Shown here: positions 1-64,000 of the stretch, piece after piece
Position numbering within the stretch: the stretch's first letter is position 1
Layout of the letters: every line of letters begins with the position of its first letter
Notes under the pieces: generated by a model
The model's database searches: none
The model's input: the letters and a program-made list of their open reading frames with translations, nothing else
What the model was told of the DNA's origin: nothing
Position numbers and translations under genes: made by a program
Source: Arcanobacterium pinnipediorum
GTDB taxonomy: Bacteria > Actinomycetota > Actinomycetes > Actinomycetales > Actinomycetaceae
Direction of reading: 5' to 3'
DNA: 64,000 bases
Assembly (NCBI RefSeq): GCF_023973165.1
Contig: NZ_CP099547.1
Span: 248,001 to 312,000, forward strand

Positions 1-1
1 T

Positions 2-481
2 GCAGAAATTTTGAGCCACGAAGTCGCTGTGAAAACGAACCTGCCTCCCACGTTCGCCGGGGCAAGCAAAGCAGTAAATGCGGCATTAACCGCGCAAAAC
101 TTTTCCACCCAAGGAACAATCATCGACGATTCCTCCGGGCTTTCTGATCTCAACCGCATCCCGGCACAGCTCCTGGCAGATATTTTGCAACGTACCTGGG
201 ACTGTCACGGCTGCACTCTTAGTTCTCTAGGAGCATCACTGCCATTAGCCAGCCTTGACGGCACCTTGCATGATCGCTTTGTTGATTCTCCCGCGCGTGG
301 GGCTATTCGTGCCAAGACGGGGACGTTATCAACGACGACAGCCTTAGCTGGCTACATCCAAACCAAAGCTGGGCGGCCGTTAATCTTCGTCGCGATAGTT
401 AGCGACCATAAGGAAAACGATATTCTCAATATTCGTGCTGTCATCGATGATGCAGTAGGAAAAATCGTTGAGGAGCTGTGA
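2..481 (+). CDS. dacB: D-alanyl-D-alanine carboxypeptidase/endopeptidase (PBP4 family), 3' part only
   Basis: This is the C-terminal 159 residues of a penicillin-binding protein of the PBP4/DacB family; the reading frame is open to the left edge, so the start lies outside the window. The visible part holds an SSGLS segment typical of the family and the KTG box (AKTGTL, codons near 311-328), which forms part of the active site of serine peptidases that trim peptidoglycan. The SxxK and SxN boxes would lie upstream. The protein is expected to work outside the membrane. Its stop overlaps the GTG start of the next gene (GTGA), so the two are probably translationally coupled. A dacB gene at the head of a tilS-ftsH cluster is usual in actinobacteria. 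Confidence 0.9.
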   Translation, partial: AEILSHEVAVKTNLPPTFAGASKAVNAALTAQNFSTQGTIIDDSSGLSDLNRIPAQLLADILQRTWDCHGCTLSSLGASLPLASLDGTLHDRFVDSPARGAIRAKTGTLSTTTALAGYIQTKAGRPLIFVAIVSDHKENDILNIRAVIDDAVGKIVEEL

Positions 482-1362
482 GTATGAAGAGCTTTGCGCC
501 TATCTCGCGCCGGTTGAGTGCCAGCGGGTCGAAGATGAGTCAAGCACACGTCCACACGCTCGTCGCTGATTTGAAACACGCTACTTGGCGTGCTCGAGAC
601 ATCGTGGCGGAAACCTCTCACCTGAACATTTCGCCGGTGCCGGTAAAAGTAGTTGACCGCAGTCGATGGATAGCAGGAATGTCGCAATCGGTGCGAGCGT
701 TACTGAAACGATCTGGAACAGAGATCACGCTATCGAACACGCAGATAAAGACGATTGGGTTCATGGTAGCGCGCCGTGTTCTAGGGCATTGGGATCCATA
801 CGCCGATCAACCAAAGATGTACCTTATCGGGCCAAATATTGCCCGCTTTATCTGCGAGTACAACCTCAACCAAAAAGATATGGCATTGTGGGTGGTGATC
901 CATGAATATACTCATGCCGCCCAATTTGCTACCGCCCCGTGGCTCGCTGACTATATTGGTGACCTTATCCGAAGAGTATTAACAATCCAAAGCGCCAACA
1001 TCGACACCGTCATTGGGCAGATAACGGCAGTGATGTCACTCCTAGAAGGACATGCCACCTATGTTAGCGACCTCGCCTACGCTTATATGTCCTCGCCAGA
1101 TCACCTAGCACACGCGGTTAAATCGAGTAGCCGGAACAACGGTGCGCTGGCGCGCGCACTTAAAAATATTTTAGGAATCAGCGCAAAAGAGCAACAATAC
1201 CGTCAAGGACGTGCCTTTGTAGGCGCCGTCGTCGACGCAGTTGGGATTGATGGGTTAAACAAAGTTTGGGAAGATGTGCACAACGTGCCAACCGTTAATG
1301 AATTACACGAACCACACCTGTGGGTAACTCGTGTTCATGGCGAACCAGGTAAGGAATTGTGA
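478..1362 (+). CDS. Putative zinc-dependent metalloprotease (DUF2342 family)
   Basis: A 294-residue protein with an HExxH zinc motif (HEYTH, H142-E143-H146) and a downstream LEGHA segment (E190, H192) that could supply the third metal ligand. The whole matches the actinobacterial DUF2342 family, often labelled coenzyme F420 biosynthesis associated, although no reaction is established. Nothing else here suggests F420 chemistry, so that label should not be trusted. The GTG start at 478 overlaps the dacB stop; an in-frame ATG follows at 484. It is linked to dacB and tilS as in many actinobacteria. I see no signal peptide or membrane segment, so it is probably cytoplasmic. Family assignment is good; function is unknown. 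Confidence 0.85.
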   Translation: MSMKSFAPISRRLSASGSKMSQAHVHTLVADLKHATWRARDIVAETSHLNISPVPVKVVDRSRWIAGMSQSVRALLKRSGTEITLSNTQIKTIGFMVARRVLGHWDPYADQPKMYLIGPNIARFICEYNLNQKDMALWVVIHEYTHAAQFATAPWLADYIGDLIRRVLTIQSANIDTVIGQITAVMSLLEGHATYVSDLAYAYMSSPDHLAHAVKSSSRNNGALARALKNILGISAKEQQYRQGRAFVGAVVDAVGIDGLNKVWEDVHNVPTVNELHEPHLWVTRVHGEPGKEL

Positions 1363-1378
1363 TTGTGAGTAGAACTAA

Positions 1379-2479
1379 ATGAGTGGTCCGCACCATCTGG
1401 TTAATGTCTCGCGTACTGCGCTACGAACTGCGTTAGCTCATCACCGGCGCGATGTTCCGGTCATCGTGGCCGTCTCAGGTGGTTCTGATTCGATGGCTTT
1501 GGCCGTGACCTTAGCGTTTATCGCACCTAAGTTAGGGCTACGTGCGCTAGCGATCTGCATCGATCACGGCATCCGGCCCGAATCTGCGGCCGAGGCGCAC
1601 ACTGTGCGTTCTAGGTTGGCTCCGTTTGGGATCGACGTCGAAATCCAGCGTATTGCGGTGAGCGGGAAAGCAGGGCCCGAGGGCAATGCCCGCCAGGGAC
1701 GTTACGATGCGATCGCTGATTATGCTCGACGCATGGGTGGTCCAGATCAGCCAGGCACTGTGTTGTTAGGTCACACCCAAAACGACCAGGCGGAAACTGT
1801 GCTGCTAGGTTTTTCGCGCGGATCAGGAGCCCAATCCATCGCAGGCATGCCACAAACCGGCTCGTTACCACTGCACCCAGATATTGTGATGTTGCGCCCA
1901 TTCCTCGGCTTTTCTCGCGAAGATCTACGAACGATTTGCCGCCAGCACAACGTCGAATGGATTGACGATCCCAGCAATGAGCTGGGCGGACCATGGAAAA
2001 CTGCCGACGGCCAAGAACTGCGGCGCAGTGCACTGCGCCATCGAGTCCTACCCCAATTAGTCCAAGCTCTTGGCCCAGGAACTATTCCAGCTATTGCGCG
2101 CACTGCGCAGTTGCTCCAAGAAGACAACACGGCACTTGAGTTTTATGCGCGTAACGAATTAGCACAATCAATTGTGCGACGCGATCCGCTGACCATCGAA
2201 TGTGACCGGTTAGCGCCACTTCCGCAAGCGGTTCGACGGCGATGCCTAAAATACGCCGTGGAAGAAAGTCAGGTACGTAGTGGTGAACTCGTCTACTGGC
2301 ATATTGCAGGACTTGATAAACTGCTAACAGAGCGTAAGAACAACCGTGGCATCGATCTGCCGGGAGTGCGTGCGTGGCGAGAGTCTAATCAGTTGATATT
2401 CTTGCCGGGCAAGCAATCGCGGCACGATTCGCGGTCCCTATCTAAATCGACAGAAAGCCTGTCGTTGGAGGATTCATGA
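1379..2479 (+). CDS. tilS: tRNA(Ile)-lysidine synthase
   Basis: TilS uses ATP and lysine to convert the wobble cytidine of the CAU-anticodon isoleucine tRNA to lysidine, so that it reads AUA and accepts isoleucine. The PP-loop signature SGGSDS is at residues 33-38 in the N-terminal ATP pyrophosphatase domain, followed by the CIDHG and HTQNDQAETVL segments of the family. The 366-residue length fits actinobacterial TilS, with a reduced C-terminal part. The ATG at 1379 follows the previous gene by 16 bases. Its stop overlaps the ftsH start (ATGA), so the genes are probably coupled. In many relatives hpt (hypoxanthine phosphoribosyltransferase) lies between tilS and ftsH; here it is absent. Confidence 0.96.
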   Translation: MSGPHHLVNVSRTALRTALAHHRRDVPVIVAVSGGSDSMALAVTLAFIAPKLGLRALAICIDHGIRPESAAEAHTVRSRLAPFGIDVEIQRIAVSGKAGPEGNARQGRYDAIADYARRMGGPDQPGTVLLGHTQNDQAETVLLGFSRGSGAQSIAGMPQTGSLPLHPDIVMLRPFLGFSREDLRTICRQHNVEWIDDPSNELGGPWKTADGQELRRSALRHRVLPQLVQALGPGTIPAIARTAQLLQEDNTALEFYARNELAQSIVRRDPLTIECDRLAPLPQAVRRRCLKYAVEESQVRSGELVYWHIAGLDKLLTERKNNRGIDLPGVRAWRESNQLIFLPGKQSRHDSRSLSKSTESLSLEDS

Positions 2480-4713
2480 GCACCCCTGAACAGGAAACGA
2501 CGCAGTCGGACAACCACCGCAAACTCGAAGAGTTTAACTCTAGTGGTAACCCAGAACGCCGTCGTCGGTCACAAGTTCCATCTCAACCCGAGCCTAAAGA
2601 GCCGAAGAATTGGCGTGCCCGGTGGGAAGAAGCGAAGAAATTGGCGCTCGAAGCTGAAAAGAAATCCACCGGCAAAGGCAAAAAGCCCGATGCGAATAGC
2701 AAAAAGCCAAAGCGATCTATCTTTGGTGTGATAGCCGTTGTGTTGCTCGTTGGAACTGGCCTGTTTTGGCTGTTTGCTCCGGGCGGTTTCACAGCAGTGA
2801 AAACCTCTGAAGGCATTGCAGTTTTGGAAAGTACCGAAATTGCCAAAGAGCGCATTGAAGTAACCGATGGCATCCAGGTTGTCCAAGTTTGGCTTGCTAA
2901 AGATTTCACCCCACACAGTCTCGAAGGCGATAAGGGCCAGCCGACGAAGAAGATACAATTCCAGTTCGCTAGTGCAGAAGCTGAGTGGGTGCAAAAGCTC
3001 GTTGCTGATGCGCAGGCTAAGAATGGATATAATTCGGTTGTTCCACAGCAGTCCGTTCTAGGATCAATTCTCTCCCTCGTTCTTCCGTTGGTGATCTTCT
3101 TTGCGTTGTTGATGTGGCTGTTGCCCAAGATTCAGCAAGGCGGAATGGGAGCCTTTGGTCGCGTTAAGAAAGATGGTCTTGAAGAAGATCGCCCCGATAC
3201 CACGTTTGCTGATGTGGCTGGTGCTGATGAGGCGGTAGAAGAACTCCAAGAAATTGAGGAGTTTATTGACCATCCGGAAAAGTTCCATAAGATGGGAGCG
3301 AAAATTCCGCGAGGCGTATTGCTCTATGGTCCGCCAGGAACGGGTAAAACCTTGCTCGCTAAGGCAGTGGCAGGTGAAGCTGGTGTGCCATTCTTCCATA
3401 TTTCAGCCTCCGAGTTCGTCGAGATGTTTGTTGGCGTGGGCGCCTCGCGAGTGCGCGATTTGTTCACCAAAGCAAAGAAGATTGCTCCAGCTATTATTTT
3501 CGTTGACGAAATTGATGCTGTTGGACGAAATCGTGGCCAGGGCATGGGCGGTGGAAACGACGAGCGAGAACAAACTCTTAATCAGCTATTGGTTGAGATG
3601 GATGGTTTCGACGAACGCGCTAATGTGATCGTTATCGCTGCGACGAACCGGCCAGATGTTCTTGATCCGGCACTTTTGCGCCCGGGGCGTTTTGATCGAC
3701 AGATCGCGGTAGCTGCCCCAGATCTTAACGGGCGTGCGGCTATTCTCAAGGTTCACGCTGAAGGTAAACCGTTAGCTGCGGGTGTGGAATTAGAGTCTAT
3801 TGCGCGCCGTACTCCAGGATTTGCGGGCGCTGAGTTGGCGAATTTGCTTAACGAAGCCGCATTGCTTGCTACGCGCCGCGGGCATACTGAAATTGACGAC
3901 GACGATCTAGATGAAGCTATCGATCGCGTTATTGCTGGCCCACAGCGTCGTACCCAGGTGATGAATGCACAAGAAAAGCGTATGACTGCGTATCATGAAG
4001 GTGGCCATGCTGTTGCAGCAGCGGCACTTAACCATACTGATCCGGTTACGAAGGTGACGATTTTGCCGCGTGGGCGCGCACTGGGTTACACCATGGTGAT
4101 GCCTACTGAAGATAAGTACTCAGTGTCACGCAACGAGCTTCTCGATCAGTTAGTGTATGCGATGGGTGGACGCGTTGCTGAAGAGATCGTGTTCCACGAT
4201 CCTTCTACGGGTGCCTCCAATGACATCCAAAAGGCAACTGATATTGCGCGCAAGATGGTGATGGAATACGGTATGTCTGCCAAGGTAGGATCGGTGCGCC
4301 TGGTTCCAGATGAGTCAGATCCTATGACTCGGTTGGGCGGCGGTACTTCGCGAGAGTATTCAGAGGATCTGGCGCGAGTGATCGACGACGAAGTTCGCCA
4401 GCTTTTGGAAACAGCTCACCAAGAGGCATGGGAACTGATGATGAAGAATCGTCATGTGCTCGATGCGTTAGCAGCTGCGTTGCTCGATAAGGAAACTATT
4501 CTCGAAAAAGAGTTAGCTGAGATGTTTACCGATATTGTTAAAGCGCCACCGCGTGAACAATGGTTATCATCACCGCATCGGCCCGTATCTGACTTGCCTG
4601 CTGTTCCTTTCCCAGCGAATTTGCCTGCAAAATCTGCAGCAGATACAACTGTGGTCCAGCCCGAAGTCGATCCGATGGATCGCCAGCACGGCCCTGAGGT
4701 TAGCGATGAGTGA
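2476..4713 (+). CDS. ftsH: ATP-dependent zinc metalloprotease FtsH
   Basis: Membrane-anchored AAA+ protease that degrades misfolded membrane proteins and short-lived regulators. In order: a charged cytoplasmic extension of about 80 residues, first membrane helix (about 82-100), an extracytoplasmic domain, second helix (about 196-217), AAA+ domain with Walker A GPPGTGKT (285-292) and Walker [10 protein letters not shown], the SRH segment [20 protein letters not shown], and the peptidase domain with HEGGH (507-511). The extension before the first helix is long, because most FtsH proteins begin just before that helix. It is Lys/Glu/Arg rich and predicted disordered. At 745 residues it is larger than the usual 610-680. 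It overlaps tilS by 4 bases and folE by 8. Confidence 0.98.
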
Positions 4714-5299
4714 GCCAGAGCTCCATGTTGGCCGCTATGCAGAAGAAGAAGTAGTTGATGCAGTGCGGCGTCTTTTGATCGCTGTTGGTGAAGATCCTTC
4801 CCGGGAGGGCCTGGTTGAAACCCCGGCACGTATGGGACGCGCATATCGAGAAATTTTTGCTGGTTTGGCACAAGATCCGGCTGATGTTTTGAATACAACC
4901 TTCGATATTCAGCACCAAGAAATGGTTTTGGTGCGTGATATTTCGATGTATTCGATGTGCGAACACCACTTGCTTCCCTTCCACGGTGTTGCCCATATCG
5001 GCTATATCCCCGGCTCGAACGGCCTCGTCACTGGTCTTTCCAAGCTCGCTCGGCTAGTGGAAGGCTATGCGCGCCGTCCCCAAGTGCAAGAACGTCTCAC
5101 CTCTCAGATCGCTGACGCACTCATGGAACGTTTGCATGCCCAAGGCGCAATTGTAGTTGTGGAGGCACAACATTTGTGCATGTCGATGCGTGGAGTGAAG
5201 AAACCAGGTTCGCGTACCGTGACCTCGGCTGTACGCGGCGTGCTAAAAGATTCTGCAACGCGCGCCGAAGCGATGAGTCTGATCATGGCTAACCACTAG
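4706..5299 (+). CDS. folE: GTP cyclohydrolase I
   Basis: FolE converts GTP to 7,8-dihydroneopterin triphosphate, the first step of folate synthesis. The 197-residue product has the zinc-binding CEHH motif (C85, H88) and a second cysteine in QHLCMSMRG (C158), with the RGV-KPGS segment after it. I chose the ATG at 4706, overlapping the last 8 bases of ftsH, because the protein then begins at the usual place just before the conserved helix. The open frame extends upstream to 4535, but only as an out-of-frame shadow of ftsH. It leads the folate run folE-folP-folBK and is probably co-transcribed with ftsH. Confidence 0.97.
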
Positions 5300-5307
5300 G
5301 ATAAATC

Positions 5308-6120
5308 ATGCATCTGATGGGAATAGTTAACGTTACCCCGGATTCATTCTCCGATGGCGGGAAGTGGGATAGTGCCCACGAGGCGATAGCTCACGGTAGA
5401 GCGCTGATCGAAGATGGGGCAAGTATTATTGATATTGGTGGAGAATCGACTCGGCCAGGCGCGCAACCGTTGACGTGGGAAGAAGAATGGGATCGCATAG
5501 CTGAAGTTGTTAGCGAACTAGCTGAGATTGGACGCGAGCGCGCGGTAGCTATTTCAGTAGATACTTACCATAGTGAAACTGCGCGCCGGGCAGTTAATGC
5601 TGGAGCTAGCATCATTAACGACGTGACCGGTGGGCGGGCAGCGCCCGATATGTTTGATACCATTGCGCAATTATCGTGTGACTACATCTTGCAACACTCT
5701 CGCGGTACGTCCGCTACCATGAACGATCTGGCTAACTATCACGATGCCACCAGCGATGTTATTGATGAACTTCTCCAGGCCCGGGACCGTGCGGTTGATA
5801 GTGGAATTTCCCCCGAACGCATTATCCTCGATCCCGGAATTGGTTTTGCCAAGATGGGCGATACTGATTGGGAGATCTTAGCCAATATCGACCACATTAA
5901 TGCGTTGGGGCACCGAGTTTTGGTGGGGGTATCGCGCAAACGATTTATTGGTCGACTCGTGGGCGATAACTATAGTGATCGGGATATCTCAACCGCTGCT
6001 ATCTCTGGATATCTTGCCCAACATGCGGTTTGGGGAGTGCGGGTGCACGATGTTCACACCTCCCGCCTAGTTTTGGCTACGCTATCAGCAATTCAACATC
6101 ATCAGACTCTGGCGAACTAA
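5308..6120 (+). CDS. folP: Dihydropteroate synthase
   Basis: FolP condenses 6-hydroxymethyl-7,8-dihydropterin diphosphate with p-aminobenzoate to give dihydropteroate; it is the target of sulfonamides. The 270-residue protein begins almost directly at the MGIVNVTPDSFSDGG pterin-binding signature. It continues with DIGGESTRPGA, an SVDTYHSE segment, INDVTGG and the C-terminal VSRKRFIG motif. All canonical parts of the TIM barrel are present. The start at 5308 is 8 bases after folE. I see nothing unusual in length or motifs; whether sulfonamide-resistance substitutions occur cannot be judged without an alignment. Confidence 0.97.
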   Translation: MHLMGIVNVTPDSFSDGGKWDSAHEAIAHGRALIEDGASIIDIGGESTRPGAQPLTWEEEWDRIAEVVSELAEIGRERAVAISVDTYHSETARRAVNAGASIINDVTGGRAAPDMFDTIAQLSCDYILQHSRGTSATMNDLANYHDATSDVIDELLQARDRAVDSGISPERIILDPGIGFAKMGDTDWEILANIDHINALGHRVLVGVSRKRFIGRLVGDNYSDRDISTAAISGYLAQHAVWGVRVHDVHTSRLVLATLSAIQHHQTLAN

Positions 6121-6134
6121 GGTAGAAGGCAATA

Positions 6135-7010
6135 ATGGCACTCAATGACGCAATTCGACTCACCGGGATTCGAGCATACGGGACTCATGGTGTGCTTGAG
6201 GTAGAACATGTTCAGCGCCAAGAATTCGTGGTGGACGTTGAACTCCTTTTAGATACCGATCGTGCCGCGCACACTGACGATATTTCACACACGATTAATT
6301 ATGCACTCGTGGCCGATGAGATTGTTGCGGTTATTGAAGGTGAGCATTGCGATCTGATCGAGACGTTGGCGCATCGGATTTTGAATCGTATTATGGATCC
6401 ACGCATTGTGAGTGCGGAAGTGGTTGTGCACAAGCCGCACGCACCGATTGAGCATCCATTTAGCGATGTTTCAGTCTCTATTATGCGCGAAGGACCATTA
6501 TTTGCCGAACAACAACGCAATTACGTGATTGCGATTGGTTCGAATTTAGATAATCCAGAAGAACATGTACGCCGCGCTATCGCAGAACTCTCCGATTTTG
6601 GGGAATGGGTTGATGATGTTTCCTCGCTGTATCGCACTAAGCCAGTTCTAGCACCGGGCCAAGATACACAACCAGACTATATCAATGCTGTTGTTTCGAT
6701 TACATCGCCAACACCACCGATGGCGATGCTGGAATTTTTACACATGGTTGAAGATTCTCACGGCCGCCAACGCTCCGAACATTGGGGTGCGCGCACGCTC
6801 GATCTGGACATCATCAATGTTTCAGGTATTACCTCTGACTATCCGGTGTTGTTATTACCGCATCCGCGTGCTCATCAGCGTCGTTTTGTGTTAGAACCTT
6901 GGCTCGAGATAGACCCGCAGGCGAAACTCAACGGCACTGCGATTGCGCAGTTACTAGACACCGTGAGCGATCAACATGTTGTGAAAGTTGGTTTCGGTGA
7001 TGGAAACTAA
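6135..7010 (+). CDS. folBK: Bifunctional dihydroneopterin aldolase / HPPK (FolB-FolK fusion)
   Basis: Two consecutive folate enzymes are fused in one 291-residue chain. Residues 1 to about 122 are dihydroneopterin aldolase (FolB), with RAYGTHGVLEVE near the start and a VVVHKPHAPI segment. Residues from about 131 are 6-hydroxymethyl-7,8-dihydropterin pyrophosphokinase (FolK), with AIGSNL at its start, LYRTKPV, and the kinase motif RTLDLDII followed by PHPRAHQRRFVLEPW. There is no stop or frameshift at the junction. Such fusions occur in several actinobacteria and channel the product of one step to the next. The gene is 14 bases after folP and its last 11 bases overlap the next ORF. Confidence 0.95.
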   Translation: MALNDAIRLTGIRAYGTHGVLEVEHVQRQEFVVDVELLLDTDRAAHTDDISHTINYALVADEIVAVIEGEHCDLIETLAHRILNRIMDPRIVSAEVVVHKPHAPIEHPFSDVSVSIMREGPLFAEQQRNYVIAIGSNLDNPEEHVRRAIAELSDFGEWVDDVSSLYRTKPVLAPGQDTQPDYINAVVSITSPTPPMAMLEFLHMVEDSHGRQRSEHWGARTLDLDIINVSGITSDYPVLLLPHPRAHQRRFVLEPWLEIDPQAKLNGTAIAQLLDTVSDQHVVKVGFGDGN

Positions 7011-7485
7011 CGAACATTACACTCTTCGCCCAACGACGTGGTTGACGCTATTATCGTTATTTCTCGTCAGTGGTGTGACGACTTTTTTCGTTATTGACAC
7101 TTGGCTCAGCTATGGTCGAGCCCCGATTCTGTTTCCGGTTGTTATCTGTTTTCTACCGCTCATAGTAGCGATGCTCATAGTATGGCAAGGTTGGCGAGTG
7201 CGCGCCTATAGCCGTGGAGATCGCCCGCTAAGTATGCTCAGCGCTGCCCGGATTTGGATACTCTCCCAAGCAGTTTCGCGTACGGGGACGATTACCGCTG
7301 GGATCTGTGCTGGAATGACGGTTAGCTATCTGGGTTATAGTTATTCAGATCTCATGGTCGATCAAGCAATTATCGTAGGCATCGCCGGCTTGGCATCATT
7401 GATCATGGCAGGTGCCGGGATGCTCGCAGAATCGTGGTGCAAAACCGACGACGACGATTCCCTCCCGCCAGGAGCTACCGCCTAG
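7000..7485 (+). CDS. DUF3180 family membrane protein
   Basis: A 161-residue membrane protein with four predicted helices (roughly residues 16-34, 45-64, 92-113 and 124-145) and a short acidic C-terminal tail. The start LRPTTW followed by a first helix fits the DUF3180 family, which in actinobacteria nearly always sits directly after folK. No function is known. I chose the ATG at 7000, inside the last codons of folBK; a TTG at 6988 is in frame but less likely. It ends 19 bases before the next ORF, which appears to have its own promoter. Confidence 0.8.
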   Translation: METNEHYTLRPTTWLTLLSLFLVSGVTTFFVIDTWLSYGRAPILFPVVICFLPLIVAMLIVWQGWRVRAYSRGDRPLSMLSAARIWILSQAVSRTGTITAGICAGMTVSYLGYSYSDLMVDQAIIVGIAGLASLIMAGAGMLAESWCKTDDDDSLPPGATA

Positions 7486-7492
7486 CATTCGT

Positions 7493-7504
7493 TACACTAA
7501 AAGT
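7493..7504 (+). promoter_or_regulatory. Candidate leaderless promoter -10 for the PH-domain gene
   Basis: TACACT at 7493-7498 lies 6 bases before the ATG at 7505 and there is no Shine-Dalgarno sequence. This TANNNT-N6/7-start geometry recurs at several genes in the window and suggests a transcript beginning at or next to the start codon. Confidence 0.45.
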
Positions 7505-8008
7505 ATGAATAATCGTTTGTTATCCCATTTGGATTTCACCTCGGTAGATCCAGCTTTTGTGAAAGTCTCTGTGATTCGCCACGTTTTAGTGTGGGCTATC
7601 GTAGCTATTGCTGGTATTTCTTCGGTTATGCTCTTTGCCGATGAGCACTTTTCAGCGATGGATATTGCGCTGCTCATTGGCGCGGTTGTGCTGCTCATTG
7701 GTGCTATCTGGGATATTTGGCTCACGATGCGTCGTGCTAAAGCACTCGGCTATCTTGAACTTGACGATGAACTTTTGGTACGCAAAGGCATCATGTTCCA
7801 AGAAGTCACGATGGTTCCTTATGGTCGGATGCAACAAGTGAATCTAGCTTCTGGCCCATTGTTGCGAAAATTCGGCCTTGCGAGCGTCGAATTAGTGACG
7901 GCCTCGGCCAACTCAGATGCTTCGATCCCAGGATTGCCACTTGCGGAAGCTGAACGATTACGTGACAAACTCACGCGCCTAGGTCAAACCAAACTGGAAG
8001 GTCTGTAA
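7505..8008 (+). CDS. PH domain-containing membrane protein, YdbS-like
   Basis: A 167-residue protein with two membrane helices (about residues 26-45 and 52-71), followed by a bacterial PH (DUF304/bPH2) domain. Its core is YLELDDELLVRKG followed by MVPYGRMQQV. It resembles Bacillus YdbS, which is encoded next to YdbT in the same way as this gene and the next. I chose the ATG at 7505 because the first helix is then intact and a good -10 element lies 6 bases upstream; longer versions of the frame only read through the DUF3180 gene. Molecular function is unknown; roles at the cell surface have been proposed for the family. Confidence 0.8.
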   Translation: MNNRLLSHLDFTSVDPAFVKVSVIRHVLVWAIVAIAGISSVMLFADEHFSAMDIALLIGAVVLLIGAIWDIWLTMRRAKALGYLELDDELLVRKGIMFQEVTMVPYGRMQQVNLASGPLLRKFGLASVELVTASANSDASIPGLPLAEAERLRDKLTRLGQTKLEGL

Positions 8009-8011
8009 CTT

Positions 8012-9550
8012 ATGGCAGACAAAAAGGCTTTAGGTGAAAATAGTGTGCCAGTAGGCGCATGGCGAAAATTTCATAAAGTCACGCCAGTTGCCGATGCTGG
8101 CACCTTCTGGTTTGGCATTATCTCAATCGCCGTCATCATCGTTGTTCAAAGTATTGAAGATTTCATCAATGTTCTCGGGTTTTTCGTCCAGCTCCTAACC
8201 GGGTTCCGCCTTGCGATGGGATTGCTGGTTTTGCTCGGAGTATCGGCAGTTTTTGTCGGTATCGGTGCGGTTATGTGGCGCCACAAATCCTATGCTGTTG
8301 TGGCTAGTGGTATTCATTATCGTGGCGGGGTAGTGATCAAGAAATACCAGCATGTGCGTTGGGATCGGATTCAATCAGTTGAGGTTGAACAAAAACTCTT
8401 CGGGCGAATCTTCGGGTTCGGCTCAGTTAAGGTCGAGGCGGCCGGCTTTGGTGAAGAACCAGTGGATTTAGGGTTACTCAAGGTTGATCAATGCCATCAG
8501 TTGCGCACTGAAATCCTTACCGGCTTGGCGCGCGTGCGTGAAAAACCAGCAGAGCACAGCTCTGATAGAGCCCCGGTGCTAAGCGACGGCGATAGCCGCG
8601 TTATGGCAGATAGTTCAACAGATACGGAACACCTCATCTATCAACTGTCAACGAGTCGGCTAGTATTTTCTACTGTGCTAACCGGGCATGCACTCTTTGC
8701 ACTAGCTGGCCTCGTTGCTGCTGGAATTTGGCAATTTGTTTTCGATAACGGGTTGTCGATCGCATTCTTATTCATCATTCTAGGTTCGGTGTTCAGCTCA
8801 ATTTCATATATTTCCACTTCGTATGGAACTAAACTCTTTGTGGCAAGTACCGGGTTAAAATCACGTCACGGGCTAACTAAGCTCGTTACCCGTTCACTGC
8901 CACCTACTCGCATCCATGCAGTTAGCATCAAACAACCGTTACTGTGGCGTCGTTTTGACTGGTGGCAGATTCGAGTCACAGTCGCCGGAGACTCCCTTAA
9001 AGAGGCAGCAAACGATGGAAACATCGGCGCTTTGGTGCCATGTGCTAGCCGTGAAGAAGTGTTAGCGGTAGTGGCAACGATTTTCCCCACATTGGGCAGT
9101 GATAATGATGCAGTATTAATGAACGAGCTGATGTATCGTCGAGGTGATAGCCAATATCTTCATACTCCACCGCGGCGAGCACGCTGGATCGATCCGATAG
9201 CTGGAACAGTTGGTGCCTATTTTGCCAATACTGAGGTTTTCGCAATCCGTCGCGGGCGATTCTGGCGCCAGGTACAACTCATATTCCAAGATCACACCCA
9301 GTCTACATCGCTCAACCAAGGCCCAATCCAACGATTCTTCGGGTTAGCCTCCATCGGTACTCATGTATTGCCTGGTCCGTGTGATGGTTACGTGAAGAAT
9401 TTCGACGTAGACCAGATGCGTGAACTCCTCATTTACGAAAACGAACTCACCAAACAAGCACGCGCGGTCGAAGTAAGCGAAAGTATTGACGAATGGAAAC
9501 GTCGTCTAGGGCTGATAGGAGCCGATCATCGTGACGATGCTGGAGAATAA
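8012..9550 (+). CDS. PH domain-containing membrane protein, YdbT-like
   Basis: A 512-residue membrane protein that looks like tandem bPH2 (DUF304) modules. Hydrophobic hairpins lie at about residues 30-90 and 225-270. PH cores are seen around YAVVASGIHYRGGVV and VRWDRIQSVEVEQ (about 95-160), around LFVASTGLKSRHGLTKLVTRS and RIHAVSIKQPLLWRR (about 275-320), and in a third copy near residues 405-450. It follows the YdbS-like gene by 3 bases and the two probably act together. Its end overlaps the DUF2520 gene by 20 bases. Function is unknown. Confidence 0.82.
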   Translation: MADKKALGENSVPVGAWRKFHKVTPVADAGTFWFGIISIAVIIVVQSIEDFINVLGFFVQLLTGFRLAMGLLVLLGVSAVFVGIGAVMWRHKSYAVVASGIHYRGGVVIKKYQHVRWDRIQSVEVEQKLFGRIFGFGSVKVEAAGFGEEPVDLGLLKVDQCHQLRTEILTGLARVREKPAEHSSDRAPVLSDGDSRVMADSSTDTEHLIYQLSTSRLVFSTVLTGHALFALAGLVAAGIWQFVFDNGLSIAFLFIILGSVFSSISYISTSYGTKLFVASTGLKSRHGLTKLVTRSLPPTRIHAVSIKQPLLWRRFDWWQIRVTVAGDSLKEAANDGNIGALVPCASREEVLAVVATIFPTLGSDNDAVLMNELMYRRGDSQYLHTPPRRARWIDPIAGTVGAYFANTEVFAIRRGRFWRQVQLIFQDHTQSTSLNQGPIQRFFGLASIGTHVLPGPCDGYVKNFDVDQMRELLIYENELTKQARAVEVSESIDEWKRRLGLIGADHRDDAGE

Positions 9551-10421
9551 AACAGGCCGAATGGGTATCGGCATTATTTCAGCAGGTAAAGTCGGTGCTG
9601 GACTCGGCGCAGCGATGCGCGGCGCTGGGCATCAGATCATTGGCGCTTACGCAACCTCCCAAGCCAGTCTGGAACGTTTGGAGCTGATGTTACCGGGGGT
9701 TGCGGCACTAGATATACCAACTATCGTAGAACGCAGTGAAGTAATTCTTTTAGCTGTGCCCGACGACGAACTTCCCGGCTTGGTTCACGGGCTGGCGCAA
9801 AGCGGTTTATGGCAAGCCGGTCAGCTCCTTATCCACGTAGCTGGACGATATGGTACCAACGTACTCCAACCGGCAATAGCCCAAGGAACACTTGGATTAG
9901 CTATCCATCCGGCAATGACTTTCACTGGCACCTCGCTCGATATTGCCCGGCTGCGTGGCTGCCCGTATGCGATCACTGCTCCGGCCATGCTCCAACCTAT
10001 CGGCATGGCGCTGGTTAACGATATGGGTGGAGAAGGATTCATTGTCAGTGAAGGTGATCGCCCACTTTATCATGCGGCCCTAGCACACGGCGCAAACCAT
10101 GTTGTCACTGTTATTACCCAGGCAACCCGGCTATTGAACAGTATTGGCCTAGATAACAACTATATTCGGCCGTTAGTTACAGCCGCACTCGAAGGTGCGT
10201 TGAGTTCAGGCGAGGCACTCCAAACCGGGCCAGTGGTTCGCGGTGATAGCGGAACGGTATCTGAACATATTGCCACCCTCGAAACGATTGGCATTGAAGA
10301 TCAGGCACTGGCCGACGTCTTACCAGCATACCGAGCCCTTGCGCGCGCAACTGCTGAGCGTGCGTTGGCTCGCAGAGTTATCACTGAAGATGTGTTCAAC
10401 GAAATTAGGAGTAAACTCTAA
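9531..10421 (+). CDS. Rossmann-fold DUF2520 protein, possible ketopantoate reductase-type oxidoreductase
   Basis: A 296-residue protein. The N-terminal NAD(P)-binding Rossmann fold has GIISAGKVGAGLGAAM as its glycine-rich loop (about 13-28), followed by VILLAVPDDELPGL. The C-terminal part is a helical DUF2520 domain with the HPAMTFTG and AHGANHVVT segments. It sits 54 bases before panC. That position, and the overall 6-phosphogluconate-dehydrogenase-like shape, suggest a dehydrogenase serving pantothenate synthesis, possibly the missing ketopantoate reductase step. This is inference from context only. The GTG at 9531 overlaps the previous gene; ATGs at 9537 and 9561 are alternatives. Confidence 0.85.
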   Translation: MTMLENKTGRMGIGIISAGKVGAGLGAAMRGAGHQIIGAYATSQASLERLELMLPGVAALDIPTIVERSEVILLAVPDDELPGLVHGLAQSGLWQAGQLLIHVAGRYGTNVLQPAIAQGTLGLAIHPAMTFTGTSLDIARLRGCPYAITAPAMLQPIGMALVNDMGGEGFIVSEGDRPLYHAALAHGANHVVTVITQATRLLNSIGLDNNYIRPLVTAALEGALSSGEALQTGPVVRGDSGTVSEHIATLETIGIEDQALADVLPAYRALARATAERALARRVITEDVFNEIRSKL

Positions 10422-10475
10422 CCCGGAACTGTGTGCCGTTAAGGCATATTCTTAGCGAAAGAGATCGGAGAAACG

Positions 10476-11303
10476 ATGATTATCGCTTCCACTCCCGCAC
10501 AATTACAAGAGGCGCTTAAGCTACTTCACGGCGATATCGGGTTAGTGATGACGATGGGAGCGCTTCACGATGGGCATTTATCCCTCGTGGAAGCAGCTCG
10601 CAAAGAATCAGATCACGTCGTCGTATCGATCTATGTCAATCCGCTCCAGTTTGGTCCGGGAGAAGATTTTGATGCATACCCTCGCGATCTCGAAGCTGAT
10701 GTGGCCAAGCTAGAGGGGGTCGACGTCGTCTTTGCGCCCACAGATGACGTCATGTATCCGCGCACCCCATTGGTGCGCATTGATCCAGGCCCAGTAGCTT
10801 CAGTTCTTGAGGGCAAAACACGCCCAACTCATTTTGCTGGCGTGCTTCAGGTTGTCCATAAAGTTTTTAACATCGTTGGGCCACATGCTGCGTGGTTTGG
10901 CCAAAAAGATGCACAGCAACTTGCACTGATCCGATCTATGGTTGCTGATTTGAATATGCCACTTGATATTCGTGCAGTTCCAATTAAGCGCGAACCGAGC
11001 GGGTTGGCAATGTCCTCACGCAATAGCTACTTATCGGAGCGTGAAAAGGAACAGGCATTAGCGCTTTTCCGCGCCCTTACGGTGGGGCAGCGAGTGGCGC
11101 ACGATGGTGGCAGTGCGGCTCAGACGCTCGCTGCTGCTCGCGAATCTCTCGCGCATGCTCCTGGTGTGAAAATGGATTATTTGGAACTTGTTGATCGCGA
11201 TACGTTCATGCCATTAACTGAGGCCGGAAATGGGCTACTCGTTTGTGCGGCGTGGGTTGGTCCCACCCGTTTGATTGACAACTTGGAGGTTGTGATTGGC
11301 TAG
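10476..11303 (+). CDS. panC: Pantothenate synthetase (pantoate-beta-alanine ligase)
   Basis: PanC joins pantoate and beta-alanine using ATP, through a pantoyl-adenylate, to form pantothenate. The 275-residue protein has the ATP-binding MGALHDGH segment (a HIGH-like motif, about 26-33), [20 protein letters not shown], the KVFNIV and FGQKDAQQL segments, and the C-terminal KMSKS-like [10 protein letters not shown] Shine-Dalgarno GGAGA lies upstream of the ATG at 10476. Its stop overlaps the panD start, so panC and panD are coupled; PanD supplies beta-alanine for this reaction. Confidence 0.97.
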
Positions 11304-11736
11304 TACACGTCTACGCCGGATGGTCACCGGCAAAATCCACCGCGCAACTGTCACGGGAGCTGACCTTCACTATGTTGGTTCGGTAACTATTGATGCCGAT
11401 CTGCTCGATGCTGCCGATATATTGCCTGGTGAGGCAGTAGATGTTGTTGATGTCAATAACGGGCAACGCCTGACCACGTACACGATTCCGGGTGAGCGTG
11501 GTAAAGGCGAGATTATTTTAAACGGTGCGGCTGCCCACAAAGTCAGTGTTGGCGACCTCGTCATCATTATGTGTTATTCGCTTGTTGACGACGAAACCGC
11601 GCGCACGCTTTCCCCGCAGGTAGTTTTTGTTGATGAGCATAATCAGCTGGTTCATCTAGGGCACGAACCGGGGCAAGTTCCCCACAACGACGCAGATTTG
11701 GAGTCTTCGGGAATTCCTTTTTCTCAAGCGCGCTAA
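11296..11736 (+). CDS. panD: Aspartate 1-decarboxylase proenzyme
   Basis: PanD decarboxylates L-aspartate to beta-alanine with a pyruvoyl cofactor made by self-cleavage. The cleavage site is the Gly-Ser pair in HYVGSVTID (G28-S29 from the TTG start), followed by the conserved [10 protein letters not shown] and [13 protein letters not shown] segments. At 146 residues it is close to the actinobacterial norm. I kept the TTG at 11296, overlapping panC, because the family normally has about eight residues before the [10 protein letters not shown] block; an ATG at 11320 would remove them. It acts with PanC. Confidence 0.95.
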
Positions 11737-11787
11737 TTCGCGCTCCATCTCACGTCCAATCTGCTGAAAACGACCAGCTCTGCCTTG

Positions 11788-11799
11788 TAATCTTAAAGG
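11788..11799 (+). promoter_or_regulatory. Candidate leaderless promoter -10 for lysS
   Basis: TAATCT at 11788-11793 lies 6 bases before the GTG at 11800. If transcription starts at that G, the AAAGGG just before the alternative ATG at 11806 would not be in the mRNA as a ribosome site. Confidence 0.4.
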
Positions 11800-13389
11800 G
11801 TGAATATGAACGAAAATAATACCCCAACTGTTGCTGACGATACTTCTGACCAGATTCAGGTTCGTAAGGATAAACGCCAGCGTCTGCTTGATGACGGCCG
11901 CCAGCCTTATGCTGCAGAACTTCCTATCACTTCATCGATTGTTAAGGTCCGTGAAGGATATGCAGTTGCTGAGCTCGATGCCGAGGGCAATGCTGTGGCC
12001 GAGCCAGCTGGCGATGTTCGTATATTGACTCCTGGTGAAGAAACTGAAGACGTGGTGGGTATAGCTGGACGTGTCATGTTCATGCGCCCATCGGGCAAGA
12101 TTGCCTTCACAGTTCTCCAAGATGGCGCTGGAACCCGTATCCAGGTTATTTTCTCCCTTGCTAATGTTGGTAAGGAAGCTTTTGATGCGTTAAAGGCCGA
12201 CGTCGATTTAGGCGATTTTATTTTCGTACACGGCCATGTTGGTACCTCTAAGCGTGGCGAACTTTCTATCTTTGCTCACGAGTGGCAAATGGCGTCGAAA
12301 GCAATTCGTCCACTTCCAAAGACGTTCACCACTGCTGATGGTGTGGAAATGGCGTTGAGTGAAGAGTCGCGCGTGCGTGCTCGCCACCTGGATTTGATTA
12401 CCCGGCAAAGTGCCCGTGACATGGTACGTATTCGCGCTAAAGTGATGCGTTCGCTGCGTAATACTTTCGAATCCGATGACTTTATCGAGTTAGAAACTCC
12501 GATTTTGCAGGTGTTGCACGGTGGTGCTGCGGCGCGTCCGTTTACCACTCACATTAATGCGTACGATCAAGATCTCTATTTGCGTATTGCAACCGAATTG
12601 TATTTGAAGCGTGCTGTTGTTGGCGGAGTTGATCGCGTTTATGAAATCGGAAAGAATTTCCGTAATGAAGGTGCTGATTCTTCACATTCGCCAGAATTTA
12701 CTGCCCTCGAAGCATACGCAGCCTACGGTACGTATGACACGATGGCTAAACTGACTCAAGACTTGGTACAAAATGCTGCCCGCGATGTGTTTGGTTCTAC
12801 CACCGTTACGTTGGCTGACGGCACCGAATATGATTTAGGTGGCCAGTGGGATACCATCACGCTTTATGAATCATTATCGGAAGCTGTTGGTGAAGAAATT
12901 AGCGTCCACACTCCACGTGAGCACTTGGTGGCGCTTGCAGAAAAGTATGGCATTAAAGTCAAAGATTATGCTGTTGCCGGTAAGATTGCGGAAGATATTT
13001 GGGAAGAACTTGTTGGAGATAAGCTCTGGGCGCCGACTTTCGTTCGAGACTTCCCCGAAGATACTTCACCGTTGACCCGCAACCATCGCACGAAGCCTGG
13101 TTTGACTGAGAAGTGGGATCTATACATTCGTGGTGTTGAAACAGCTACTGCATACAGCGAACTTGCGGATCCAGTTATTCAGCGCGAACGTTTAACTCAA
13201 CAATCTCTCGATGCTGCTAATGGCGATCCAGAAGCAATGCAACTCGATGAAGATTTCATTGAAGCGATGGAACAGGGTTTCCCACCTGCTGGCGGTATGG
13301 GCATGGGAATCGATCGGTTGCTGATGGCTTTGACTGGCTTGGGCATTCGAGAAACTATTACTTTCCCATTCGTTAAACCGCGCGCCTAA
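11800..13389 (+). CDS. lysS: Lysine-tRNA ligase (class II)
   Basis: Charges tRNA(Lys) with lysine. The 529-residue protein has an N-terminal OB-fold anticodon-binding domain (about 60-165, including VGIAGRVMFMRPSGKIAF). A class II catalytic core follows, with motif 1 around FIELETPIL, motif 2 FRNEGADSSHSPEF, and motif 3 GMGMGIDRLLMAL near the C-terminus. Length is ordinary. Two starts are possible: GTG 11800, favoured by a -10 box 6 bases upstream, or ATG 11806, which has AAAGGG at good spacing; they differ by two residues. A strong hairpin follows the gene, which is convergent with the sialidase. Confidence 0.96.
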   Translation: MNMNENNTPTVADDTSDQIQVRKDKRQRLLDDGRQPYAAELPITSSIVKVREGYAVAELDAEGNAVAEPAGDVRILTPGEETEDVVGIAGRVMFMRPSGKIAFTVLQDGAGTRIQVIFSLANVGKEAFDALKADVDLGDFIFVHGHVGTSKRGELSIFAHEWQMASKAIRPLPKTFTTADGVEMALSEESRVRARHLDLITRQSARDMVRIRAKVMRSLRNTFESDDFIELETPILQVLHGGAAARPFTTHINAYDQDLYLRIATELYLKRAVVGGVDRVYEIGKNFRNEGADSSHSPEFTALEAYAAYGTYDTMAKLTQDLVQNAARDVFGSTTVTLADGTEYDLGGQWDTITLYESLSEAVGEEISVHTPREHLVALAEKYGIKVKDYAVAGKIAEDIWEELVGDKLWAPTFVRDFPEDTSPLTRNHRTKPGLTEKWDLYIRGVETATAYSELADPVIQRERLTQQSLDAANGDPEAMQLDEDFIEAMEQGFPPAGGMGMGIDRLLMALTGLGIRETITFPFVKPRA

Positions 13390-13409
13390 GATGATGCGAG
13401 ATTAAAGAT

Positions 13410-13455
13410 ATATAGTTCTGGCTGGAATAATTACTTATTCCAGCCAGAACTATAT
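13410..13455. terminator. Bidirectional hairpin terminator between lysS and the sialidase gene
   Basis: A perfect 21-bp stem (13410-13430 pairing with 13435-13455) with a 4-base TTAC loop, core TTCTGGCTGGAATAA. It lies between the convergent stops of lysS and the sialidase gene. Both outer edges are A/T rich, so it can end transcripts from either side. Confidence 0.85.
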
Positions 13456-13486
13456 TACGTGTGGGACCATCACACGAGTGTAACTG

Positions 13487-16400
13487 TTAGCTCTTGGCAG
13501 AGCGGCGGCGAAGGAGAGTTCCGCCTGCTAATGCTAAGAAGCTAACAATGATAAGCCCACCAGCCATGCTGCCAGTCTTAGCCAACATGCCTCCAGATTG
13601 CTGGACAGAAGAAATAGGTTGTTTCTCTGTTGGCGTTTGAGGAGTGGTAGGCGTTTGAGGTGTAGTTGGTGTAACTGGGGTTGACTTCTTCGGTGAAATA
13701 GTCAGTTCAACCTTAACTTCACCAGAGTTTGCGCCACGTGCGATGACGTGATGCTTACCGGTAGCAAAATCAAGGGGAACTAGCCATTGCGTGCTTACTT
13801 TTCCGGTGGCATCTGCAATGAATGTTCCTAGATCTACTACCCGTGAGTGGACTTCTATCTTCACTTCTTCACCTGGTTTGAAACCAGCAAACGTGAAGGT
13901 AGCAGTTTCGCCGAGCCGTGCGCTGAAGCTTGCTGAATCCGCACGCGGACCAGCTGGGTCCGTTGGGTTAGCCGGATCGGTTGGATCAGCTGGGTTAGCT
14001 GGATCGGTTGGATCAGCTGGGTTAGCTGGATCGGTTGGATCAGCTGGGTTAGCTGGGTTAGCCGGATCGGTTGGATCAGCTGGGTTAGCTGGATCGGTTG
14101 GATCAGCTGGGTCCGTTGGGTCCGTTGGGTCCGTTGGGTCGGTTGGGTCCGTTGGGTCCGTTGGGTTAGCTGGGTCCGTTGGGTTAGCTGGGTCGGTTGG
14201 ATCAGCTGGGTCGGTTGGGTCGGTTGGGTCGGTTGGGTCGGTTGGATCAGCTGGGTCGGTTGGGTCGGTTGGGTCGGTTGGATCAGCTGGGTTAGCTGGG
14301 TCGGTTGGGTCGGTTGGATCAGCTGGATCCGTTGGATCAGCTGGATCCGTTGGATCAGCCGGATCAGTTGGATTTACGATGATGACGTCTGAATCCACGC
14401 TACCGGCATCAATCTCGTCATGTGTTGCCGGGGTTGCCGGATCAGTCTTGAAACATACTTCGGATAACGAAACCCAAGTATTACTGGAGCTTCCCGCTGT
14501 TTGAGTCACATGTAGACGTAGGGTCACTGCATCGCCGTCGCTAAACATAGTACGCAACGAGGATAGATCAATACTCAACCGATCATCCAAAGTGATATCA
14601 CCCAATTGAGTTTGGGTATTATCTGCACCGATAACAGATAGTGAACCAGTGCGAACACGACCATTAGGACCATCGAGTCGATTCGTGATATCCACAGCTC
14701 GCAATGCCGAGGTGTAGTCGAAAGAGAAATCGATATCTAATGGAACCACAGAAGAACCCCACGGAGTATGCCAGATGGTGGAGGTATCACCGTCGAACAT
14801 ATTACGCGCTCCATTTTGTGCATTGACTTCTTCAGCAGGCAAGGTATCAGGAACCGTTACCGCCAAGCACTGCGGGTTTGCTTCCCCATCGAGAAGCTCG
14901 ACCGTGAGATCAGCAGCACCCGAAACAGTCTTTCCTCCAGCAGCCAACTCGAATGGGATTCGAACCGGACCTGATTCTTGGAATGAAGGAACAATGAGCT
15001 TCATGCGCACCTTTGCGTCCTGTCCGGGGGCAATCGTAGGAACAGTAAATGAGGTTATTGCCGTAGCCTCGCCAGCTTGAGCAAGTGGAACAGTAGTTCC
15101 AACGAACTTCCAGCCCTCGGGCAATTGAGCTGTCAATGTAGCATCAGCAATAGGCTGGCTACCAACATTGCGTACAGTAACATCGATGATGTTGCCGCCA
15201 CGGTTCACAGTGGTCTCATCGGTAGAAACAATGGCTGGAATGTTTCCTAGCCAGTCCAAGGAAACAGTGGTGTAACTGATAAATCCGTATCCACTACTGC
15301 CTGGAGCTGGGCTCTCATACAAGATACCGAAGCGACCAGAGGTGAAGTTCCCGTCAGCATCAGGAAGTGGAGTGATCGTCGAATAGCCGGTGAATCCAGG
15401 TTGGAAAGCCTTGGATGCAGACCACGTTTGACCATCGTCATAAGAGATCTTCACCGTACCATTGAGGCGGTCTCCACTATGTGCAGTATTGCTAAAGAGG
15501 AGAATCTTTGCCCGCGGGTCATCAGCTGGAGCATCTGGGAATGCTCGCACAATACCAGCGTTATTATTTGGATCAACTAATGTTTGGTCAATGCTGACTT
15601 CACCATAGGTTTGACCGCCATCTTCAGAAATCGCAATGCGGCGAGCAGTAACGCTTGGTGCGCCACGGTTTGAAGAGCGCGAGTTTACCATGAGGCGACC
15701 ATCGGAGAGTTCAACGACTTTGTTTTCGTCCATGCCGGCGCCGAATGCCTCTCCAGCTTGCCACGTTTGGCCATGATCGTCAGAGTAGACGGAGACTGCC
15801 TGGAAAACTTCACGGCCATTTTGACGTACAGCGTAGGTAAATTGTTGGATCAAACGACCCTTGTGTACCCGATCAGAACGTAGTTGGATACCTTCACCTG
15901 ATGCTGCGAAGCGAGCTCGCATCACATTGGTATCAGGTGTGATATCTGCGGTAATGATGCGAGGTTCAGTCCATGTTTCACCATTGTCCGTTGAGGACAT
16001 AACGGCTGCATGGATGACATTGCGATTATTGGGATCGACGCCGAAGCTGGAACCAGCCAAACCTTGGTTGAAAGATTTGACGAAGAACATAAAGATTTCG
16101 TTAGTTTCACGATCAACGACGTAGGAGGGGTCAGAATAGCCGAATTGTTCGAATCCAGGTTTGCCGGCTGCGATAGTCGTAGCTGGTTCCCAAGAACGGC
16201 CGCCGTCTTTAGAAATGCGCTGAACGATTGAATTCGGGGTTGGAGCATCACCACATCCAGCAGGACGGCCATCCCATGCGGCAAGAATCCATCCGTTGGG
16301 AGCAGTTGTGAGTGCTGGGATGCGGTAGCATGCGTAACCAGCTTGATTTGGTCGCGCAAGGACGACCTGATCGCCGTCGTTGTAATCAGTGGGGATCTCT

Positions 16401-17782
16401 GACGGATCTGGTGCGCCTGGATCTACCGGAGGAGCTTCAGGAGCCAACTCCTGGTAGTGAGCTGTGACCTCAGCGGCAGTGAGCACCCGGTTAAAGACGC
16501 GAACTTCGTCAATCTTACCGTTGAAATTCAGGCCGCCAATTTTATCGAGTGGAGCAGTAAAGGCGTTGGTAGCAGTCCAATCCTTGACCCCAATAAGTTC
16601 ACCGTTAATATACAAGGCAAGGCCGTGCTGTGCGGACTGGGTCCACGTGTATTGATACCACTTGTGGGCTTCAACTATCGCAGATGAATAAGTTAGCACC
16701 ATCCGATCTCCGGCACCAACGTGGACTCCGTTACCAGCTGAGCCATCGGTTAGACGAAGATCGAAAGCGATATTGCCTGAAGTATCGGAAATAACAGATG
16801 TGCGCCGGGTTGGGGTTGCAATTGGACTTACCCAATAAGAGATGGACCAATCCGAATTAGCGCTCAGTTCATGATTGTCAGCAAACGTCATACCGTTACC
16901 GTTGGTTACTTCCAAAGCCTTGCCAGAAATACCTTCATCAGTAAACGATAAGCCAGTAGTGATACCGTTACGCTCGCCTCCTGAATCGTTACCGTCTTCA
17001 TCATCGAAGCTGTAGTGGTGAATCAAACCTTGGGTATCTTCATCACTAGGTTCTTCTGGGGTGACCGGCTCTGTAGGAGTTGAATCAGGTTGTGTTTGGG
17101 CAGTGTATTCACTGGTGACTTCTGCTGCGGAGAGTACCCGGTTGTAGACACGGACCTCATCAATTTTCCCATTAAAGTTCAAGCCACCGACTTTATCGAG
17201 TGGAGGAGCAAAAGCATGGGTGGCCGTCCAGTCCTTAGTGGTGACAAGTTGGCCATTGAGATACATTGATAAACCAGCAGTTGCCGATTGCGTCCACGAA
17301 ACCTGTTGCCATTCGGTGCTAATTGGATCCTTGGAGTAGGTCAAAATCATCGAATCGCCGCTACCAACGTGTGCGCCACGGCCGCGGTCACTGTTTTTTA
17401 GGCGTAAATCAAACGCAATATCGCCTGAGGCATCAGAAAGCACCGATGTGCGCGATGTAGGTTCACTATCTACTTTGAACCAGTATGAAATAGTCCAGTT
17501 TGTTTGGTTGGCGAGATTGTGAGTTTCGGTGAAGGTCATACCTTGACCGTTTGTTACTGCAAGGGACTTACCTGAAACGCTGTCTTGACTAAAAGTAGCA
17601 GTGCTTGTATCGCCATCGCGACTACCAACACTATCCGCGCCAGTTTCTTCGTCAAACGTGTAGCGGTGGATCAATCCGGTGGTTGCGAGGGCGGGTTCGT
17701 CCGGTGGTGAGGCGTAAGCCAAACCGGGCAGAGCAATCAGTATGGTGCTCACAGCGGCGATTGAGGAAGTAAACCGGGACAT
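13487..17782 (-). CDS. Cell-wall-anchored modular sialidase (GH33) with duplicated LamG domains and DPT/DPA stalk
   Basis: An exo-alpha-sialidase that releases terminal sialic acid from host glycans at the cell surface. The order over 1431 residues is: signal peptide (1-24, cut after AYA); two LamG-type lectin-like domains (about 36-232 and 252-446) that are clear duplicates; a GH33 beta-propeller (about 468-845); a NEW3-type beta-sandwich (about 847-960); an F5/8C discoidin-like domain (about 972-1111); a tripeptide repeat stalk (1137-1277); an Ig-like module (about 1280-1368); a TP-rich spacer; and LAKTG (1400-1404) with a hydrophobic helix and RRR tail. Catalytic signs are YRIP (R487 of the Arg triad), CGDAP (D512, likely acid/base), DENKVVEL (685-692), Y800 as nucleophile, and five Asp boxes ([40 protein letters not shown]). 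Shine-Dalgarno AAGGAG precedes the ATG. It stands alone between two terminators. LAxTG signals are usually handled by class E sortases. Confidence 0.95.
13952..14374 (-). repeat. 47-unit, 9-bp coding tandem repeat (Asp/Asn-Pro-Thr/Ala)
   Basis: An uninterrupted in-frame tract of 423 bp encodes 47 copies of the tripeptide D/N-P-T/A (sialidase residues 1137-1277). Units are mostly DPT and DPA. Toward the cell-wall end a higher-order 27-bp unit, DPT-DPA-NPA, recurs about five times. Because each unit is 9 bp, copy-number change would lengthen or shorten the stalk without breaking the frame. Confidence 0.95.
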
Positions 17783-17910
17783 CGGTTCTCCTTTTCTTGT
17801 GCTTTATGTGTGTCAATTGACAACCGTCATCGTTGACGGAGTCCAACATGTGGTTCATCGTTGAACCTTGGCTCGCCTTCGAGCCAAGTTAGTTATGTGG
17901 TCCACACAAC
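17783..17910 (-). promoter_or_regulatory. Sialidase leader with several inverted repeats
   Basis: Upstream of the ATG are a good ribosome site (AAGGAG), a perfect 12-bp palindrome TGTCAATTGACA (17811-17822), an inverted repeat GGTTCA/TGAACC (17852-17867), a hairpin TTGGCTCG/CGAGCCAA (17868-17887) and TGTGG-T-CCACA (17896-17906). On the minus strand a TATAGT-like -10 lies near 17907-17914. These could be operator sites or a structured leader; the regulator is unknown. Confidence 0.4.
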
Positions 17911-17971
17911 TATAGCCATTGTTACTTAGATATCAGACGACTGGCAAGTTATGCGCTAAATTCCTTTTAAA

Positions 17972-18019
17972 TAACATGGCTCTATGCAAAGTTTTCACAC
18001 TATGCATAGAGCCATGTTA
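17972..18019 (-). terminator. Hairpin terminator downstream of glpK
   Basis: A perfect 17-bp stem (17972-17988 with 18003-18019, core CATGGCTCTATGCA) and a 14-base loop lie 18 bases beyond the glpK stop, followed on the minus strand by an A/T-rich run. It separates glpK from the sialidase promoter. Confidence 0.7.
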
Positions 18020-18036
18020 GTTATCGTGATGGGTGA

Positions 18037-19569
18037 TTAGCCGTCGATCTTCTCTGCGTCTTCATCAACCCAGTCGAAGGTACGGGTTACAGCCTTCTTC
18101 CACAGGCGCATCTGGCGCTCGCGTTCTTCTACCGGCATCTGAGGCGAGAAACGCTTGCCTTCCTTCCAGTTGGCGACGACGTCGTCTTCGCCATTCCAGA
18201 AGCCAACTGCGATACCAGCAGCGTATGCGGCACCCAAGGCTGTTGTTTCAGCAACCTCTGGTACGACGACGTCCACGCCGAGAATATCTGCCTGGAACTG
18301 CATGAGGGTATCGTTAGCGGTCATACCGCCGTCGACGCGAAGTTCGGTGAGGTCTGCAGACGAATCTGCGTTCATAGCTTCGAGAACTTCTGCGGTCTGG
18401 AAAGCGGTTGCTTCAAGCACGGCGCGAGCCAAGTGAGCCTTGGTGTTGTACCGGGTCAAACCAACGATTGCGCCACGCGCATCGTCCTTCCAATAAGGTG
18501 CGAACAGGCCCGAGAAAGCCGGAACGAAGTAGACACCGCCGTTATCATCGACACTTGCAGCCAGATCTTCAATTTCTGGAGCAGTGGAAATAATACCGAG
18601 GTTGTCGCGTAGCCATTGAACAAGTGAACCGGTTACTGCGATCGAACCTTCAAGAGCGTAGACCGCTTCTTGATCGCCGATCTTGTAGCACACGGTGGTC
18701 AACAGGCCGTTTTCGGAGGTTACAGCTTCATTGCCGGTGTTAATCAGCATAAAGCAGCCAGTTCCGTAGGTGTTCTTTGCCATACCCTTCTGGAAGCAGG
18801 CTTGACCGAACGTTGCGGCTTGCTGATCGCCTAAAATACCTGCAATCGGGGTGTCAATGAGCAAGGAATTCTTTGAGGCGTGGCCATAGACTTCCGATGA
18901 AGAACGAATTTCTGGCAACATCGACATCGGAATACCCATATCGGCGCAGATGCCTTCATCCCACTGTAGCTTGCGCACATCCATAAGCATGGTACGCGAA
19001 GCATTGGTTACGTCAGTGACGTGGACGCCACCATTGGGCCCGCCAGTTAGGTTCCACAAAACCCAGCAGTCAGTGTTACCGAAGAGGAGGTCTCCAGCTT
19101 CAGCCTTCTCACGAGCGCCCTCGACGTTATCTAAGATCCACTTAACTTTTGGTCCCGAGAAGTAGGTTGCTAGGGGCAAGCCACAGATTTCCTTGTACTT
19201 ATCTGCGCCTTCGTCGCCAGCTAGTTCTCGGACGATTTTATCGGTACGGGTATCTTGCCACACGATAGCGTTGTAGATCGGTTCGCCAGTGTTTTTATCC
19301 CATACGACGGCGGTTTCACGCTGGTTTGTGATACCAATAGCGGCGATTTCGTGACGGTTGATATCTGCTTTGGCCAATGCTTCGCCAACGACCTCGCGAA
19401 TATTATCGCGAATTTCGATGGGGTCATGCTCGACGAGACCAGCCTTTGGGAAAATCTGCTTGTGTTCTTTTTGTCCAACCGAAACGATTTCACCGGAGTG
19501 GTTGAAAATGATGGCACGTGATGATGTGGTGCCTTGGTCGATTGCTAATACGTACTTTTTCTCAGTCAT
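18037..19569 (-). CDS. glpK: Glycerol kinase
   Basis: GlpK phosphorylates glycerol to sn-glycerol 3-phosphate and traps it in the cell. The 510-residue protein has the FGGY-family N-terminal signature [11 protein letters not shown], a [13 protein letters not shown] segment, WLLWN-like substrate regions and the C-terminal [20 protein letters not shown] motif. The length is standard. A Shine-Dalgarno AGAGGA precedes the ATG at 19569. It lies 67 bases after glpF and is probably transcribed with it from the glpF promoter, which carries the proposed regulatory palindrome. A hairpin ends the operon. Confidence 0.98.
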
Positions 19570-19636
19570 TGAGTTTTCCTCTATTTGTGATCGTTAGGAA
19601 CGGCAACGATGCCGATCAAAGATGAATTGGTGGCTG

Positions 19637-20383
19637 TTATAGTCCAGCGATGTTGAGCATATTAGCTCCGAAAAGGACACCAGCGAGTATTCCGCCGATG
19701 AGTGGACCAACAACCGGGACCCATGCATATGACCAGTCAGATCCGCCCTTGCCCTTGATAGGTAGCAGTGCGTGCATGATACGAGGTCCGAGGTCACGCG
19801 CTGGGTTGATAGCGTACCCGGTTGGGCCACCGAGGGATGCACCAATAGATACAATGACGAGTGCCACTGCCAACGGACCGATTTCTGTAGGTGTGGAACC
19901 GTTGATAATAACCCACGTCAAGAGAACGAAAGTTCCAATAGCCTCAGTGATGACGTTGGAAGTGTAGTTTCGAATTTCAGGCCCGGTTGCGAACGTACCA
20001 AGGATTTCGGCCTGGTTCTCATGTGCATTGTAGTGATCTTTGTAAGCTAGCCATGCAACGGTTGCACCGATCATCGCGCCAACCATTTGGCCAGCAATGT
20101 AGGTCATGATAGATGCGAAGTTGATGGCTACACCAGGAACAAACTCTTCCGCACCGGTAGCTGCAATGCCGAGGGTTACGGCTGGGTTAAGGTGACCGCC
20201 GGTCTTCCACGCACCATATACACCGATCATCACCGCAAAGCCCCAGCCGAAATTGATGAGCAACCAGCCGGTACCTTTTCCTTTAGATTTGGTAAGCAAT
20301 GTTGTTGCCACAACACCTACACCAAGTGTGATGAGTAGTGCAGTACCCAATGTTTCAGAAATAAAAACTTCTAGCAGAGACAT
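19637..20383 (-). CDS. glpF: Glycerol uptake facilitator (aquaglyceroporin, MIP family)
   Basis: A 248-residue membrane channel for glycerol diffusion. It has six hydrophobic helices and the two half-helix NPA boxes, HLNPAVTLG and YAINPARDLGPR. The aspartate after the second NPA (NPARD) is the usual mark of glycerol channels as opposed to water-only aquaporins. The start ATG at 20383 has AGGAG close upstream. It is the first gene of glpF-glpK; a 19-bp palindrome in its promoter matches one before glpA. Confidence 0.97.
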   Translation of the reverse strand: MSLLEVFISETLGTALLITLGVGVVATTLLTKSKGKGTGWLLINFGWGFAVMIGVYGAWKTGGHLNPAVTLGIAATGAEEFVPGVAINFASIMTYIAGQMVGAMIGATVAWLAYKDHYNAHENQAEILGTFATGPEIRNYTSNVITEAIGTFVLLTWVIINGSTPTEIGPLAVALVIVSIGASLGGPTGYAINPARDLGPRIMHALLPIKGKGGSDWSYAWVPVVGPLIGGILAGVLFGANMLNIAGL

Positions 20384-20505
20384 GCTCTCCTACCTTTCTC
20401 GACCCGCTTCGTTGCGGAAAGGGATAAAAATCGTGCTCGCTGTCATGTAAGCTGGCACACATTTATACTTTGTCATAAAGATAGGACGAAAGTGCTATGG
20501 AAAAG

Positions 20506-20536
20506 AATATATGCACGGACGTGCACGTTATATCAA
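20506..20536 (-). promoter_or_regulatory. glpFK promoter with palindromic operator
   Basis: On the minus strand TTGATA (20531-20536) and TATATT (20506-20511) look like -35 and -10 boxes about 18-19 bases apart. Between and partly over them lies the palindrome TGCAC-N4-GTGCA (20512-20525; full match 20509-20527). It agrees at 15 of 19 positions with the site upstream of glpA; all four differences are in the centre. Placement between the boxes suits a repressor. Confidence 0.65.
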
Positions 20537-20567
20537 ACACGTTGAAAGTGGTTTCGTTCCACAATGG

Positions 20568-21227
20568 TTAGTTGGACCAGCGTTGGGCTGCCAGCATTTG
20601 CGTCAAAACTTCCTGAGCCTCCGTATAAGAGACTTTTCGGGCGCCTTTAGCTTCGAGATCCCGATACATTTGTGGCTCATGCATAAAATGTGCAACGCCG
20701 CGCCGCAACAAATTCGGCAACGGTTTACGAGCCTCATCCAAATCGCGCATCAAACGGAACCAAAACGTTTGAACTCGAGGTCGCGCAATACACAACGCAT
20801 CGGCAAGAATTCCCTCTTTTTTCAGATCATCAATAATCTCAGCAGCAAATATCCCCTCAGCCAGTACATGCCGGCGTCCATCCATACTCAACGTACGATC
20901 ACTAACCCGAGAATTAGAGGGCATATCATAGATAGGGACAGTCGTTTCACCCTTCGTACACAACTCGATCAGTGCATTGATAGCCCCTTGGCGATCCCAG
21001 GTAGCAGGCGAATCCCAATCAACCATCCCGTGGCGTCGAGGCAATCCAGGCCGATCGCCGTCGTAATAGAAATCATCGAGTGAAACTACCGGGAGGCCGG
21101 TGCGCGAAGTAAACCGCGTCTTTCCACTCCCAGAAGGTCCAGTAACCAAAATAACCTTCGCATGCGGTATCCGCTCAATACCAGGGGGAAGATCAAACAA
21201 GCCGTCGTTGCTAAGTGGAGTGGACAT
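20568..21227 (-). CDS. Uridine kinase-like P-loop NTPase
   Basis: A 219-residue soluble protein with a Walker A loop GPSGSGKT (30-37), then VVSLDDFYYDGDRPGLP and DWDSPATWD segments. These are the layout of the uridine kinase / phosphoribulokinase-like group. The true substrate is unknown. I chose the ATG at 21227 rather than the upstream end of the frame, because a TAAACT -10 box lies 7 bases before it and a terminator for glpC lies just beyond. It sits between glpC and the glpF promoter; a role in glycerol use is not shown. Confidence 0.8.
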   Translation of the reverse strand: MSTPLSNDGLFDLPPGIERIPHAKVILVTGPSGSGKTRFTSRTGLPVVSLDDFYYDGDRPGLPRRHGMVDWDSPATWDRQGAINALIELCTKGETTVPIYDMPSNSRVSDRTLSMDGRRHVLAEGIFAAEIIDDLKKEGILADALCIARPRVQTFWFRLMRDLDEARKPLPNLLRRGVAHFMHEPQMYRDLEAKGARKVSYTEAQEVLTQMLAAQRWSN

Positions 21228-21240
21228 GCCATCTAGTTTA
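21228..21240 (-). promoter_or_regulatory. Candidate leaderless promoter -10 for the uridine kinase-like gene
   Basis: On the minus strand TAAACT (21235-21240) is followed by 7 bases and the ATG at 21227. No ribosome site is placed for this start; the AGGAGG in the hairpin upstream is 27 bases away. Confidence 0.45.
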
Positions 21241-21247
21241 CAACCAA

Positions 21248-21275
21248 CTGCACCTCCTGACTTCAGGAGGTGCAG
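21248..21275 (-). terminator. Hairpin terminator downstream of glpC
   Basis: CTGCACCTCCTG (21248-21259) pairs with CAGGAGGTGCAG (21264-21275), giving a 12-bp GC-rich stem with a 4-base loop, 43 bases after the glpC stop. A T-rich stretch (TTGGTTGT) follows on the minus strand. It probably ends the glpABC transcript. Confidence 0.65.
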
Positions 21276-21317
21276 TGGTGTTATCAACTGTGAACTTATG
21301 CCTACTCGGCACAAACC

Positions 21318-22580
21318 TTAGCGAGCGAAAATATTGCCCAAGCCAAGCCCATGATGAATAACTTGAACCGGGTGGACAACTTTCGCGCCAGTTCCCTTAG
21401 CGATCTGCCACCGGCAGGTGTCAGTCTCACACGCAGCCAGCTTCGGATTTGTTTCCTTCACCATGTCAAACAATGGCTTGCCAACTCGCTGGGAAATCTC
21501 ATACTTTTCCTTCTTTAGCCCATACGTTCCAGCAATTCCGCAACACGGCTGGCCAGATTCGACAACCCGAACACCTGGAATCGTCTCCATCATCCGAATC
21601 GCTGGCATACCAATACCTTGAGACTTAACTTGGCACGGCTGGTGGTAAGGAATCGTAATATCCCAGGAGTGTAACTGGTCAACAGGGAACTCGCCGTCGT
21701 CGATTAACTCTAAGAGGAACTCAGAAAGCTCAACAACCCGGCTACCAACATCGGTAACAACAGGATCATCGATCCCCAAAATTTCATGCGCCTCATGGCG
21801 CAACATGCCAGCACACGAACCAGAAGACCCAATAACCGGCAAATCCTTCCCAGCTTCAGCTAACTGGCGAGCCAACTTCTTCACCTGGGACTCAGCGCGA
21901 CCAAACAATCCGTTTGACTGATGTGCTAAGCCGCAACATCCTTGTTTGGGAACCAATACCTCAAAACCGAGATGTTCGAGAACTTCTACAGTTGCCTTGG
22001 AAGTTTCGACCTCGAAATACCCACCAGCACAGCCGTGGAAGAAGACAACTGGACCGCGCGGAGCAACATAGTTCGGGCCCAACTGTGCATCCCGGGCACG
22101 CTTGTGCTTCTTATACCAGCCACGGAAAGTCTGCATCCGCGCCTTAGGCACCGGTGCATCCCGGTGCACGCCAATAACCTTTTCAACAACTGTGCGAATC
22201 GGTTTATTAGCTAAAGCAGCATTCGCTACCGGAGCAACCGGCGTCATCAGCATTCCTTCAAGGATCGTCTCTGGAATGATACGGTCGCGAAGGGGCATAT
22301 GCCCTTCTTTCATCACCGCACGTGCTTGAGCATTAATTTCAGCAATCTTTACCCCTTGTGGGCACGCGGTTGTGCAAATACCACAACCAGAACAATAATC
22401 GAGAGACATATCCACCGATTCGCCAGCCCGGAACCGTTCTGCTTGCGGACCAACAAATTTTGGTCCAGTAAACAAATCAGTAACGCGAGAAACCGGACAC
22501 TGCGTTTCACAGATTGTACATTTCACACACGAATCAAGTGACATACGGGCCATAGAAGCCTTTGCATAATCGAGGCTCAT
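21318..22580 (-). CDS. glpC: Anaerobic glycerol-3-phosphate dehydrogenase, iron-sulfur subunit C
   Basis: GlpC is the membrane-associated iron-sulfur subunit that passes electrons from GlpAB to menaquinone. The 420-residue protein has two [4Fe-4S] motifs, CVKCTICETQCP and CSGCGICTTACP, and two CCG domains (CCGLAHQSNG and CCGIAGTYGLK) of the type found in heterodisulfide-reductase-like subunits. It overlaps glpB by 4 bases and ends the glpABC operon. A complete men pathway elsewhere in the window supplies its electron acceptor. Confidence 0.96.
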   Translation of the reverse strand: MSLDYAKASMARMSLDSCVKCTICETQCPVSRVTDLFTGPKFVGPQAERFRAGESVDMSLDYCSGCGICTTACPQGVKIAEINAQARAVMKEGHMPLRDRIIPETILEGMLMTPVAPVANAALANKPIRTVVEKVIGVHRDAPVPKARMQTFRGWYKKHKRARDAQLGPNYVAPRGPVVFFHGCAGGYFEVETSKATVEVLEHLGFEVLVPKQGCCGLAHQSNGLFGRAESQVKKLARQLAEAGKDLPVIGSSGSCAGMLRHEAHEILGIDDPVVTDVGSRVVELSEFLLELIDDGEFPVDQLHSWDITIPYHQPCQVKSQGIGMPAIRMMETIPGVRVVESGQPCCGIAGTYGLKKEKYEISQRVGKPLFDMVKETNPKLAACETDTCRWQIAKGTGAKVVHPVQVIHHGLGLGNIFAR

Positions 22581-23776
22581 CGGTTTTCTCCTTCACTCAT
22601 TGCTGACTGCGCAGCAACCCAGGCAGATCCCAACGCAATACCTTCACCGGATTTTTCAACAGGCGCATGTGATCCGCCCAGAATCGATCCGGCAAGATAA
22701 ATATTGCGATACACTACGTTTCCATCCCCATCTACTGGATGCATCTTGTTATCTACGGCAATTCCAGAAGAGAAAATATCTTCGGCTTCACGCACTGGAA
22801 GCTGGAACGTCCGCTCAGTGATTGTGCCATCTGGATCTCGGGTCAGTGATCCAGATTCAAAACCGCCACCGGCATGAATCACGGCATCAACATGCGATAC
22901 CGTCACTCGTCCAGCACGTTGAATATGGACTGCACTAACCACGCCATCGCTGTGATCAAACCCAATAACTTGCGCATTAGTCGAAATATCTATTCGAGAC
23001 GCTTTGGCTGCTTGAACTAAGGCATCGTTTAACCGGCGTCCGGGAACCGAAGGCGGAGTAACAGGAACTTCACTGATACGCACACCTAACTCTTGAGATA
23101 GATAATGATAGGTTTGCGGATCTAAACCAAGAACAGCCGGCAAAACCACAATCTCATCGGGTTGGATGCGTCCGCGTAACGCCGTGAGAATCGCTGCTCG
23201 TCCAGTATCAGTATCTAAGAAGCGTGCGATATTGGTTGCCGCAGAATCAGCTTCATGAGATCGAAGATCGAGATCAATTGAGATAGCACGCGCTGAAACA
23301 TCAACCAATGGAGAACGTGAGAGATTATCGGCGATCAGTTGCGCCGGGAAATCCTTAAACTGCTTGATAGCCACAACTACGAGTTTTTGCCCGTCTTCTA
23401 ACGGCAACAGTGTTGAATGCCGGGCAAAGACTGGGCGTACTGCACCTACCGCCGTCGGAATCAGTGAATTTGTTTCTTGATCTTGAGGCGCGGAGATAAG
23501 CGCTAGTCGCTGAGTGAGCCAACCAATTCCACGCCGAACACCCTCTACTCCGATTGCGGCGTAGGGGTGGGTAGGATCGTCCAAAGTCGCGATGCGCTCA
23601 AAGGGTTTCATCACCGGTTCACCGGCAGGGGTCCAACCGTAAACGTCAAGACTTCCCGTCGAAAGTAAAAGTCCACCTAGACCTTTGGAAATAATATCTA
23701 CCCGATGACCGGCCTCAGTTAGCATCAGGGCTGTTGAAAGACCGGCGAGTCCGGAGCCGATAACAATGACTTTCAT
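22577..23776 (-). CDS. glpB: Anaerobic glycerol-3-phosphate dehydrogenase subunit B
   Basis: GlpB is the second flavoprotein subunit of the GlpABC complex. The 399-residue protein begins with a dinucleotide-binding fold VIGSGLAGLSTALMLTEAG and contains DAVIHAGGGFESGSL and a C-terminal LAGSILGGSHAP segment typical of the subunit. It overlaps glpA by one base and glpC by 4, so all three are translated as a unit. Length and motifs are normal. Confidence 0.96.
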   Translation of the reverse strand: MKVIVIGSGLAGLSTALMLTEAGHRVDIISKGLGGLLLSTGSLDVYGWTPAGEPVMKPFERIATLDDPTHPYAAIGVEGVRRGIGWLTQRLALISAPQDQETNSLIPTAVGAVRPVFARHSTLLPLEDGQKLVVVAIKQFKDFPAQLIADNLSRSPLVDVSARAISIDLDLRSHEADSAATNIARFLDTDTGRAAILTALRGRIQPDEIVVLPAVLGLDPQTYHYLSQELGVRISEVPVTPPSVPGRRLNDALVQAAKASRIDISTNAQVIGFDHSDGVVSAVHIQRAGRVTVSHVDAVIHAGGGFESGSLTRDPDGTITERTFQLPVREAEDIFSSGIAVDNKMHPVDGDGNVVYRNIYLAGSILGGSHAPVEKSGEGIALGSAWVAAQSAMSEGENR

Positions 23777-25509
23777 CAGTTCTCACCTTCTAGATTGGCC
23801 GAAGATGCCACGGCAGCTGGCTGTGGACTAACGACGGATGTTTTTGGCGGATGTGGCCGACCATGCAGGAGCGCTAAATCGCCAGTATCTTGCTTGGCGC
23901 GCGCACTGGGAGCGGGCAGGTGGTCAATATCCAACGTTCCTTGGAGAATCCACTGGTTGAGGGCAGCTTCGCGCATCTGTTCGCCATAGAGCAACGCGAA
24001 CACACCATCGAATCTGTTGGTAGTAAACAGACGCAGCATTGTTGAACTGCGGTCAGCTGCCTGGTCAATCTTGTGGGTGTCTGCAGCGTTGCCATCGTCT
24101 AAATTACGCCGGTAGACCTCGTGCATAATACCTGCGGCGCGCAACGCGCAGAAGGTTCCTTGGCAGGGTCCCATACCAAGACGTGTTTGGCGGCGAACAT
24201 CATCAAGATTAGCTTCTGGCTGGGCGCGCAGTTGATCTTCGATCATGGAACGGGTGACGAGCTCACATTCGCAAATCACTGAATCGTGATCGCGAGTCTT
24301 TTCTACCTTTGCGAGCCGGTCAGAGTTGCGATGAGTGGGCTTGCCTTGTGCTGAGGGGACAGCTTCGGTATCGGTGATACATGGGCGATCTTCGCCCCAA
24401 TGCTCCATGAGCGCATCAACCACATTTTTTGCCATCAACCGGTAGGTGGTGAGTTTACCGCCAGCGATAGTAAACATTCCGGCAATGCCGTCACGTTCTG
24501 CGTGATCAATAATTGCCATACCGCGTGACATGTGGCGCGTATCTGAAGCCGATACGCGCGAATCTTTAACCAGTGGGCGCGCTCCAGCCCAGACGTGAAT
24601 GGCACGAGATTTCTTAAATCCTGGGATGAGGACTTCGCCAGCGTCGAGCATTTGGAGGACTTCATCGTGTTCGATTTCCAGGAAGTCAGGATTCTCAACC
24701 GCCTTATCGGTGGTACCGATAATGGAGACGGTGTGGGCTGGGACGATAATATCGCCGTCGGCTGGATGAATACACCGGTTGATTACGCGGTGGGATAGGC
24801 GATGGTTCATGGCCACCATGATTCCGCGGCCGGGAACGACGTCGACTCCGTGGGCGCCAGCCATTGACGCTACTTGCCCGGCCCATGGGCCAGCGGCATT
24901 GATAACTGCGCGGCAATCGATGTGGAGGTCTTCTCCGGTGCGTTCGTTGTGGCATATCACTGCTGAGACCGCACCGTTGTCACTGACGATGCGCGTGACT
25001 TTATGGTAGGTCAATGCTAGGGAGCCAAGTGCTCGAGCTGATTCGATCAATCCCCAGCACATCCGCCAACCGTCAACGGCTCCATCTTCGACGGCGAATG
25101 CGCGTTTTATGCCGGGGTTGAGGCGTGGTTCCATTTTCAATGCTTGGGCGATTGAGATTTCTTCGCACGGCACATGGGTATCTTTTGCGCCTTGAAGAAA
25201 TTTATCGGAAAAGTCGAGAGAGTCTTCCGGCGTGACGACGAAGAGGCCACCGGTTTCTTCAACGGCGTCTGCGTGAACTCGGCGCATGATGACGTTTTCT
25301 TCGGCGCACTCGGTTGCCGAGTGGGGGTCAGAAACGACGTAGCGTCCACCCGAATGGAGAAGGCCGTGAAAGCGGCCCGAAGTTCCTTGGGCGATATCGG
25401 CGCGTTCGAGCAATATTGCATGGAATCCACGCATAGCTAGATCGCGTAGAATGCCAGCACCGGTAGCGCCACCTCCAACGACGACGACGTCGGTAGATAA
25501 TGTTTTCAT
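23776..25509 (-). CDS. glpA: Anaerobic glycerol-3-phosphate dehydrogenase subunit A
   Basis: GlpA is the catalytic FAD subunit that oxidises glycerol 3-phosphate to dihydroxyacetone phosphate. The 577-residue protein has an N-terminal FAD fold VVVGGGATGAGILRDLAMRG, the HSGGRYVV segment, and a C-terminal Bfd-like [2Fe-2S] domain with CECELVTR and GPCQGTFC. I chose the ATG at 25509 because AGGA lies 8 bases before it; a GTG at 25524 is in frame but overlaps that ribosome site. It is the first gene of glpABC and diverges from the SorC-type regulator, with a palindromic site between them. Confidence 0.96.
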   Translation of the reverse strand: MKTLSTDVVVVGGGATGAGILRDLAMRGFHAILLERADIAQGTSGRFHGLLHSGGRYVVSDPHSATECAEENVIMRRVHADAVEETGGLFVVTPEDSLDFSDKFLQGAKDTHVPCEEISIAQALKMEPRLNPGIKRAFAVEDGAVDGWRMCWGLIESARALGSLALTYHKVTRIVSDNGAVSAVICHNERTGEDLHIDCRAVINAAGPWAGQVASMAGAHGVDVVPGRGIMVAMNHRLSHRVINRCIHPADGDIIVPAHTVSIIGTTDKAVENPDFLEIEHDEVLQMLDAGEVLIPGFKKSRAIHVWAGARPLVKDSRVSASDTRHMSRGMAIIDHAERDGIAGMFTIAGGKLTTYRLMAKNVVDALMEHWGEDRPCITDTEAVPSAQGKPTHRNSDRLAKVEKTRDHDSVICECELVTRSMIEDQLRAQPEANLDDVRRQTRLGMGPCQGTFCALRAAGIMHEVYRRNLDDGNAADTHKIDQAADRSSTMLRLFTTNRFDGVFALLYGEQMREAALNQWILQGTLDIDHLPAPSARAKQDTGDLALLHGRPHPPKTSVVSPQPAAVASSANLEGEN

Positions 25510-25611
25510 GGCATCAATCCTCACTTTTCATCTGAGTGCACCGTTGCAATCTGTTATCTACTGTAGTGATTTGTCACGCCTGGAGCGTATTATGAAAGCC
25601 GAATATAGCGA

Positions 25612-25630
25612 ATATGCACAACTGTGCACG
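25612..25630. promoter_or_regulatory. Palindromic operator between glpA and the SorC-type regulator
   Basis: ATATGCAC-AACT-GTGCACG contains the perfect inverted repeat TGCAC/GTGCA spaced by 4 and matches the site before glpF at 15 of 19 positions. On the minus strand a TGAACA-like -35 (25633-25638) lies just upstream of it for glpA. It could also control the regulator itself on the plus strand. Confidence 0.65.
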
Positions 25631-25686
25631 ATTGTTCATGTAGAGTGGGAGACATTCCATTAGTAGGAAAATAGAAGGCTTTATAC

Positions 25687-26637
25687 ATGTCCGAACGCGT
25701 CACCGCTGCCTATGAAGCAGCAACAATGCACTACGTCCAAGGCGAAACCATGGAAACAATCGCTCGCCGATTAAACGTTTCGCGCTCCACTGTTTCCCGC
25801 CTTATTAAGGTTGCTCGAGAAGAAGGACTAGTCCAGATAACGCTCCACGCACCGCAAGAAACCTCGTCGAAAAACGCCAGATGGCTCTCACAACGCTACG
25901 GTGTGCGCACTCACGTCGTGCCCATTCCATTCCAGGCCAATGAAGCGCGCCGCTTGACGGCAGTGGCTCAAATGGCAGGAGTGTTGATCTCAGGTCTCAT
26001 GGAGCCACACACGGTTATTGGTGTGGCTTGGGGAAATACAGTCTCGGCCATAGCCGACCATCTTGTTCCCCGGCCAGCGGCCGGATCGGTGGTCGTCCAA
26101 CTCAACGGTGCCGCAAACCCATCGACAACCGGAATCCCGTATGCCGGTGCCATCATGGAAGCATTTGGCCGAGCCCACGGAAGCATGGTCCAACACTTTT
26201 CGGTACCTGCCTTCTTCGACTACGCCTCAACAAAAGAAGCTTTGTGGCGCGAGCGCTCCATCGCCTCAGTACGCAAACTCCAAGCAACGGCAGATATCGC
26301 CGTCTTCGGCGTCGGATCGATGACTGGCCGGCAAGCCTCACTCGTCTATTCCGGAGGCTACCTCAGCCCCGAAGATTTAGCGTCTATTAAAGACGACGGC
26401 GTGGTGGGAGATGTTTGCACAGTGCTCATGCGCGCTGACGGCAGCTGGCGGGACTTGGCAATAAACGAACGTGCCTCGGGACCAAACCCAGATGAACTCA
26501 AACAAATCAAGCGGCGGCTGTGTGTGGTATCAGGCGCGGATAAAGTCCTGGCCACCCGCGCAGCCCTGCACGCCGGCGTCGTCACCGATTTAATTATCGA
26601 CGAAGACGCCGCAGCTCGCCTGCACGACCTGGGCTAG
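25687..26637 (+). CDS. SorC/DeoR-like sugar-binding transcriptional regulator, probable glp regulator
   Basis: A 316-residue regulator with an N-terminal helix-turn-helix (about 20-45, METIARRLNVSRSTVSRLIK) and a large C-terminal SorC-type sugar-phosphate-binding domain (about 55-315, with TVIGVAWGNTVSA, VQLNGA and DIAVFGVGSM). Proteins of this family bind a phosphorylated sugar or polyol and change DNA binding. Position opposite glpABC and the shared palindrome make glycerol 3-phosphate or dihydroxyacetone phosphate a reasonable ligand guess; this is inference. AGAAGG lies 8 bases before the ATG. It ends 4 bases from convergent mutY. Confidence 0.9.
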   Translation: MSERVTAAYEAATMHYVQGETMETIARRLNVSRSTVSRLIKVAREEGLVQITLHAPQETSSKNARWLSQRYGVRTHVVPIPFQANEARRLTAVAQMAGVLISGLMEPHTVIGVAWGNTVSAIADHLVPRPAAGSVVVQLNGAANPSTTGIPYAGAIMEAFGRAHGSMVQHFSVPAFFDYASTKEALWRERSIASVRKLQATADIAVFGVGSMTGRQASLVYSGGYLSPEDLASIKDDGVVGDVCTVLMRADGSWRDLAINERASGPNPDELKQIKRRLCVVSGADKVLATRAALHAGVVTDLIIDEDAAARLHDLG

Positions 26638-26641
26638 ATGG

Positions 26642-27532
26642 CTAAACCGGCGGTAGGCAGTAGCTGTTAGCTGGAGTTTGGGCGATAAGGCCGTCGGTGA
26701 GCAAACCGCGTAACGCTGGCGAAAAACGTGGCTCCGATAACGCAGAAAGATCTCGCAGTATTTCCTCAGTGAAGGATTGATCGGGGTGAGAGCGCAGCAC
26801 GTCCATGATCTTCCCACGCGCTTGTCTGTTTGTGCCTGCCCATTTTTGAGTTGTCCGAGTATTGGCATATTCATCGCCGGGATACCCCGCATTTTTCCAG
26901 CCACACGTCGCTGCGACGGGGCACTCTGGGCATCGAGGATTGCGTGCTGTGCACACCAACGCACCAAATTCCATAATTGCTGCATTCCATCGCCAAGCTC
27001 GCTCTGCCTGGGGTGGGACATAGGACTGGGCAAGCTGGCGCTCTGCCGATGTTTGGTGCGGTGGCGCTAGTGCCTGGCCGTTCCAGCGCGCCAACACTCG
27101 TCGGATGTTCGTATCGAGAACAACAGAGTATTCCTCAAACGCAAACGCCAATATGGCGTCTGCCGTATAAGGGCCGATTCCAGGCAAACTCAGCAGTTCG
27201 TCGCGCTCGCGAGGGATTTTTCCATCGAAGCGGTGGGTAATTTCTAGCGCGCATTCGCGCAGTCGCAACGCCCGGCGCGGGTATCCCATACGATCCCACG
27301 CCAGTAGCACTTCTGCTGGAGAAGCCTGTGCTAGATCGCGTGGCGTTGGCCAGCGCTCCAGCCACGCATACCACGTTGGCTCTACTCGCGATACCGGGGT
27401 TTGTTGGCTCATGACCTCACAGAGCAAAATAGCCCACGGGTCGGAAGTGTTTCGCCACGGTAGCGGGCGAGCCGATCGCGCGAACCACTTCGTGAGTTGG
27501 CGGTAGAGCAGCGAAGTAGGGTGGTCAGTCAC
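26642..27532 (-). CDS. mutY: A/G-specific adenine DNA glycosylase
   Basis: MutY removes adenine mispaired with 8-oxoguanine. The 296-residue protein has the HhH-GPD fold with E39 in EVMSQQT, the hairpin LPGIGPYTADAI (116-127) and catalytic D140 in VVLDTNIRRV. The [4Fe-4S] cluster is formed by C194, C201, C204 and C210 with the usual x6-x2-x5 spacing. It lacks most of the NUDIX-like C-terminal domain seen in the 350-residue E. coli protein; such short versions are common in actinobacteria. The GTG at 27532 has GGAG 8 bases upstream. It is convergent with the SorC gene. Confidence 0.95.
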   Translation of the reverse strand: MTDHPTSLLYRQLTKWFARSARPLPWRNTSDPWAILLCEVMSQQTPVSRVEPTWYAWLERWPTPRDLAQASPAEVLLAWDRMGYPRRALRLRECALEITHRFDGKIPRERDELLSLPGIGPYTADAILAFAFEEYSVVLDTNIRRVLARWNGQALAPPHQTSAERQLAQSYVPPQAERAWRWNAAIMEFGALVCTARNPRCPECPVAATCGWKNAGYPGDEYANTRTTQKWAGTNRQARGKIMDVLRSHPDQSFTEEILRDLSALSEPRFSPALRGLLTDGLIAQTPANSYCLPPV

Positions 27533-27592
27533 GATTCGATCTCCAGTTTGGTGGACTGAGATGAGTGAATAATTTTGACTCTCGCCATTGCG

Positions 27593-29071
27593 TTATTCGA
27601 GTCCATAGCGTGTTTGCTTGGGGTTTCCGCGCAGTGCGTAGGCACTAATGACGACGGCGAACAGCGTAAATACTAGCATAAGTAGCAGCATGTTGAGATA
27701 GGCGGCATCGTAGCCGCTGCGGGCCGTAGCTGCTAACGTGGGGTGGGCCAGGCCCGCGATGATTGAGTCTTGGATATCTGCAGGGACGTGCCGGCGGTAG
27801 AAGAAAGGCAGTAGGCTGCCAACAATTGCTACAGCGAAGACGGTGCCGATTTCGTAGGAGACTTCTTCGATCGCCGCAGCCATTCCAGCGCGGCGTTTGG
27901 GTGCAGAACCAATGATTGCTGTTGAGGCAACGCTCATGACGAATCCGACTCCCGCACCCATAGTGAATAGTCCGGCAAGAGTTGACCATTGCCAGGTACG
28001 TGAAACACCGATATACATCGCACTAAGGCCGATACCAGCTAGGGTGAATCCACCGGCGATCAGAGTTTGGAAACCGACGATGTGGACGATGGCGCCACCG
28101 ATTGCAGATGCGAAAAATGCTGCCAGGGCTGCTAGAGCTACTAGCATGCCCGCTTGGAGTGGAGTGTAGCCTGCTGACATTTGGAAGCGTTGGGTGGTCA
28201 TGAGCTCTGCGCCGCCGATGATGAATAAACTCATTCCGGCAGCGAAGGCCCCGCCAGCGAACATGCGCGAGTGGAAGATAGCGAACTCTATGAGTGGAGT
28301 GGGGAGTTTGTCCTGGCGCAGTTTAAAGGCTAAGGCTCCTACTATGGCGACGGTGAGGGAAGCTAAAATGAGCCAGAGGTGTTGCTGGCCGGCGATTTCT
28401 TTAATGAACATCACCATGCCGAACATGGCGAACATGGCGTAGATACTCGATAACAGATCCCAGTGTTTATCTGCGAATGCAATGTTTGGCGGTGCTATTG
28501 CGAGGGTTGCTAGAAAAGCGATGATGACGACGGGAATGTTGATTAAGAAGATTGATCCCCACCAAAAATGCGCGAGAAGAAAACCACCGATGACTGGTCC
28601 GGCAGCTGCACCTACGGAGGCGGTTGCAGCCCAGATTCCGATTGCTGTTGCTAGCTCGCGCGGATCGGAGAATGTGGTTCGAAGTAACGCCAGGGTTGCT
28701 GGCATGAGGGTAGCGGCGGCGAAGCCTAGAAGCGCTCGAGCAAGAATTAGCCACAACGGAGTTGGTGAAAAAGCAGCGGCGAGGGAGGCCAAGGCGAAAG
28801 TTATCAAACCGACCATCCACATTCGGCGGTGGCCGATCTTATCGCCAAGAGTTCCGGTTCCTAGAAGTAGACCGGCGAGAACAAGTGGGTAGGCGTTGAT
28901 TATCCAAAGCCCTTCGAGCTCAGTTGCAGCTAGGGCCGGGCGTAGAGCAGGAAGTGCAGTGTAGAGAACTGAGTTGTCTACGCCTACTAAGAATAATCCT
29001 AGGCTTAAAACAGCTAAGAAAAGCCACTTGTGGGCAGTGGGTTCGTTATGCTCAGGTGAAGGGAATGACAT
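27593..29071 (-). CDS. MFS transporter, DHA2 (EmrB/QacA) type
   Basis: A 492-residue membrane protein with about 14 hydrophobic segments, as expected for the drug:H+ antiporter DHA2 family. The loop GDKIGHRRMW after the second helix is the family's motif A, and GPVIGGFL resembles motif C of drug exporters. The substrate is unknown. The start ATG at 29071 has no ribosome site, but a TACAGT box lies 7 bases upstream. It is divergent from the next gene. Nothing in the neighbourhood identifies a substrate. Confidence 0.9.
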   Translation of the reverse strand: MSFPSPEHNEPTAHKWLFLAVLSLGLFLVGVDNSVLYTALPALRPALAATELEGLWIINAYPLVLAGLLLGTGTLGDKIGHRRMWMVGLITFALASLAAAFSPTPLWLILARALLGFAAATLMPATLALLRTTFSDPRELATAIGIWAATASVGAAAGPVIGGFLLAHFWWGSIFLINIPVVIIAFLATLAIAPPNIAFADKHWDLLSSIYAMFAMFGMVMFIKEIAGQQHLWLILASLTVAIVGALAFKLRQDKLPTPLIEFAIFHSRMFAGGAFAAGMSLFIIGGAELMTTQRFQMSAGYTPLQAGMLVALAALAAFFASAIGGAIVHIVGFQTLIAGGFTLAGIGLSAMYIGVSRTWQWSTLAGLFTMGAGVGFVMSVASTAIIGSAPKRRAGMAAAIEEVSYEIGTVFAVAIVGSLLPFFYRRHVPADIQDSIIAGLAHPTLAATARSGYDAAYLNMLLLMLVFTLFAVVISAYALRGNPKQTRYGLE

Positions 29072-29084
29072 GCCGATAACTGTA
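29072..29084 (-). promoter_or_regulatory. Candidate leaderless promoter -10 for the MFS gene
   Basis: On the minus strand TACAGT (29079-29084) is followed by 7 bases (TATCGGC) and the ATG at 29071, with no Shine-Dalgarno sequence. Confidence 0.5.
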
Positions 29085-29228
29085 TCGAAGGCTCGGATAG
29101 CTCCTCAGTGCGCAACGAGGTTTCGTCGTCGATCTCTCACTTGCATACTGGTGGGGCGTGCGTGAAACTGCAAACGTGAAAGTTACCATCTGTCGGCGTG
29201 GTCGTTTCGTAGGAGAGCTCGTGCCCGA

Positions 29229-29240
29229 TACCGTTATAGA
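29229..29240 (+). promoter_or_regulatory. Candidate leaderless promoter -10 for the basic-tailed membrane protein
   Basis: TACCGT (29229-29234) is followed by 6 bases and the GTG at 29241. TATAGA at 29235-29240 is a second, less well spaced candidate. Confidence 0.35.
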
Positions 29241-30149
29241 GTGATGAAAAAACGTGGTTCTGATTCCCGGCCCTCCGTCCAAGGGCGTTCGCCAGCCTCG
29301 GGGCGAGTACCTGCCCGCGGTGATGGGAACGGTAGGCGACGTGGCTCTGGTCAAGTTCCAGTAACTGGTCGGGCGCGCCGCGGTTCGCAGCCGGCGCCCA
29401 GTTCCTCGGCTAGGCAGCGCCCTCAGCGCGAGGGCGGTGATATGGCACGTGCAGTGCGGCCACAAGCTACCCGCGCGCCGCGTCAAGAACCACGCGGGCG
29501 AGCCTCTGCGCAACAGCGCCGATCACGTCCACCACGTTCGCAAGCTCAGCAACGCCAGGCAGCTGTTCGGGCACATTTGGCTCGGGAAGCTAAACTGCGC
29601 CGGCGGAGAAGATTGCGGTGGATATCGCTTTTCGTGGCGGCTGTGTTAGTGGTGGGATCACTGCTGTGGCTAATCTGGTTTTCGTTGAAGAAAATTGAAG
29701 AGCATGCGGCACCAGCAGATCCTGCTCGCGCTTTTGATCCGGTGCCGTGTCAAATTCGAGACTTGACGACGGAGCTATCTCGCGAAGGAAATATTGGTGG
29801 GCAACCAATCACCATTGCTGTTGCAGTGAAGAATACTGGCAGCAAAGTGCCGTGTTCGATGGAAACCTCGGACCAAGATTTTAAGGTCACTATCGAAACT
29901 GGAGATGTTAAGGTCTTTGATTCGCAAACGTGTGAAGCTGGCATATCTGCTGCGCGGTTGTTACTCGATAAGGATGTGGCAACCACTCAGAAGTTCACCT
30001 GGAATGGAATGTATTCGGCACAGATGTGTGCTGCGAGCAGTCCAGCGGCTCCGGGAAGCTATGTGGCACGCGTTTATTACATGGGCGAAGAAATGACGCC
30101 GAAGGGGTTGCCGTTTGAGATTATTGCCGCGCCAAGCCCAACAAACTAA
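29241..30149 (+). CDS. Hypothetical membrane protein with Arg/Gln-rich cytoplasmic tail
   Basis: I do not recognise a named family. The 302-residue product has a strongly basic, disordered N-terminal region of about 125 residues, rich in Arg, Gln, Pro and Ser and ending in a run of Arg. A single membrane helix follows (about 127-149) and then an extracellular domain of about 150 residues. That domain has four cysteines (in PVPCQIR, KVPCSME, SQTCEAG and AQMCAAS), which could form two disulfides, and a beta-rich pattern ending in YVARVYYMGEEM. It resembles small beta-sandwich domains of actinobacterial surface proteins. Orientation is inferred from the positive-inside rule. The start could be GTG 29241 or the adjoining ATG 29244. 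It is convergent with radA. Confidence 0.75.
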   Translation: MMKKRGSDSRPSVQGRSPASGRVPARGDGNGRRRGSGQVPVTGRARRGSQPAPSSSARQRPQREGGDMARAVRPQATRAPRQEPRGRASAQQRRSRPPRSQAQQRQAAVRAHLAREAKLRRRRRLRWISLFVAAVLVVGSLLWLIWFSLKKIEEHAAPADPARAFDPVPCQIRDLTTELSREGNIGGQPITIAVAVKNTGSKVPCSMETSDQDFKVTIETGDVKVFDSQTCEAGISAARLLLDKDVATTQKFTWNGMYSAQMCAASSPAAPGSYVARVYYMGEEMTPKGLPFEIIAAPSPTN

Positions 30150-30224
30150 CTTTTCACGCTAGATCGCGCTAGGAGAGTTTGGATTCGTTGTGGTGCTAGG
30201 TTGGCAACAAGTGGGGATAACAGT

Positions 30225-31598
30225 TTAGGTTTGCGGTAAAACGGCATTGACAGCGCTACGAATATCGGATATTCGGCGAATTGTGAATCCGCGTGGGGCT
30301 TTGATCTCATCCCCGCCTTCGGGTATGAGCGCAGTGGTAAAGCCTAAGCGTTGGGCTTCATTGACGCGCTGTTGGAGTCCAACTACCGGACGTAGCTCCC
30401 CGGTTAGGGAGACTTCGCCTAACGCAACTACGCCGGGAGCTAGCGGCAAATCAGCTGCGGCAGATGCCAAAGCAAGTACCGTGGCTAGATCCACACTCGG
30501 TTCGTTGGCTTTCGCGCCTCCCACTGTAGCGACGAAAATATCGCAATGGTCATAAGAAATACCTAAACGCGATTGCAACACTGCCAACATCATTGCCACC
30601 CGTGACGAATCAACACCTGATGTTGTACGCCGCGGTGGCCCAGCAGCAGGAACTCGCAACGCCTGAACTTCAACTGGCATAGGGCGCCGCCCTTCAAGGG
30701 TTATCGTCACGCAGGTTCCGGGCACGCTAAGATTGCGAGCACTTAAAAACAATCCTGAAGGATCTTCAAGTTCCCTGATACCGGTATCGATGAGTTCAAA
30801 ACACCCTACTTCGTCAGTTGCCCCGTAGCGATTTTTCACTGCTCGCACCATGCGCAACCGGGAATGCTTATCGCCTTCGAACTGGCATACCACATCAACG
30901 AGATGCTCAAGCACGCGCGGGCCGGCAATTGATCCATCCTTTGTTACATGCCCAACAACAATAATCGGAAGGTCACTACTCTTGGCGCGGTTAACTAAAG
31001 CTGCGGTGACGGCCTTGACTTGGGCAACTCCACCAGCAGATCCCTCAATATCGGAGTGCGCAATAGTTTGAACCGAATCGACGATGAGTAAGGAGGGACG
31101 TGAGCTTTCAATATGGCCCAAAATCCGGGCCAGATCCGATTCTCCAGCTAGCAACAGATGTGGATCTAGTGCTCCAATTCGCTCAGCACGCGAACGTACT
31201 TGGGAAGCAGATTCTTCACCGGTAACATATAAAACGGGAGGTTTGCCCTGGGTGCGGGCCTTGCGAGCGGCTTTAGCAGCAACTTCAAGTAAGAGTGTAG
31301 ATTTACCGATACCTGGCTCACCAGCTAGCAAAACCACCACTCCTGGTACGAGACCGCCACCAAGTACGCGATCGAGTTCGCCAACACCAGTAGGAGACTT
31401 CACGGATGCTTGGGCGCTGACATCGGTTATCGGTTGCGCGGTGGTTATCGGAGCTAGAGCAGTCAGACTGCGGGCAACGGAGCCGTTTCCCGTTTCGACC
31501 ACGCTACCCCATTGCTGGCATTCACCACAGCGTCCCACCCACTTTGAGGTAGTCCAGCCACATTCGGTGCATACGTATTGAGCTTTAGTTTTTGCCAT
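30225..31598 (-). CDS. radA: DNA repair protein RadA
   Basis: RadA (Sms) is a RecA-like helicase that promotes branch migration during recombinational repair. The 457-residue protein has an N-terminal zinc finger (CTECG and CGEC), Walker A GEPGIGKST, the RadA-specific motif (here KNRYG instead of the usual KNRFG) and a C-terminal Lon-like domain from about residue 340. The start ATG at 31598 has a TAAGAT box 6 bases upstream and no ribosome site. In many actinobacteria disA follows radA; here it does not. Confidence 0.96.
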   Translation of the reverse strand: MAKTKAQYVCTECGWTTSKWVGRCGECQQWGSVVETGNGSVARSLTALAPITTAQPITDVSAQASVKSPTGVGELDRVLGGGLVPGVVVLLAGEPGIGKSTLLLEVAAKAARKARTQGKPPVLYVTGEESASQVRSRAERIGALDPHLLLAGESDLARILGHIESSRPSLLIVDSVQTIAHSDIEGSAGGVAQVKAVTAALVNRAKSSDLPIIVVGHVTKDGSIAGPRVLEHLVDVVCQFEGDKHSRLRMVRAVKNRYGATDEVGCFELIDTGIRELEDPSGLFLSARNLSVPGTCVTITLEGRRPMPVEVQALRVPAAGPPRRTTSGVDSSRVAMMLAVLQSRLGISYDHCDIFVATVGGAKANEPSVDLATVLALASAAADLPLAPGVVALGEVSLTGELRPVVGLQQRVNEAQRLGFTTALIPEGGDEIKAPRGFTIRRISDIRSAVNAVLPQT

Positions 31599-31610
31599 GC
31601 ACTTATCTTA
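31599..31610 (-). promoter_or_regulatory. Candidate leaderless promoter -10 for radA
   Basis: On the minus strand TAAGAT (31605-31610) is followed by AAGTGC and the ATG at 31598. No Shine-Dalgarno sequence is present. Confidence 0.5.
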
Positions 31611-31746
31611 ACAATCAGCTCCCACACGATTTCTTTTCACCCCACATCTGCCGTGCCTATAAGGATCGCTTTAGTTCAATCGGTCAGCCATAGCCGGTAA
31701 AGGTATCGAGATCGTGAAGAGGGGCCAGCCCAAATAATCGCCGAGC

Positions 31747-32415
31747 TTAATTGCGATTTGCGAAACTTTCCAAGAGCGCTGGTTCACCAGAAACGATGAG
31801 GGTATCTCCGGCCGAAACAAGAGTTTGTGGGGTGGCGTATTCAAAGGGTTGCCCGTGGGATTTTACGCCAATAACACGCACACCGAAGCGTTCTTGAATA
31901 CGACTTTCTTCTAGCGTGAAGCCAACGAGATCTTTCGGCGGTAGCATCTTGACGATCGTGAACTGATCTTCCATCTCGATATAGTCAAGCATTCTTCCTG
32001 ACACCATGTGTGCTACGCGCTGCCCGGCGTCATATTCTGGGTAGACAACATGGTTGGCTCCGATTCTGCGCAAGATAGTTCCATGCTCGCGTGAGGTGGC
32101 TTTTGCCCAAATTTCGCGCATTCCCATATCGACTAGATTTGCAGTAATCAAGACGCTTGCTTCTAATGAGGTACCCACACCGACGACGGCGATTTGGAAA
32201 TCTTGGGCGCCTAGCTGATGTAGTGCTTCTGAAGAACGTGCGTCTGCTTCGACCACACGGAATCGGTGCGACCAACGCTGTGCCAAATCGGGATCGGATT
32301 CAACTGCGAGCACATCGCGCCCAAGTTTATCGAGGGTTACTGCGATCGCAGAACCAAACCGTCCTAGCCCGATCACCAAAACGGCATCCGAACTTTGAGT
32401 TGCCATCCGAGCCAT
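31747..32415 (-). CDS. Potassium uptake regulatory subunit (TrkA/KtrA, RCK domain)
   Basis: A 222-residue cytoplasmic RCK protein that gates the KtrB channel in response to nucleotides. The Rossmann loop GLGRFG is at 16-21, followed by a conserved acidic residue in AVESDP. The C-terminal TrkA_C domain begins at about residue 140 (LPPKDLVGFTLEE, ending in GDTLIVSGEP). GGAGGA lies 7 bases before the ATG. It follows the channel gene by 37 bases on the same strand, so the two form a Ktr-type system. Confidence 0.93.
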   Translation of the reverse strand: MARMATQSSDAVLVIGLGRFGSAIAVTLDKLGRDVLAVESDPDLAQRWSHRFRVVEADARSSEALHQLGAQDFQIAVVGVGTSLEASVLITANLVDMGMREIWAKATSREHGTILRRIGANHVVYPEYDAGQRVAHMVSGRMLDYIEMEDQFTIVKMLPPKDLVGFTLEESRIQERFGVRVIGVKSHGQPFEYATPQTLVSAGDTLIVSGEPALLESFANRN

Positions 32416-32452
32416 TCTTATTCCTCCAGATCTGATAATGAATACTCTCAGA

Positions 32453-33898
32453 TTAACCGATCACAGGACGTTCTTCGGGGAGGCGGATCACTCGCCGACG
32501 ATTTCGCAATGCAAGAGCAGCTGCTAACGTCATTGTTCCAACACGGCCAAAGTACATGAGCATGATGAGTATTAGTTGTGCTGAATCGGGCAGATGAGGG
32601 GTTATTCCAGTAGATAGGCCACAGGTGGCGAATGCCGAGATGACTTCAAAAAGAATGTGGGAAAGTGAGAAGTTTGTGACGTGAGTCAATAGGAGAGTTG
32701 CTCCAGTTACGAGCAGGGTGCCAAGGAAGGTTGCAGAAATTGCAAGACGGATGACGTCTGGTGGAATGCGTTTACCGAACGCTTCGGTGTCACGGTCGCC
32801 ACGGGCTTCGGCACGAATTGCGAGAACTAAGACAGCGAATGTGGTGACCTTGATGCCACCGCCAGTTGATGCAGAGCCACCGCCGATAAACATCATCATA
32901 TCGAGGAAGAACCATGTGGATTGTTGCATCTGACTGATATCGACTGTAGAGAGCCCACTCGAACGTGGTGTGGTTGCGTGAAATATCGTCGCTAGTACCC
33001 GGTCACTGCCATCTAATTGTCCGAAGGTTGCTGGATTTGTCCATTCGAGCAAGCCCATCATGAGGATCGAAAATCCTAAGAGAGAAAAGTAAGTAACGAC
33101 GGTCAGCTTCGTGTGGAGGGTCCACAGATGTGGGCTGCGAAGATTCTTAGCGATATTTAACGTCACTGGGAAACCGACAGCGCCAATAATTGTGCCGAAA
33201 ATGATGGGTAGGCTTACCGCCCAATTTCCTACGAATTGGCCCAAACCGTCGTCGAGAATGACGAAGCCAGCGTTGTTGAAGGTTGACAGGGCCATGAAGA
33301 ACGAGTGGCCCAAGGCGGTAACGAACGACGAATCAGAACGCACAAAGGTAACTAAGAAAACGATCGTTAGAATGCTTTCGGCGATAACTGAAGTTGCTAA
33401 AACAGCACGTAAAAGTGCGCCGACGTCGCCAAGTGGACTTCGCGTTTCAGTAGCTGCCAGCATGCGCTGAGTAAGCCCGAGGTGGCGTGATACTGCCAAC
33501 GCTAAAATGGATGCGATTACCATCACCCCTAGTCCACCGATTTGGATTCCTAGGGCTAAGACCATGTGGCCGAAAACCGTCCAGTGACTGGCAGAATCAA
33601 CGACCGTTAGACCCGTGACGCATACTGCTGAGGTAGCAGTGAAGAGAGCGTCGAGGAAGGAAGCACTCCCGGGTGCTTTCGAGGAAAACGGAAGCATGAG
33701 TAAGAGCGTGATCGCAAAAATTAAAGCACCGAAAACAAGCATGGCAAGACGTGCTGGCGAGCGGCGCGCTAACGCATTAATATAGCTGCGCAAGGAAGGT
33801 GCATCATTACCTACGTCAGTAGTTGGCCCGAGGGACATGCGAATTTCGCGTTTACGACGGCGAGGGAAAGAGAGCCGGCGAGGTAGTCTTTGCGCCAC
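32453..33898 (-). CDS. Potassium uptake channel subunit (TrkH/KtrB family)
   Basis: A membrane channel of 481 residues built of four helix-pore-helix repeats. Pore loops are visible as SAVCVTGLTV, STFNNAGF, TTPRSSGLSTVD and FATCGLSTG, each with the selectivity-filter glycine. I chose the GTG at 33898 because AAAGGAG lies 6 bases upstream; the open frame extends 10 codons further but has no ribosome site. A basic N-terminal tail of about 20 residues precedes the first helix. It works with the RCK protein encoded downstream. Confidence 0.93.
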   Translation of the reverse strand: MAQRLPRRLSFPRRRKREIRMSLGPTTDVGNDAPSLRSYINALARRSPARLAMLVFGALIFAITLLLMLPFSSKAPGSASFLDALFTATSAVCVTGLTVVDSASHWTVFGHMVLALGIQIGGLGVMVIASILALAVSRHLGLTQRMLAATETRSPLGDVGALLRAVLATSVIAESILTIVFLVTFVRSDSSFVTALGHSFFMALSTFNNAGFVILDDGLGQFVGNWAVSLPIIFGTIIGAVGFPVTLNIAKNLRSPHLWTLHTKLTVVTYFSLLGFSILMMGLLEWTNPATFGQLDGSDRVLATIFHATTPRSSGLSTVDISQMQQSTWFFLDMMMFIGGGSASTGGGIKVTTFAVLVLAIRAEARGDRDTEAFGKRIPPDVIRLAISATFLGTLLVTGATLLLTHVTNFSLSHILFEVISAFATCGLSTGITPHLPDSAQLILIMLMYFGRVGTMTLAAALALRNRRRVIRLPEERPVIG

Positions 33899-34266
33899 GA
33901 GTTGCTCCTTTAATCTCGACGACAACAAGGCTAAGTTTACTCCAACGTTACGCAGATATCACACCTCCTAATCAGCCTATCTACAGTGTGGGCAAAAATG
34001 TTTTCTCATTGTGGGAAAAATATTTTGTCAAACGCTTCACTTATTTCCAGGCCGTAGCCTGCAGAATCAACACGTGAGCTAGTGCAAGGGGTAATTATGG
34101 AGATAATCGTATTTTGGGATGTGGAGTTCGCGAATTTCGGGTAAGGTTAGTCAAGAATAAAGCGCTTTTCGACGTGTCGTTTTTCACTAGGTGTGCGATT
34201 GTGGAGGCGCTTATATGTTAACTATTGCGAGCCGTCAGGCTCACCCATACGAGAACGGAAACGCAG
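33899..34266. other. Intergenic region between ktrB and the bldC-like gene
   Basis: No convincing gene lies in these 368 bases. They must hold the divergent promoters of ktrB (-) and the bldC-like gene (+). Visible elements are an imperfect direct repeat (GTGGGCAAAAATGTTTT at 33988 and GTGGGAAAAATATTTT at 34011, period 23) and a small hairpin GAGCC-GTCA-GGCTC (34229-34242) in the leader of the bldC-like gene. TTGCGA (34225-34230) is a possible -35. Confidence 0.4.
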
Positions 34267-34482
34267 ATGGCTCATCTTCCATCATCAACTCCGCAGTTCT
34301 TTACTGTGGCTGAAGTTGCTGATATGACGCGGGTTTCGCGGATGACTGTGTATCGTATGGTGCATGCAGGAGATCTTCCTGCGGTGCGAGTAGGTAACTC
34401 TTATCGTGTTCCGAAGTCAGCTGTTGATCAACTTTTGGCAGGTGGCGGATCATTAGATTATCGTGAAGCATCCGGATCTTGA
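34267..34482 (+). CDS. BldC-like helix-turn-helix DNA-binding protein
   Basis: A 71-residue protein that is almost entirely a winged helix-turn-helix of the MerR/excisionase type (FTVAEVADMTRVSRMTVYRM, about residues 11-30, then DLPAVRVGNSYRVPKSAVDQLL). It resembles the small conserved actinobacterial regulator BldC. I chose the ATG at 34267; the frame is open further upstream, but the domain normally starts within a dozen residues of the N-terminus. It is followed by the bS22 gene, as in many actinobacteria. Targets cannot be told from the sequence. Confidence 0.88.
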   Translation: MAHLPSSTPQFFTVAEVADMTRVSRMTVYRMVHAGDLPAVRVGNSYRVPKSAVDQLLAGGGSLDYREASGS

Positions 34483-34568
34483 TTCGTTTGCAACACTCTA
34501 CGTCATGTAGAATCTGTTCTGTTCGTAATCGCGGCTTGGCCGTAACAGTTTCAATCCGGAGGTAACCT

Positions 34569-34667
34569 GTGGGTTCCGTAATTAAGAAGCGCCGCAAGCG
34601 CATGTCGAAGAAGAAGCACCGCAAACTGCTTCGCAAGACTCGCCATCAGCGTCGTAATAAGAAGTGA
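34569..34667 (+). CDS. Small ribosomal protein bS22 (AURKAIP1/COX24 domain)
   Basis: A 32-residue, very basic protein, [20 protein letters not shown] and then 12 more residues ending in NKK. It is nearly identical to the short actinobacterial protein found in the small ribosomal subunit of mycobacteria (bS22). It is too short for most gene callers. The GTG start has a perfect GGAGGT 5 bases upstream, and a TAGAAT -10 box lies at 34508-34513. A strong terminator follows directly. Confidence 0.93.
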
Positions 34668-34670
34668 AAA

Positions 34671-34704
34671 TAATCGAGAGCCCGCGGGCTCTCGATTATT
34701 TTTT
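34671..34704 (+). terminator. Rho-independent terminator after bS22
   Basis: A 28-bp perfect palindrome (34671-34698, arm TAATCGAGAGCCCG) that forms a GC-rich hairpin, followed directly by six T residues. It begins 3 bases after the bS22 stop. Confidence 0.93.
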
Positions 34705-34731
34705 AACATAGCATTACTGTCAAAAAATTTT

Positions 34732-34790
34732 ACTAACTATTAGTTGAACTCTCGGAGAAAATCGTTTAATATAGTTAAATATTCAATATT
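34732..34790 (+). promoter_or_regulatory. AT-rich palindromes upstream of the MarR gene
   Basis: Three short inverted repeats lie before the marR start: ACTAA-CTA-TTAGT (34732-34744), TTTAA-TATAG-TTAAA (34765-34779) and AATATT-C-AATATT (34778-34790). MarR proteins often bind such sites and control their own gene. There is no direct evidence of binding. Confidence 0.35.
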
Positions 34791-34811
34791 GGCTTTGTGA
34801 GGACAACCATA

Positions 34812-35288
34812 ATGACACAACCACGATTGCTTGATGAAGAAGAACAGCAGGCATGGCGCAATTTCATGCGCGGCCAAGCCACTGTCCGCGACGCTGTCAA
34901 CCATGACGATGTGGAAGATTTTGGCTTAGCCCTTCACGAATTCGAAGTCTTGATGCGGCTAGCAGAAGCTGAAGAGCAACAAGCACGCATGTCTGTTCTA
35001 GCCACTGACCTGGTCCATTCGCGCTCGCGGCTTACCCACACCGTAGCGCGCCTGGAAAAAGCAGGATATGTTGAACGCTTCCAGTGCCCGGCAGATCGTC
35101 GCGGTATTTTTTGCCGATTAACTGACGAAGGTCAAGAGAAAATCGAGTCTGCAACTGAGCAGCACACCGAGTCGTTGCGTCAGCATTTTCTCGATAAGCT
35201 CACCCGCGAAGAACTACTGACATTGGGCGAGATTTTCGCGAAATTGATTGACGCGGAAGAAACTGAAAAACGCGTATGCCATCAGTGA
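34812..35288 (+). CDS. MarR-family transcriptional regulator
   Basis: A 158-residue winged-helix regulator. The core runs through LAEAEEQQARMSVLATDLVHSRSRLTHTVARLEKAGYVERF (about 55-95) to the wing DRRGIFCRLTDEGQE, the classic MarR layout. I chose the ATG at 34812, which has AGGA 8 bases upstream, over the GTG at 34797. It lies 37 bases before the histidine phosphatase gene but that gene seems to have its own promoter. Ligand and targets are unknown. Confidence 0.9.
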   Translation: MTQPRLLDEEEQQAWRNFMRGQATVRDAVNHDDVEDFGLALHEFEVLMRLAEAEEQQARMSVLATDLVHSRSRLTHTVARLEKAGYVERFQCPADRRGIFCRLTDEGQEKIESATEQHTESLRQHFLDKLTREELLTLGEIFAKLIDAEETEKRVCHQ

Positions 35289-35312
35289 TGCTCGTTACCT
35301 GGATTCATCAGG

Positions 35313-35325
35313 TAAGCTAGGTGTC
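35313..35325 (+). promoter_or_regulatory. Candidate leaderless promoter -10 for the histidine phosphatase gene
   Basis: TAAGCT (35313-35318) is followed by 7 bases (AGGTGTC) and the ATG at 35326. The AGGTG inside the spacer is too close to the start to be a good ribosome site. Confidence 0.4.
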
Positions 35326-36009
35326 ATGGAGATTACAACAGTTCATTTAGTGCGGCACGGCGAAGTAGATAATCCAGAAGGAATTCTCTACGGGCGCCGG
35401 CCGGGATACCATCTCACTGAGCTCGGAAAGACGATGGCGGAAAAGGTCGCTGAAGGGTTTAGCGGCCACGATATTCGAACTGTTATTACCTCCCCGCTTG
35501 AGCGCGCAATCGAAACCGGCACGCCAACTGCCCAAGCATTCGGCCTTGAAATCGTCACCGATGAGCGAGTTATCGAAGCTGACAACAAATTCGAAGGCAT
35601 TGATGTTAATTCGAATCGCTGGCAGTTAGCTCATCCACGATTCTGGCCATGGTATTCCAACCCTCTAGAACCATCGTGGGGTGAACCATACACCGATATT
35701 GTTAAGCGCATGTCGGCAGCTATTTCGGATGCACTGAGCGTTGCTAGTGGCGGTGAGGCAGTGATCGTCTCCCACCAACTACCTATCTGGACGATGCGAC
35801 GCTTTATCGAGCGACTACCTCTGGCTCATGACCCACGCAAGCGCGAGTGTTCACTTGCCTCAGTTACCTCGTTGACATTCGTTGGACGGCAACTGATTTC
35901 CCTAGATTACTGGGAGCCAGCAGCACAGATTCTAGCTCAAGCTAAAGATATGGTTCCAGGAACCTCTAGCGCGCAAACGAAAAAGCCAGAAACGCCAGAC
36001 GAGATTTAA
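35326..36009 (+). CDS. Histidine phosphatase family protein (phosphoglycerate mutase-like)
   Basis: A 227-residue cytoplasmic phosphatase or mutase. The catalytic RHG motif is in VHLVRHGEVDNP (His phosphorylated), with ITSPLERAIETG and the second histidine in VIVSHQLPIW. I chose the ATG at 35326; the longer frame overlaps marR and is not supported. In many actinobacteria this gene heads the cytochrome c maturation genes and is followed by PLDc_N and menA. Here it directly faces the PLDc_N gene, with stops overlapping by 4 bases. Substrate unknown. Confidence 0.9.
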   Translation: MEITTVHLVRHGEVDNPEGILYGRRPGYHLTELGKTMAEKVAEGFSGHDIRTVITSPLERAIETGTPTAQAFGLEIVTDERVIEADNKFEGIDVNSNRWQLAHPRFWPWYSNPLEPSWGEPYTDIVKRMSAAISDALSVASGGEAVIVSHQLPIWTMRRFIERLPLAHDPRKRECSLASVTSLTFVGRQLISLDYWEPAAQILAQAKDMVPGTSSAQTKKPETPDEI

Positions 36010-36446
36010 CCGCGGCGCCCGTAGAGTCCGCCGTCTTCTTCTGGTTCGTCGAGATCATTAGCACCTAGATCCTCTGGCGCTTCTTCGGCGATACCATTCT
36101 CGGCGCGTTTTTGTTGCTCGTATGCACGACGACGATTTTGCGCCTCTAAGCGAGCAAGGAAGTCCGGATCATCATCGGGTGCCACCGGGCCACTAGGCTG
36201 TTTACCGCGTTGGGCAAACGGCTTCTTCAGCGAATCAGATGACAGCGTACTTCCCGAGCGCAACACGTGCTGGTTTTTCAAAAAGAGCCACAGGAGTGGA
36301 CCGAGAATAGGAACGATCAACGTCACAACTAGCCATGCGGCTTTAGGAAGACGCCCTGGCAGACGTGACTTATCAGTGCGCGCCACATCAATAAACGTAT
36401 AGATGTGGAGTGCTAGGACAGTTAAAACAATTAATACTCGAGCCAC
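36006..36446 (-). CDS. PLDc N-terminal domain membrane protein
   Basis: A 146-residue membrane protein with two helices near the N-terminus (MARVLIVLTVLALHIYTF and AWLVVTLIVPILGPLLWLFL), the PLDc_N domain. A hydrophilic tail rich in Glu, Asp and Arg follows. I chose the GTG at 36446 because the family starts with MARVL and a TACACT box lies 7 bases upstream; an ATG at 36488 would add 14 residues. Despite its name the domain has no phospholipase catalytic part. The family is commonly found beside menA, as here. Function unknown. Confidence 0.8.
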   Translation of the reverse strand: MARVLIVLTVLALHIYTFIDVARTDKSRLPGRLPKAAWLVVTLIVPILGPLLWLFLKNQHVLRSGSTLSSDSLKKPFAQRGKQPSGPVAPDDDPDFLARLEAQNRRRAYEQQKRAENGIAEEAPEDLGANDLDEPEEDGGLYGRRG

Positions 36447-36459
36447 GCATTTAAGTGTA
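36447..36459 (-). promoter_or_regulatory. Candidate leaderless promoter -10 for the PLDc_N gene
   Basis: On the minus strand TACACT (36454-36459) is followed by 7 bases (TAAATGC) and the GTG at 36446. Confidence 0.45.
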
Positions 36460-36493
36460 TTGAACTTTGACGCCGAAAGATAGCGCAAACGTT

Positions 36494-37372
36494 TCAGCTC
36501 AGCGCAAAGCCGAGCACAAATACCACCGCATAGGCCAACTCGAAGATCCCAATCCGCTTCAAAGCAGGTATCAGGTAGCGTCCACGGGCATGTCCACGCA
36601 CCTCGAGAATCGTTGGCGTGATGGGAATAATAAGTACTAAGCTCACAACTCCAAACCAGCCCCCCACAACGCTAAGAACACTAGCTTGAATCAACACTGC
36701 CAAAACCAGTGTCAGAGCAAAAAGATCACGGGCGCGTTTATCTCCCAACCGCACGGCCAACGTACGTTTACCTGTTTCGCTATCTGTTGGAATATCTCGG
36801 ATATTATTCACCATCAACAAGGCGCACGCAATCAGCCCAACCCCAGTACCTGCAGCCCACGCATACCACGGTGCTAAACCAGTTTGGACGTAAGCTGTAC
36901 CAACGGTCGCCATCCAGCCAAAAAATACCAAGACGAAAATTTCGCCCAGTCCCAGATAGCCGTACGGATGTTTACCGCCGGTGTAGAACCAGGCAGCTGC
37001 AACTGCAGCAAGACCCAAAGCGATCAGCCACCACTGACCCGAAAGTGCCACGAGCGCCAAACCGCCCACACATGCGCCAACAAAGAAACCAATCGCAATC
37101 ATTAAAACAATTCGTGGGCTAACTTTCCCGCCACCAGTGAGCCGAGGCGGACCTTGCCGGTGATCGTCGGTACCGCGAATACCATCAGAATAGTCATTGG
37201 AAAAGTTGACCCCAACTTGGAACGCGAGCGCGACGAAGCCTGCTAAAAGCGTTCGAACCCAGGAAAATCCGCCGTCGTAAAAAGCCAACCCAGCCCCGAT
37301 AATCACCGGCGCTAGCGCTGCCGGGAGAGTGCGCACGCGAGCGCCTTCAAGCCAATCATGTAATGTTGCCAT
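36494..37372 (-). CDS. menA: 1,4-dihydroxy-2-naphthoate polyprenyltransferase
   Basis: MenA attaches the polyprenyl chain to 1,4-dihydroxy-2-naphthoate to give demethylmenaquinone in the membrane. The 292-residue protein has about eight helices and two Asp-rich prenyl-diphosphate sites, NDYSDGIRGTDD (about 58-69) and NIRDIPTDSETGKRTLAVRLGD. It overlaps the end of menE by 17 bases, so it is last in the menB-menE-menA operon. Length and motifs are normal. Confidence 0.96.
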   Translation of the reverse strand: MATLHDWLEGARVRTLPAALAPVIIGAGLAFYDGGFSWVRTLLAGFVALAFQVGVNFSNDYSDGIRGTDDHRQGPPRLTGGGKVSPRIVLMIAIGFFVGACVGGLALVALSGQWWLIALGLAAVAAAWFYTGGKHPYGYLGLGEIFVLVFFGWMATVGTAYVQTGLAPWYAWAAGTGVGLIACALLMVNNIRDIPTDSETGKRTLAVRLGDKRARDLFALTLVLAVLIQASVLSVVGGWFGVVSLVLIIPITPTILEVRGHARGRYLIPALKRIGIFELAYAVVFVLGFALS

Positions 37373-38645
37373 GTAAAAAGTATAGGCTGGTCAACTCTGC
37401 GATGGTTCGGCGATCGATTTTACCTGAGGGTGTTTGTGGCCACGTCTGACACTGCAATGCGCTCAACGGCAAGATTTTACGCGGCTGCCAGCCTGCTCCT
37501 AGGATACTTTTGACTTTAGAGCGCACCTGGTAGTGTGTCTCGGCATCGAGCCGGTCTGCTGGCATATCGACGATCGCAATAGCAGATTGCCCCCATTCGT
37601 CGTCGTCGATTCCAACCACCACCGTAGTATGCGCCAACTGCGCTTCGACTACCTCTTCGATAATCCGCGGAATAATAGTGAGCCCGCCGGTAGTGATAGC
37701 GTCATCGATTCGGCCCAAGATGCGCAATACGCCATCGGAACTAAACTCGCCAAGATCTCGAGTGTGATGGGTATGTTGGCTGATCGGAGGTAAGGACGGA
37801 ATAATTTGCGGCGCGCTAGCCGATGCCGGAACAATGGATGCACCGTCACCAACATCGTTCATCGCGCCATCCTCGTGGGCAGGTAAGTAACCCAATGCCA
37901 CCATCGAACCGGTGATGGAGATCTGGTTACGATCTGAGATCCTAATCCGAGCATCACCAATCGGGTGGCCATCGTAGACACATCCACCGCATGTTTCAGT
38001 CATGCCATACGACGTGTGTACCTCCAGACCAGCAGCATGTGCGCGCCCTAGAAGCAACGGCGACGTTGGCCCGCCACCAACAAGGAATATCAGTTGCCGC
38101 GCAGCCTCAAGCAGTTCCGGTGAAGAAACAATGCGCGAAAGTTGGGTAGGGACCACCGAACAATAGATCGGATCGCCCAATTGGCTAAGAGCCGTAAGAC
38201 TACCTTGGGCTAATAGCTCACCTAGACTCATGTGCAACGCAGGCAAACCGGCCAAAACTGAGCGCACAATCGTTTGGAACCCAGCGATATGGAACAGCGG
38301 TAAGTCTGCTAGCCAGCGACCCGGGCCCGCAAGTGCACGATGAGTCGCTTGCGCGGAATAAAACAAGGATTGCCATGATAACGCCACGATTTTACCGGTT
38401 CCCGACGTCGATCCAGAGGTGCGCATTAACACCCCAGTTCCGGCTGGGTAGCCAACTCGGCGCACTTCAGATAGCGCCTGCTCGGGCGAAACATGTGGGC
38501 CGACGACGAACAGTGGCCGAGGTGCATCCCCAGCTAGCGCGTGGCGCACATGAGACTCAATGAGGGCTAATTCGGTGCCGTCACAAACAACAATGTGCGG
38601 ATCGGGTTGCCTAGACATAGCGTGAGTGAGGTGATCGTTAGGCAT
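37356..38645 (-). CDS. menE: o-succinylbenzoate-CoA ligase
   Basis: MenE activates o-succinylbenzoate with ATP and CoA. The 429-residue ANL-family enzyme has the P-loop RTSGSTSGTGK, the adenylate motif SYGMTETCGG, the hinge GRIDDAITTGG, and the C-terminal catalytic lysine in TPSGKIDRRT. It is shorter than the 450-490 residues of E. coli type but usual for actinobacteria. The start overlaps the menB stop by 8 bases and its end overlaps menA, indicating a tightly coupled operon. Confidence 0.95.
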   Translation of the reverse strand: MPNDHLTHAMSRQPDPHIVVCDGTELALIESHVRHALAGDAPRPLFVVGPHVSPEQALSEVRRVGYPAGTGVLMRTSGSTSGTGKIVALSWQSLFYSAQATHRALAGPGRWLADLPLFHIAGFQTIVRSVLAGLPALHMSLGELLAQGSLTALSQLGDPIYCSVVPTQLSRIVSSPELLEAARQLIFLVGGGPTSPLLLGRAHAAGLEVHTSYGMTETCGGCVYDGHPIGDARIRISDRNQISITGSMVALGYLPAHEDGAMNDVGDGASIVPASASAPQIIPSLPPISQHTHHTRDLGEFSSDGVLRILGRIDDAITTGGLTIIPRIIEEVVEAQLAHTTVVVGIDDDEWGQSAIAIVDMPADRLDAETHYQVRSKVKSILGAGWQPRKILPLSALQCQTWPQTPSGKIDRRTIAELTSLYFLHGNIT

Positions 38646-39633
38646 AGAACGGGAAATCGTCCCAGCGCGGTGCCCGCTTTTCTAAAAACGCATCGCGTCC
38701 TTCTTGAGCCTCCGCAGTCATATACGCTAAGCGGGTGGTTTCTCCAGCAAAAACTTGCTGGCCGGCAAGACCATCGTCAGCTAAATTAAACGCAAACTTC
38801 AACATCCGGATCGCTTGCGGCGACTTCGTGGCGATGATCTGAGCGTATTCCAACGCCTTATTTTCAAGTTCGGTGTGGGTGACCACCTCATTGACTACAC
38901 CCCACTGCTGGGCATCATCGGCTGAGTATTCGCGCGCCAAGAAGAAAATCTCACGCGCCCGCTTATCACCTATTTGACGTGCCAACAACGCCGAACCGTA
39001 ACCAGCATCAAAGGAACCGACATTGGCATCAACTTGCATGAAACGAGCATGTTGGGCAGAGGCAATCGAAAGATCGCACAACACGTTGAGTGAATGGCCG
39101 CCGCCGGTCGCCCAGCCCGAAATCGCACCAATGATAACCATGCCCGAGTTTCGCATCAAGCGTTGAACTTCGAGAATATGTAACCGGCCAGCACGCTGGG
39201 GATCAACTGAATCACGGGTTGCTTTATTGAGCTCGGGATCATCGCCACCGCCGTCGTAACGGTATCCATCGCGCCCACGAATACGCTGATCGCCACCGGA
39301 ACAAAATGCCCAACCGCCGTCTTTAGCCGACGGGCCATTACCAGTTAAAATGACGCATCCGATTTCGCCAGTAAGCCGGGCATGGTCTAAAGCGCGGTAG
39401 AGTTGATCGACGGTTTCTGGCCGGAAAGCATTGCGCACTTCGGGCCGATTAAACGCAATCCGAACAACTGGTAGATCGCGCTCAGAAAGCACCTCGCCAC
39501 TAGCGCTAAACTCACGTTCTACTCCGCGATGATAGGTGATATCTCCATCCGGAAAACCTCCAACACTGCGCCAGCGGCGCGGATCGAAAATCTCAGAAAC
39601 TTGGTGTGGCAAAGGTGAAATAGTCATAGTCAT
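38638..39633 (-). CDS. menB: 1,4-dihydroxy-2-naphthoyl-CoA synthase
   Basis: MenB is a crotonase-family enzyme that closes the second ring of the naphthoquinone head. The protein (331 residues from the ATG at 39633) has AFCSGGDQ, the oxyanion-hole segment GWATGGGHSLNVLCDL, DANVGSFDAGYGSALLARQ and the C-terminal PRWDDFPFY. An ATG at 39627 is an alternative start two codons in. The longer frame up to 39762 would overlap menC and reads like non-coding sequence. It is divergent from menC. Confidence 0.95.
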   Translation of the reverse strand: MTMTISPLPHQVSEIFDPRRWRSVGGFPDGDITYHRGVEREFSASGEVLSERDLPVVRIAFNRPEVRNAFRPETVDQLYRALDHARLTGEIGCVILTGNGPSAKDGGWAFCSGGDQRIRGRDGYRYDGGGDDPELNKATRDSVDPQRAGRLHILEVQRLMRNSGMVIIGAISGWATGGGHSLNVLCDLSIASAQHARFMQVDANVGSFDAGYGSALLARQIGDKRAREIFFLAREYSADDAQQWGVVNEVVTHTELENKALEYAQIIATKSPQAIRMLKFAFNLADDGLAGQQVFAGETTRLAYMTAEAQEGRDAFLEKRAPRWDDFPFYA

Positions 39634-39735
39634 ATTGTGCCACGAGGCTGCGCAGGCGGCACGGGCAGATCCAGGCAGCGTTGCCGGCCTGCCCGAGATC
39701 ACAGCTCCAACCACCATCTTTGCACCCTGGCGGAC

Positions 39736-39748
39736 TAAACTGAGAACC
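39736..39748 (+). promoter_or_regulatory. Candidate leaderless promoter -10 for menC
   Basis: TAAACT (39736-39741) is followed by 7 bases (GAGAACC) and the ATG at 39749. No Shine-Dalgarno sequence is present. Confidence 0.5.
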
Positions 39749-40729
39749 ATGCATCTTGACATCTACGTCTACACCTCCCCGCTACATACCCGGTTTCGTG
39801 GCCTTACCCAGCGCGACGGGCTTTTGATCCGTGGACCGGCCGGTTGGGGAGAAGCTAGCCCGTTTTGGGACTACGATCCGCAGTATTCAGCTGCCTGGTT
39901 GCGCGCCGGTATTGAAAGCGCGACAAGTCAATATCCGCCCGCTTTTCGCTCTAAGATTCCAGTCAACGTCACCGTCCCAGCAACTAGTGCGCAGCGCGCT
40001 CGCGATATTGTTCTGGCAAGTACCTGCACTACCGCGAAAGTCAAAGTCGGGGAGGCGGGGCAAAGTCTTGCTGAGGATCTTTCCCGAGTAGCTGCTGTGC
40101 GCGAGGCACTAGGAGCGACCGGCAAGATTCGGGTAGACGTTAATGGGGCATGGGATGTGATCCAAGCACGCGATGCCTTGCTGGCGTTGAATGAAGCCGC
40201 TGGCGGTTTGGAGTATGCCGAGCAGCCAGTATCAGATGTTGCGGATTTGGCTCGGTTGCGAAAAATATCGCCGGTGCCGATTGCTGCTGATGAGTCGATT
40301 AGGCGAGCCGAAGATCCCATGCGTGTCAAAGAGCTAGAGGCAGCCGATATTATTGTGGTCAAAAACCAACCGTTAGGCGGGGTGAGCCGAGCGATCGATA
40401 TTGCCCAGCAGCTCCAATTACCGGTTGTGGTCTCCTCGGCGCTGGAAAGTTCGATCGGAATTAGGGCAGGTTTAGCCTTCGCCGCTGCCTTGCCCGAGTT
40501 GCCTTACGCGTGTGGCTTGGCAACCGTGCAGTTATTAACTGCCGATCCAGTTACCGATTCTCTGGTGCCAGAAGCGGGTGTGATACAGGTACGCAATGTG
40601 GAGCCGGACTATCTGCCCGCACCTGATCCGATTCTCGCTTCGGCTTGGCAGGAACGATTGGCACGGATGTGGGAGTATTGCGATATTGACGCACACTACA
40701 CATTCCACACTGACCACTACGTTAAATAG
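39749..40729 (+). CDS. menC: o-succinylbenzoate synthase
   Basis: MenC, an enolase-superfamily enzyme, dehydrates SHCHC to o-succinylbenzoate. The 326-residue protein shows the full set of catalytic segments: AKVKVG (the KxK lysines), RVDVNGAW (first metal Asp), LEYAEQP (Glu), AADES (Asp) and VVKNQP (second catalytic Lys). The start at 39749 fits a -10 box 7 bases upstream; the open frame further left overlaps menB and is not used. menD follows after 10 bases. Confidence 0.95.
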   Translation: MHLDIYVYTSPLHTRFRGLTQRDGLLIRGPAGWGEASPFWDYDPQYSAAWLRAGIESATSQYPPAFRSKIPVNVTVPATSAQRARDIVLASTCTTAKVKVGEAGQSLAEDLSRVAAVREALGATGKIRVDVNGAWDVIQARDALLALNEAAGGLEYAEQPVSDVADLARLRKISPVPIAADESIRRAEDPMRVKELEAADIIVVKNQPLGGVSRAIDIAQQLQLPVVVSSALESSIGIRAGLAFAAALPELPYACGLATVQLLTADPVTDSLVPEAGVIQVRNVEPDYLPAPDPILASAWQERLARMWEYCDIDAHYTFHTDHYVK

Positions 40730-40739
40730 GGAGTAGATT

Positions 40740-42368
40740 GTGGCAGATTCAACCACTACCGCGCGTACCATTATCAGCCATCTTATTGCCAATGGCGTGC
40801 GTACTTTTGTGCTATGTCCCGGTTCTCGTTCAGCTCCGTTTGCTTATGCGCTCTACGACGCCGAACAAGCAGGCCTGATTCGGTTACATGTAGAAACTGA
40901 TGAGCGAGTGGGTGGTTTCGTTGCGTTGGGAGCTGGATCTGTTGGAGAATTAACGGCTGTTGTAACAACTTCGGGCTCAGCTGTTGCCAATCTTCACCCC
41001 GCAGTTGAAGAAGCATACTATGGCGGTATTCCCCTCATTGTGCTCAGTTCGGATCGTCCACATCACATGCGTGGGGTGCGAGCCAGTCAAACAACGGATC
41101 ATCGGGCGGTTCTTGCGGGGTCAATGCGTGATTTTCGAGAATTTCCAGCCGGTGGACTATTAGCGAATGCTGGTGGTTTGGTGCGGCGAATAGTTGGTAG
41201 TGCGCAGGGGAGATTCCGTGGTACAGTCCCTGGTCCGGTACATATTAATGTTGGTTTTGTTGAACCATTGATGCCAGATAGCTCTTGGGATACGGCAGCA
41301 AGTGATGTGGCACAAGCACAGCGAGAATCCGCAAAAGAGCGCGCGGATGTTCGAGCAGTGGTTGTTGCAGGTAGCTCAAGGTATCTTCGTAATCTTGATT
41401 TCGCTCTTTTTGACGCAGTACCAATCTTGGCTGAGCCCACCTCGGGGTTACGCCAGCACCCTAATGCGGTTGTAGCGCATCCGATTATGTTATCGACTCA
41501 GTTGCGCGGGCAGATCAACCGGGTCCTCGTCGTCGGCCATCCCACGCTCACCCGTGAGGTTTCAGCGCTACTGGCCGATGAACACGTTGACGTCTTTATT
41601 GTCGATGATCTGCCCGCGTATGCTGATGTTGCTGGGCAGGGGCGCGTTGTTGACGCCGCGGATATTCCGGCGGTGTTGGGTGAAAACCACAACTGGTTGG
41701 CAGCATGGCAGGCTGGCTCGGCAGCTGCGGAAAATTACATCAGACAGCACGTAACGGACTTTAGTTATGCTGGTATTGGCCGGGAGATCAGCCGGTTAAG
41801 TACTCATCTTCCGTTGATTGTGGGAGCTTCGTCGATTATTAGAGAAATCAATCTTTATGCTGCGCTTCCCGCACCGCCAGTTTATGCAAATCGTGCACTT
41901 GCTGGGATTGATGGCACGATGTCGAGTGCGTTGGGGATAGGTTTAGCTACCGGCAAGCCGGTGCGAGTGGTGTTGGGAGATCTCACTTTTGTTCACGATC
42001 TGGGGGCTTTAGTCCACACGGCACACCAGCGCAGCCTTGATCTCGATGTTGTTGTGATTGACGACGGTGGTGGCTCAATTTTTGCTACGCTCGAATATGG
42101 AACCGGCCACCAAGCAGTCTATGATCGAGTATTTCGTACTGCTAAAGAACTCGATATTGAGGCTTTTGCGCAAGCTGTGGGAGCCTCTTATCAACCTGTA
42201 GATTCTTTGGCGCAGCTACGCCAAGCACTCGGCCAATTACCGGTTGGGGTACGAATTGTTCATGTACGGTTAGGATATACCGCAATGGATGAAGATAGGG
42301 CGTTACGGTCCCAGCTTCGCCAGCATGTCCTGCACGCTGTTCACCTTGGGCTAAACGACATTCAGTAA
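40740..42368 (+). CDS. menD: 2-succinyl-5-enolpyruvyl-6-hydroxy-3-cyclohexene-1-carboxylate synthase
   Basis: MenD is the thiamine-diphosphate enzyme that joins isochorismate with 2-oxoglutarate. The 542-residue protein has an N-terminal pyrimidine-binding domain (CPGSRSAPFAYAL, then the conserved Glu in LHVETDERVGGF). The C-terminal pyrophosphate-binding motif is LGDLTFVHDLGAL followed by VVIDDGGGSIFATLE. GGGAG lies 6 bases before the GTG start. It is downstream of menC in one operon. Confidence 0.96.
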   Translation: MADSTTTARTIISHLIANGVRTFVLCPGSRSAPFAYALYDAEQAGLIRLHVETDERVGGFVALGAGSVGELTAVVTTSGSAVANLHPAVEEAYYGGIPLIVLSSDRPHHMRGVRASQTTDHRAVLAGSMRDFREFPAGGLLANAGGLVRRIVGSAQGRFRGTVPGPVHINVGFVEPLMPDSSWDTAASDVAQAQRESAKERADVRAVVVAGSSRYLRNLDFALFDAVPILAEPTSGLRQHPNAVVAHPIMLSTQLRGQINRVLVVGHPTLTREVSALLADEHVDVFIVDDLPAYADVAGQGRVVDAADIPAVLGENHNWLAAWQAGSAAAENYIRQHVTDFSYAGIGREISRLSTHLPLIVGASSIIREINLYAALPAPPVYANRALAGIDGTMSSALGIGLATGKPVRVVLGDLTFVHDLGALVHTAHQRSLDLDVVVIDDGGGSIFATLEYGTGHQAVYDRVFRTAKELDIEAFAQAVGASYQPVDSLAQLRQALGQLPVGVRIVHVRLGYTAMDEDRALRSQLRQHVLHAVHLGLNDIQ

Positions 42369-42390
42369 ACTCCCATACTTCTTTGGGAGT
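42369..42390 (+). terminator. Weak hairpin after menD
   Basis: ACTCCCA (42369-42375) pairs with TGGGAGT (42384-42390) directly after the menD stop. There is no T run, so it may be only a partial terminator before the htrA gene. Confidence 0.35.
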
Positions 42391-42454
42391 ATTGGAAGAT
42401 CCGCGTGGGAATCTTTGTAGGTAGTAAAGATTGTTGGGTAAGTAGGAGATAGAG

Positions 42455-43954
42455 ATGGAAGAGCACAATATGCCACGTCCAGGTATGGACAATAGTGGTG
42501 ATCTTGGTGGTGGAGACCAGGTACAACCACACTTGCCTGCTGGTCAATTTCCACAACCGGAGCTAGATCACGGAGATACTCCAAAGCCGGCCCAGGCTGA
42601 GATGGGAATCTCTGGGAGCGATGTTCATCAACCCCTCAATGATTTCGATCCGCAACCTGAAATGACACCAGTGAGCCAACCAGCAACTGGCGCGTATCCG
42701 AGTCAGATACCTCAGGGTGAAGCTGGGCAAACCCAGTGGGCGAGTGCCCAACCTTGGCAGCAACCTGGTAGTGGCGGGAGTTTTGGCCATTATGTACCAG
42801 CCTCGCTTCCCGATAGCCAAAGTGATGCCGGCCCTCAAAGCCGGTCCAAGAGCAGACCTGGGTGGAGCGCACTCATCGTTGCATCAGTTATAGCAGCGAT
42901 GGTTGGTGGCGGAATTGGTATAGGAGCGCAGGATTTCGTCAAATATCCTGGTCCGCGTGCGGCAACAATGATTACCGAGGAAAACACCACTGGCAAGACT
43001 CAACTCGTCGAAAGTTCAGCGCCAGCTCCAGATTGGGCGGCGGTGGCCCAAGAAGTTGGGGCAACCGTTGTTTCACTCGATGTGACAACCGATACCGGGC
43101 AGTCCCAAGGATCTGGAGTCATTATTGATGATCGTGGCCATATCCTTACCAATAACCACGTCGTAGATGATGCAACAGAGCTTTACGTGATGTTTTCAGA
43201 TGGCCGCGTCTATGAAGGTGACATTGTTGGTACAGATAAGGCTACCGATTTGGCAGTCGTTAAGATTAAAGATGCGCCGTCAGATCTGGCTGTAGCCCAC
43301 TTGGGTGAATCGTCTATGTTGCGTGTTGGACAATCGGTTGCAGCTATCGGAAATCCGATGGGATTAGATTCAACTCTGACAACCGGTGTCATTTCCGCAC
43401 TCGATCGGCCAACTCAAGCAGATCGTGGCGGCGATGTTGTCACAAACGCGATCCAGATTGATGCGGCGATCAATCCTGGAAACTCCGGTGGCCCGGTATT
43501 TGATCAGCGAGGGCAAGTAATTGGGATTGCTTCGTCGATTATTACAGTCAAGACGAGTTTCAGTGGTCAAGGCGGTGGATCGATTGGTTTGGGGTTTGCG
43601 ATCCCGATTGATCTCGCAAAGAATATTGCAAGCCAACTGATCGAAAAAGGCCATGCGGAACACGCTTTCCTTGGTATCACGATTTCGAATGGGCTTGCCA
43701 ATTTCGATGGTGCTCGACGTACGGCAGCAACTGTGAAAACTGTTGAACCTGGAACACCAGCAGATAAGGCGGGATTGCGTGAAGGGGATAATATCGTCGA
43801 AGTGGATGGGCGAAAAGTCTCTACAGCTACCGCATTGACGGGCTATGTTCGCCAGTATCGAGCTGGCGATATGCTTAATCTGAAGTTTGAACGCGATGGT
43901 GAACTTCTCGAAGTTGATGTGATGCTCTCAGCTCGCGAAGATCCACGTCGCTAA
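42455..43954 (+). CDS. HtrA-like serine protease with C-terminal PDZ domain
   Basis: A membrane-anchored trypsin-like protease of 499 residues involved in quality control outside the membrane. In order: a Pro/Gln-rich, low-complexity cytoplasmic tail (1 to about 135); one helix (about 137-158); the protease domain with the triad H235 (TNNHVV), D265 (TDLAVV) and S344 (GNSGGPV); and a PDZ domain (about 395-490). AGGAGA lies 5 bases before the ATG. It sits between menD and menF but has no evident link to quinone synthesis. Confidence 0.95.
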   Translation: MEEHNMPRPGMDNSGDLGGGDQVQPHLPAGQFPQPELDHGDTPKPAQAEMGISGSDVHQPLNDFDPQPEMTPVSQPATGAYPSQIPQGEAGQTQWASAQPWQQPGSGGSFGHYVPASLPDSQSDAGPQSRSKSRPGWSALIVASVIAAMVGGGIGIGAQDFVKYPGPRAATMITEENTTGKTQLVESSAPAPDWAAVAQEVGATVVSLDVTTDTGQSQGSGVIIDDRGHILTNNHVVDDATELYVMFSDGRVYEGDIVGTDKATDLAVVKIKDAPSDLAVAHLGESSMLRVGQSVAAIGNPMGLDSTLTTGVISALDRPTQADRGGDVVTNAIQIDAAINPGNSGGPVFDQRGQVIGIASSIITVKTSFSGQGGGSIGLGFAIPIDLAKNIASQLIEKGHAEHAFLGITISNGLANFDGARRTAATVKTVEPGTPADKAGLREGDNIVEVDGRKVSTATALTGYVRQYRAGDMLNLKFERDGELLEVDVMLSAREDPRR

Positions 43955-43972
43955 AAAGCTCGGATAACGAGC
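43953..43972 (-). terminator. Short hairpin terminator downstream of menF
   Basis: On the minus strand GCTCG-TTATC-CGAGC (43958-43972) is followed by TTTTT, 45 bases after the menF stop. The same hairpin could also stop the convergent htrA transcript, but without a T run on that side. Confidence 0.55.
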
Positions 43973-44016
43973 ACCGAAATTTGATGACACAATAACTCTC
44001 GTAGGTGGAGATAGCG

Positions 44017-45327
44017 TTAATTAGCTAATCCGAACGCAGATAAAATCGCACTGAACTTAGCCTCAGTTTCGTCAAATTCGGCGCGCGGATCAGAGTCGTT
44101 AACGATTCCGCCACCTGCCCAGGCGCGAGCCCCAAAATCGCCATCGATGCGCGCACAGCGCAGCGCAACACACCATTGCCCGGCGTTGCCTGAGCCAAGC
44201 CAGCCAACTGGTGCCCCGAACCGGTCACGATCGGTTGGTTCGACGTCGGCAATCACCTCTAGGGCGCGAACTCGCGGAGTCCCGCCCAGAGCTGCCGTAG
44301 GATGCAAGGCGCCAGCAATTTGCAAGGCATTTGCCGCAGCATCAAGATGCGTATGAATGTCGGTTGCTAAATGAGAGACGTTGGGTAGCTGGAGAACGAA
44401 TGGTTCACCAGTCGTCACCGTGCCAATTTTGTTCAAAGATTCTAGGGCAGATAGTACTGCAACATCGTGCTCGTGGCGGTTCTTAGGCGAATCTAGGAGC
44501 GCTGCGGCGGTGTTGGTAGTATCGGTTTTGACTGTGCCAGCCAAGACTCGGGTAGTGACGCTATCGCCCTGGCTTTGAGCCAAGAGTTCAGGTGTTGCAC
44601 CTATGAGGCCATCTACGGCAAACGTCCAACAATCATCGAACTTTTCATTCAGATGGCTAATAATGGTGCGCTCATCGATCGGGGAATCTGTGACGATATC
44701 GAGCTGACGGGCGATAACGACTTTGGTTAGGTCACCTTCGGCAATAGTGCGGGTGATCTGGTCAATATCGGCAACATAGTCCGCAAAATCGTGTACTGGC
44801 TCGATCCGACCGATGCCATTTTCGCGGTATTGAGGCAGCGCTTGGAGCAGTACAGCGTCAAGAAGCTGCTTGGCTTGGGGGGAGAGCGTTGTGAAGATGT
44901 CTTGGTCGATAGGCCCGATTAAGGTCAAGAAAGGCGTGCCGGCAGATGTAGATCCGGTGCCCGGTCCAGTTATGCCCACCACGACTTCAGGCACGATCAG
45001 CGCAGATCCAGCTGGGGAATGTGGGGCGAAACTAAATGAGCCGAAACTGATTAGCCCAGTGCCAGGCAGATTGACCTCGTCTCGGATCTCGGTTTCGCGC
45101 TGTAGGTCATTCCACCACTGGGAGGCAAGTGCGAAACGTCGCCCATCTTCGCGCGAGGTTTGGCTCGTTGGCTCAGCATCGAAACGCGCGGCTTGCCCGG
45201 CACCGATGAAACCGCTGGAGTTGCGTAGCCAGGCGAGCTGACCGCGTTGTGCCGTCATAATTTTTGATAGATTTGGCACGTCAGGCAGTCGAGTAGTTTG
45301 GGCACGCAAATGTGGGATGGTATACAT
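44017..45327 (-). CDS. menF: Isochorismate synthase
   Basis: Converts chorismate to isochorismate, the entry to menaquinone synthesis. The 436-residue protein has the chorismate-binding fold with TKVVIARQLD, AGTVKTDT, KNRHEHDVAV, LPNVSHLATDIHTHL and LHPTAALGGTPR. I chose the ATG at 45327 because the upstream part of the frame overlaps menG and a TAACAT box lies 7 bases before this start. Isochorismate could also feed a siderophore, but the surrounding men genes make menaquinone the likely fate. It diverges from menG. Confidence 0.93.
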   Translation of the reverse strand: MYTIPHLRAQTTRLPDVPNLSKIMTAQRGQLAWLRNSSGFIGAGQAARFDAEPTSQTSREDGRRFALASQWWNDLQRETEIRDEVNLPGTGLISFGSFSFAPHSPAGSALIVPEVVVGITGPGTGSTSAGTPFLTLIGPIDQDIFTTLSPQAKQLLDAVLLQALPQYRENGIGRIEPVHDFADYVADIDQITRTIAEGDLTKVVIARQLDIVTDSPIDERTIISHLNEKFDDCWTFAVDGLIGATPELLAQSQGDSVTTRVLAGTVKTDTTNTAAALLDSPKNRHEHDVAVLSALESLNKIGTVTTGEPFVLQLPNVSHLATDIHTHLDAAANALQIAGALHPTAALGGTPRVRALEVIADVEPTDRDRFGAPVGWLGSGNAGQWCVALRCARIDGDFGARAWAGGGIVNDSDPRAEFDETEAKFSAILSAFGLAN

Positions 45328-45340
45328 GGTTCGAATGTTA
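45328..45340 (-). promoter_or_regulatory. Candidate leaderless promoter -10 for menF
   Basis: On the minus strand TAACAT (45335-45340) is followed by 7 bases (TCGAACC) and the ATG at 45327. Confidence 0.5.
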
Positions 45341-45365
45341 GTGCGGAAAGTGATTAAATGCAGAC

Positions 45366-46106
45366 ATGAAAAGACCGCTATCGCACATTGCACAAACTGA
45401 ATCCGAAAATTCCCAGCATCGTGCATCGCTAGAGAAAAAGCCACACGATGTTTCGAAGATGTTCGACGACGTCGCCCAGCATTATGACCTCACCAATACC
45501 GTTTTAACCGGGGGATTAGTTCATGTCTGGCGCAACGTCACCCGCGATGCCGTAGGCGCTCGCGCGGGGCTTAGCGTCCTTGACGTAGCGTGTGGCACCG
45601 GCGCTTCGGCTGCGGGATATGCGAGCGATGGCGCCGATGTGATCGGTTGCGATTTTTCCCCCGGAATGATTTCGCGTGGGCTAGAACTTCACCCCGGTTT
45701 GGACTTGCGCGTGGCAGACGCGACGGCACTGCCCTTTGACGACGAAACATTCGACGTCGTAACTATTTCTTACGGGCTGCGAAACGTCGTCGATACTGCA
45801 GCGGCGCTACGCGATATGCTGCGCGTAACTAAACGCGGTGGAAAGATCGTGATCGCGGAGTTCTCTCAGCCAACGAACCCGATTTTACGCGCCGGGTACT
45901 TTGAGTTTATGCGACTGGGTATGCCGCTGTTATCGCAAATATTTTCTTCGGATGCGCCCGCTTATGACTATCTTCGCGAGTCAATTCAGGCCTGGCATTC
46001 CCAAGAAGAACTAGCTCGCCTCATGCAAGATAGCGGATGGCGCGAAGTTGAATACAAGAACCTCACCAACGGAATCGTTGCCTTACATCGCGCTACTCGG
46101 CCATAA
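45366..46106 (+). CDS. menG: Demethylmenaquinone methyltransferase
   Basis: MenG/UbiE methylates demethylmenaquinone with S-adenosylmethionine, the last core step of menaquinone synthesis. The 246-residue protein has MFDDVAQHYDLTNTVL near the start, the SAM loop VLDVACGTGASA, VADATALPFDDETFD and the ISYGLRNV segment of the family. The start ATG at 45366 has no clear ribosome site; TTAAAT lies 6 bases upstream, an imperfect version of the leaderless pattern. It diverges from menF with only 38 bases between. Confidence 0.95.
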   Translation: MKRPLSHIAQTESENSQHRASLEKKPHDVSKMFDDVAQHYDLTNTVLTGGLVHVWRNVTRDAVGARAGLSVLDVACGTGASAAGYASDGADVIGCDFSPGMISRGLELHPGLDLRVADATALPFDDETFDVVTISYGLRNVVDTAAALRDMLRVTKRGGKIVIAEFSQPTNPILRAGYFEFMRLGMPLLSQIFSSDAPAYDYLRESIQAWHSQEELARLMQDSGWREVEYKNLTNGIVALHRATRP

Positions 46107-46144
46107 GCGTTATCTATATTTAGCCGTAAAAATCACCAGAAAAA

Positions 46145-46163
46145 GTGCGTGATTCTAGCGCAC
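46145..46163 (+). terminator. Possible hairpin terminator after menG
   Basis: GTGCG (46145-46149) pairs with CGCAC (46159-46163), followed by GATTTTG. A competing pair AATCAC/GTGATT (46131-46154) overlaps it. The rest of the 46107-46301 gap shows only a TAATCT box at 46276-46281, a possible -10 for the next gene. Confidence 0.35.
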
Positions 46164-46301
46164 GATTTTGTGGCGCATTTTACTAAAAGAATTTAGAAAC
46201 TAAAGACTAACGTAAATGCATCTGTTTTAAGTTCTTAGAGCTTTGCCAAAGTCCGTAGACTGGGGCACGAAGTCCTAATCTATGAGCGAAAGCGGTGAAC
46301 A

Positions 46302-47585
46302 TTGTCCCGGCCTGAACATGCTGATGTTGTTGTGGTGGGCGCTGGCCCAGGTGGTGCAGCAACCGCGCATTACCTTGCACAAAATGGGGTGGATGTTCTA
46401 GTTCTCGAAAAGGCCACCTTCCCGCGCGATAAAGTCTGTGGAGATGGTTTAACCCCACGAGCTATGGCTGAGCTTATCCGCATGGGGATTTCGGTACGTG
46501 AAGAAGATGGTTGGGTGCGTAACTGGGGAGTTCGCGGATATGGCGCCGGGCATGTTATCGAAGTACCGTGGCCAGAATTGGCTTCAGTACCTAATTTTGG
46601 TTCCGCAATGCCGCGCAAAGATCTCGATCATTTACTGATTAAACATGCCGTAGCATCTGGAGCGCGCCTGCGCGAAGGGGTAACCGTTCTCGGTCCAGTA
46701 GTCCATGAACGCTCCGGCCGTATCGTTGGGGTGCGCGCGCGCAAGACGGCGGAAGGCTCACGCGGAAGCGAATTTGTTATCTCTGCTCGATTCGTAGTCG
46801 ATTGTGGCGGGGTATCGGCGCGTATGGCAATTGCTGCCGGCAGAGAAAAAGCATTGAATCGCCCGATGGGAGTAGCGCACCGCACCTATTTCCGCTCCCC
46901 GCTTGCCAACACCGACATGATGGAATCCCAGCTCGAACTTTGGGCTGGTAAGCCGGGCGAATCTGAGTTACTGCCAGGGTATGCGTGGATGTTCGCCGTC
47001 GGTGATGGCCTGGTCAATGTGGGGCTTGGTTCGCTGTCTTCTACCGCCCAGCCGACTGGCGTTGATTATCGTGACGTGTTTGCCAAGTGGATCGCCAACA
47101 CTCCACCTGAGTGGGAACTGACCCCCGAAAATCAGGTAGGGCGGTTGCGTGGAGCAGCGTTGCCGATGGCGTTTAACCGTAAACCACACTATGCAAACGG
47201 TTTAGCGTTGGTTGGTGACGCCGGCGGAATGGTTTCACCGTTTAACGGAGAAGGAATTGCATACGCTATGGCAAGCGGTCGGTTAGTTGCCGATTTTATT
47301 GCCCAAGCACTTGTGCGTCCAACTGTGGGAGCCCAAGATCGCGTTATGAACCAGTATGGCCGGGAACTGCGGGCGCAGCTGGGTGGATACTACACGCTCG
47401 GGCGCGTATTTGCTTCGCTTATTGAGCGTCCGGAAATTATGCATCTGTGTGTCAAGTACGGGCTACCGCGCCCGACGTTGATGAAATTAGTTATGAAGCT
47501 TTTGTCAGATTCCTATGATCGCAACGACGGCGATTGGATGGATAAGGTTATTACGACGTTAACGAAGGTGGTTCCTAAAGCATGA
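46302..47585 (+). CDS. menJ: Geranylgeranyl reductase family FAD oxidoreductase, probable menaquinone reductase
   Basis: A 427-residue flavoprotein with an N-terminal FAD fold VVVGAGPGGAATAHYLAQNG (about 10-29), the CGDGLTPRA segment and a second FAD motif LVGDAGGMVSPFNGEGI (about 307-323). The family reduces isoprenoid double bonds. Next to menG it most likely saturates one unit of the menaquinone chain, as MenJ does in Mycobacterium. The only in-frame start is the TTG at 46302, with a weak GGTGA before it; there is no ATG near the FAD fold. It probably leads into nuoA. Confidence 0.88.
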   Translation: MSRPEHADVVVVGAGPGGAATAHYLAQNGVDVLVLEKATFPRDKVCGDGLTPRAMAELIRMGISVREEDGWVRNWGVRGYGAGHVIEVPWPELASVPNFGSAMPRKDLDHLLIKHAVASGARLREGVTVLGPVVHERSGRIVGVRARKTAEGSRGSEFVISARFVVDCGGVSARMAIAAGREKALNRPMGVAHRTYFRSPLANTDMMESQLELWAGKPGESELLPGYAWMFAVGDGLVNVGLGSLSSTAQPTGVDYRDVFAKWIANTPPEWELTPENQVGRLRGAALPMAFNRKPHYANGLALVGDAGGMVSPFNGEGIAYAMASGRLVADFIAQALVRPTVGAQDRVMNQYGRELRAQLGGYYTLGRVFASLIERPEIMHLCVKYGLPRPTLMKLVMKLLSDSYDRNDGDWMDKVITTLTKVVPKA

Positions 47586-47676
47586 CGATGCACGAAAAAC
47601 CACTAAATTACGCAAAAAAGATGAGTAAGATTTATGTCTGTTCACCGCAGGCACACAACGAAGGGTTGGAGGTCGC

Positions 47677-48036
47677 ATGAATCCCTACGTGCCACTGCTG
47701 ATTATGATTGCAGTTGCTTCTCTGGTTGGTATCGGAGGTTTAGCAGTCAGCGCCATTATCGGTCCAAAGCGATACAACCGCGTCAAGGTAGCTAATTACG
47801 AATGTGGACTAGAGCCAACTCCATCAGCTGGAGCATCTGGTCGCTTCCCTATCAAGTACTTCTTGACGGCAATGACATTCATCATCTTCGATATCGAAGT
47901 TGTATTCCTCTACCCGTGGGCCGTTTCGGCGAATCGGTTAGGGCTAGCAAGTTTGATCGCGATTGCGTCCTTCGTCTTCCTTATCACGGTTCCATTCATC
48001 TACGAATGGCGCCGCGGCGGCCTAGATTGGGAGTGA
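47677..48036 (+). CDS. nuoA: NADH-quinone oxidoreductase subunit A
   Basis: Small membrane subunit (119 residues, three helices) of complex I, first gene of the 14-gene nuo operon. The loop NYECGLEPTPSAGASGRFPI (55-74) is the conserved mobile segment near the quinone site, followed by FIIFDIEVVFLYPWAV. GGAGG lies 6 bases before the ATG. A TAAGAT box at 47626-47631 could be the operon -10, although read-through from the reductase gene is also likely. Confidence 0.97.
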   Translation: MNPYVPLLIMIAVASLVGIGGLAVSAIIGPKRYNRVKVANYECGLEPTPSAGASGRFPIKYFLTAMTFIIFDIEVVFLYPWAVSANRLGLASLIAIASFVFLITVPFIYEWRRGGLDWE

Positions 48037-48041
48037 AATAA

Positions 48042-48599
48042 ATGGGACTGGAAGAAAAAATTCCGACCGGCATCGGCCTGACCACAGTTGAAGCACTAGC
48101 CGGATGGGCGCAACAGCGTTCCCCGTGGCCAGTGACGATGGGGTTGGCGTGCTGTGCTATTGAAATGATGTCCTTTGGCGCCACCCGATTTGACGCCTCA
48201 CGAATCGGCATGGAAGTTTTCCGTGCTTCCCCGCGTCACGCAGACATCATGATCGTTTCGGGTCGCGTTAGCCACAAGATGGCTCCAGTTGTGCGCAATA
48301 TCTACGATCAGATGCCTGATCCGAAATGGGTTATCTCCATGGGGGCATGTGCCTCCTCAGGTGGAGTGTTCAATAATTACGCCATCGTTCAAGGTATTGA
48401 CCACATTGTTCCAGTTGATATCTATTTGCCCGGATGCCCACCGCGCCCCGAGATGTTGATCAATGCCGTTTTCGAACTGCGCAATAACCTCATGAAGAAC
48501 CGGCCGTTGGGCGAACACCGCAAGGAAGTAGCCCGCAAAGCAGAAGCTGCTGCATTGAAAGCTCTTCCACTCGAATCACAGAAGGGATTGCTCGCATGA
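48042..48599 (+). CDS. nuoB: NADH-quinone oxidoreductase subunit B
   Basis: Peripheral-arm subunit (185 residues) that carries iron-sulfur cluster N2, the last carrier before quinone. Its four ligands are all present: adjacent C37-C38 (LACCAIEMM), C103 (GACASSGG) and C132 (PGCPPRPE). It follows nuoA by 5 bases and overlaps nuoC by 4. No abnormality is seen. Confidence 0.98.
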
Positions 48600-49294
48600 C
48601 CGATCACGGTTCGTTAACCGAAGGCGGGGTAGGGGCAGAATACGTCACCACCCGCAAAGGAATGTGGGGCGTCAAAAACGGCGCTGATACCACCGGTTTT
48701 AGTGGCCACGAAGAAGTCATCACGATCGCACAACCTGCCCACCGTCCCTACGGTGGCTGGTTCGACGACGTCGTCGACATTCTTGGTGAACTCCTTGCCG
48801 CCGAAGGGTTGCGCCCAGACGATGTTATTGAAAAAGTTACTACCCAGTACGGGGAACTTGTTATTTTCGTCAAGCGAGAGCATTTGGTGAGCGTTGCACG
48901 TCATCTGCGCAACGATCAGGATTTACGTTTCGAACTGTGTTTAGGTGTTTCTGCAGTTCACTATCCCGAAGATAAGGATCGAGAACTGCACGGGTTCTAC
49001 ACTTTCTTCTCTATCACCCATAACCGCGTCCTATCTGTTGAGGTTGCTGCTCCAGAAAGCGATCCGCATATTCCGTCGATCGTCGGTGTTTATCCTGGCA
49101 ACGATTGGCCAGAGCGCGAAGCATGGGATTTGATGGGAATTGTTTTTGACGGTCACCCTGGTTTGACTCGATCTGTTATGCCAGATGACTGGATTGGACA
49201 CCCACAACGTAAGGACTACCCACTTGGCGGTATTCCAGTTGAATATAAGGGCGCTGTTATTCCGCCACCGGACACACGCAGGGAGTACAACTAA
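48596..49294 (+). CDS. nuoC: NADH-quinone oxidoreductase subunit C
   Basis: Peripheral 30-kDa-type subunit (232 residues) that helps form the quinone cavity with NuoD. The conserved block [20 protein letters not shown] is at about 178-197, followed by RKDYPLGG. An N-terminal extension of about 60 residues precedes the core, as in other actinobacteria. It overlaps both nuoB and nuoD. It is separate from nuoD, unlike the fused NuoCD of E. coli. Confidence 0.97.
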
Positions 49295-50643
49295 TGACTA
49301 CCCAGATGCCACACGCAACGCGTGGAATCAATGAAGAAGAGTCTAACTCGTACACCAGCTTTGAGGCTGTTGGTGGCGATTGGGCTGATATCGCCCGTGA
49401 AGCTGAACAAGTCGGCGAAGAACATATTGTGGTCAACCTAGGGCCAGTTCACCCCTCAACCCACGGTGTTTTGCGCGTCCAAGTCGAGCTCGACGGCGAA
49501 AATGTCAAGGAAGTTCGCGCCGCAACCGGTTTCTTACACACCGGTATCGAGAAGAATATGGAATACCGCACCTGGACTCAGGGCGTGGCATTTTGTACCC
49601 GAATGGATTACGTTGCGCCAATTTTCCAAGAAGTGGCCTACTGCTTGGGTGTTGAGAAAATGCTCGGCATCGCCGATCAGGTTCCCCAGCGTGCACAAGC
49701 GATTCGTGTTTTGCTCATGGAACTTACCCGTATTTCATCCCACCTTGTCGGTATCGGATCAGGTGGAAACGAACTCGGTGCAACGACGATGCTGACCCTA
49801 ACCTTCCGTGCGCGCGAAGATATTTTGCGGTTGCTCGAAGACGTCACCGGTCTACGCATGAATCACGAATATGTTCGCCCCGGTGGCGTGCTAAACGACG
49901 TACCTGAAGGATTTACCGACTATTGCCGTGAGTTGCTGCCAAAGGTTCGCCAGACGATCTCCGAAATGCAAGACCTGACGATGAAGAACCCGATTTTCCT
50001 CGATCGGCACGTCAATGTGGGTGTTTCACCACTGTCGTCGATGATGGCACTGTCAATGACTGGCCCATCAGTTCGCGCTGCCGGAGTCCCGTGGGATCTG
50101 CGCAAAACCCAGCCATATTGTGGCTACGAAAAGTACGAATTTGATGTTCCAGTTGCTGATAAGGCAGATGCTTATAACCGCATCGACGTTAAGTTCCGTG
50201 AATGCTATGAATCCTTGCGTATCTGCTACCAAGTTCTTGACGAACTCGATAAGACTGCCGGTGAGCCTGTGATTATTGGCGATAAGAAAATCGCTTGGCC
50301 TGCTCAACTCTCGATCGCGGGGGATGGTCAAGGCTCAACCCCAGAACATGTCAAAGAAATTATGACCGAATCAATGGAATCTTTGATTCACCACTTTAAG
50401 TTAGTTACCGAAGGCTTTAGAGTCCCACCCGGGCAGAGCTTTACGATGGTCGAACACCCCAAGGGTATTTTCGGTGTGCATCTGGTTTCTGATGGTGGCA
50501 CTCGGCCATATCGCGCCCACTTCCGCGATCCGGGCTTTAATAACTTGCAATCCTTGTCAGTTATGGCCGAAGGCGGAATGTTGGCTGATCTTATTGTTTC
50601 GCTTGCTGGAGTCGATCCGGTTATGGGAGGAGTCGATCGGTAA
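49294..50643 (+). CDS. nuoD: NADH-quinone oxidoreductase subunit D
   Basis: The 49-kDa-type subunit (449 residues) that forms the quinone-binding chamber with NuoB. LGPVHPSTHGVLRV contains the conserved His pair region near the quinone head, and TGFLHTGIEKNMEYRTW and MDYVAPIFQE follow in normal order. The C-terminus GVDPVMGGVDR is typical. It overlaps nuoC and nuoE by one base each. Confidence 0.98.
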   Translation: MTTQMPHATRGINEEESNSYTSFEAVGGDWADIAREAEQVGEEHIVVNLGPVHPSTHGVLRVQVELDGENVKEVRAATGFLHTGIEKNMEYRTWTQGVAFCTRMDYVAPIFQEVAYCLGVEKMLGIADQVPQRAQAIRVLLMELTRISSHLVGIGSGGNELGATTMLTLTFRAREDILRLLEDVTGLRMNHEYVRPGGVLNDVPEGFTDYCRELLPKVRQTISEMQDLTMKNPIFLDRHVNVGVSPLSSMMALSMTGPSVRAAGVPWDLRKTQPYCGYEKYEFDVPVADKADAYNRIDVKFRECYESLRICYQVLDELDKTAGEPVIIGDKKIAWPAQLSIAGDGQGSTPEHVKEIMTESMESLIHHFKLVTEGFRVPPGQSFTMVEHPKGIFGVHLVSDGGTRPYRAHFRDPGFNNLQSLSVMAEGGMLADLIVSLAGVDPVMGGVDR

Positions 50644-51323
50644 TGAGTACCCCATACGAACCACATGTTGAAGAAAAATTTAGAGCAGACGCTGCCGAAG
50701 TTATTGCGCGTTATCCCAATTCTCGCTCGGCTGTGATGCCACTGTTGCATCTGGTGCAATCGATCGATGGGTTTTGTTCGCCTCGCGGTATCGCGCTGGT
50801 AGCAGATATTTTAGGGCTCACTCGCGCCCAGGTTTCGGCCGTGGCCACCTTCTACTCCCAGTATCGCCGTCACCCTAACGGTGAATACAACGTCGGTGTA
50901 TGTACCAATGCGTTGTGCGCAGTCATGGGCGGAGACCTCATCTGGGAAGAGCTTTCCCAATACGTAGGCGTAGGCCATGACGAGACGACTCAAGACGGTA
51001 AGATCACCCTCGAACAGCTCGAATGCAACGCCGGATGTGACTACGCTCCAGTTATTATGGTCAACTGGGAGTTCTTCGATAACCAGACTCCGGCGTCGGC
51101 AAAGCAAATCGTTGACGATATTCGTGCTGGTCGAGATATCCAGCCAACTCGCGGACCCAACAAGGTACATACCTTCAAAGAAATCTCTCGCGTGCTTGCC
51201 GGTTTCGAAGATGGACACGTCGACGAAGGACCCGCAGCTGGCGAAGCGTCGTTGCGTGGCTTGAAAATTGCGCGTGCCCACGATTGGGCTGCGCCACGTC
51301 CACAAGGAGGAGAGGCACAGTGA
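50643..51323 (+). CDS. nuoE: NADH-quinone oxidoreductase subunit E
   Basis: The 24-kDa-type subunit (226 residues) that binds [2Fe-2S] cluster N1a. The ligands are visible in GVCTNALCAVMGG (C-x4-C) and LECNAGCDYAPV (C-x3-C). A C-terminal extension of about 50 residues follows the core, as in other actinobacteria. Its stop overlaps the nuoF GTG. Motifs are complete. Confidence 0.97.
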   Translation: MSTPYEPHVEEKFRADAAEVIARYPNSRSAVMPLLHLVQSIDGFCSPRGIALVADILGLTRAQVSAVATFYSQYRRHPNGEYNVGVCTNALCAVMGGDLIWEELSQYVGVGHDETTQDGKITLEQLECNAGCDYAPVIMVNWEFFDNQTPASAKQIVDDIRAGRDIQPTRGPNKVHTFKEISRVLAGFEDGHVDEGPAAGEASLRGLKIARAHDWAAPRPQGGEAQ

Positions 51324-52660
51324 ATGCTTTTAGTGCACCGGGAACTCTAAGCCCGGTTCTTTCCAACAATTGGGATGCCGAGCGTCCGTGGACTCTTCAA
51401 GGATACCAGGCTACTGGCGGCTACCAGGCAATCGCGCGCGCTTGGCAGATCAACGAAGAAAAGGGTGCGTTGACGAACCTGATTAAAGAATCAGGTCTGC
51501 GCGGCCGTGGCGGGGCAGGCTTCCCAACCGGTTTGAAATGGTCGTTCTTGCCTCCAGAAGATGGCGGCGCACGCTACCTTGTTGTCAACGCTGACGAATC
51601 CGAACCTGGAACGTGTAAAGACATTCCATTCTTAATGGCTAATCCGCACCTGCTGATAGAAGGTATGGCTATTTGTTTGTTAGCCATTGGCGGCCATGAT
51701 GGGTTTATCTATCTGCGTGGCGAAGTTGTTCACGTCTACCGCCGTCTACTAGCTGCGGTACGCGAAGCCAAAGCAGCCGGAATTATCGGTAAAGGCTGTG
51801 GGCCAGATGGCAACTACGATATCAACATCACCGTCCATGCTGGCGCCGGAGCATATATTTGTGGCGAAGAAACTGCATTGCTTGATTCCCTCGAAGGCTT
51901 CCGTGGCCAACCACGGTTAAAGCCACCATTCCCGGCGGTTGCTGGTCTGTATGCTCGGCCAACTGTTGTCAACAACGTCGAGTCAATCGCCTCAGTTCCT
52001 GGAATTATCAATAACGGAACTCAATGGTTTACCGCGATGGGAGCTGGTACGAAGAACTCTCCAGGGCACGGGATCTTCTCGATCTCTGGACACGTGAAGA
52101 ACCCCGGACAGTTCGAAGCTCCGTTCGGTATCACCATGCGTGAACTCTTGGAGATGGCCGGCGGAATCCGCGAGGGCCACGAACTGAAGTTCTTCGCCGT
52201 CGGCGGTTCGTCAGCTCCGCTGTTCACCCCCGATCACCTCGATGTTCCACTAGGATACGAAGAAGTTGCCGAAGCAGGTTCGATGCTGGCAACTCGTGCC
52301 ATCCAAATTTTTGACGAAACTGTTTCGGTGGTGCGCGTCGTCTCACGCTGGACCGACTTCTACCAGCACGAATCGTGTGGAAAATGTACCCCGTGCCGTG
52401 AGGGCACCTTCTGGATGCGCCAAATCATGCACCGGTTTGAAGCTGGTCAGGGAACTGAAGCAGATATCGATTTGCTCTACGAAATTGCCTCCAATATCGC
52501 TGGCCGGTCTTTCTGTGCGCTAGGAGATGCAGCTGCAACACCGATTCGTTCTGCAATTGATTTGTTCCGTTCGGAATTTGTTGATGCTTGTTCTACGCCA
52601 ACTGCCCAGCAATATCCAATCGCTCAATCGGCTCTTTTCAGCGAAGTAGGTGTTCGATGA
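51320..52660 (+). CDS. nuoF: NADH-quinone oxidoreductase subunit F
   Basis: The NADH-oxidising subunit (446 residues), which binds FMN and cluster N3. It has the glycine-rich RGRGGAGFPTGLKW for FMN and NADH, NADESEPGTCKD, and ESCGKCTPCREGT plus the later cysteine in SFCALGDAA for the [4Fe-4S] cluster. I chose the GTG at 51320, which follows AAGGAGG and overlaps the nuoE stop; the longer frame from 51284 is only nuoE read out of frame. Confidence 0.97.
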   Translation: MNAFSAPGTLSPVLSNNWDAERPWTLQGYQATGGYQAIARAWQINEEKGALTNLIKESGLRGRGGAGFPTGLKWSFLPPEDGGARYLVVNADESEPGTCKDIPFLMANPHLLIEGMAICLLAIGGHDGFIYLRGEVVHVYRRLLAAVREAKAAGIIGKGCGPDGNYDINITVHAGAGAYICGEETALLDSLEGFRGQPRLKPPFPAVAGLYARPTVVNNVESIASVPGIINNGTQWFTAMGAGTKNSPGHGIFSISGHVKNPGQFEAPFGITMRELLEMAGGIREGHELKFFAVGGSSAPLFTPDHLDVPLGYEEVAEAGSMLATRAIQIFDETVSVVRVVSRWTDFYQHESCGKCTPCREGTFWMRQIMHRFEAGQGTEADIDLLYEIASNIAGRSFCALGDAAATPIRSAIDLFRSEFVDACSTPTAQQYPIAQSALFSEVGVR

Positions 52661-55251
52661 CATCGCAAGTATCTCCAACCCAAGAGTTGGTTACACTCAC
52701 AGTTGATGGCCGCGAAGTTTCAGTTCCTAAAGGAACGTTGATCATTCGCGCAGCGGAAAAAGTTGGTGTACATATTCCGCGGTTCTGTGACCATCCGCTA
52801 CTCAAGCCGGCAGCTGCCTGCCGCCAGTGCTTGGTCGAAGTAGCTGCACCGGGCAGAGATGGCGCCATTTCGAAGATGCCTAAGCCCCAGCCTGCATGTG
52901 CTGTAACCGTTGCGCCAGGAATGGAAGTCTATTCGGCGCAAACCTCTGAGGTTGCGAAGAAAGCACAGCACGGGATCATGGAATTCTTGCTGATCAATCA
53001 CCCAATGGACTGCCCAGTGTGTGATAAGGGCGGTGAGTGCCCACTGCAAAACCAGGCCATGACTGATGGTCGCACTAAGTCACGTTTCGTTGATATCAAG
53101 CGTACTTATCCTAAGCCGATTTCAGTCTCGGCCAATATTTTGCTCGATCGCGACCGCTGCATTCTTTGCCAGCGTTGTACTCGATTCTCTAGCCAAATCG
53201 CCGGTGATCCCTTCATCCAGCTCCACGGCCGTTCCGGCGGTAGCGCAGGTATGGAAGTCCACGGTTTGCATGGTTCACAGATTGGTAATTTCGACGCCGG
53301 AGTGCTCGATTTTGCTGCCGATGAGCACAATGAGTCCGTGGTTGCGTTGAATCAGTTTGCCGGACCTGGCGGCGAGTCTGGTATGTCTGTTGGTTATGCT
53401 TCTGGTCCAGTAGAACCTAACGAAGTTGATATCACTGGAGCGCCATTCTCTTCCTACTTCTCGGGCAATGTCATCCAGATTTGTCCGGTGGGTGCATTGA
53501 CTTCAGTTTCCTACCGGTTCCGGGCTCGCCCCTTCGATCTGGTTTCGGTTCCATCTGTATCCGAACATGACGCTTCGGGCTCAGCGATTCGCGTTGATTA
53601 TCGACGCGGCACAGTTGTGCGTCGGCTTGCGCTTGAAGATATGAACGTCAACGAAGACTGGATTACAGACAAAGATAGGTTTGCCTTCCGGTGGCAAACT
53701 GGTCAGGACCGCCTGGTTTATCCACAACTTAAAGGTGTAGATCCTTCTGAACCAGTCTCGTGGGCTGAAGCGCTCAATGTGGCTGCGCAAGGTTTGAAGA
53801 AAGCGCAGAAGAAGGGCGTAGGTATTATTACCGGTGGTCGATTGACTCTCGAAGATGCCTATGCGTATTCAAAGTTTGCCCGAATCGTGTTGGGCACTAA
53901 CGATATTGATTTCCGTACCCGTAAGCATAGTGCAGAAGAAGATGCCTTCCTGGCAGCTCGAGTTGCGGGTAAGGAACTCGATGTTACCTACGCCGATATC
54001 GAGCATGCTCAGCACGTCTTGATCGTGGGTTTGGAAGCCGAAGAAGAAATCGGTTCGGTGTTCTTGCGCTTGCGCAAGGGAGTGCTCGACAAGACGACGT
54101 CGGTATCGGTTGTTTCTGCATTCGAAACACGTGGTAGTGCCAAGATGAACGCACGATTCATCCCTGCCACTCCCGGTACAGAATCAGAAGTTCTCGATGC
54201 GATCAACGACGCCGGCGAGGGTCTCTTTGGTGATACCTACCGCGACTTGGCTGGCGATAGTGGAGTTATTCTTCTCGGTGAGCGGTGTGCTGATTTCCCG
54301 GGAGCGCTTTCGGCAGCATTGCGTCTAGCTGAGCGCACCGGCGCGAAGATAGCCTGGATTCCGCGGCGTGCGGGTGATCGTGGCGCCTTGGATGCTGGCG
54401 CGGTTGCGCATCTGCTTCCAGGTGGCCGCCTGGTTTCTGATCCAGCTGCGCGCGTTGATGTTGCTGCAGCATGGGGAGTGGAGCGTCTACCAGAAACTCC
54501 GGGCCGTTCAACTGAAGAAATTTTAGCTGCAGCGACAGCCGGAGAACTCGGTGCCGTTATTCTAGGCGGCGTTGAGCTTGCTGATTTGCCTTTGGGGGCA
54601 CGTGAAGCTCTGGAGAACGTTTTCGTTATTCAGCTCGAAGTGCGCAAGACCCAAACAACTGAACTTGCTGATGTTCTTCTTCCGGTTGCACCACCTGCTG
54701 AAAAGGGTGGAACTTTCGTCAATTGGGAAGGCCGATTGCGTCCCTTTGGTCAAACATTGGTCTCGAATAACGTCCCAGATCGGCGTGTTTTGCACGATCT
54801 GGCTCGTGAGTTCGGAGTGGATCTAGGTTTGGCTAAGCTTTCTGATGCGGTAGATGAATGGGCGCTGATGCGTAACTGGGATGGCGAACGTGGTCAAGAT
54901 CCAGTTGTTCGCACCTCTGAGCCACCGCTCGTTGGCCCTGGCCAAGCAGTTCTTGCCTCATGGAAACTCATGCTCGACGCTGGAGCTTTGCAGTCCCAAG
55001 AGCCTAACCTAGCACGTACCGCACGCCGTCCTGTGGCGCTCATGTCGGAAAAGACGGCTCGAGATGCGCGGATTGAATCTCACGTAGAGATCACCGGGCG
55101 GACCGGTCAGATGGTTCTTGAAACAGCTATTGTTGCCATGCCAGATGGTGTTATTTGGGTTCCGCAAAATTCTGTTGGTAGCCAGATCGCACAGATCGGG
55201 GCAACTGCAGGCGATCTGGTGTCAATTCACGCGACGGAGGTTATGAAGTGA
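52657..55251 (+). CDS. nuoG: NADH-quinone oxidoreductase subunit G (lacks N7 cluster ligands)
   Basis: The large peripheral subunit (864 residues). It keeps the [2Fe-2S] N1b site (CDHPLLKPAAACRQC), N5 (HPMDCPVCDKGGEC) and N4 (CILCQRC, then ICPVGAL). The four positions of the extra cluster N7 (C-x2-C-x3-C-x27-C) are S302, D305, S309 and T337, in VSEHDASGS and DWITDKDRF: the spacing is kept but every cysteine is replaced. N7 is off the main electron path, so the complex should still work. The molybdopterin-like domain follows. I chose the ATG at 52657, overlapping the nuoF stop. Confidence 0.96.
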   Translation: MTSQVSPTQELVTLTVDGREVSVPKGTLIIRAAEKVGVHIPRFCDHPLLKPAAACRQCLVEVAAPGRDGAISKMPKPQPACAVTVAPGMEVYSAQTSEVAKKAQHGIMEFLLINHPMDCPVCDKGGECPLQNQAMTDGRTKSRFVDIKRTYPKPISVSANILLDRDRCILCQRCTRFSSQIAGDPFIQLHGRSGGSAGMEVHGLHGSQIGNFDAGVLDFAADEHNESVVALNQFAGPGGESGMSVGYASGPVEPNEVDITGAPFSSYFSGNVIQICPVGALTSVSYRFRARPFDLVSVPSVSEHDASGSAIRVDYRRGTVVRRLALEDMNVNEDWITDKDRFAFRWQTGQDRLVYPQLKGVDPSEPVSWAEALNVAAQGLKKAQKKGVGIITGGRLTLEDAYAYSKFARIVLGTNDIDFRTRKHSAEEDAFLAARVAGKELDVTYADIEHAQHVLIVGLEAEEEIGSVFLRLRKGVLDKTTSVSVVSAFETRGSAKMNARFIPATPGTESEVLDAINDAGEGLFGDTYRDLAGDSGVILLGERCADFPGALSAALRLAERTGAKIAWIPRRAGDRGALDAGAVAHLLPGGRLVSDPAARVDVAAAWGVERLPETPGRSTEEILAAATAGELGAVILGGVELADLPLGAREALENVFVIQLEVRKTQTTELADVLLPVAPPAEKGGTFVNWEGRLRPFGQTLVSNNVPDRRVLHDLAREFGVDLGLAKLSDAVDEWALMRNWDGERGQDPVVRTSEPPLVGPGQAVLASWKLMLDAGALQSQEPNLARTARRPVALMSEKTARDARIESHVEITGRTGQMVLETAIVAMPDGVIWVPQNSVGSQIAQIGATAGDLVSIHATEVMK

Positions 55252-56576
55252 AACCCATGATTTTAACTCAGGTCGTTGCAGATTTCTCCAATGATACATG
55301 GTGGATTTCTGTGCTTAAAGCACTTTTCATTGTGCTGTTCTTGATCTTCTCAGTCATCTTTGCACTGTGGTTTGAGCGTCGCTTAATTGCTCGGTTCCAA
55401 AACCGCGTTGGTCCAAATACGGTGGGCCCTTTCGGTCTAGGACAATCCTTCCCCGATGCCTTGAAGCTGATCTTTAAAGAAGATTTTTGGCTTGCAGGTG
55501 CCGAAAAGATCGTCTACATCGTAGCTCCGGTTATTACTGCAGTGTGTGCATTTTCGGTGATGGCGGTTATTCCGATGGGGCCTGAAGTATCGATTTTCGG
55601 TTTGCATACGCCGTTGCAATTAACTGATTCGCCGGTGGCAATGCTTTTCGTTTTAGCAGTTGCTGCATTAGGTGAATACGGTATGGTCTTTGGTGGCTGG
55701 TCAGCTAAGTCCACTCTTCCGCTCTACGGTTCGGTTCGTTCGGCAACTCAGATGATTTCCTACGAACTTGCCCAAGGGTTGAGTTTGGTAACAATCTTCC
55801 TCGCTGCAGCCACAATGTCTACCTCAGGCATTGTTGGTGCCCAGCAAGATATCTGGAATGTAGTGACATTGCTCCCTGCATTCTTAGTATTCCTTGTGAC
55901 GATGTTTGGTGAAACTAACCGCTTACCGTTTGACCTTCCCGAAGCAGAAGGCGAAATCGTGGCCGGTCCGCACACCGAGTACTCCTCGATGAAGTTCGCC
56001 TGGTATTACTTGGGTGAATACGTCAATATGTTCAATGTATCGATGTTGGCGGTCACGTTGTTCTTCGGTGGCTGGCGTTCGGGACCAATTTTGACCGCGC
56101 TCGGTGGATTGATTGGTTTCGATCCTAATACCGGCTGGTTCCCAATGCTTGTTTTCACGTTCAAGGTTTGGGTGTTTATTGCTGTCTTTATTTGGGTTCG
56201 TGCAACGCTGTTGCGGTTCCGGTATGACCAATTCATGAAGCTGGGATGGAAAGGACTTATCCCATCAGCGTTGATTTGGCTGACGATCGTGCTTATTTTG
56301 CATGGATACAAGCTGGTTAATCCGCAGTTTAATGACCGCTGGCCGATGGTTATCCTCTCGACCGGATTTGCGATCATGATGTTAATCTGGGCATTTGTGC
56401 GCGATGAGGAAACGGTTTCGCAAAGCCAGTTGATCGCCGAACGTGAAAGCCAAGAATTTGATGGATTCGAAGATGGATATCCGGTACCTCCTTTGCCGGG
56501 CCAGCATCTTCCACCATCACCTCGCGCTACTCGCCGAGTAGCAAACACCGTGCCAACTACAACCCAGGAGGCGTAA
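55248..56576 (+). CDS. nuoH: NADH-quinone oxidoreductase subunit H
   Basis: Membrane subunit (442 residues, about eight helices) at the junction of the two arms and next to the quinone channel. The segments [41 protein letters not shown] and [20 protein letters not shown] are typical. A hydrophilic C-terminal tail of about 50 residues is present, as in other actinobacteria. GGAGG lies 7 bases before the GTG at 55248, which overlaps the nuoG stop. Confidence 0.97.
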
Positions 56577-56578
56577 GA

Positions 56579-57262
56579 ATGTCAGAAAAAGAATTCGCCC
56601 AACCTGACGAATCGCTCTATAGCCCGAATAAGAAAGGCCCTCTAGGACGCGCATTTGCACCGGTTGCTGGTTTCGGTGTCACATTTTCTACGCTCTTCCG
56701 GCCTGCTGTTACCGAACAGTATTTGCCGCATAAGCCAGAACAAAAGACGCCACCGCGTCCGCGTTATCATGGCATGCACCGCCTTAACCGTTATGCTGAC
56801 GGTTTAGAAAAATGTATCGGGTGTGAGTTGTGTGCGTGGGCTTGCCCGGCAGATGCAATCTACGTCGAAGCTGCCTCGAACCATCCAGGCGAACAGTATT
56901 CGCCAGGTGAACGCTACGGGCGCGTCTACCAGATCAACTATCTTCGCTGCATCTTCTGCTCATATTGCATCCAAGCCTGCCCAACGCGTGCATTGACGAT
57001 GTCTACCGAGTATGAAGTTGCTGACCAAACTCGTGAATCCTTGATTTATGAGAAGCAAGATCTCCTTGTTCCACTTGCCCAAGGCATGCTTTCAACACCT
57101 CATCCTATGGCTGAAGGAACAACCGATGCCAACTACTATAGGGGTGAGATCACTGGCCCTACCCAAGACCAAGTTGATTGGGTGAAACAAGTACGTCCCG
57201 ATGATCCAACAGTGTCATCTGCTCAGGTGAGCACTGTGGCTACCAAGGAGGCGCAGAACTGA
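56579..57262 (+). CDS. nuoI: NADH-quinone oxidoreductase subunit I
   Basis: Ferredoxin-like subunit (227 residues) holding [4Fe-4S] clusters N6a and N6b. Both CxxCxxCxxxCP motifs are intact: C79, C82, C85, C89 and C124, C127, C130, C134. The basic, Pro-rich stretch before the first motif packs against NuoH in known structures. It is 2 bases after nuoH and overlaps nuoJ by one. Confidence 0.98.
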
Positions 57263-58269
57263 TGCCTAATGAACCTCTTATGACGTTGTCGATCGGCACT
57301 GGGGAAATGATCCTTTTCGCCGTGACGTCGGTGTGCATGATTGCCTTGGCGATCTTCGGTCTGCTTATCACCCGGAAAGCTGTTTTGACTACCTTGAGCG
57401 TCATCGGCGTCATGGTTGGCTTGGCAGTGCTCTACACAGCTCTCGAAGCGCCATTTATGGGCGTTGTTCAAGTTGTGGTTTACACCGGCGCGATTTTGAT
57501 GATGTTCTTGTTCGTACTAATGCTTATCGGTGTCGATTCGGCAGATTCGGGGCATGAAACACTTAAAGTTCAGCGTCCGGTTGCAGTTTTGGGCGGCCTT
57601 GGCATTGCCGCAATTCTTATTGGGGTAGCTTTTGGTGCTCACGCACCCCAAGGCGTAGGTTTGGAACTAGCCAATTCTGAGTCCAACCCGGTAGGCGTAG
57701 CTACACTGATTTTTTCTTCCTCAGTGCTCACCTTACAACTGACCGGAACGTTGTTGATCGTTGCTGCTCTGGGCGCAATGACCCTCACTCATCGCGATCG
57801 CGTAAAAGAACGTATCACTCAAGAAGAACTAGCACACCAGCGCATGCAACAATTTACTTCTGCTGGTGTTCATGTTGGGCAAAAGCCACCGCCGGGTGTG
57901 TTTGCGGAGTCTAACTCTTCAGCTAACCCAGCATTGACTGTGGGCGGCCAGCCACTAGAAGATTCTACGAGCCGTGTGCTTCATATTCGTGGCCAGGTAC
58001 GTACCGTTGCCGAAATTTCGCCAACGACAGTACAACGTGTTATCGACGGCGGTATCCACGGACCTTCAACCTATGGTGTGACCGGTTGGGCACAGATTCC
58101 TGGCATGCCAGGTGAAAGTGCCCCGGATCATGAGCAAGCTCTAGCCCGGTTAGGTAGCGCTGAAACTCCGATGACGGCGCCGGGAACAGATGAGATTCCA
58201 GATCAAGAAACTGTTCAGCGCGAGCACGATATTACCGAAGCGAACACCGAGAAGTCGGAGGAGAACTGA
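57262..58269 (+). CDS. nuoJ: NADH-quinone oxidoreductase subunit J
   Basis: Membrane subunit with five helices in the first 190 residues (including [19 protein letters not shown]). A hydrophilic tail of about 140 residues follows, giving 335 in all. E. coli NuoJ has 184; actinobacterial versions are longer, and this one is at the long end. The tail is rich in Pro, Thr, Glu and Gln and predicted disordered on the cytoplasmic side. It overlaps nuoI and nuoK by one base each. Confidence 0.96.
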
Positions 58270-58568
58270 TGACCCTCATGTTTTACATCGCACTAGCTGC
58301 GATTCTCTTTGCGATCGGAGCAGCAACTGTGCTCACCCGCCGTAACGGCGTTATCGCTCTTCTCGGCATTGAGCTGATGCTCTCTGCATGTAATCTTGCA
58401 TTCATAACCTTTTCCCGAATGCACGGCAACCTCGAAGGCCAACAATTCGCGTTCTTCGTCATGGTTGTGGCAGCAGCAGAAGTGGTTGTGGGTCTTGCTA
58501 TCATTGTGTCCATTTTCCGAACCCGCAGGTCTGCATCGCTTGACGGTGCCAACCTCATGAAGCACTGA
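58269..58568 (+). CDS. nuoK: NADH-quinone oxidoreductase subunit K
   Basis: Small membrane subunit (99 residues, three helices) homologous to MrpC. The two membrane glutamates important for proton transfer are visible in [10 protein letters not shown] and [10 protein letters not shown]. It overlaps nuoJ by one base and is followed after 12 bases by nuoL. Confidence 0.98.
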
Positions 58569-58580
58569 CGGAAAGCAGGT

Positions 58581-60515
58581 GTGAATCTCTTGTTTAATCT
58601 AACCGCAGTCGCACAGGTTGGGCAGGCAACCGGAGCAGCAAGCACAGTTTGGCTTGCAGTTGCGATTCCGCTGATCTCGTGTGGAATTCTTCTAATCTTG
58701 GGCCGTCGTGCCGATTCGTGGGGGCACTGGTTGGCAACGCTTGCCTCTGCAAGTTCCTTCGTTGTTGGTCTAGCCGCAACCCTAGAGCTTTTGAATATGG
58801 ACGCAGCTAATCGCGTCGTCGAAACAACTCTCTACACGTGGGTACCAGCCGGTGAACTCGCTGTAGACTTCGGTACGCGAACCGATCCGTTGTCAATGAC
58901 GTTCGTCTTGCTCGTGACCTTCGTAGGTACGCTTATCCATATCTATTCTGTTTCTTACATGGAACACGATAGTGATCGACGTCGTTTCTTTGCTTACCTC
59001 AACCTTTTCGTAGCAGCAATGTTATTGCTTGTACTGGGAAATTCCTACCTGGTTTTGTTCTTTGGTTGGGAAGGCGTGGGCTTAGCGTCCTACCTCCTCA
59101 TTTCCTTCTGGAACCATGTTCCTGCATACGCAACTGCAGGTAAGAAAGCCTTCGTCATGAACCGAATCGGCGATTTGGGAATGCTCATTGCCATGATGTC
59201 AATGGTGGCAACATTTGGTTCCGTGGCCTTTAGTGACATTGCAGCGCGCGCCCAAACGCTCAGTCCCGCAACCGCAACATTTATTGGAATTTTCCTCCTC
59301 GTTGCTGCGTGTGGTAAGTCAGCGCAATTCCCACTCCAGGCGTGGTTGGGAGATGCGATGGCTGGTCCAACACCAGTCTCAGCACTCATCCACGCTGCCA
59401 CAATGGTCACCGCGGGCGTTTATCTTATGGTTCGTTCGGGCGTGATTTACGCTGTGAGTCCAACCGCTTCACTCATTGTGTCAATTATCGGCCTGATCAC
59501 CTTGGTGTTTGGTGCTGTGGTTGGTGCCGCTAAAGACGATATGAAGAAAGTGCTTGCCGCATCAACCATGTCGCAGATTGGTTACATGATGTTGGCTGCC
59601 ACAATGGGACCAGTTGGCGCAGCATTTGCTATTTTCCACCTGCTAACTCACGGCTTCTTCAAAGCAAATATGTTCCTAGGTGCCGGTGCAGTTATGCATG
59701 CGATGAGCGATGAAGTAAATATCCGTGGCTTTGGCGGGCTAGGACGGCACATGAAGATTACCTTCGTGACCTTCCTAACCGGATACCTCGCTATTATCGG
59801 TTTCCCATTCTTATCGGGATACTTCTCTAAGGATAAAATTATTGAGGTTGCTTTCTCTGGTGAAGGTATTCAGCCATGGGTATTTGGACCAATCACAGTC
59901 CTTGTTGCCGGGTTGACTGCGTTTTATATGTCGCGCGTTTTCTTTGCCATCTTCTTAGGTAAAGAACGCTGGGATCACGATGAGAAACATCCGCATGATC
60001 CGTCTCCGCTCATGTGGGTACCGATGACTATTTTGGCACTCGGCTCCCTGGGCTTAGGTGCAGTGTTAAATTATACCGGCTTCTTGGGCTGGCTAGAACC
60101 AGCAATCGGGCAAGGTCACCACCCTCATCCAGTCATTCCTATTTGGGCGATAACAGTTCTAACCTTAGCTGTTGTGGCTATCGGAGTTGGTTTGGCATGG
60201 AAGATGTATGTGGTTAGTGATATGCCGAAACTTGCGCCACAAAGCAACGCATTAGTGCGTGCAGCACGAGTAGATCTTTATCAAGATGCCTTCAATGAAA
60301 ATCTTGTTATGAAGCCAGGTATTGCAATTACTGCTGGAACTGAGGCTGCTGACCAGATGATTGTTGACGGTGGCTTTGAAGGACTGGCCCGCGGGGCACG
60401 TTCATCTGGCACATTGATTGGCAAGCTGCAAACCGGATACGTTCGAACCTATGCAAGCTGGATCACGGTTGGCGTTGTCCTAGCGTTAGTTCTAGCCGTC
60501 CAATCAGCAATGTGA
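58581..60515 (+). CDS. nuoL: NADH-quinone oxidoreductase subunit L
   Basis: Antiporter-like proton-pumping subunit (644 residues). The GWEGVGLASYLLISFW segment, KSAQFPLQAWLGDAMAGPTPVSALIHAATMVTAGVY and the lysine-bearing segments of the discontinuous helices are all present. The C-terminus contains the long lateral helix (about 530-640). It starts with GTG at 58581; GAAAGCAGG upstream is a modest ribosome site. Length is standard. Confidence 0.98.
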   Translation: MNLLFNLTAVAQVGQATGAASTVWLAVAIPLISCGILLILGRRADSWGHWLATLASASSFVVGLAATLELLNMDAANRVVETTLYTWVPAGELAVDFGTRTDPLSMTFVLLVTFVGTLIHIYSVSYMEHDSDRRRFFAYLNLFVAAMLLLVLGNSYLVLFFGWEGVGLASYLLISFWNHVPAYATAGKKAFVMNRIGDLGMLIAMMSMVATFGSVAFSDIAARAQTLSPATATFIGIFLLVAACGKSAQFPLQAWLGDAMAGPTPVSALIHAATMVTAGVYLMVRSGVIYAVSPTASLIVSIIGLITLVFGAVVGAAKDDMKKVLAASTMSQIGYMMLAATMGPVGAAFAIFHLLTHGFFKANMFLGAGAVMHAMSDEVNIRGFGGLGRHMKITFVTFLTGYLAIIGFPFLSGYFSKDKIIEVAFSGEGIQPWVFGPITVLVAGLTAFYMSRVFFAIFLGKERWDHDEKHPHDPSPLMWVPMTILALGSLGLGAVLNYTGFLGWLEPAIGQGHHPHPVIPIWAITVLTLAVVAIGVGLAWKMYVVSDMPKLAPQSNALVRAARVDLYQDAFNENLVMKPGIAITAGTEAADQMIVDGGFEGLARGARSSGTLIGKLQTGYVRTYASWITVGVVLALVLAVQSAM

Positions 60516-60534
60516 GACTAGGAGAAATATTCAC

Positions 60535-62067
60535 ATGAACATCATTGAAACAAGCGCTCCGTGGCTCACGATCCTCGTTGCGATTCCATTCATTTCAGGC
60601 ATAGTCTTATGGCTGGTTAAACCACTTCGTGCATTTGCGCGCCAGTTCTCGTTGGCGATCTCAATCCTTGTCTTTGCTGGTTTCGTTACTGCTTTTGCTA
60701 CCAGTTTCGATCTTGCGCAGGCTGGTTCTACCCAGCTGTATGAGACCTATGCGTGGATTCCACAAATCGGTGTGACGATAACGTGGGGCATTAACGGCAT
60801 GGGAGCTGTGATGCTTGCCTTGGCAACCGTCTTAGTCCCCGTCGTTATTCTTGCAGAATGGAACGATTTCGAATCGACTCAAGATTCTGGCTACTTTGCT
60901 TGGGTATTAGTATTGGAAGCTATTATGATCGGGCTGTTTTCGGCTCGTGATATTTTCCTGTTCTATGTATTCTTCGAAGCGCTCATCATTCCGGTTTACT
61001 TCATGATTGGTCGCTACGGGGGAGCTCAACGCACTCGAGCAGCGATGAAGTTCTTGCTGTTCTCCCTTGCTGGTGGCTTGATTATGCTTGCTGGTGTTAT
61101 CGCAGTGTATGCCTATGGCAGTGGCGGACCGCGCGCATTTGTTCTCGACGACATCGCTGGAACCTTGCGTTTGACAGACACATCTGAAATGTGGATCTTC
61201 ATGTCATTCTTCATCGCATTTGCGATCAAAGCCCCCATGTGGCCGGTACACACCTGGCTTCCAGATACTGCGCAACAGGCATCACCTGGTACCTCGACGT
61301 TGCTAGTTGGCATCCTCGATAAGCTGGGTACCTTTGGCATGATCGCTATTTGTTTGCCACTATTCTCGCACGCTGTTTTAGTTGCCGCTCCAGTGGTGAT
61401 CACCTTGGCTGTTATCTCAATTATCTGGGGTGCGCTGATGGCAATTTCCTCAGATAACATGTTGCGCTTGGTTGCCTACACCTCGGTTTCCCACTTCGGT
61501 TTTATCGTCATGGGTATCTTCTCAGGTTCGGCCTTGGCGCTGTCTGGTTCAATCTTGTATATGGTTGCGCACGGTATTGGTACAGCAGGCTTGTTCTTGG
61601 TCATTGGCTTCCTTGAGCGCAGAGGCAAGTCATATTTGATTTCGGATTATGGCGGCTGGCAGCGAGTAACCCCGGTTCTTGCTGGTTCGTTCTTAATTAC
61701 TGGTCTGGCAACAATTGCCTTGCCAGGATTGTCCGGCTTCATCCCCGAATACCTGGTATTGATGGGAACGTATAGCTTGCGTCCATACGCTGCTATTGTG
61801 GCAGCTATTGGGGTAGTTCTGGCATCGCTGTATATCTTGTTGCCCTACCAGCGCGCTTTTACTGGACCAAAACCACACGTGGACGTTCCAGACTTAGGCG
61901 GACGTGAAAAGACGGTGATGGGCGTTCTTATCGCTGTAATGCTCGGTTTGGGATTCTATCCAGCACCGATTCTAGATCTAGTCACTCCGGTGGCAGAAAA
62001 CTCTACGATCATTGCCGTTTCAACACCAGACAACGCTCAAGTTTCGATTGAAGGGAGCACCAAGTGA
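60535..62067 (+). CDS. nuoM: NADH-quinone oxidoreductase subunit M
   Basis: Second antiporter-like proton-pumping subunit (510 residues, about 14 helices). FYVFFEALIIPVYFMIGRYGG carries the conserved membrane glutamate, and KAPMWPVHTWLPDTAQQASPGTSTLLVGILDKLGTFG carries the key lysine and histidine. GGAGAAA lies before the ATG. It overlaps nuoN by 4 bases. Confidence 0.98.
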   Translation: MNIIETSAPWLTILVAIPFISGIVLWLVKPLRAFARQFSLAISILVFAGFVTAFATSFDLAQAGSTQLYETYAWIPQIGVTITWGINGMGAVMLALATVLVPVVILAEWNDFESTQDSGYFAWVLVLEAIMIGLFSARDIFLFYVFFEALIIPVYFMIGRYGGAQRTRAAMKFLLFSLAGGLIMLAGVIAVYAYGSGGPRAFVLDDIAGTLRLTDTSEMWIFMSFFIAFAIKAPMWPVHTWLPDTAQQASPGTSTLLVGILDKLGTFGMIAICLPLFSHAVLVAAPVVITLAVISIIWGALMAISSDNMLRLVAYTSVSHFGFIVMGIFSGSALALSGSILYMVAHGIGTAGLFLVIGFLERRGKSYLISDYGGWQRVTPVLAGSFLITGLATIALPGLSGFIPEYLVLMGTYSLRPYAAIVAAIGVVLASLYILLPYQRAFTGPKPHVDVPDLGGREKTVMGVLIAVMLGLGFYPAPILDLVTPVAENSTIIAVSTPDNAQVSIEGSTK

Positions 62068-63662
62068 ATCTCACGGTTAATTGGCTTGCTACGTTACCAC
62101 TCGGCATCGTATTGGGAGCGGCAGTTCTGGGTACTTTGTTCGAAGCTTTTCTTCCCCGGTCTATGCGTCGCGTGGCTCAAATCGGGTTATCTCTCGTGGC
62201 ACTCACTGCGACGTTCATCGTTGTTGTGTGGCGTTGGATGGAACTTTCTGGTCAAGAAAATCCAGGGATGTTACGCCCACTGTCTTTTTCACAAAGTGCG
62301 CCATTTTCCGGGGTATCCCTAGTCGAAGATAGTATCTCCATTCTGGGGCAAGCCGTCATCGTGCTATGTGCATTCTTGGCGTTCATGCTCATCGCAGATC
62401 GCAGCGTGCTTCGTGATGGCGCGTTTGCGGCTTCGGCAGCTACGCGCCCAGGCTCTGCCCAAGAGCGTGAATCAACCGAAGCAGGTCGGGAACAAACCGA
62501 AGTTTTCCCTCTCGCCTTATTCGCTACCGGTGGCATGATGGCCTTCGTCTCAGCCTTCGATCTACTCACGATGTTCATCGCGCTCGAACTGCTATCACTT
62601 CCGCTCTATGTATTGAGTGCGACAGCTCGGCGTCGCCGACTCCTATCCCAAGAAGCTGCGCTGAAGTACTTCCTCCTAGGGGCGTTTTCGTCGGCAGTAT
62701 TTTTGATGGGTGCGGCATTTATCTACGGGGCAACTGGAACGTTGAGCTTCTATGGCGTTGCTATTTTGGCTCGCCAAGAACAAGCAACCGTGATGTTCTT
62801 GGCGGTTGGTGCGATTATGCTCGTCATCGGCTTACTATTCAAAGTCGGTGCAGCCCCCTTCCACTCTTGGACTCCTGACGTCTATCAAGGAGCGCCGACG
62901 CCGATCACCGGCTTCATGGCAGCAGGTACCAAAGCAGCGGCATTCGTTGCGATGATTCGCGTTTTCGTATGGATCGTAGGCGGTGTGCCTGATGCGTTTG
63001 GTATCTTTATGTGGGTCATTATCATTGCAACGATTGTTGTTGGTACCGTGATGGGTCTCGTCCAAACTGATATCAAGCGGTTGTTAGCGTATTCGTCCAT
63101 CGCCCATGCTGGTTTTATTCTGATCGCAGTAAATGCTACGTTAGCTGGTATCCAAGGCATTCAGCTTGCTTCGCTAGCCGCCATTGTTTTCTACCTGTTA
63201 GCATACGGCTTAGCAACAATTGGTGCTTTCGGCGTGGTTACTCTCGTGCGTGGAAAAGACGCAGATGGAAACCTTTTGGGTGAAGCAACTACGATTTCGC
63301 ACTGGGCCGGTTTGGGTAAACGCCATCCGTTCCTAGCCACAGCTATGGTTGTCTTCTTGATGTCCTTTGCTGGTATCCCGCTCACAGCCGGCTTCATTGG
63401 TAAGTTCGAAGTATTTGCTACCGGTATCGTTGCTGGCGATAGCGTACTGGTTATTATTGCGATCATTGCCTCAGTTGCTACTGCGTTCTTCTACTTCCGC
63501 TTGGTCCAACTTATGTTCTTCACCGAACCTGTTGAAGATCACATTGAGGTTGTTTCTTCCGAAGGTCTGAGTTTAGTTGCCATCAGTGTTGCACTGGCTG
63601 GTACTATCGTGCTAGGTATCTTCCCAAGTCCGATCCTCGATTTCATTGCGGGTATATTCTAG
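62064..63662 (+). CDS. nuoN: NADH-quinone oxidoreductase subunit N
   Basis: Third antiporter-like subunit (532 residues). FIALELLSLPLYVLSA and KVGAAPFHSWTPDVYQGAPTPITGFMAAGTKAAAF are the conserved proton-channel segments. Between helices at about residues 125-150 is a hydrophilic loop rich in Glu, Arg and Thr that is larger than in E. coli. It ends the nuo operon; its TAG shares a base with the GTG of the next gene. Confidence 0.97.
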   Translation: MNLTVNWLATLPLGIVLGAAVLGTLFEAFLPRSMRRVAQIGLSLVALTATFIVVVWRWMELSGQENPGMLRPLSFSQSAPFSGVSLVEDSISILGQAVIVLCAFLAFMLIADRSVLRDGAFAASAATRPGSAQERESTEAGREQTEVFPLALFATGGMMAFVSAFDLLTMFIALELLSLPLYVLSATARRRRLLSQEAALKYFLLGAFSSAVFLMGAAFIYGATGTLSFYGVAILARQEQATVMFLAVGAIMLVIGLLFKVGAAPFHSWTPDVYQGAPTPITGFMAAGTKAAAFVAMIRVFVWIVGGVPDAFGIFMWVIIIATIVVGTVMGLVQTDIKRLLAYSSIAHAGFILIAVNATLAGIQGIQLASLAAIVFYLLAYGLATIGAFGVVTLVRGKDADGNLLGEATTISHWAGLGKRHPFLATAMVVFLMSFAGIPLTAGFIGKFEVFATGIVAGDSVLVIIAIIASVATAFFYFRLVQLMFFTEPVEDHIEVVSSEGLSLVAISVALAGTIVLGIFPSPILDFIAGIF

Positions 63663-64000
63663 TGAGTCTTATTTCGAAACTATTTGATCAGCAGTCTTCA
63701 GCTCTTGTTGAAGAACTTTCTTCCCGGATGGAGAAAGTAGAGTCAGCGTTGCGCGAGGCTGTCCAAGTTGATGATCTTGTTGTAGACGAAGCCACTTCCC
63801 ATCTAGCTATGGCTGGAGGGAAGCGGCTTCGGCCTGCATTATGCCTTTTGACTGCCCAACTCGGGCCACGTCCAGCAGATCCAGAAGTCTTAGATTCTGC
63901 TGTTGTGGTTGAGTTGACCCATTTGGCAACGCTATATCACGACGACGTAATGGATGATGCTCCACTGCGTCGCGGTGTTCCCTCAGCGCAATATATCTAT
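63662..64000 (+). CDS. Polyprenyl diphosphate synthase, 5' part
   Basis: The first 113 codons of a trans-prenyltransferase; the gene runs off the right edge. The visible part has AGGKRLRPALCLL (isopentenyl-diphosphate binding) and the first Asp-rich motif in LYHDDVMDDAPLRRG (D-D-x-x-D), followed by the expected basic residues. It probably makes the C40-C50 side chain for MenA. Its start overlaps the nuoN stop, so it belongs to the same transcript. This neighbourhood is common in actinobacteria. Confidence 0.94.
   Translation, partial: MSLISKLFDQQSSALVEELSSRMEKVESALREAVQVDDLVVDEATSHLAMAGGKRLRPALCLLTAQLGPRPADPEVLDSAVVVELTHLATLYHDDVMDDAPLRRGVPSAQYIY

Follow-up and report, generated by a model that had tools for sequence, protein, structure and literature searches.

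The glycerol locus and its two palindromes

Which protein governs glycerol use in Arcanobacterium pinnipediorum? The window, i.e., the whole stretch of 64,000 nucleotides that was analysed, carries a set of glycerol genes beside a divergent gene for a SorC-family regulator, and the original prediction was that a palindrome found twice at this locus defines a glycerol regulon under that regulator. The minus strand encodes glpA (23776..25509, with ATG 25509 as start; NCBIfam TIGR03377, 638.6 bits for a cut-off of 552.8), glpB (22577..23776; NF003724, 519.6 bits, cut-off 327), glpC (21318..22580; NF008369, 493.9 bits, cut-off 278) and the glycerol kinase gene glpK (18037..19569; NF000756, 782.5 bits, cut-off 498), so the names given to these four genes from the letters alone can be kept. 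Directly upstream of glpK, on the same strand, is a glpF-type gene for a MIP channel, probably the glycerol facilitator (19637..20383), which is recognised by Pfam (MIP, 112.6 bits, cut-off 25) and remains below the NCBIfam cut-offs (152.9 bits for the MIP subfamily, cut-off 171.25). The regulator (25687..26637, plus strand, 316 aa) has a DeoR-like helix-turn-helix (HTH) and a Sugar-bind domain (Pfam PF04198, 184.9 bits, cut-off 27), in agreement with its initial assignment to the SorC type. A P-loop kinase-like gene lies between glpC and glpF (20568..21227, minus strand, start at ATG 21227); it has no match in a Pfam search and matches uridine kinase models weakly (36 bits, cut-off 180). This gene is a member of the cluster in several relatives too.

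The two palindromes, read directly from the letters, are ATATGCACGGACGTGCACG at 20509-20527 and ATATGCACAACTGTGCACG at 25612-25630. They agree at 15 of 19 positions, and all four differences fall in the centre, as originally noted. Their cores are candidate operator 1 (TGCACGGACGTGCA, 20512..20525), in the upstream region of glpFK, and candidate operator 2 (TGCACAACTGTGCA, 25615..25628), in the stretch that separates glpA from the divergent SorC gene. Operator 2 is overlapped by a second dyad with one mismatch (TGCACGATTGTTCA, 25625..25638), which places a third half-site one helical turn on; together they read TGCAC-AACT-GTGCAC-GATT-GTTCA, i.e., three half-sites 10 bp apart. Each arm contains TGCA, which equals its own reverse complement, so two readings of the motif are possible, as an inverted repeat and as a direct repeat.

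The concern that such a motif might simply occur at random was not borne out. The 14-bp core is present twice in the window (mean of 0.11 in 100 shuffles, with at least two copies in only one of them), and TGCAC-N4-GTGCA has three exact copies in the 1.95-Mb genome, of which two lie in promoter regions of glp genes (the reversed pattern, used as a control, has none). By a post hoc calculation, at least two of the three would fall by chance inside the two glp intergenic regions, 361 bp in total, with a probability of about 1e-7. A scan allowing one mismatch was uninformative (56 matches versus 42 for the control). The degenerate motif TGMAC-N4-GTKCA occurs at eight places in the same genome (control: 2), and of the five beyond the exact sites, one is the second dyad at operator 2, three are internal to long reading frames and one lies where two convergent genes end. 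Operator 1 had also been placed between a -35 and a -10 box. The boxes TTGATA and TATATT are indeed present around it on the minus strand, with a 19-bp spacer, but a promoter scan, which allowed spacers of 16-18 bp, was silent. The assignment is plausible, as a reading only.

Conservation of the site and of the regulator

We compared 121 genomes of the family, 89 of which have a SorC orthologue. In 84 of these 89 loci a divergent glp gene lies directly upstream, with its start less than 900 bp from that of the regulator (glpA/glpD-like in 57, glpF in 14, glpK in 13). The gene glpK is present in 88/89 genomes with the orthologue versus 17/32 without (p = 1e-9, Fisher test on the 121 genomes). 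Beyond the family, 18 of 21 orthologues are found at most 3.1 kb from glpK, as read from positions.

Most of the family retains the site linked to SorC, and it is also found outside the family. Upstream of the family's SorC genes it is exact in 33/89 cases and has at most one mismatch in 60/89, for expectations of 0.08 and 1.6; beyond the family, it is exact in 19/21 and has one mismatch in 2/21 (expected: 0.01 and 0.2). The letters of the arms are steady, TG(C/A)AC/GTGCA, and the centre is variable. The best site has two mismatches in 21 of the remaining 29 upstream regions, three in seven and four in one. Within the genus, all five genomes with SorC retain both sites with no more than one mismatch, in line with the conservation that had been anticipated; in the other four, operator 1 lies at -137 to -142 from glpF (no mismatch in three, one in the fourth).

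The site was expected to depend on the presence of the orthologue, and this is what we observed: among genomes with glpK, it is found in 0/17 of those without SorC versus 60/86 of those with it (p = 4e-8). A site with two mismatches is present in 3 of these 17 genomes, and two of the 17 assemblies are less than 90% complete. Because the compared genomes are related, the Fisher tests overstate independence. Upstream of the glp genes, the site is missing from 8 of 30 genera (g12, 0/6; g5, 0/3; g21 and g29, 0/2 each; g17, g35, g6 and g7, 0/1 each) and is found in 1/4 in genus g19, which suggests that the operator or the regulon drifted in these genera.

Some loci carry paired sites. Pairs spaced by 21 bp are found in 16 of the 89 loci, for 0.12 expected and a maximum of 1 in resamplings, and pairs spaced by 10 bp are equally numerous (16/89), for 5.6 expected and a maximum of 13. 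In this control the best site was fixed and its surroundings were resampled, in 200 rounds; it replaced a simpler shuffle (0.27 expected at 10 bp) that took no account of the motif overlapping itself, which forces some of the 10-bp spacing. The genera behind the pairs are few, seven for 21 bp and six for 10 bp, and most of the 89 loci have a single site. The window has the overlapping 10-bp kind, at operator 2 only, and no pair at operator 1.

The regulator and its probable DNA specificity

Alignments with chains of known structure place the N-terminal HTH in the DeoR subclass of the SorC family: residues 6-312 align with Bacillus subtilis DeoR (8r7y) and residues 2-52 with the DNA-binding domain of DeoR (7bhy). 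The best-scoring solved relative is 3nze (residues 57-312, E = 4e-76), which comes from an Arthrobacter and is named only as a putative sugar-binding transcriptional regulator; our sequence comparisons suggest a function for its group. Domains typical of other glycerol regulators are not listed for the SorC protein: the DeoRC domain of DeoR-type GlpR, which has no match in the genome either, and IclR_C (HTH_IclR matches weakly, below cut-off).

In two orthologues the recognition helix has SRPTVSR in place of SRS, and both have exact TGAAC-N4-GTTCA sites, which are found in 1/86 of those with the serine (p = 8e-4). This links one HTH residue (S34P) to the sequence of the site, in a small sample of two genomes. 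The recognition helix of DeoR likewise reads SRPTVSR, and its site has TTGAAC where TGCAC is found here. Asn140, an asparagine in 87 of 88 orthologue sequences, aligns with K141 of DeoR, the lysine holding deoxyribose 5-phosphate. The base-contacting residues of DeoR are reported to be R34 and R39 (PMC11229326), which align to R33 and R38 here (alignment numbering) and are kept in at least 97% of the orthologues.

Proposed mechanism and comparison with known systems

Very probably, the palindrome is the sequence bound by the divergent SorC regulator. We propose, with a probability of about 0.86, that this protein is the local regulator of glycerol use, acting via the sites at glpFK and at glpABC/sorC and responding to a phosphorylated intermediate. 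We infer that it binds directly and that it most likely represses rather than activates: as no promoter could be firmly placed, its role as a repressor is argued from known systems. Its predicted target, TG(C/A)AC-RNNY-GTGCA, lies upstream of glpFK and between glpABC and sorC; through this second candidate site the protein would also control its own gene. In many relatives, it may have a second site 21 bp off or an overlapping one 10 bp off. It would sit on DNA as a dimer of dimers, i.e., a tetramer like those of DeoR and CggR, and the same two analogies point to release by glycerol 3-phosphate or dihydroxyacetone phosphate.

The best known glycerol regulators are of other kinds. GlpR of Escherichia coli represses the glp genes locally and responds to a phosphorylated inducer, but it belongs to an unrelated family (DeoR/PF00455) and the genome has no DeoRC match. 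GylR belongs to the IclR family, unlike the SorC protein, and the genome's one IclR-type protein is encoded elsewhere, on a 3.4-kb piece where no glp gene was found. In Streptomyces, another actinobacterium, GylR is described as having the same job of controlling glycerol metabolism (PMC9732521).

Closer relatives are found within the SorC family. DeoR shares the domain order, the HTH and the match over residues 6-312, its gene adjoins its target operon, and its operator, described as a palindrome followed by a direct repeat some two helical turns away (PMC11229326), resembles the paired sites of some loci. The differences are that the NCBIfam DeoR model scores 203.6 bits here, far under its cut-off of 420, and that DeoR is associated with deoxyribose genes, whereas the SorC protein lies beside glycerol genes. 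CggR of B. subtilis, from the other subclass, shares the Sugar-bind type of effector domain, and its operon is reported to be derepressed by dihydroxyacetone phosphate, an effector; it differs in its DNA-binding domain and in its operator, which spans 45 bp and lies within the gapA operon (PMC11229326). No chain named CggR is among the 13 structure matches of the SorC protein.

Among the listed titles and abstract starts of open-access papers we found no published SorC-type glycerol regulator. The pairing of site and regulator is kept across many relatives and seems to represent a kind of glycerol switch that is little known. If so, it would add one more regulator family to the control of glycerol use and reveal what a widespread SorC group, so far uncharacterised, does; one close relative in this group has a solved structure. 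The link between operator and HTH residue also offers a ready test of DNA choice by SorC proteins.

Alternative explanations and the copy in the gap leader

The third exact copy of the motif, at genome position 1008031, lies just upstream of the ribosome-binding site of gap, the glycolytic glyceraldehyde-3-phosphate dehydrogenase gene, which raises the possibility that the same SorC protein also controls gap, as CggR does in Bacillus. CggR is described as the repressor of the gapA operon (PMC11229326), the match is exact with a fitting centre both here and in the relative G024, and in G005 it is exact with another centre. Gap thus seemed at first a strong third member of the regulon, and was dropped after analysis of 53 leaders. 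A stem of five or more base pairs is found at the same place in 49/53 gap leaders of the family, versus 16% of shuffles and 69/286 leaders of other genes; it is present, with other sequences, in 8/8 genomes without SorC, and changes in one arm are compensated in the other. Of the five members of the genus with SorC, two have GTGTAC/GTACAC at gap and a third a mismatched copy, whereas their glpF sites stay of the TGCAC type. Control of gap by the SorC protein is unlikely. The gap copy of the motif is more readily explained as an RNA hairpin next to the Shine-Dalgarno sequence and is outside the regulon on present evidence. Such hairpins can pass for operators in motif searches. An Rfam search of nine gap-leader loci gave no match, and a literature search returned no paper on this hairpin that fitted by title. 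A wider scenario is more doubtful still: a SorC protein of the DeoR subclass as triose-phosphate sensor of glycerol across the Actinomycetaceae and their neighbours, with the S/P residue at the start of the recognition helix setting TGCAC or TGAAC and with the gap leader, where a hairpin happens to resemble the operator, captured in a few Arcanobacterium species, so that one protein would do the work of both GlpR and CggR.

The sites at the glycerol genes might themselves be RNA elements, i.e., attenuator hairpins in the glpF and glpA leaders. On the glpF strand, operator 1 does score as a hairpin resembling a terminator (one found, 0.1 expected), but operator 2 has no terminator score, and an Rfam search of the window at gathering cut-offs gave no match. 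At SorC loci the arms keep to TG(C/A)AC/GTGCA and the centre varies, whereas the gap stems covary; the site is missing where SorC is missing, and pairs spaced by 21 bp are far above chance. We regard this explanation as extremely improbable. It is almost as hard to attribute the palindrome to another regulator of the same promoters (e.g., an IclR-type GylR or a global regulator), with SorC binding elsewhere. The genome does have an IclR-type protein, yet no glp gene is seen on the 3.4-kb piece around it; the presence of the site tracks the SorC orthologue and not the glp genes (0/17 versus 60/86), and the S34P change accompanies an altered site. Similar sites of another regulator do exist in the genus: TGCAC-TNNA-GTGCA is found in four relatives with a SorC orthologue and in G078, which has none, and its position at a TetR-type and DHA2 efflux locus points to that other regulator.

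A SorC-family regulator and its candidate operator at the glycerol genes

The glycerol genes of the window lie on the minus strand (glpK, a MIP channel, glpC, glpB and glpA) and a SorC-type gene (25687..26637) on the plus strand. The original prediction had proposed that 19-bp palindromes at 20509-20527 and 25612-25630 bind the SorC protein. As it claimed, the two are identical at 15 of 19 positions, differ in the central four alone, and share the arms TGCAC-N4-GTGCA. This core (operator 1, 20512..20525, upstream of glpFK; operator 2, 25615..25628, between glpA and the SorC gene) occurs twice in the window, and the genome-wide search that had been proposed gave three exact matches in 1,952,277 bases, two of them being the glp sites; the reversed control pattern gave none. 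Operator 2 is extended by a third half-site, 10 bp on (overlapping dyad 25625-25638). Taking all sequence comparisons together, we consider it very probable (about 0.86) that the SorC protein and the site form a genuine regulator-operator pair, which is widely conserved and has a well-supported set of targets.

The protein search of 121 Actinomycetaceae genomes left a gap in the matches between 5.7e-54 and 4.0e-41, which we took as the orthologue boundary. Orthologues are present in 89 of the 121 genomes (the window's own included), while 13 have weaker matches only and the remaining 19 lack any match at 1e-20. Genome G090 encodes two such proteins, one of which was used in the counts; its two SorC-type genes, on contigs C2 and C5, each lie a few kb from their own glpK. 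In the family, glpK is found in 88 of the 89 genomes with the orthologue versus 17 of the 32 others. We mapped the genes around one locus per genome for the 88 other orthologue-bearing genomes: a divergent glp gene starts at most 900 bp from the SorC start in 84 of 89 loci, and glp gene matches were absent from three sequence pieces (L077, L108 and L123). The SorC protein of Arcanobacterium phocae is 86% identical to that of the window. Among 295 genomes sampled from the class outside the family, 21 carry an orthologue with an E value of 1e-50 or lower, at most 3.1 kb from glpK in 18 of the 21, as read from positions (the exceptions are genomes G214, G324 and G409).

Glycerol metabolism in Streptomyces is controlled by GylR, according to PMC9732521. 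The genome studied here encodes a single IclR-type protein, whose gene has no glp gene on the sequence piece surrounding it, and has no match to the DeoRC domain. No SorC-type glycerol regulator appeared among the titles and abstract openings listed in searches of an open-access library, which does not establish novelty. As far as we have seen, this is a new job for a SorC-family regulator; the kind of system itself is not new.

Conservation of the site with the regulator

The SorC upstream region was taken as the intergenic region in loci with a divergent glp gene and as about 400 bp in the other five. Of the 89 regions, 33 contain an exact site; the best site has 1 mismatch in 27, 2 in 21, 3 in 7 and 4 in 1, where first-order Markov resampling gives 0.08, 1.55 and 13.7 for 0, 1 and 2. 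The conservation in relatives that the original prediction had set as a test is thus seen at up to one mismatch in 33 + 27 regions. Outside the family, the site is exact in 19 of 21 cases and has one mismatch in the other 2 (expected, 0.01 and 0.2).

The predicted link between site and orthologue also holds. We scanned the 300 bp preceding glpA, glpF or glpK for sites with no more than one mismatch. Of 86 orthologue-bearing genomes (the three pieces without a glp gene were dropped), 60 have one, versus 0 of 17 genomes with glpK and without the orthologue; 3 of these 17 have a two-mismatch site. Eight genera (g12, g21, g5, g29, g17, g35, g6 and g7) lack sites within one mismatch in these upstream regions.

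The 60 best intergenic sites have an unselected preference in their central bases, the first being a purine in 55 and the last a pyrimidine in 58. Neighbouring sites (at most two mismatches, at most 40 bp apart) are spaced by 10 or 21 bp in 32 of 37 cases. Because dyads 10 bp apart have an arm in common, we reran the control, leaving the best site in place and resampling the sequence around it. Pairs at 21 bp occur in 16 of 89 loci (0.12 expected; largest of 200 resamplings, 1) and pairs at 10 bp also in 16 (5.6 expected; largest, 13). The 21-bp spacing is therefore strong and the 10-bp spacing moderate, each drawn from only six or seven genera.

Sites of the form TGCAC-TNNA-GTGCA (L250:2043, L251:2134, L252:2255, L253:2299 and L254:2082) adjoin a TetR-type regulator and a DHA2 efflux transporter, and are in tandem, 18 bp apart, in 3 of 5; this form is a putative look-alike operator of a different regulator.

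The HTH, readable in 88 orthologues, has S at position 34 in 86 and P in two (SRPTVSR; genomes G005 and G064). Both P-bearing loci (L103 and L124) have an exact TGAAC-N4-GTTCA, versus 1 of the 86 S-bearing ones. SRPTVSR is also present in the HTH of B. subtilis DeoR, whose operator TTGAAC has bases contacted by R34 and R39 (PMC11229326); these arginines correspond to R33 and R38 of the SorC protein in our own alignment numbering. The link between residue and site, seen with two P-bearing orthologues, points to a probable direct contact of SorC protein and DNA.

The third genomic copy

The third exact copy adjoins the Shine-Dalgarno sequence of gap on its upstream side; pgk and tpi follow. The GAPDH is of type I and exceeds the profile cut-off, whereas pgk and tpi are named from best-matching models with scores below the cut-offs. 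CggR, itself a SorC protein, controls gapA in Bacillus; that the window's SorC protein likewise controls gap through this copy is, in our view, improbable. A gap match was present in 116 genomes of the family, from which we compared 53 leaders (45 from genomes with the SorC orthologue, 8 without). In 49 of the 53, including 8 of the 8 without SorC, a stem of 5 or more pairs ends at most 7 bases from the Shine-Dalgarno sequence, compared with 16% of shuffled sequences and 69 of 286 leaders belonging to other genes. Its sequence varies by genus (among others, GTGCAC/GTGCAC, GTGTAC/GTACAC, GTACAC/GTGTAC and GTGTGG/CCACAC). Ten leaders with equal spacing were selected by eye among the 53 for hairpin fit, so this set is biased towards a hairpin. 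In it, 3 of 6 pairs show changes in both arms and 96.7% of cells are paired. The covariation score was matched in 0 of 500 shuffles, as was the percentage paired; two of the five measures were within the shuffle range, namely the pairs with changes in both arms (119 of 500 shuffles) and the further pair types (464 of 500).

Because stems with differing, covarying sequences occur in 49 of the 53 leaders, SorC-less genomes included, we read the gap copy as a probable hairpin resembling the operator by coincidence, and set gap aside as a regulon member. The SorC protein may still bind it in this species. A comparable stem at this place is found in only 4 of 29 gap leaders from other parts of the class, where the Shine-Dalgarno match is weaker. 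The hairpin (L004:5031-5046, minus strand; also on L125-L176) had no Rfam match at nine gap-leader loci, and perhaps acts in mRNA stability or translation start.

Proposed mechanism

DeoR sits as a tetramer on two half-operators and is freed by a phosphorylated ligand, and dihydroxyacetone phosphate derepresses the CggR operon (both from PMC11229326). By analogy, a tetrameric SorC protein would most likely hold two half-operators, and a phosphorylated intermediate in its Sugar-bind domain would most likely release it from DNA. Candidates for the natural ligand would be glycerol 3-phosphate or dihydroxyacetone phosphate, neither being favoured by our analysis. The lysine that holds the ligand covalently in DeoR is replaced by asparagine in the SorC protein, which would fit a non-covalent ligand.

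Other genes of the window

Within the glp cluster, 20568-21227 encodes a uridine-kinase-like P-loop protein between glpC and glpF, a place that such a gene also has in relatives of genera g1, g32 and g26. At 13487-17782, a 1431-aa protein combines BNR repeat (sialidase-like) and concanavalin-like domains with a long TDPADP-type repeat and, on visual inspection, a cell-wall sorting signal at the C-terminus.
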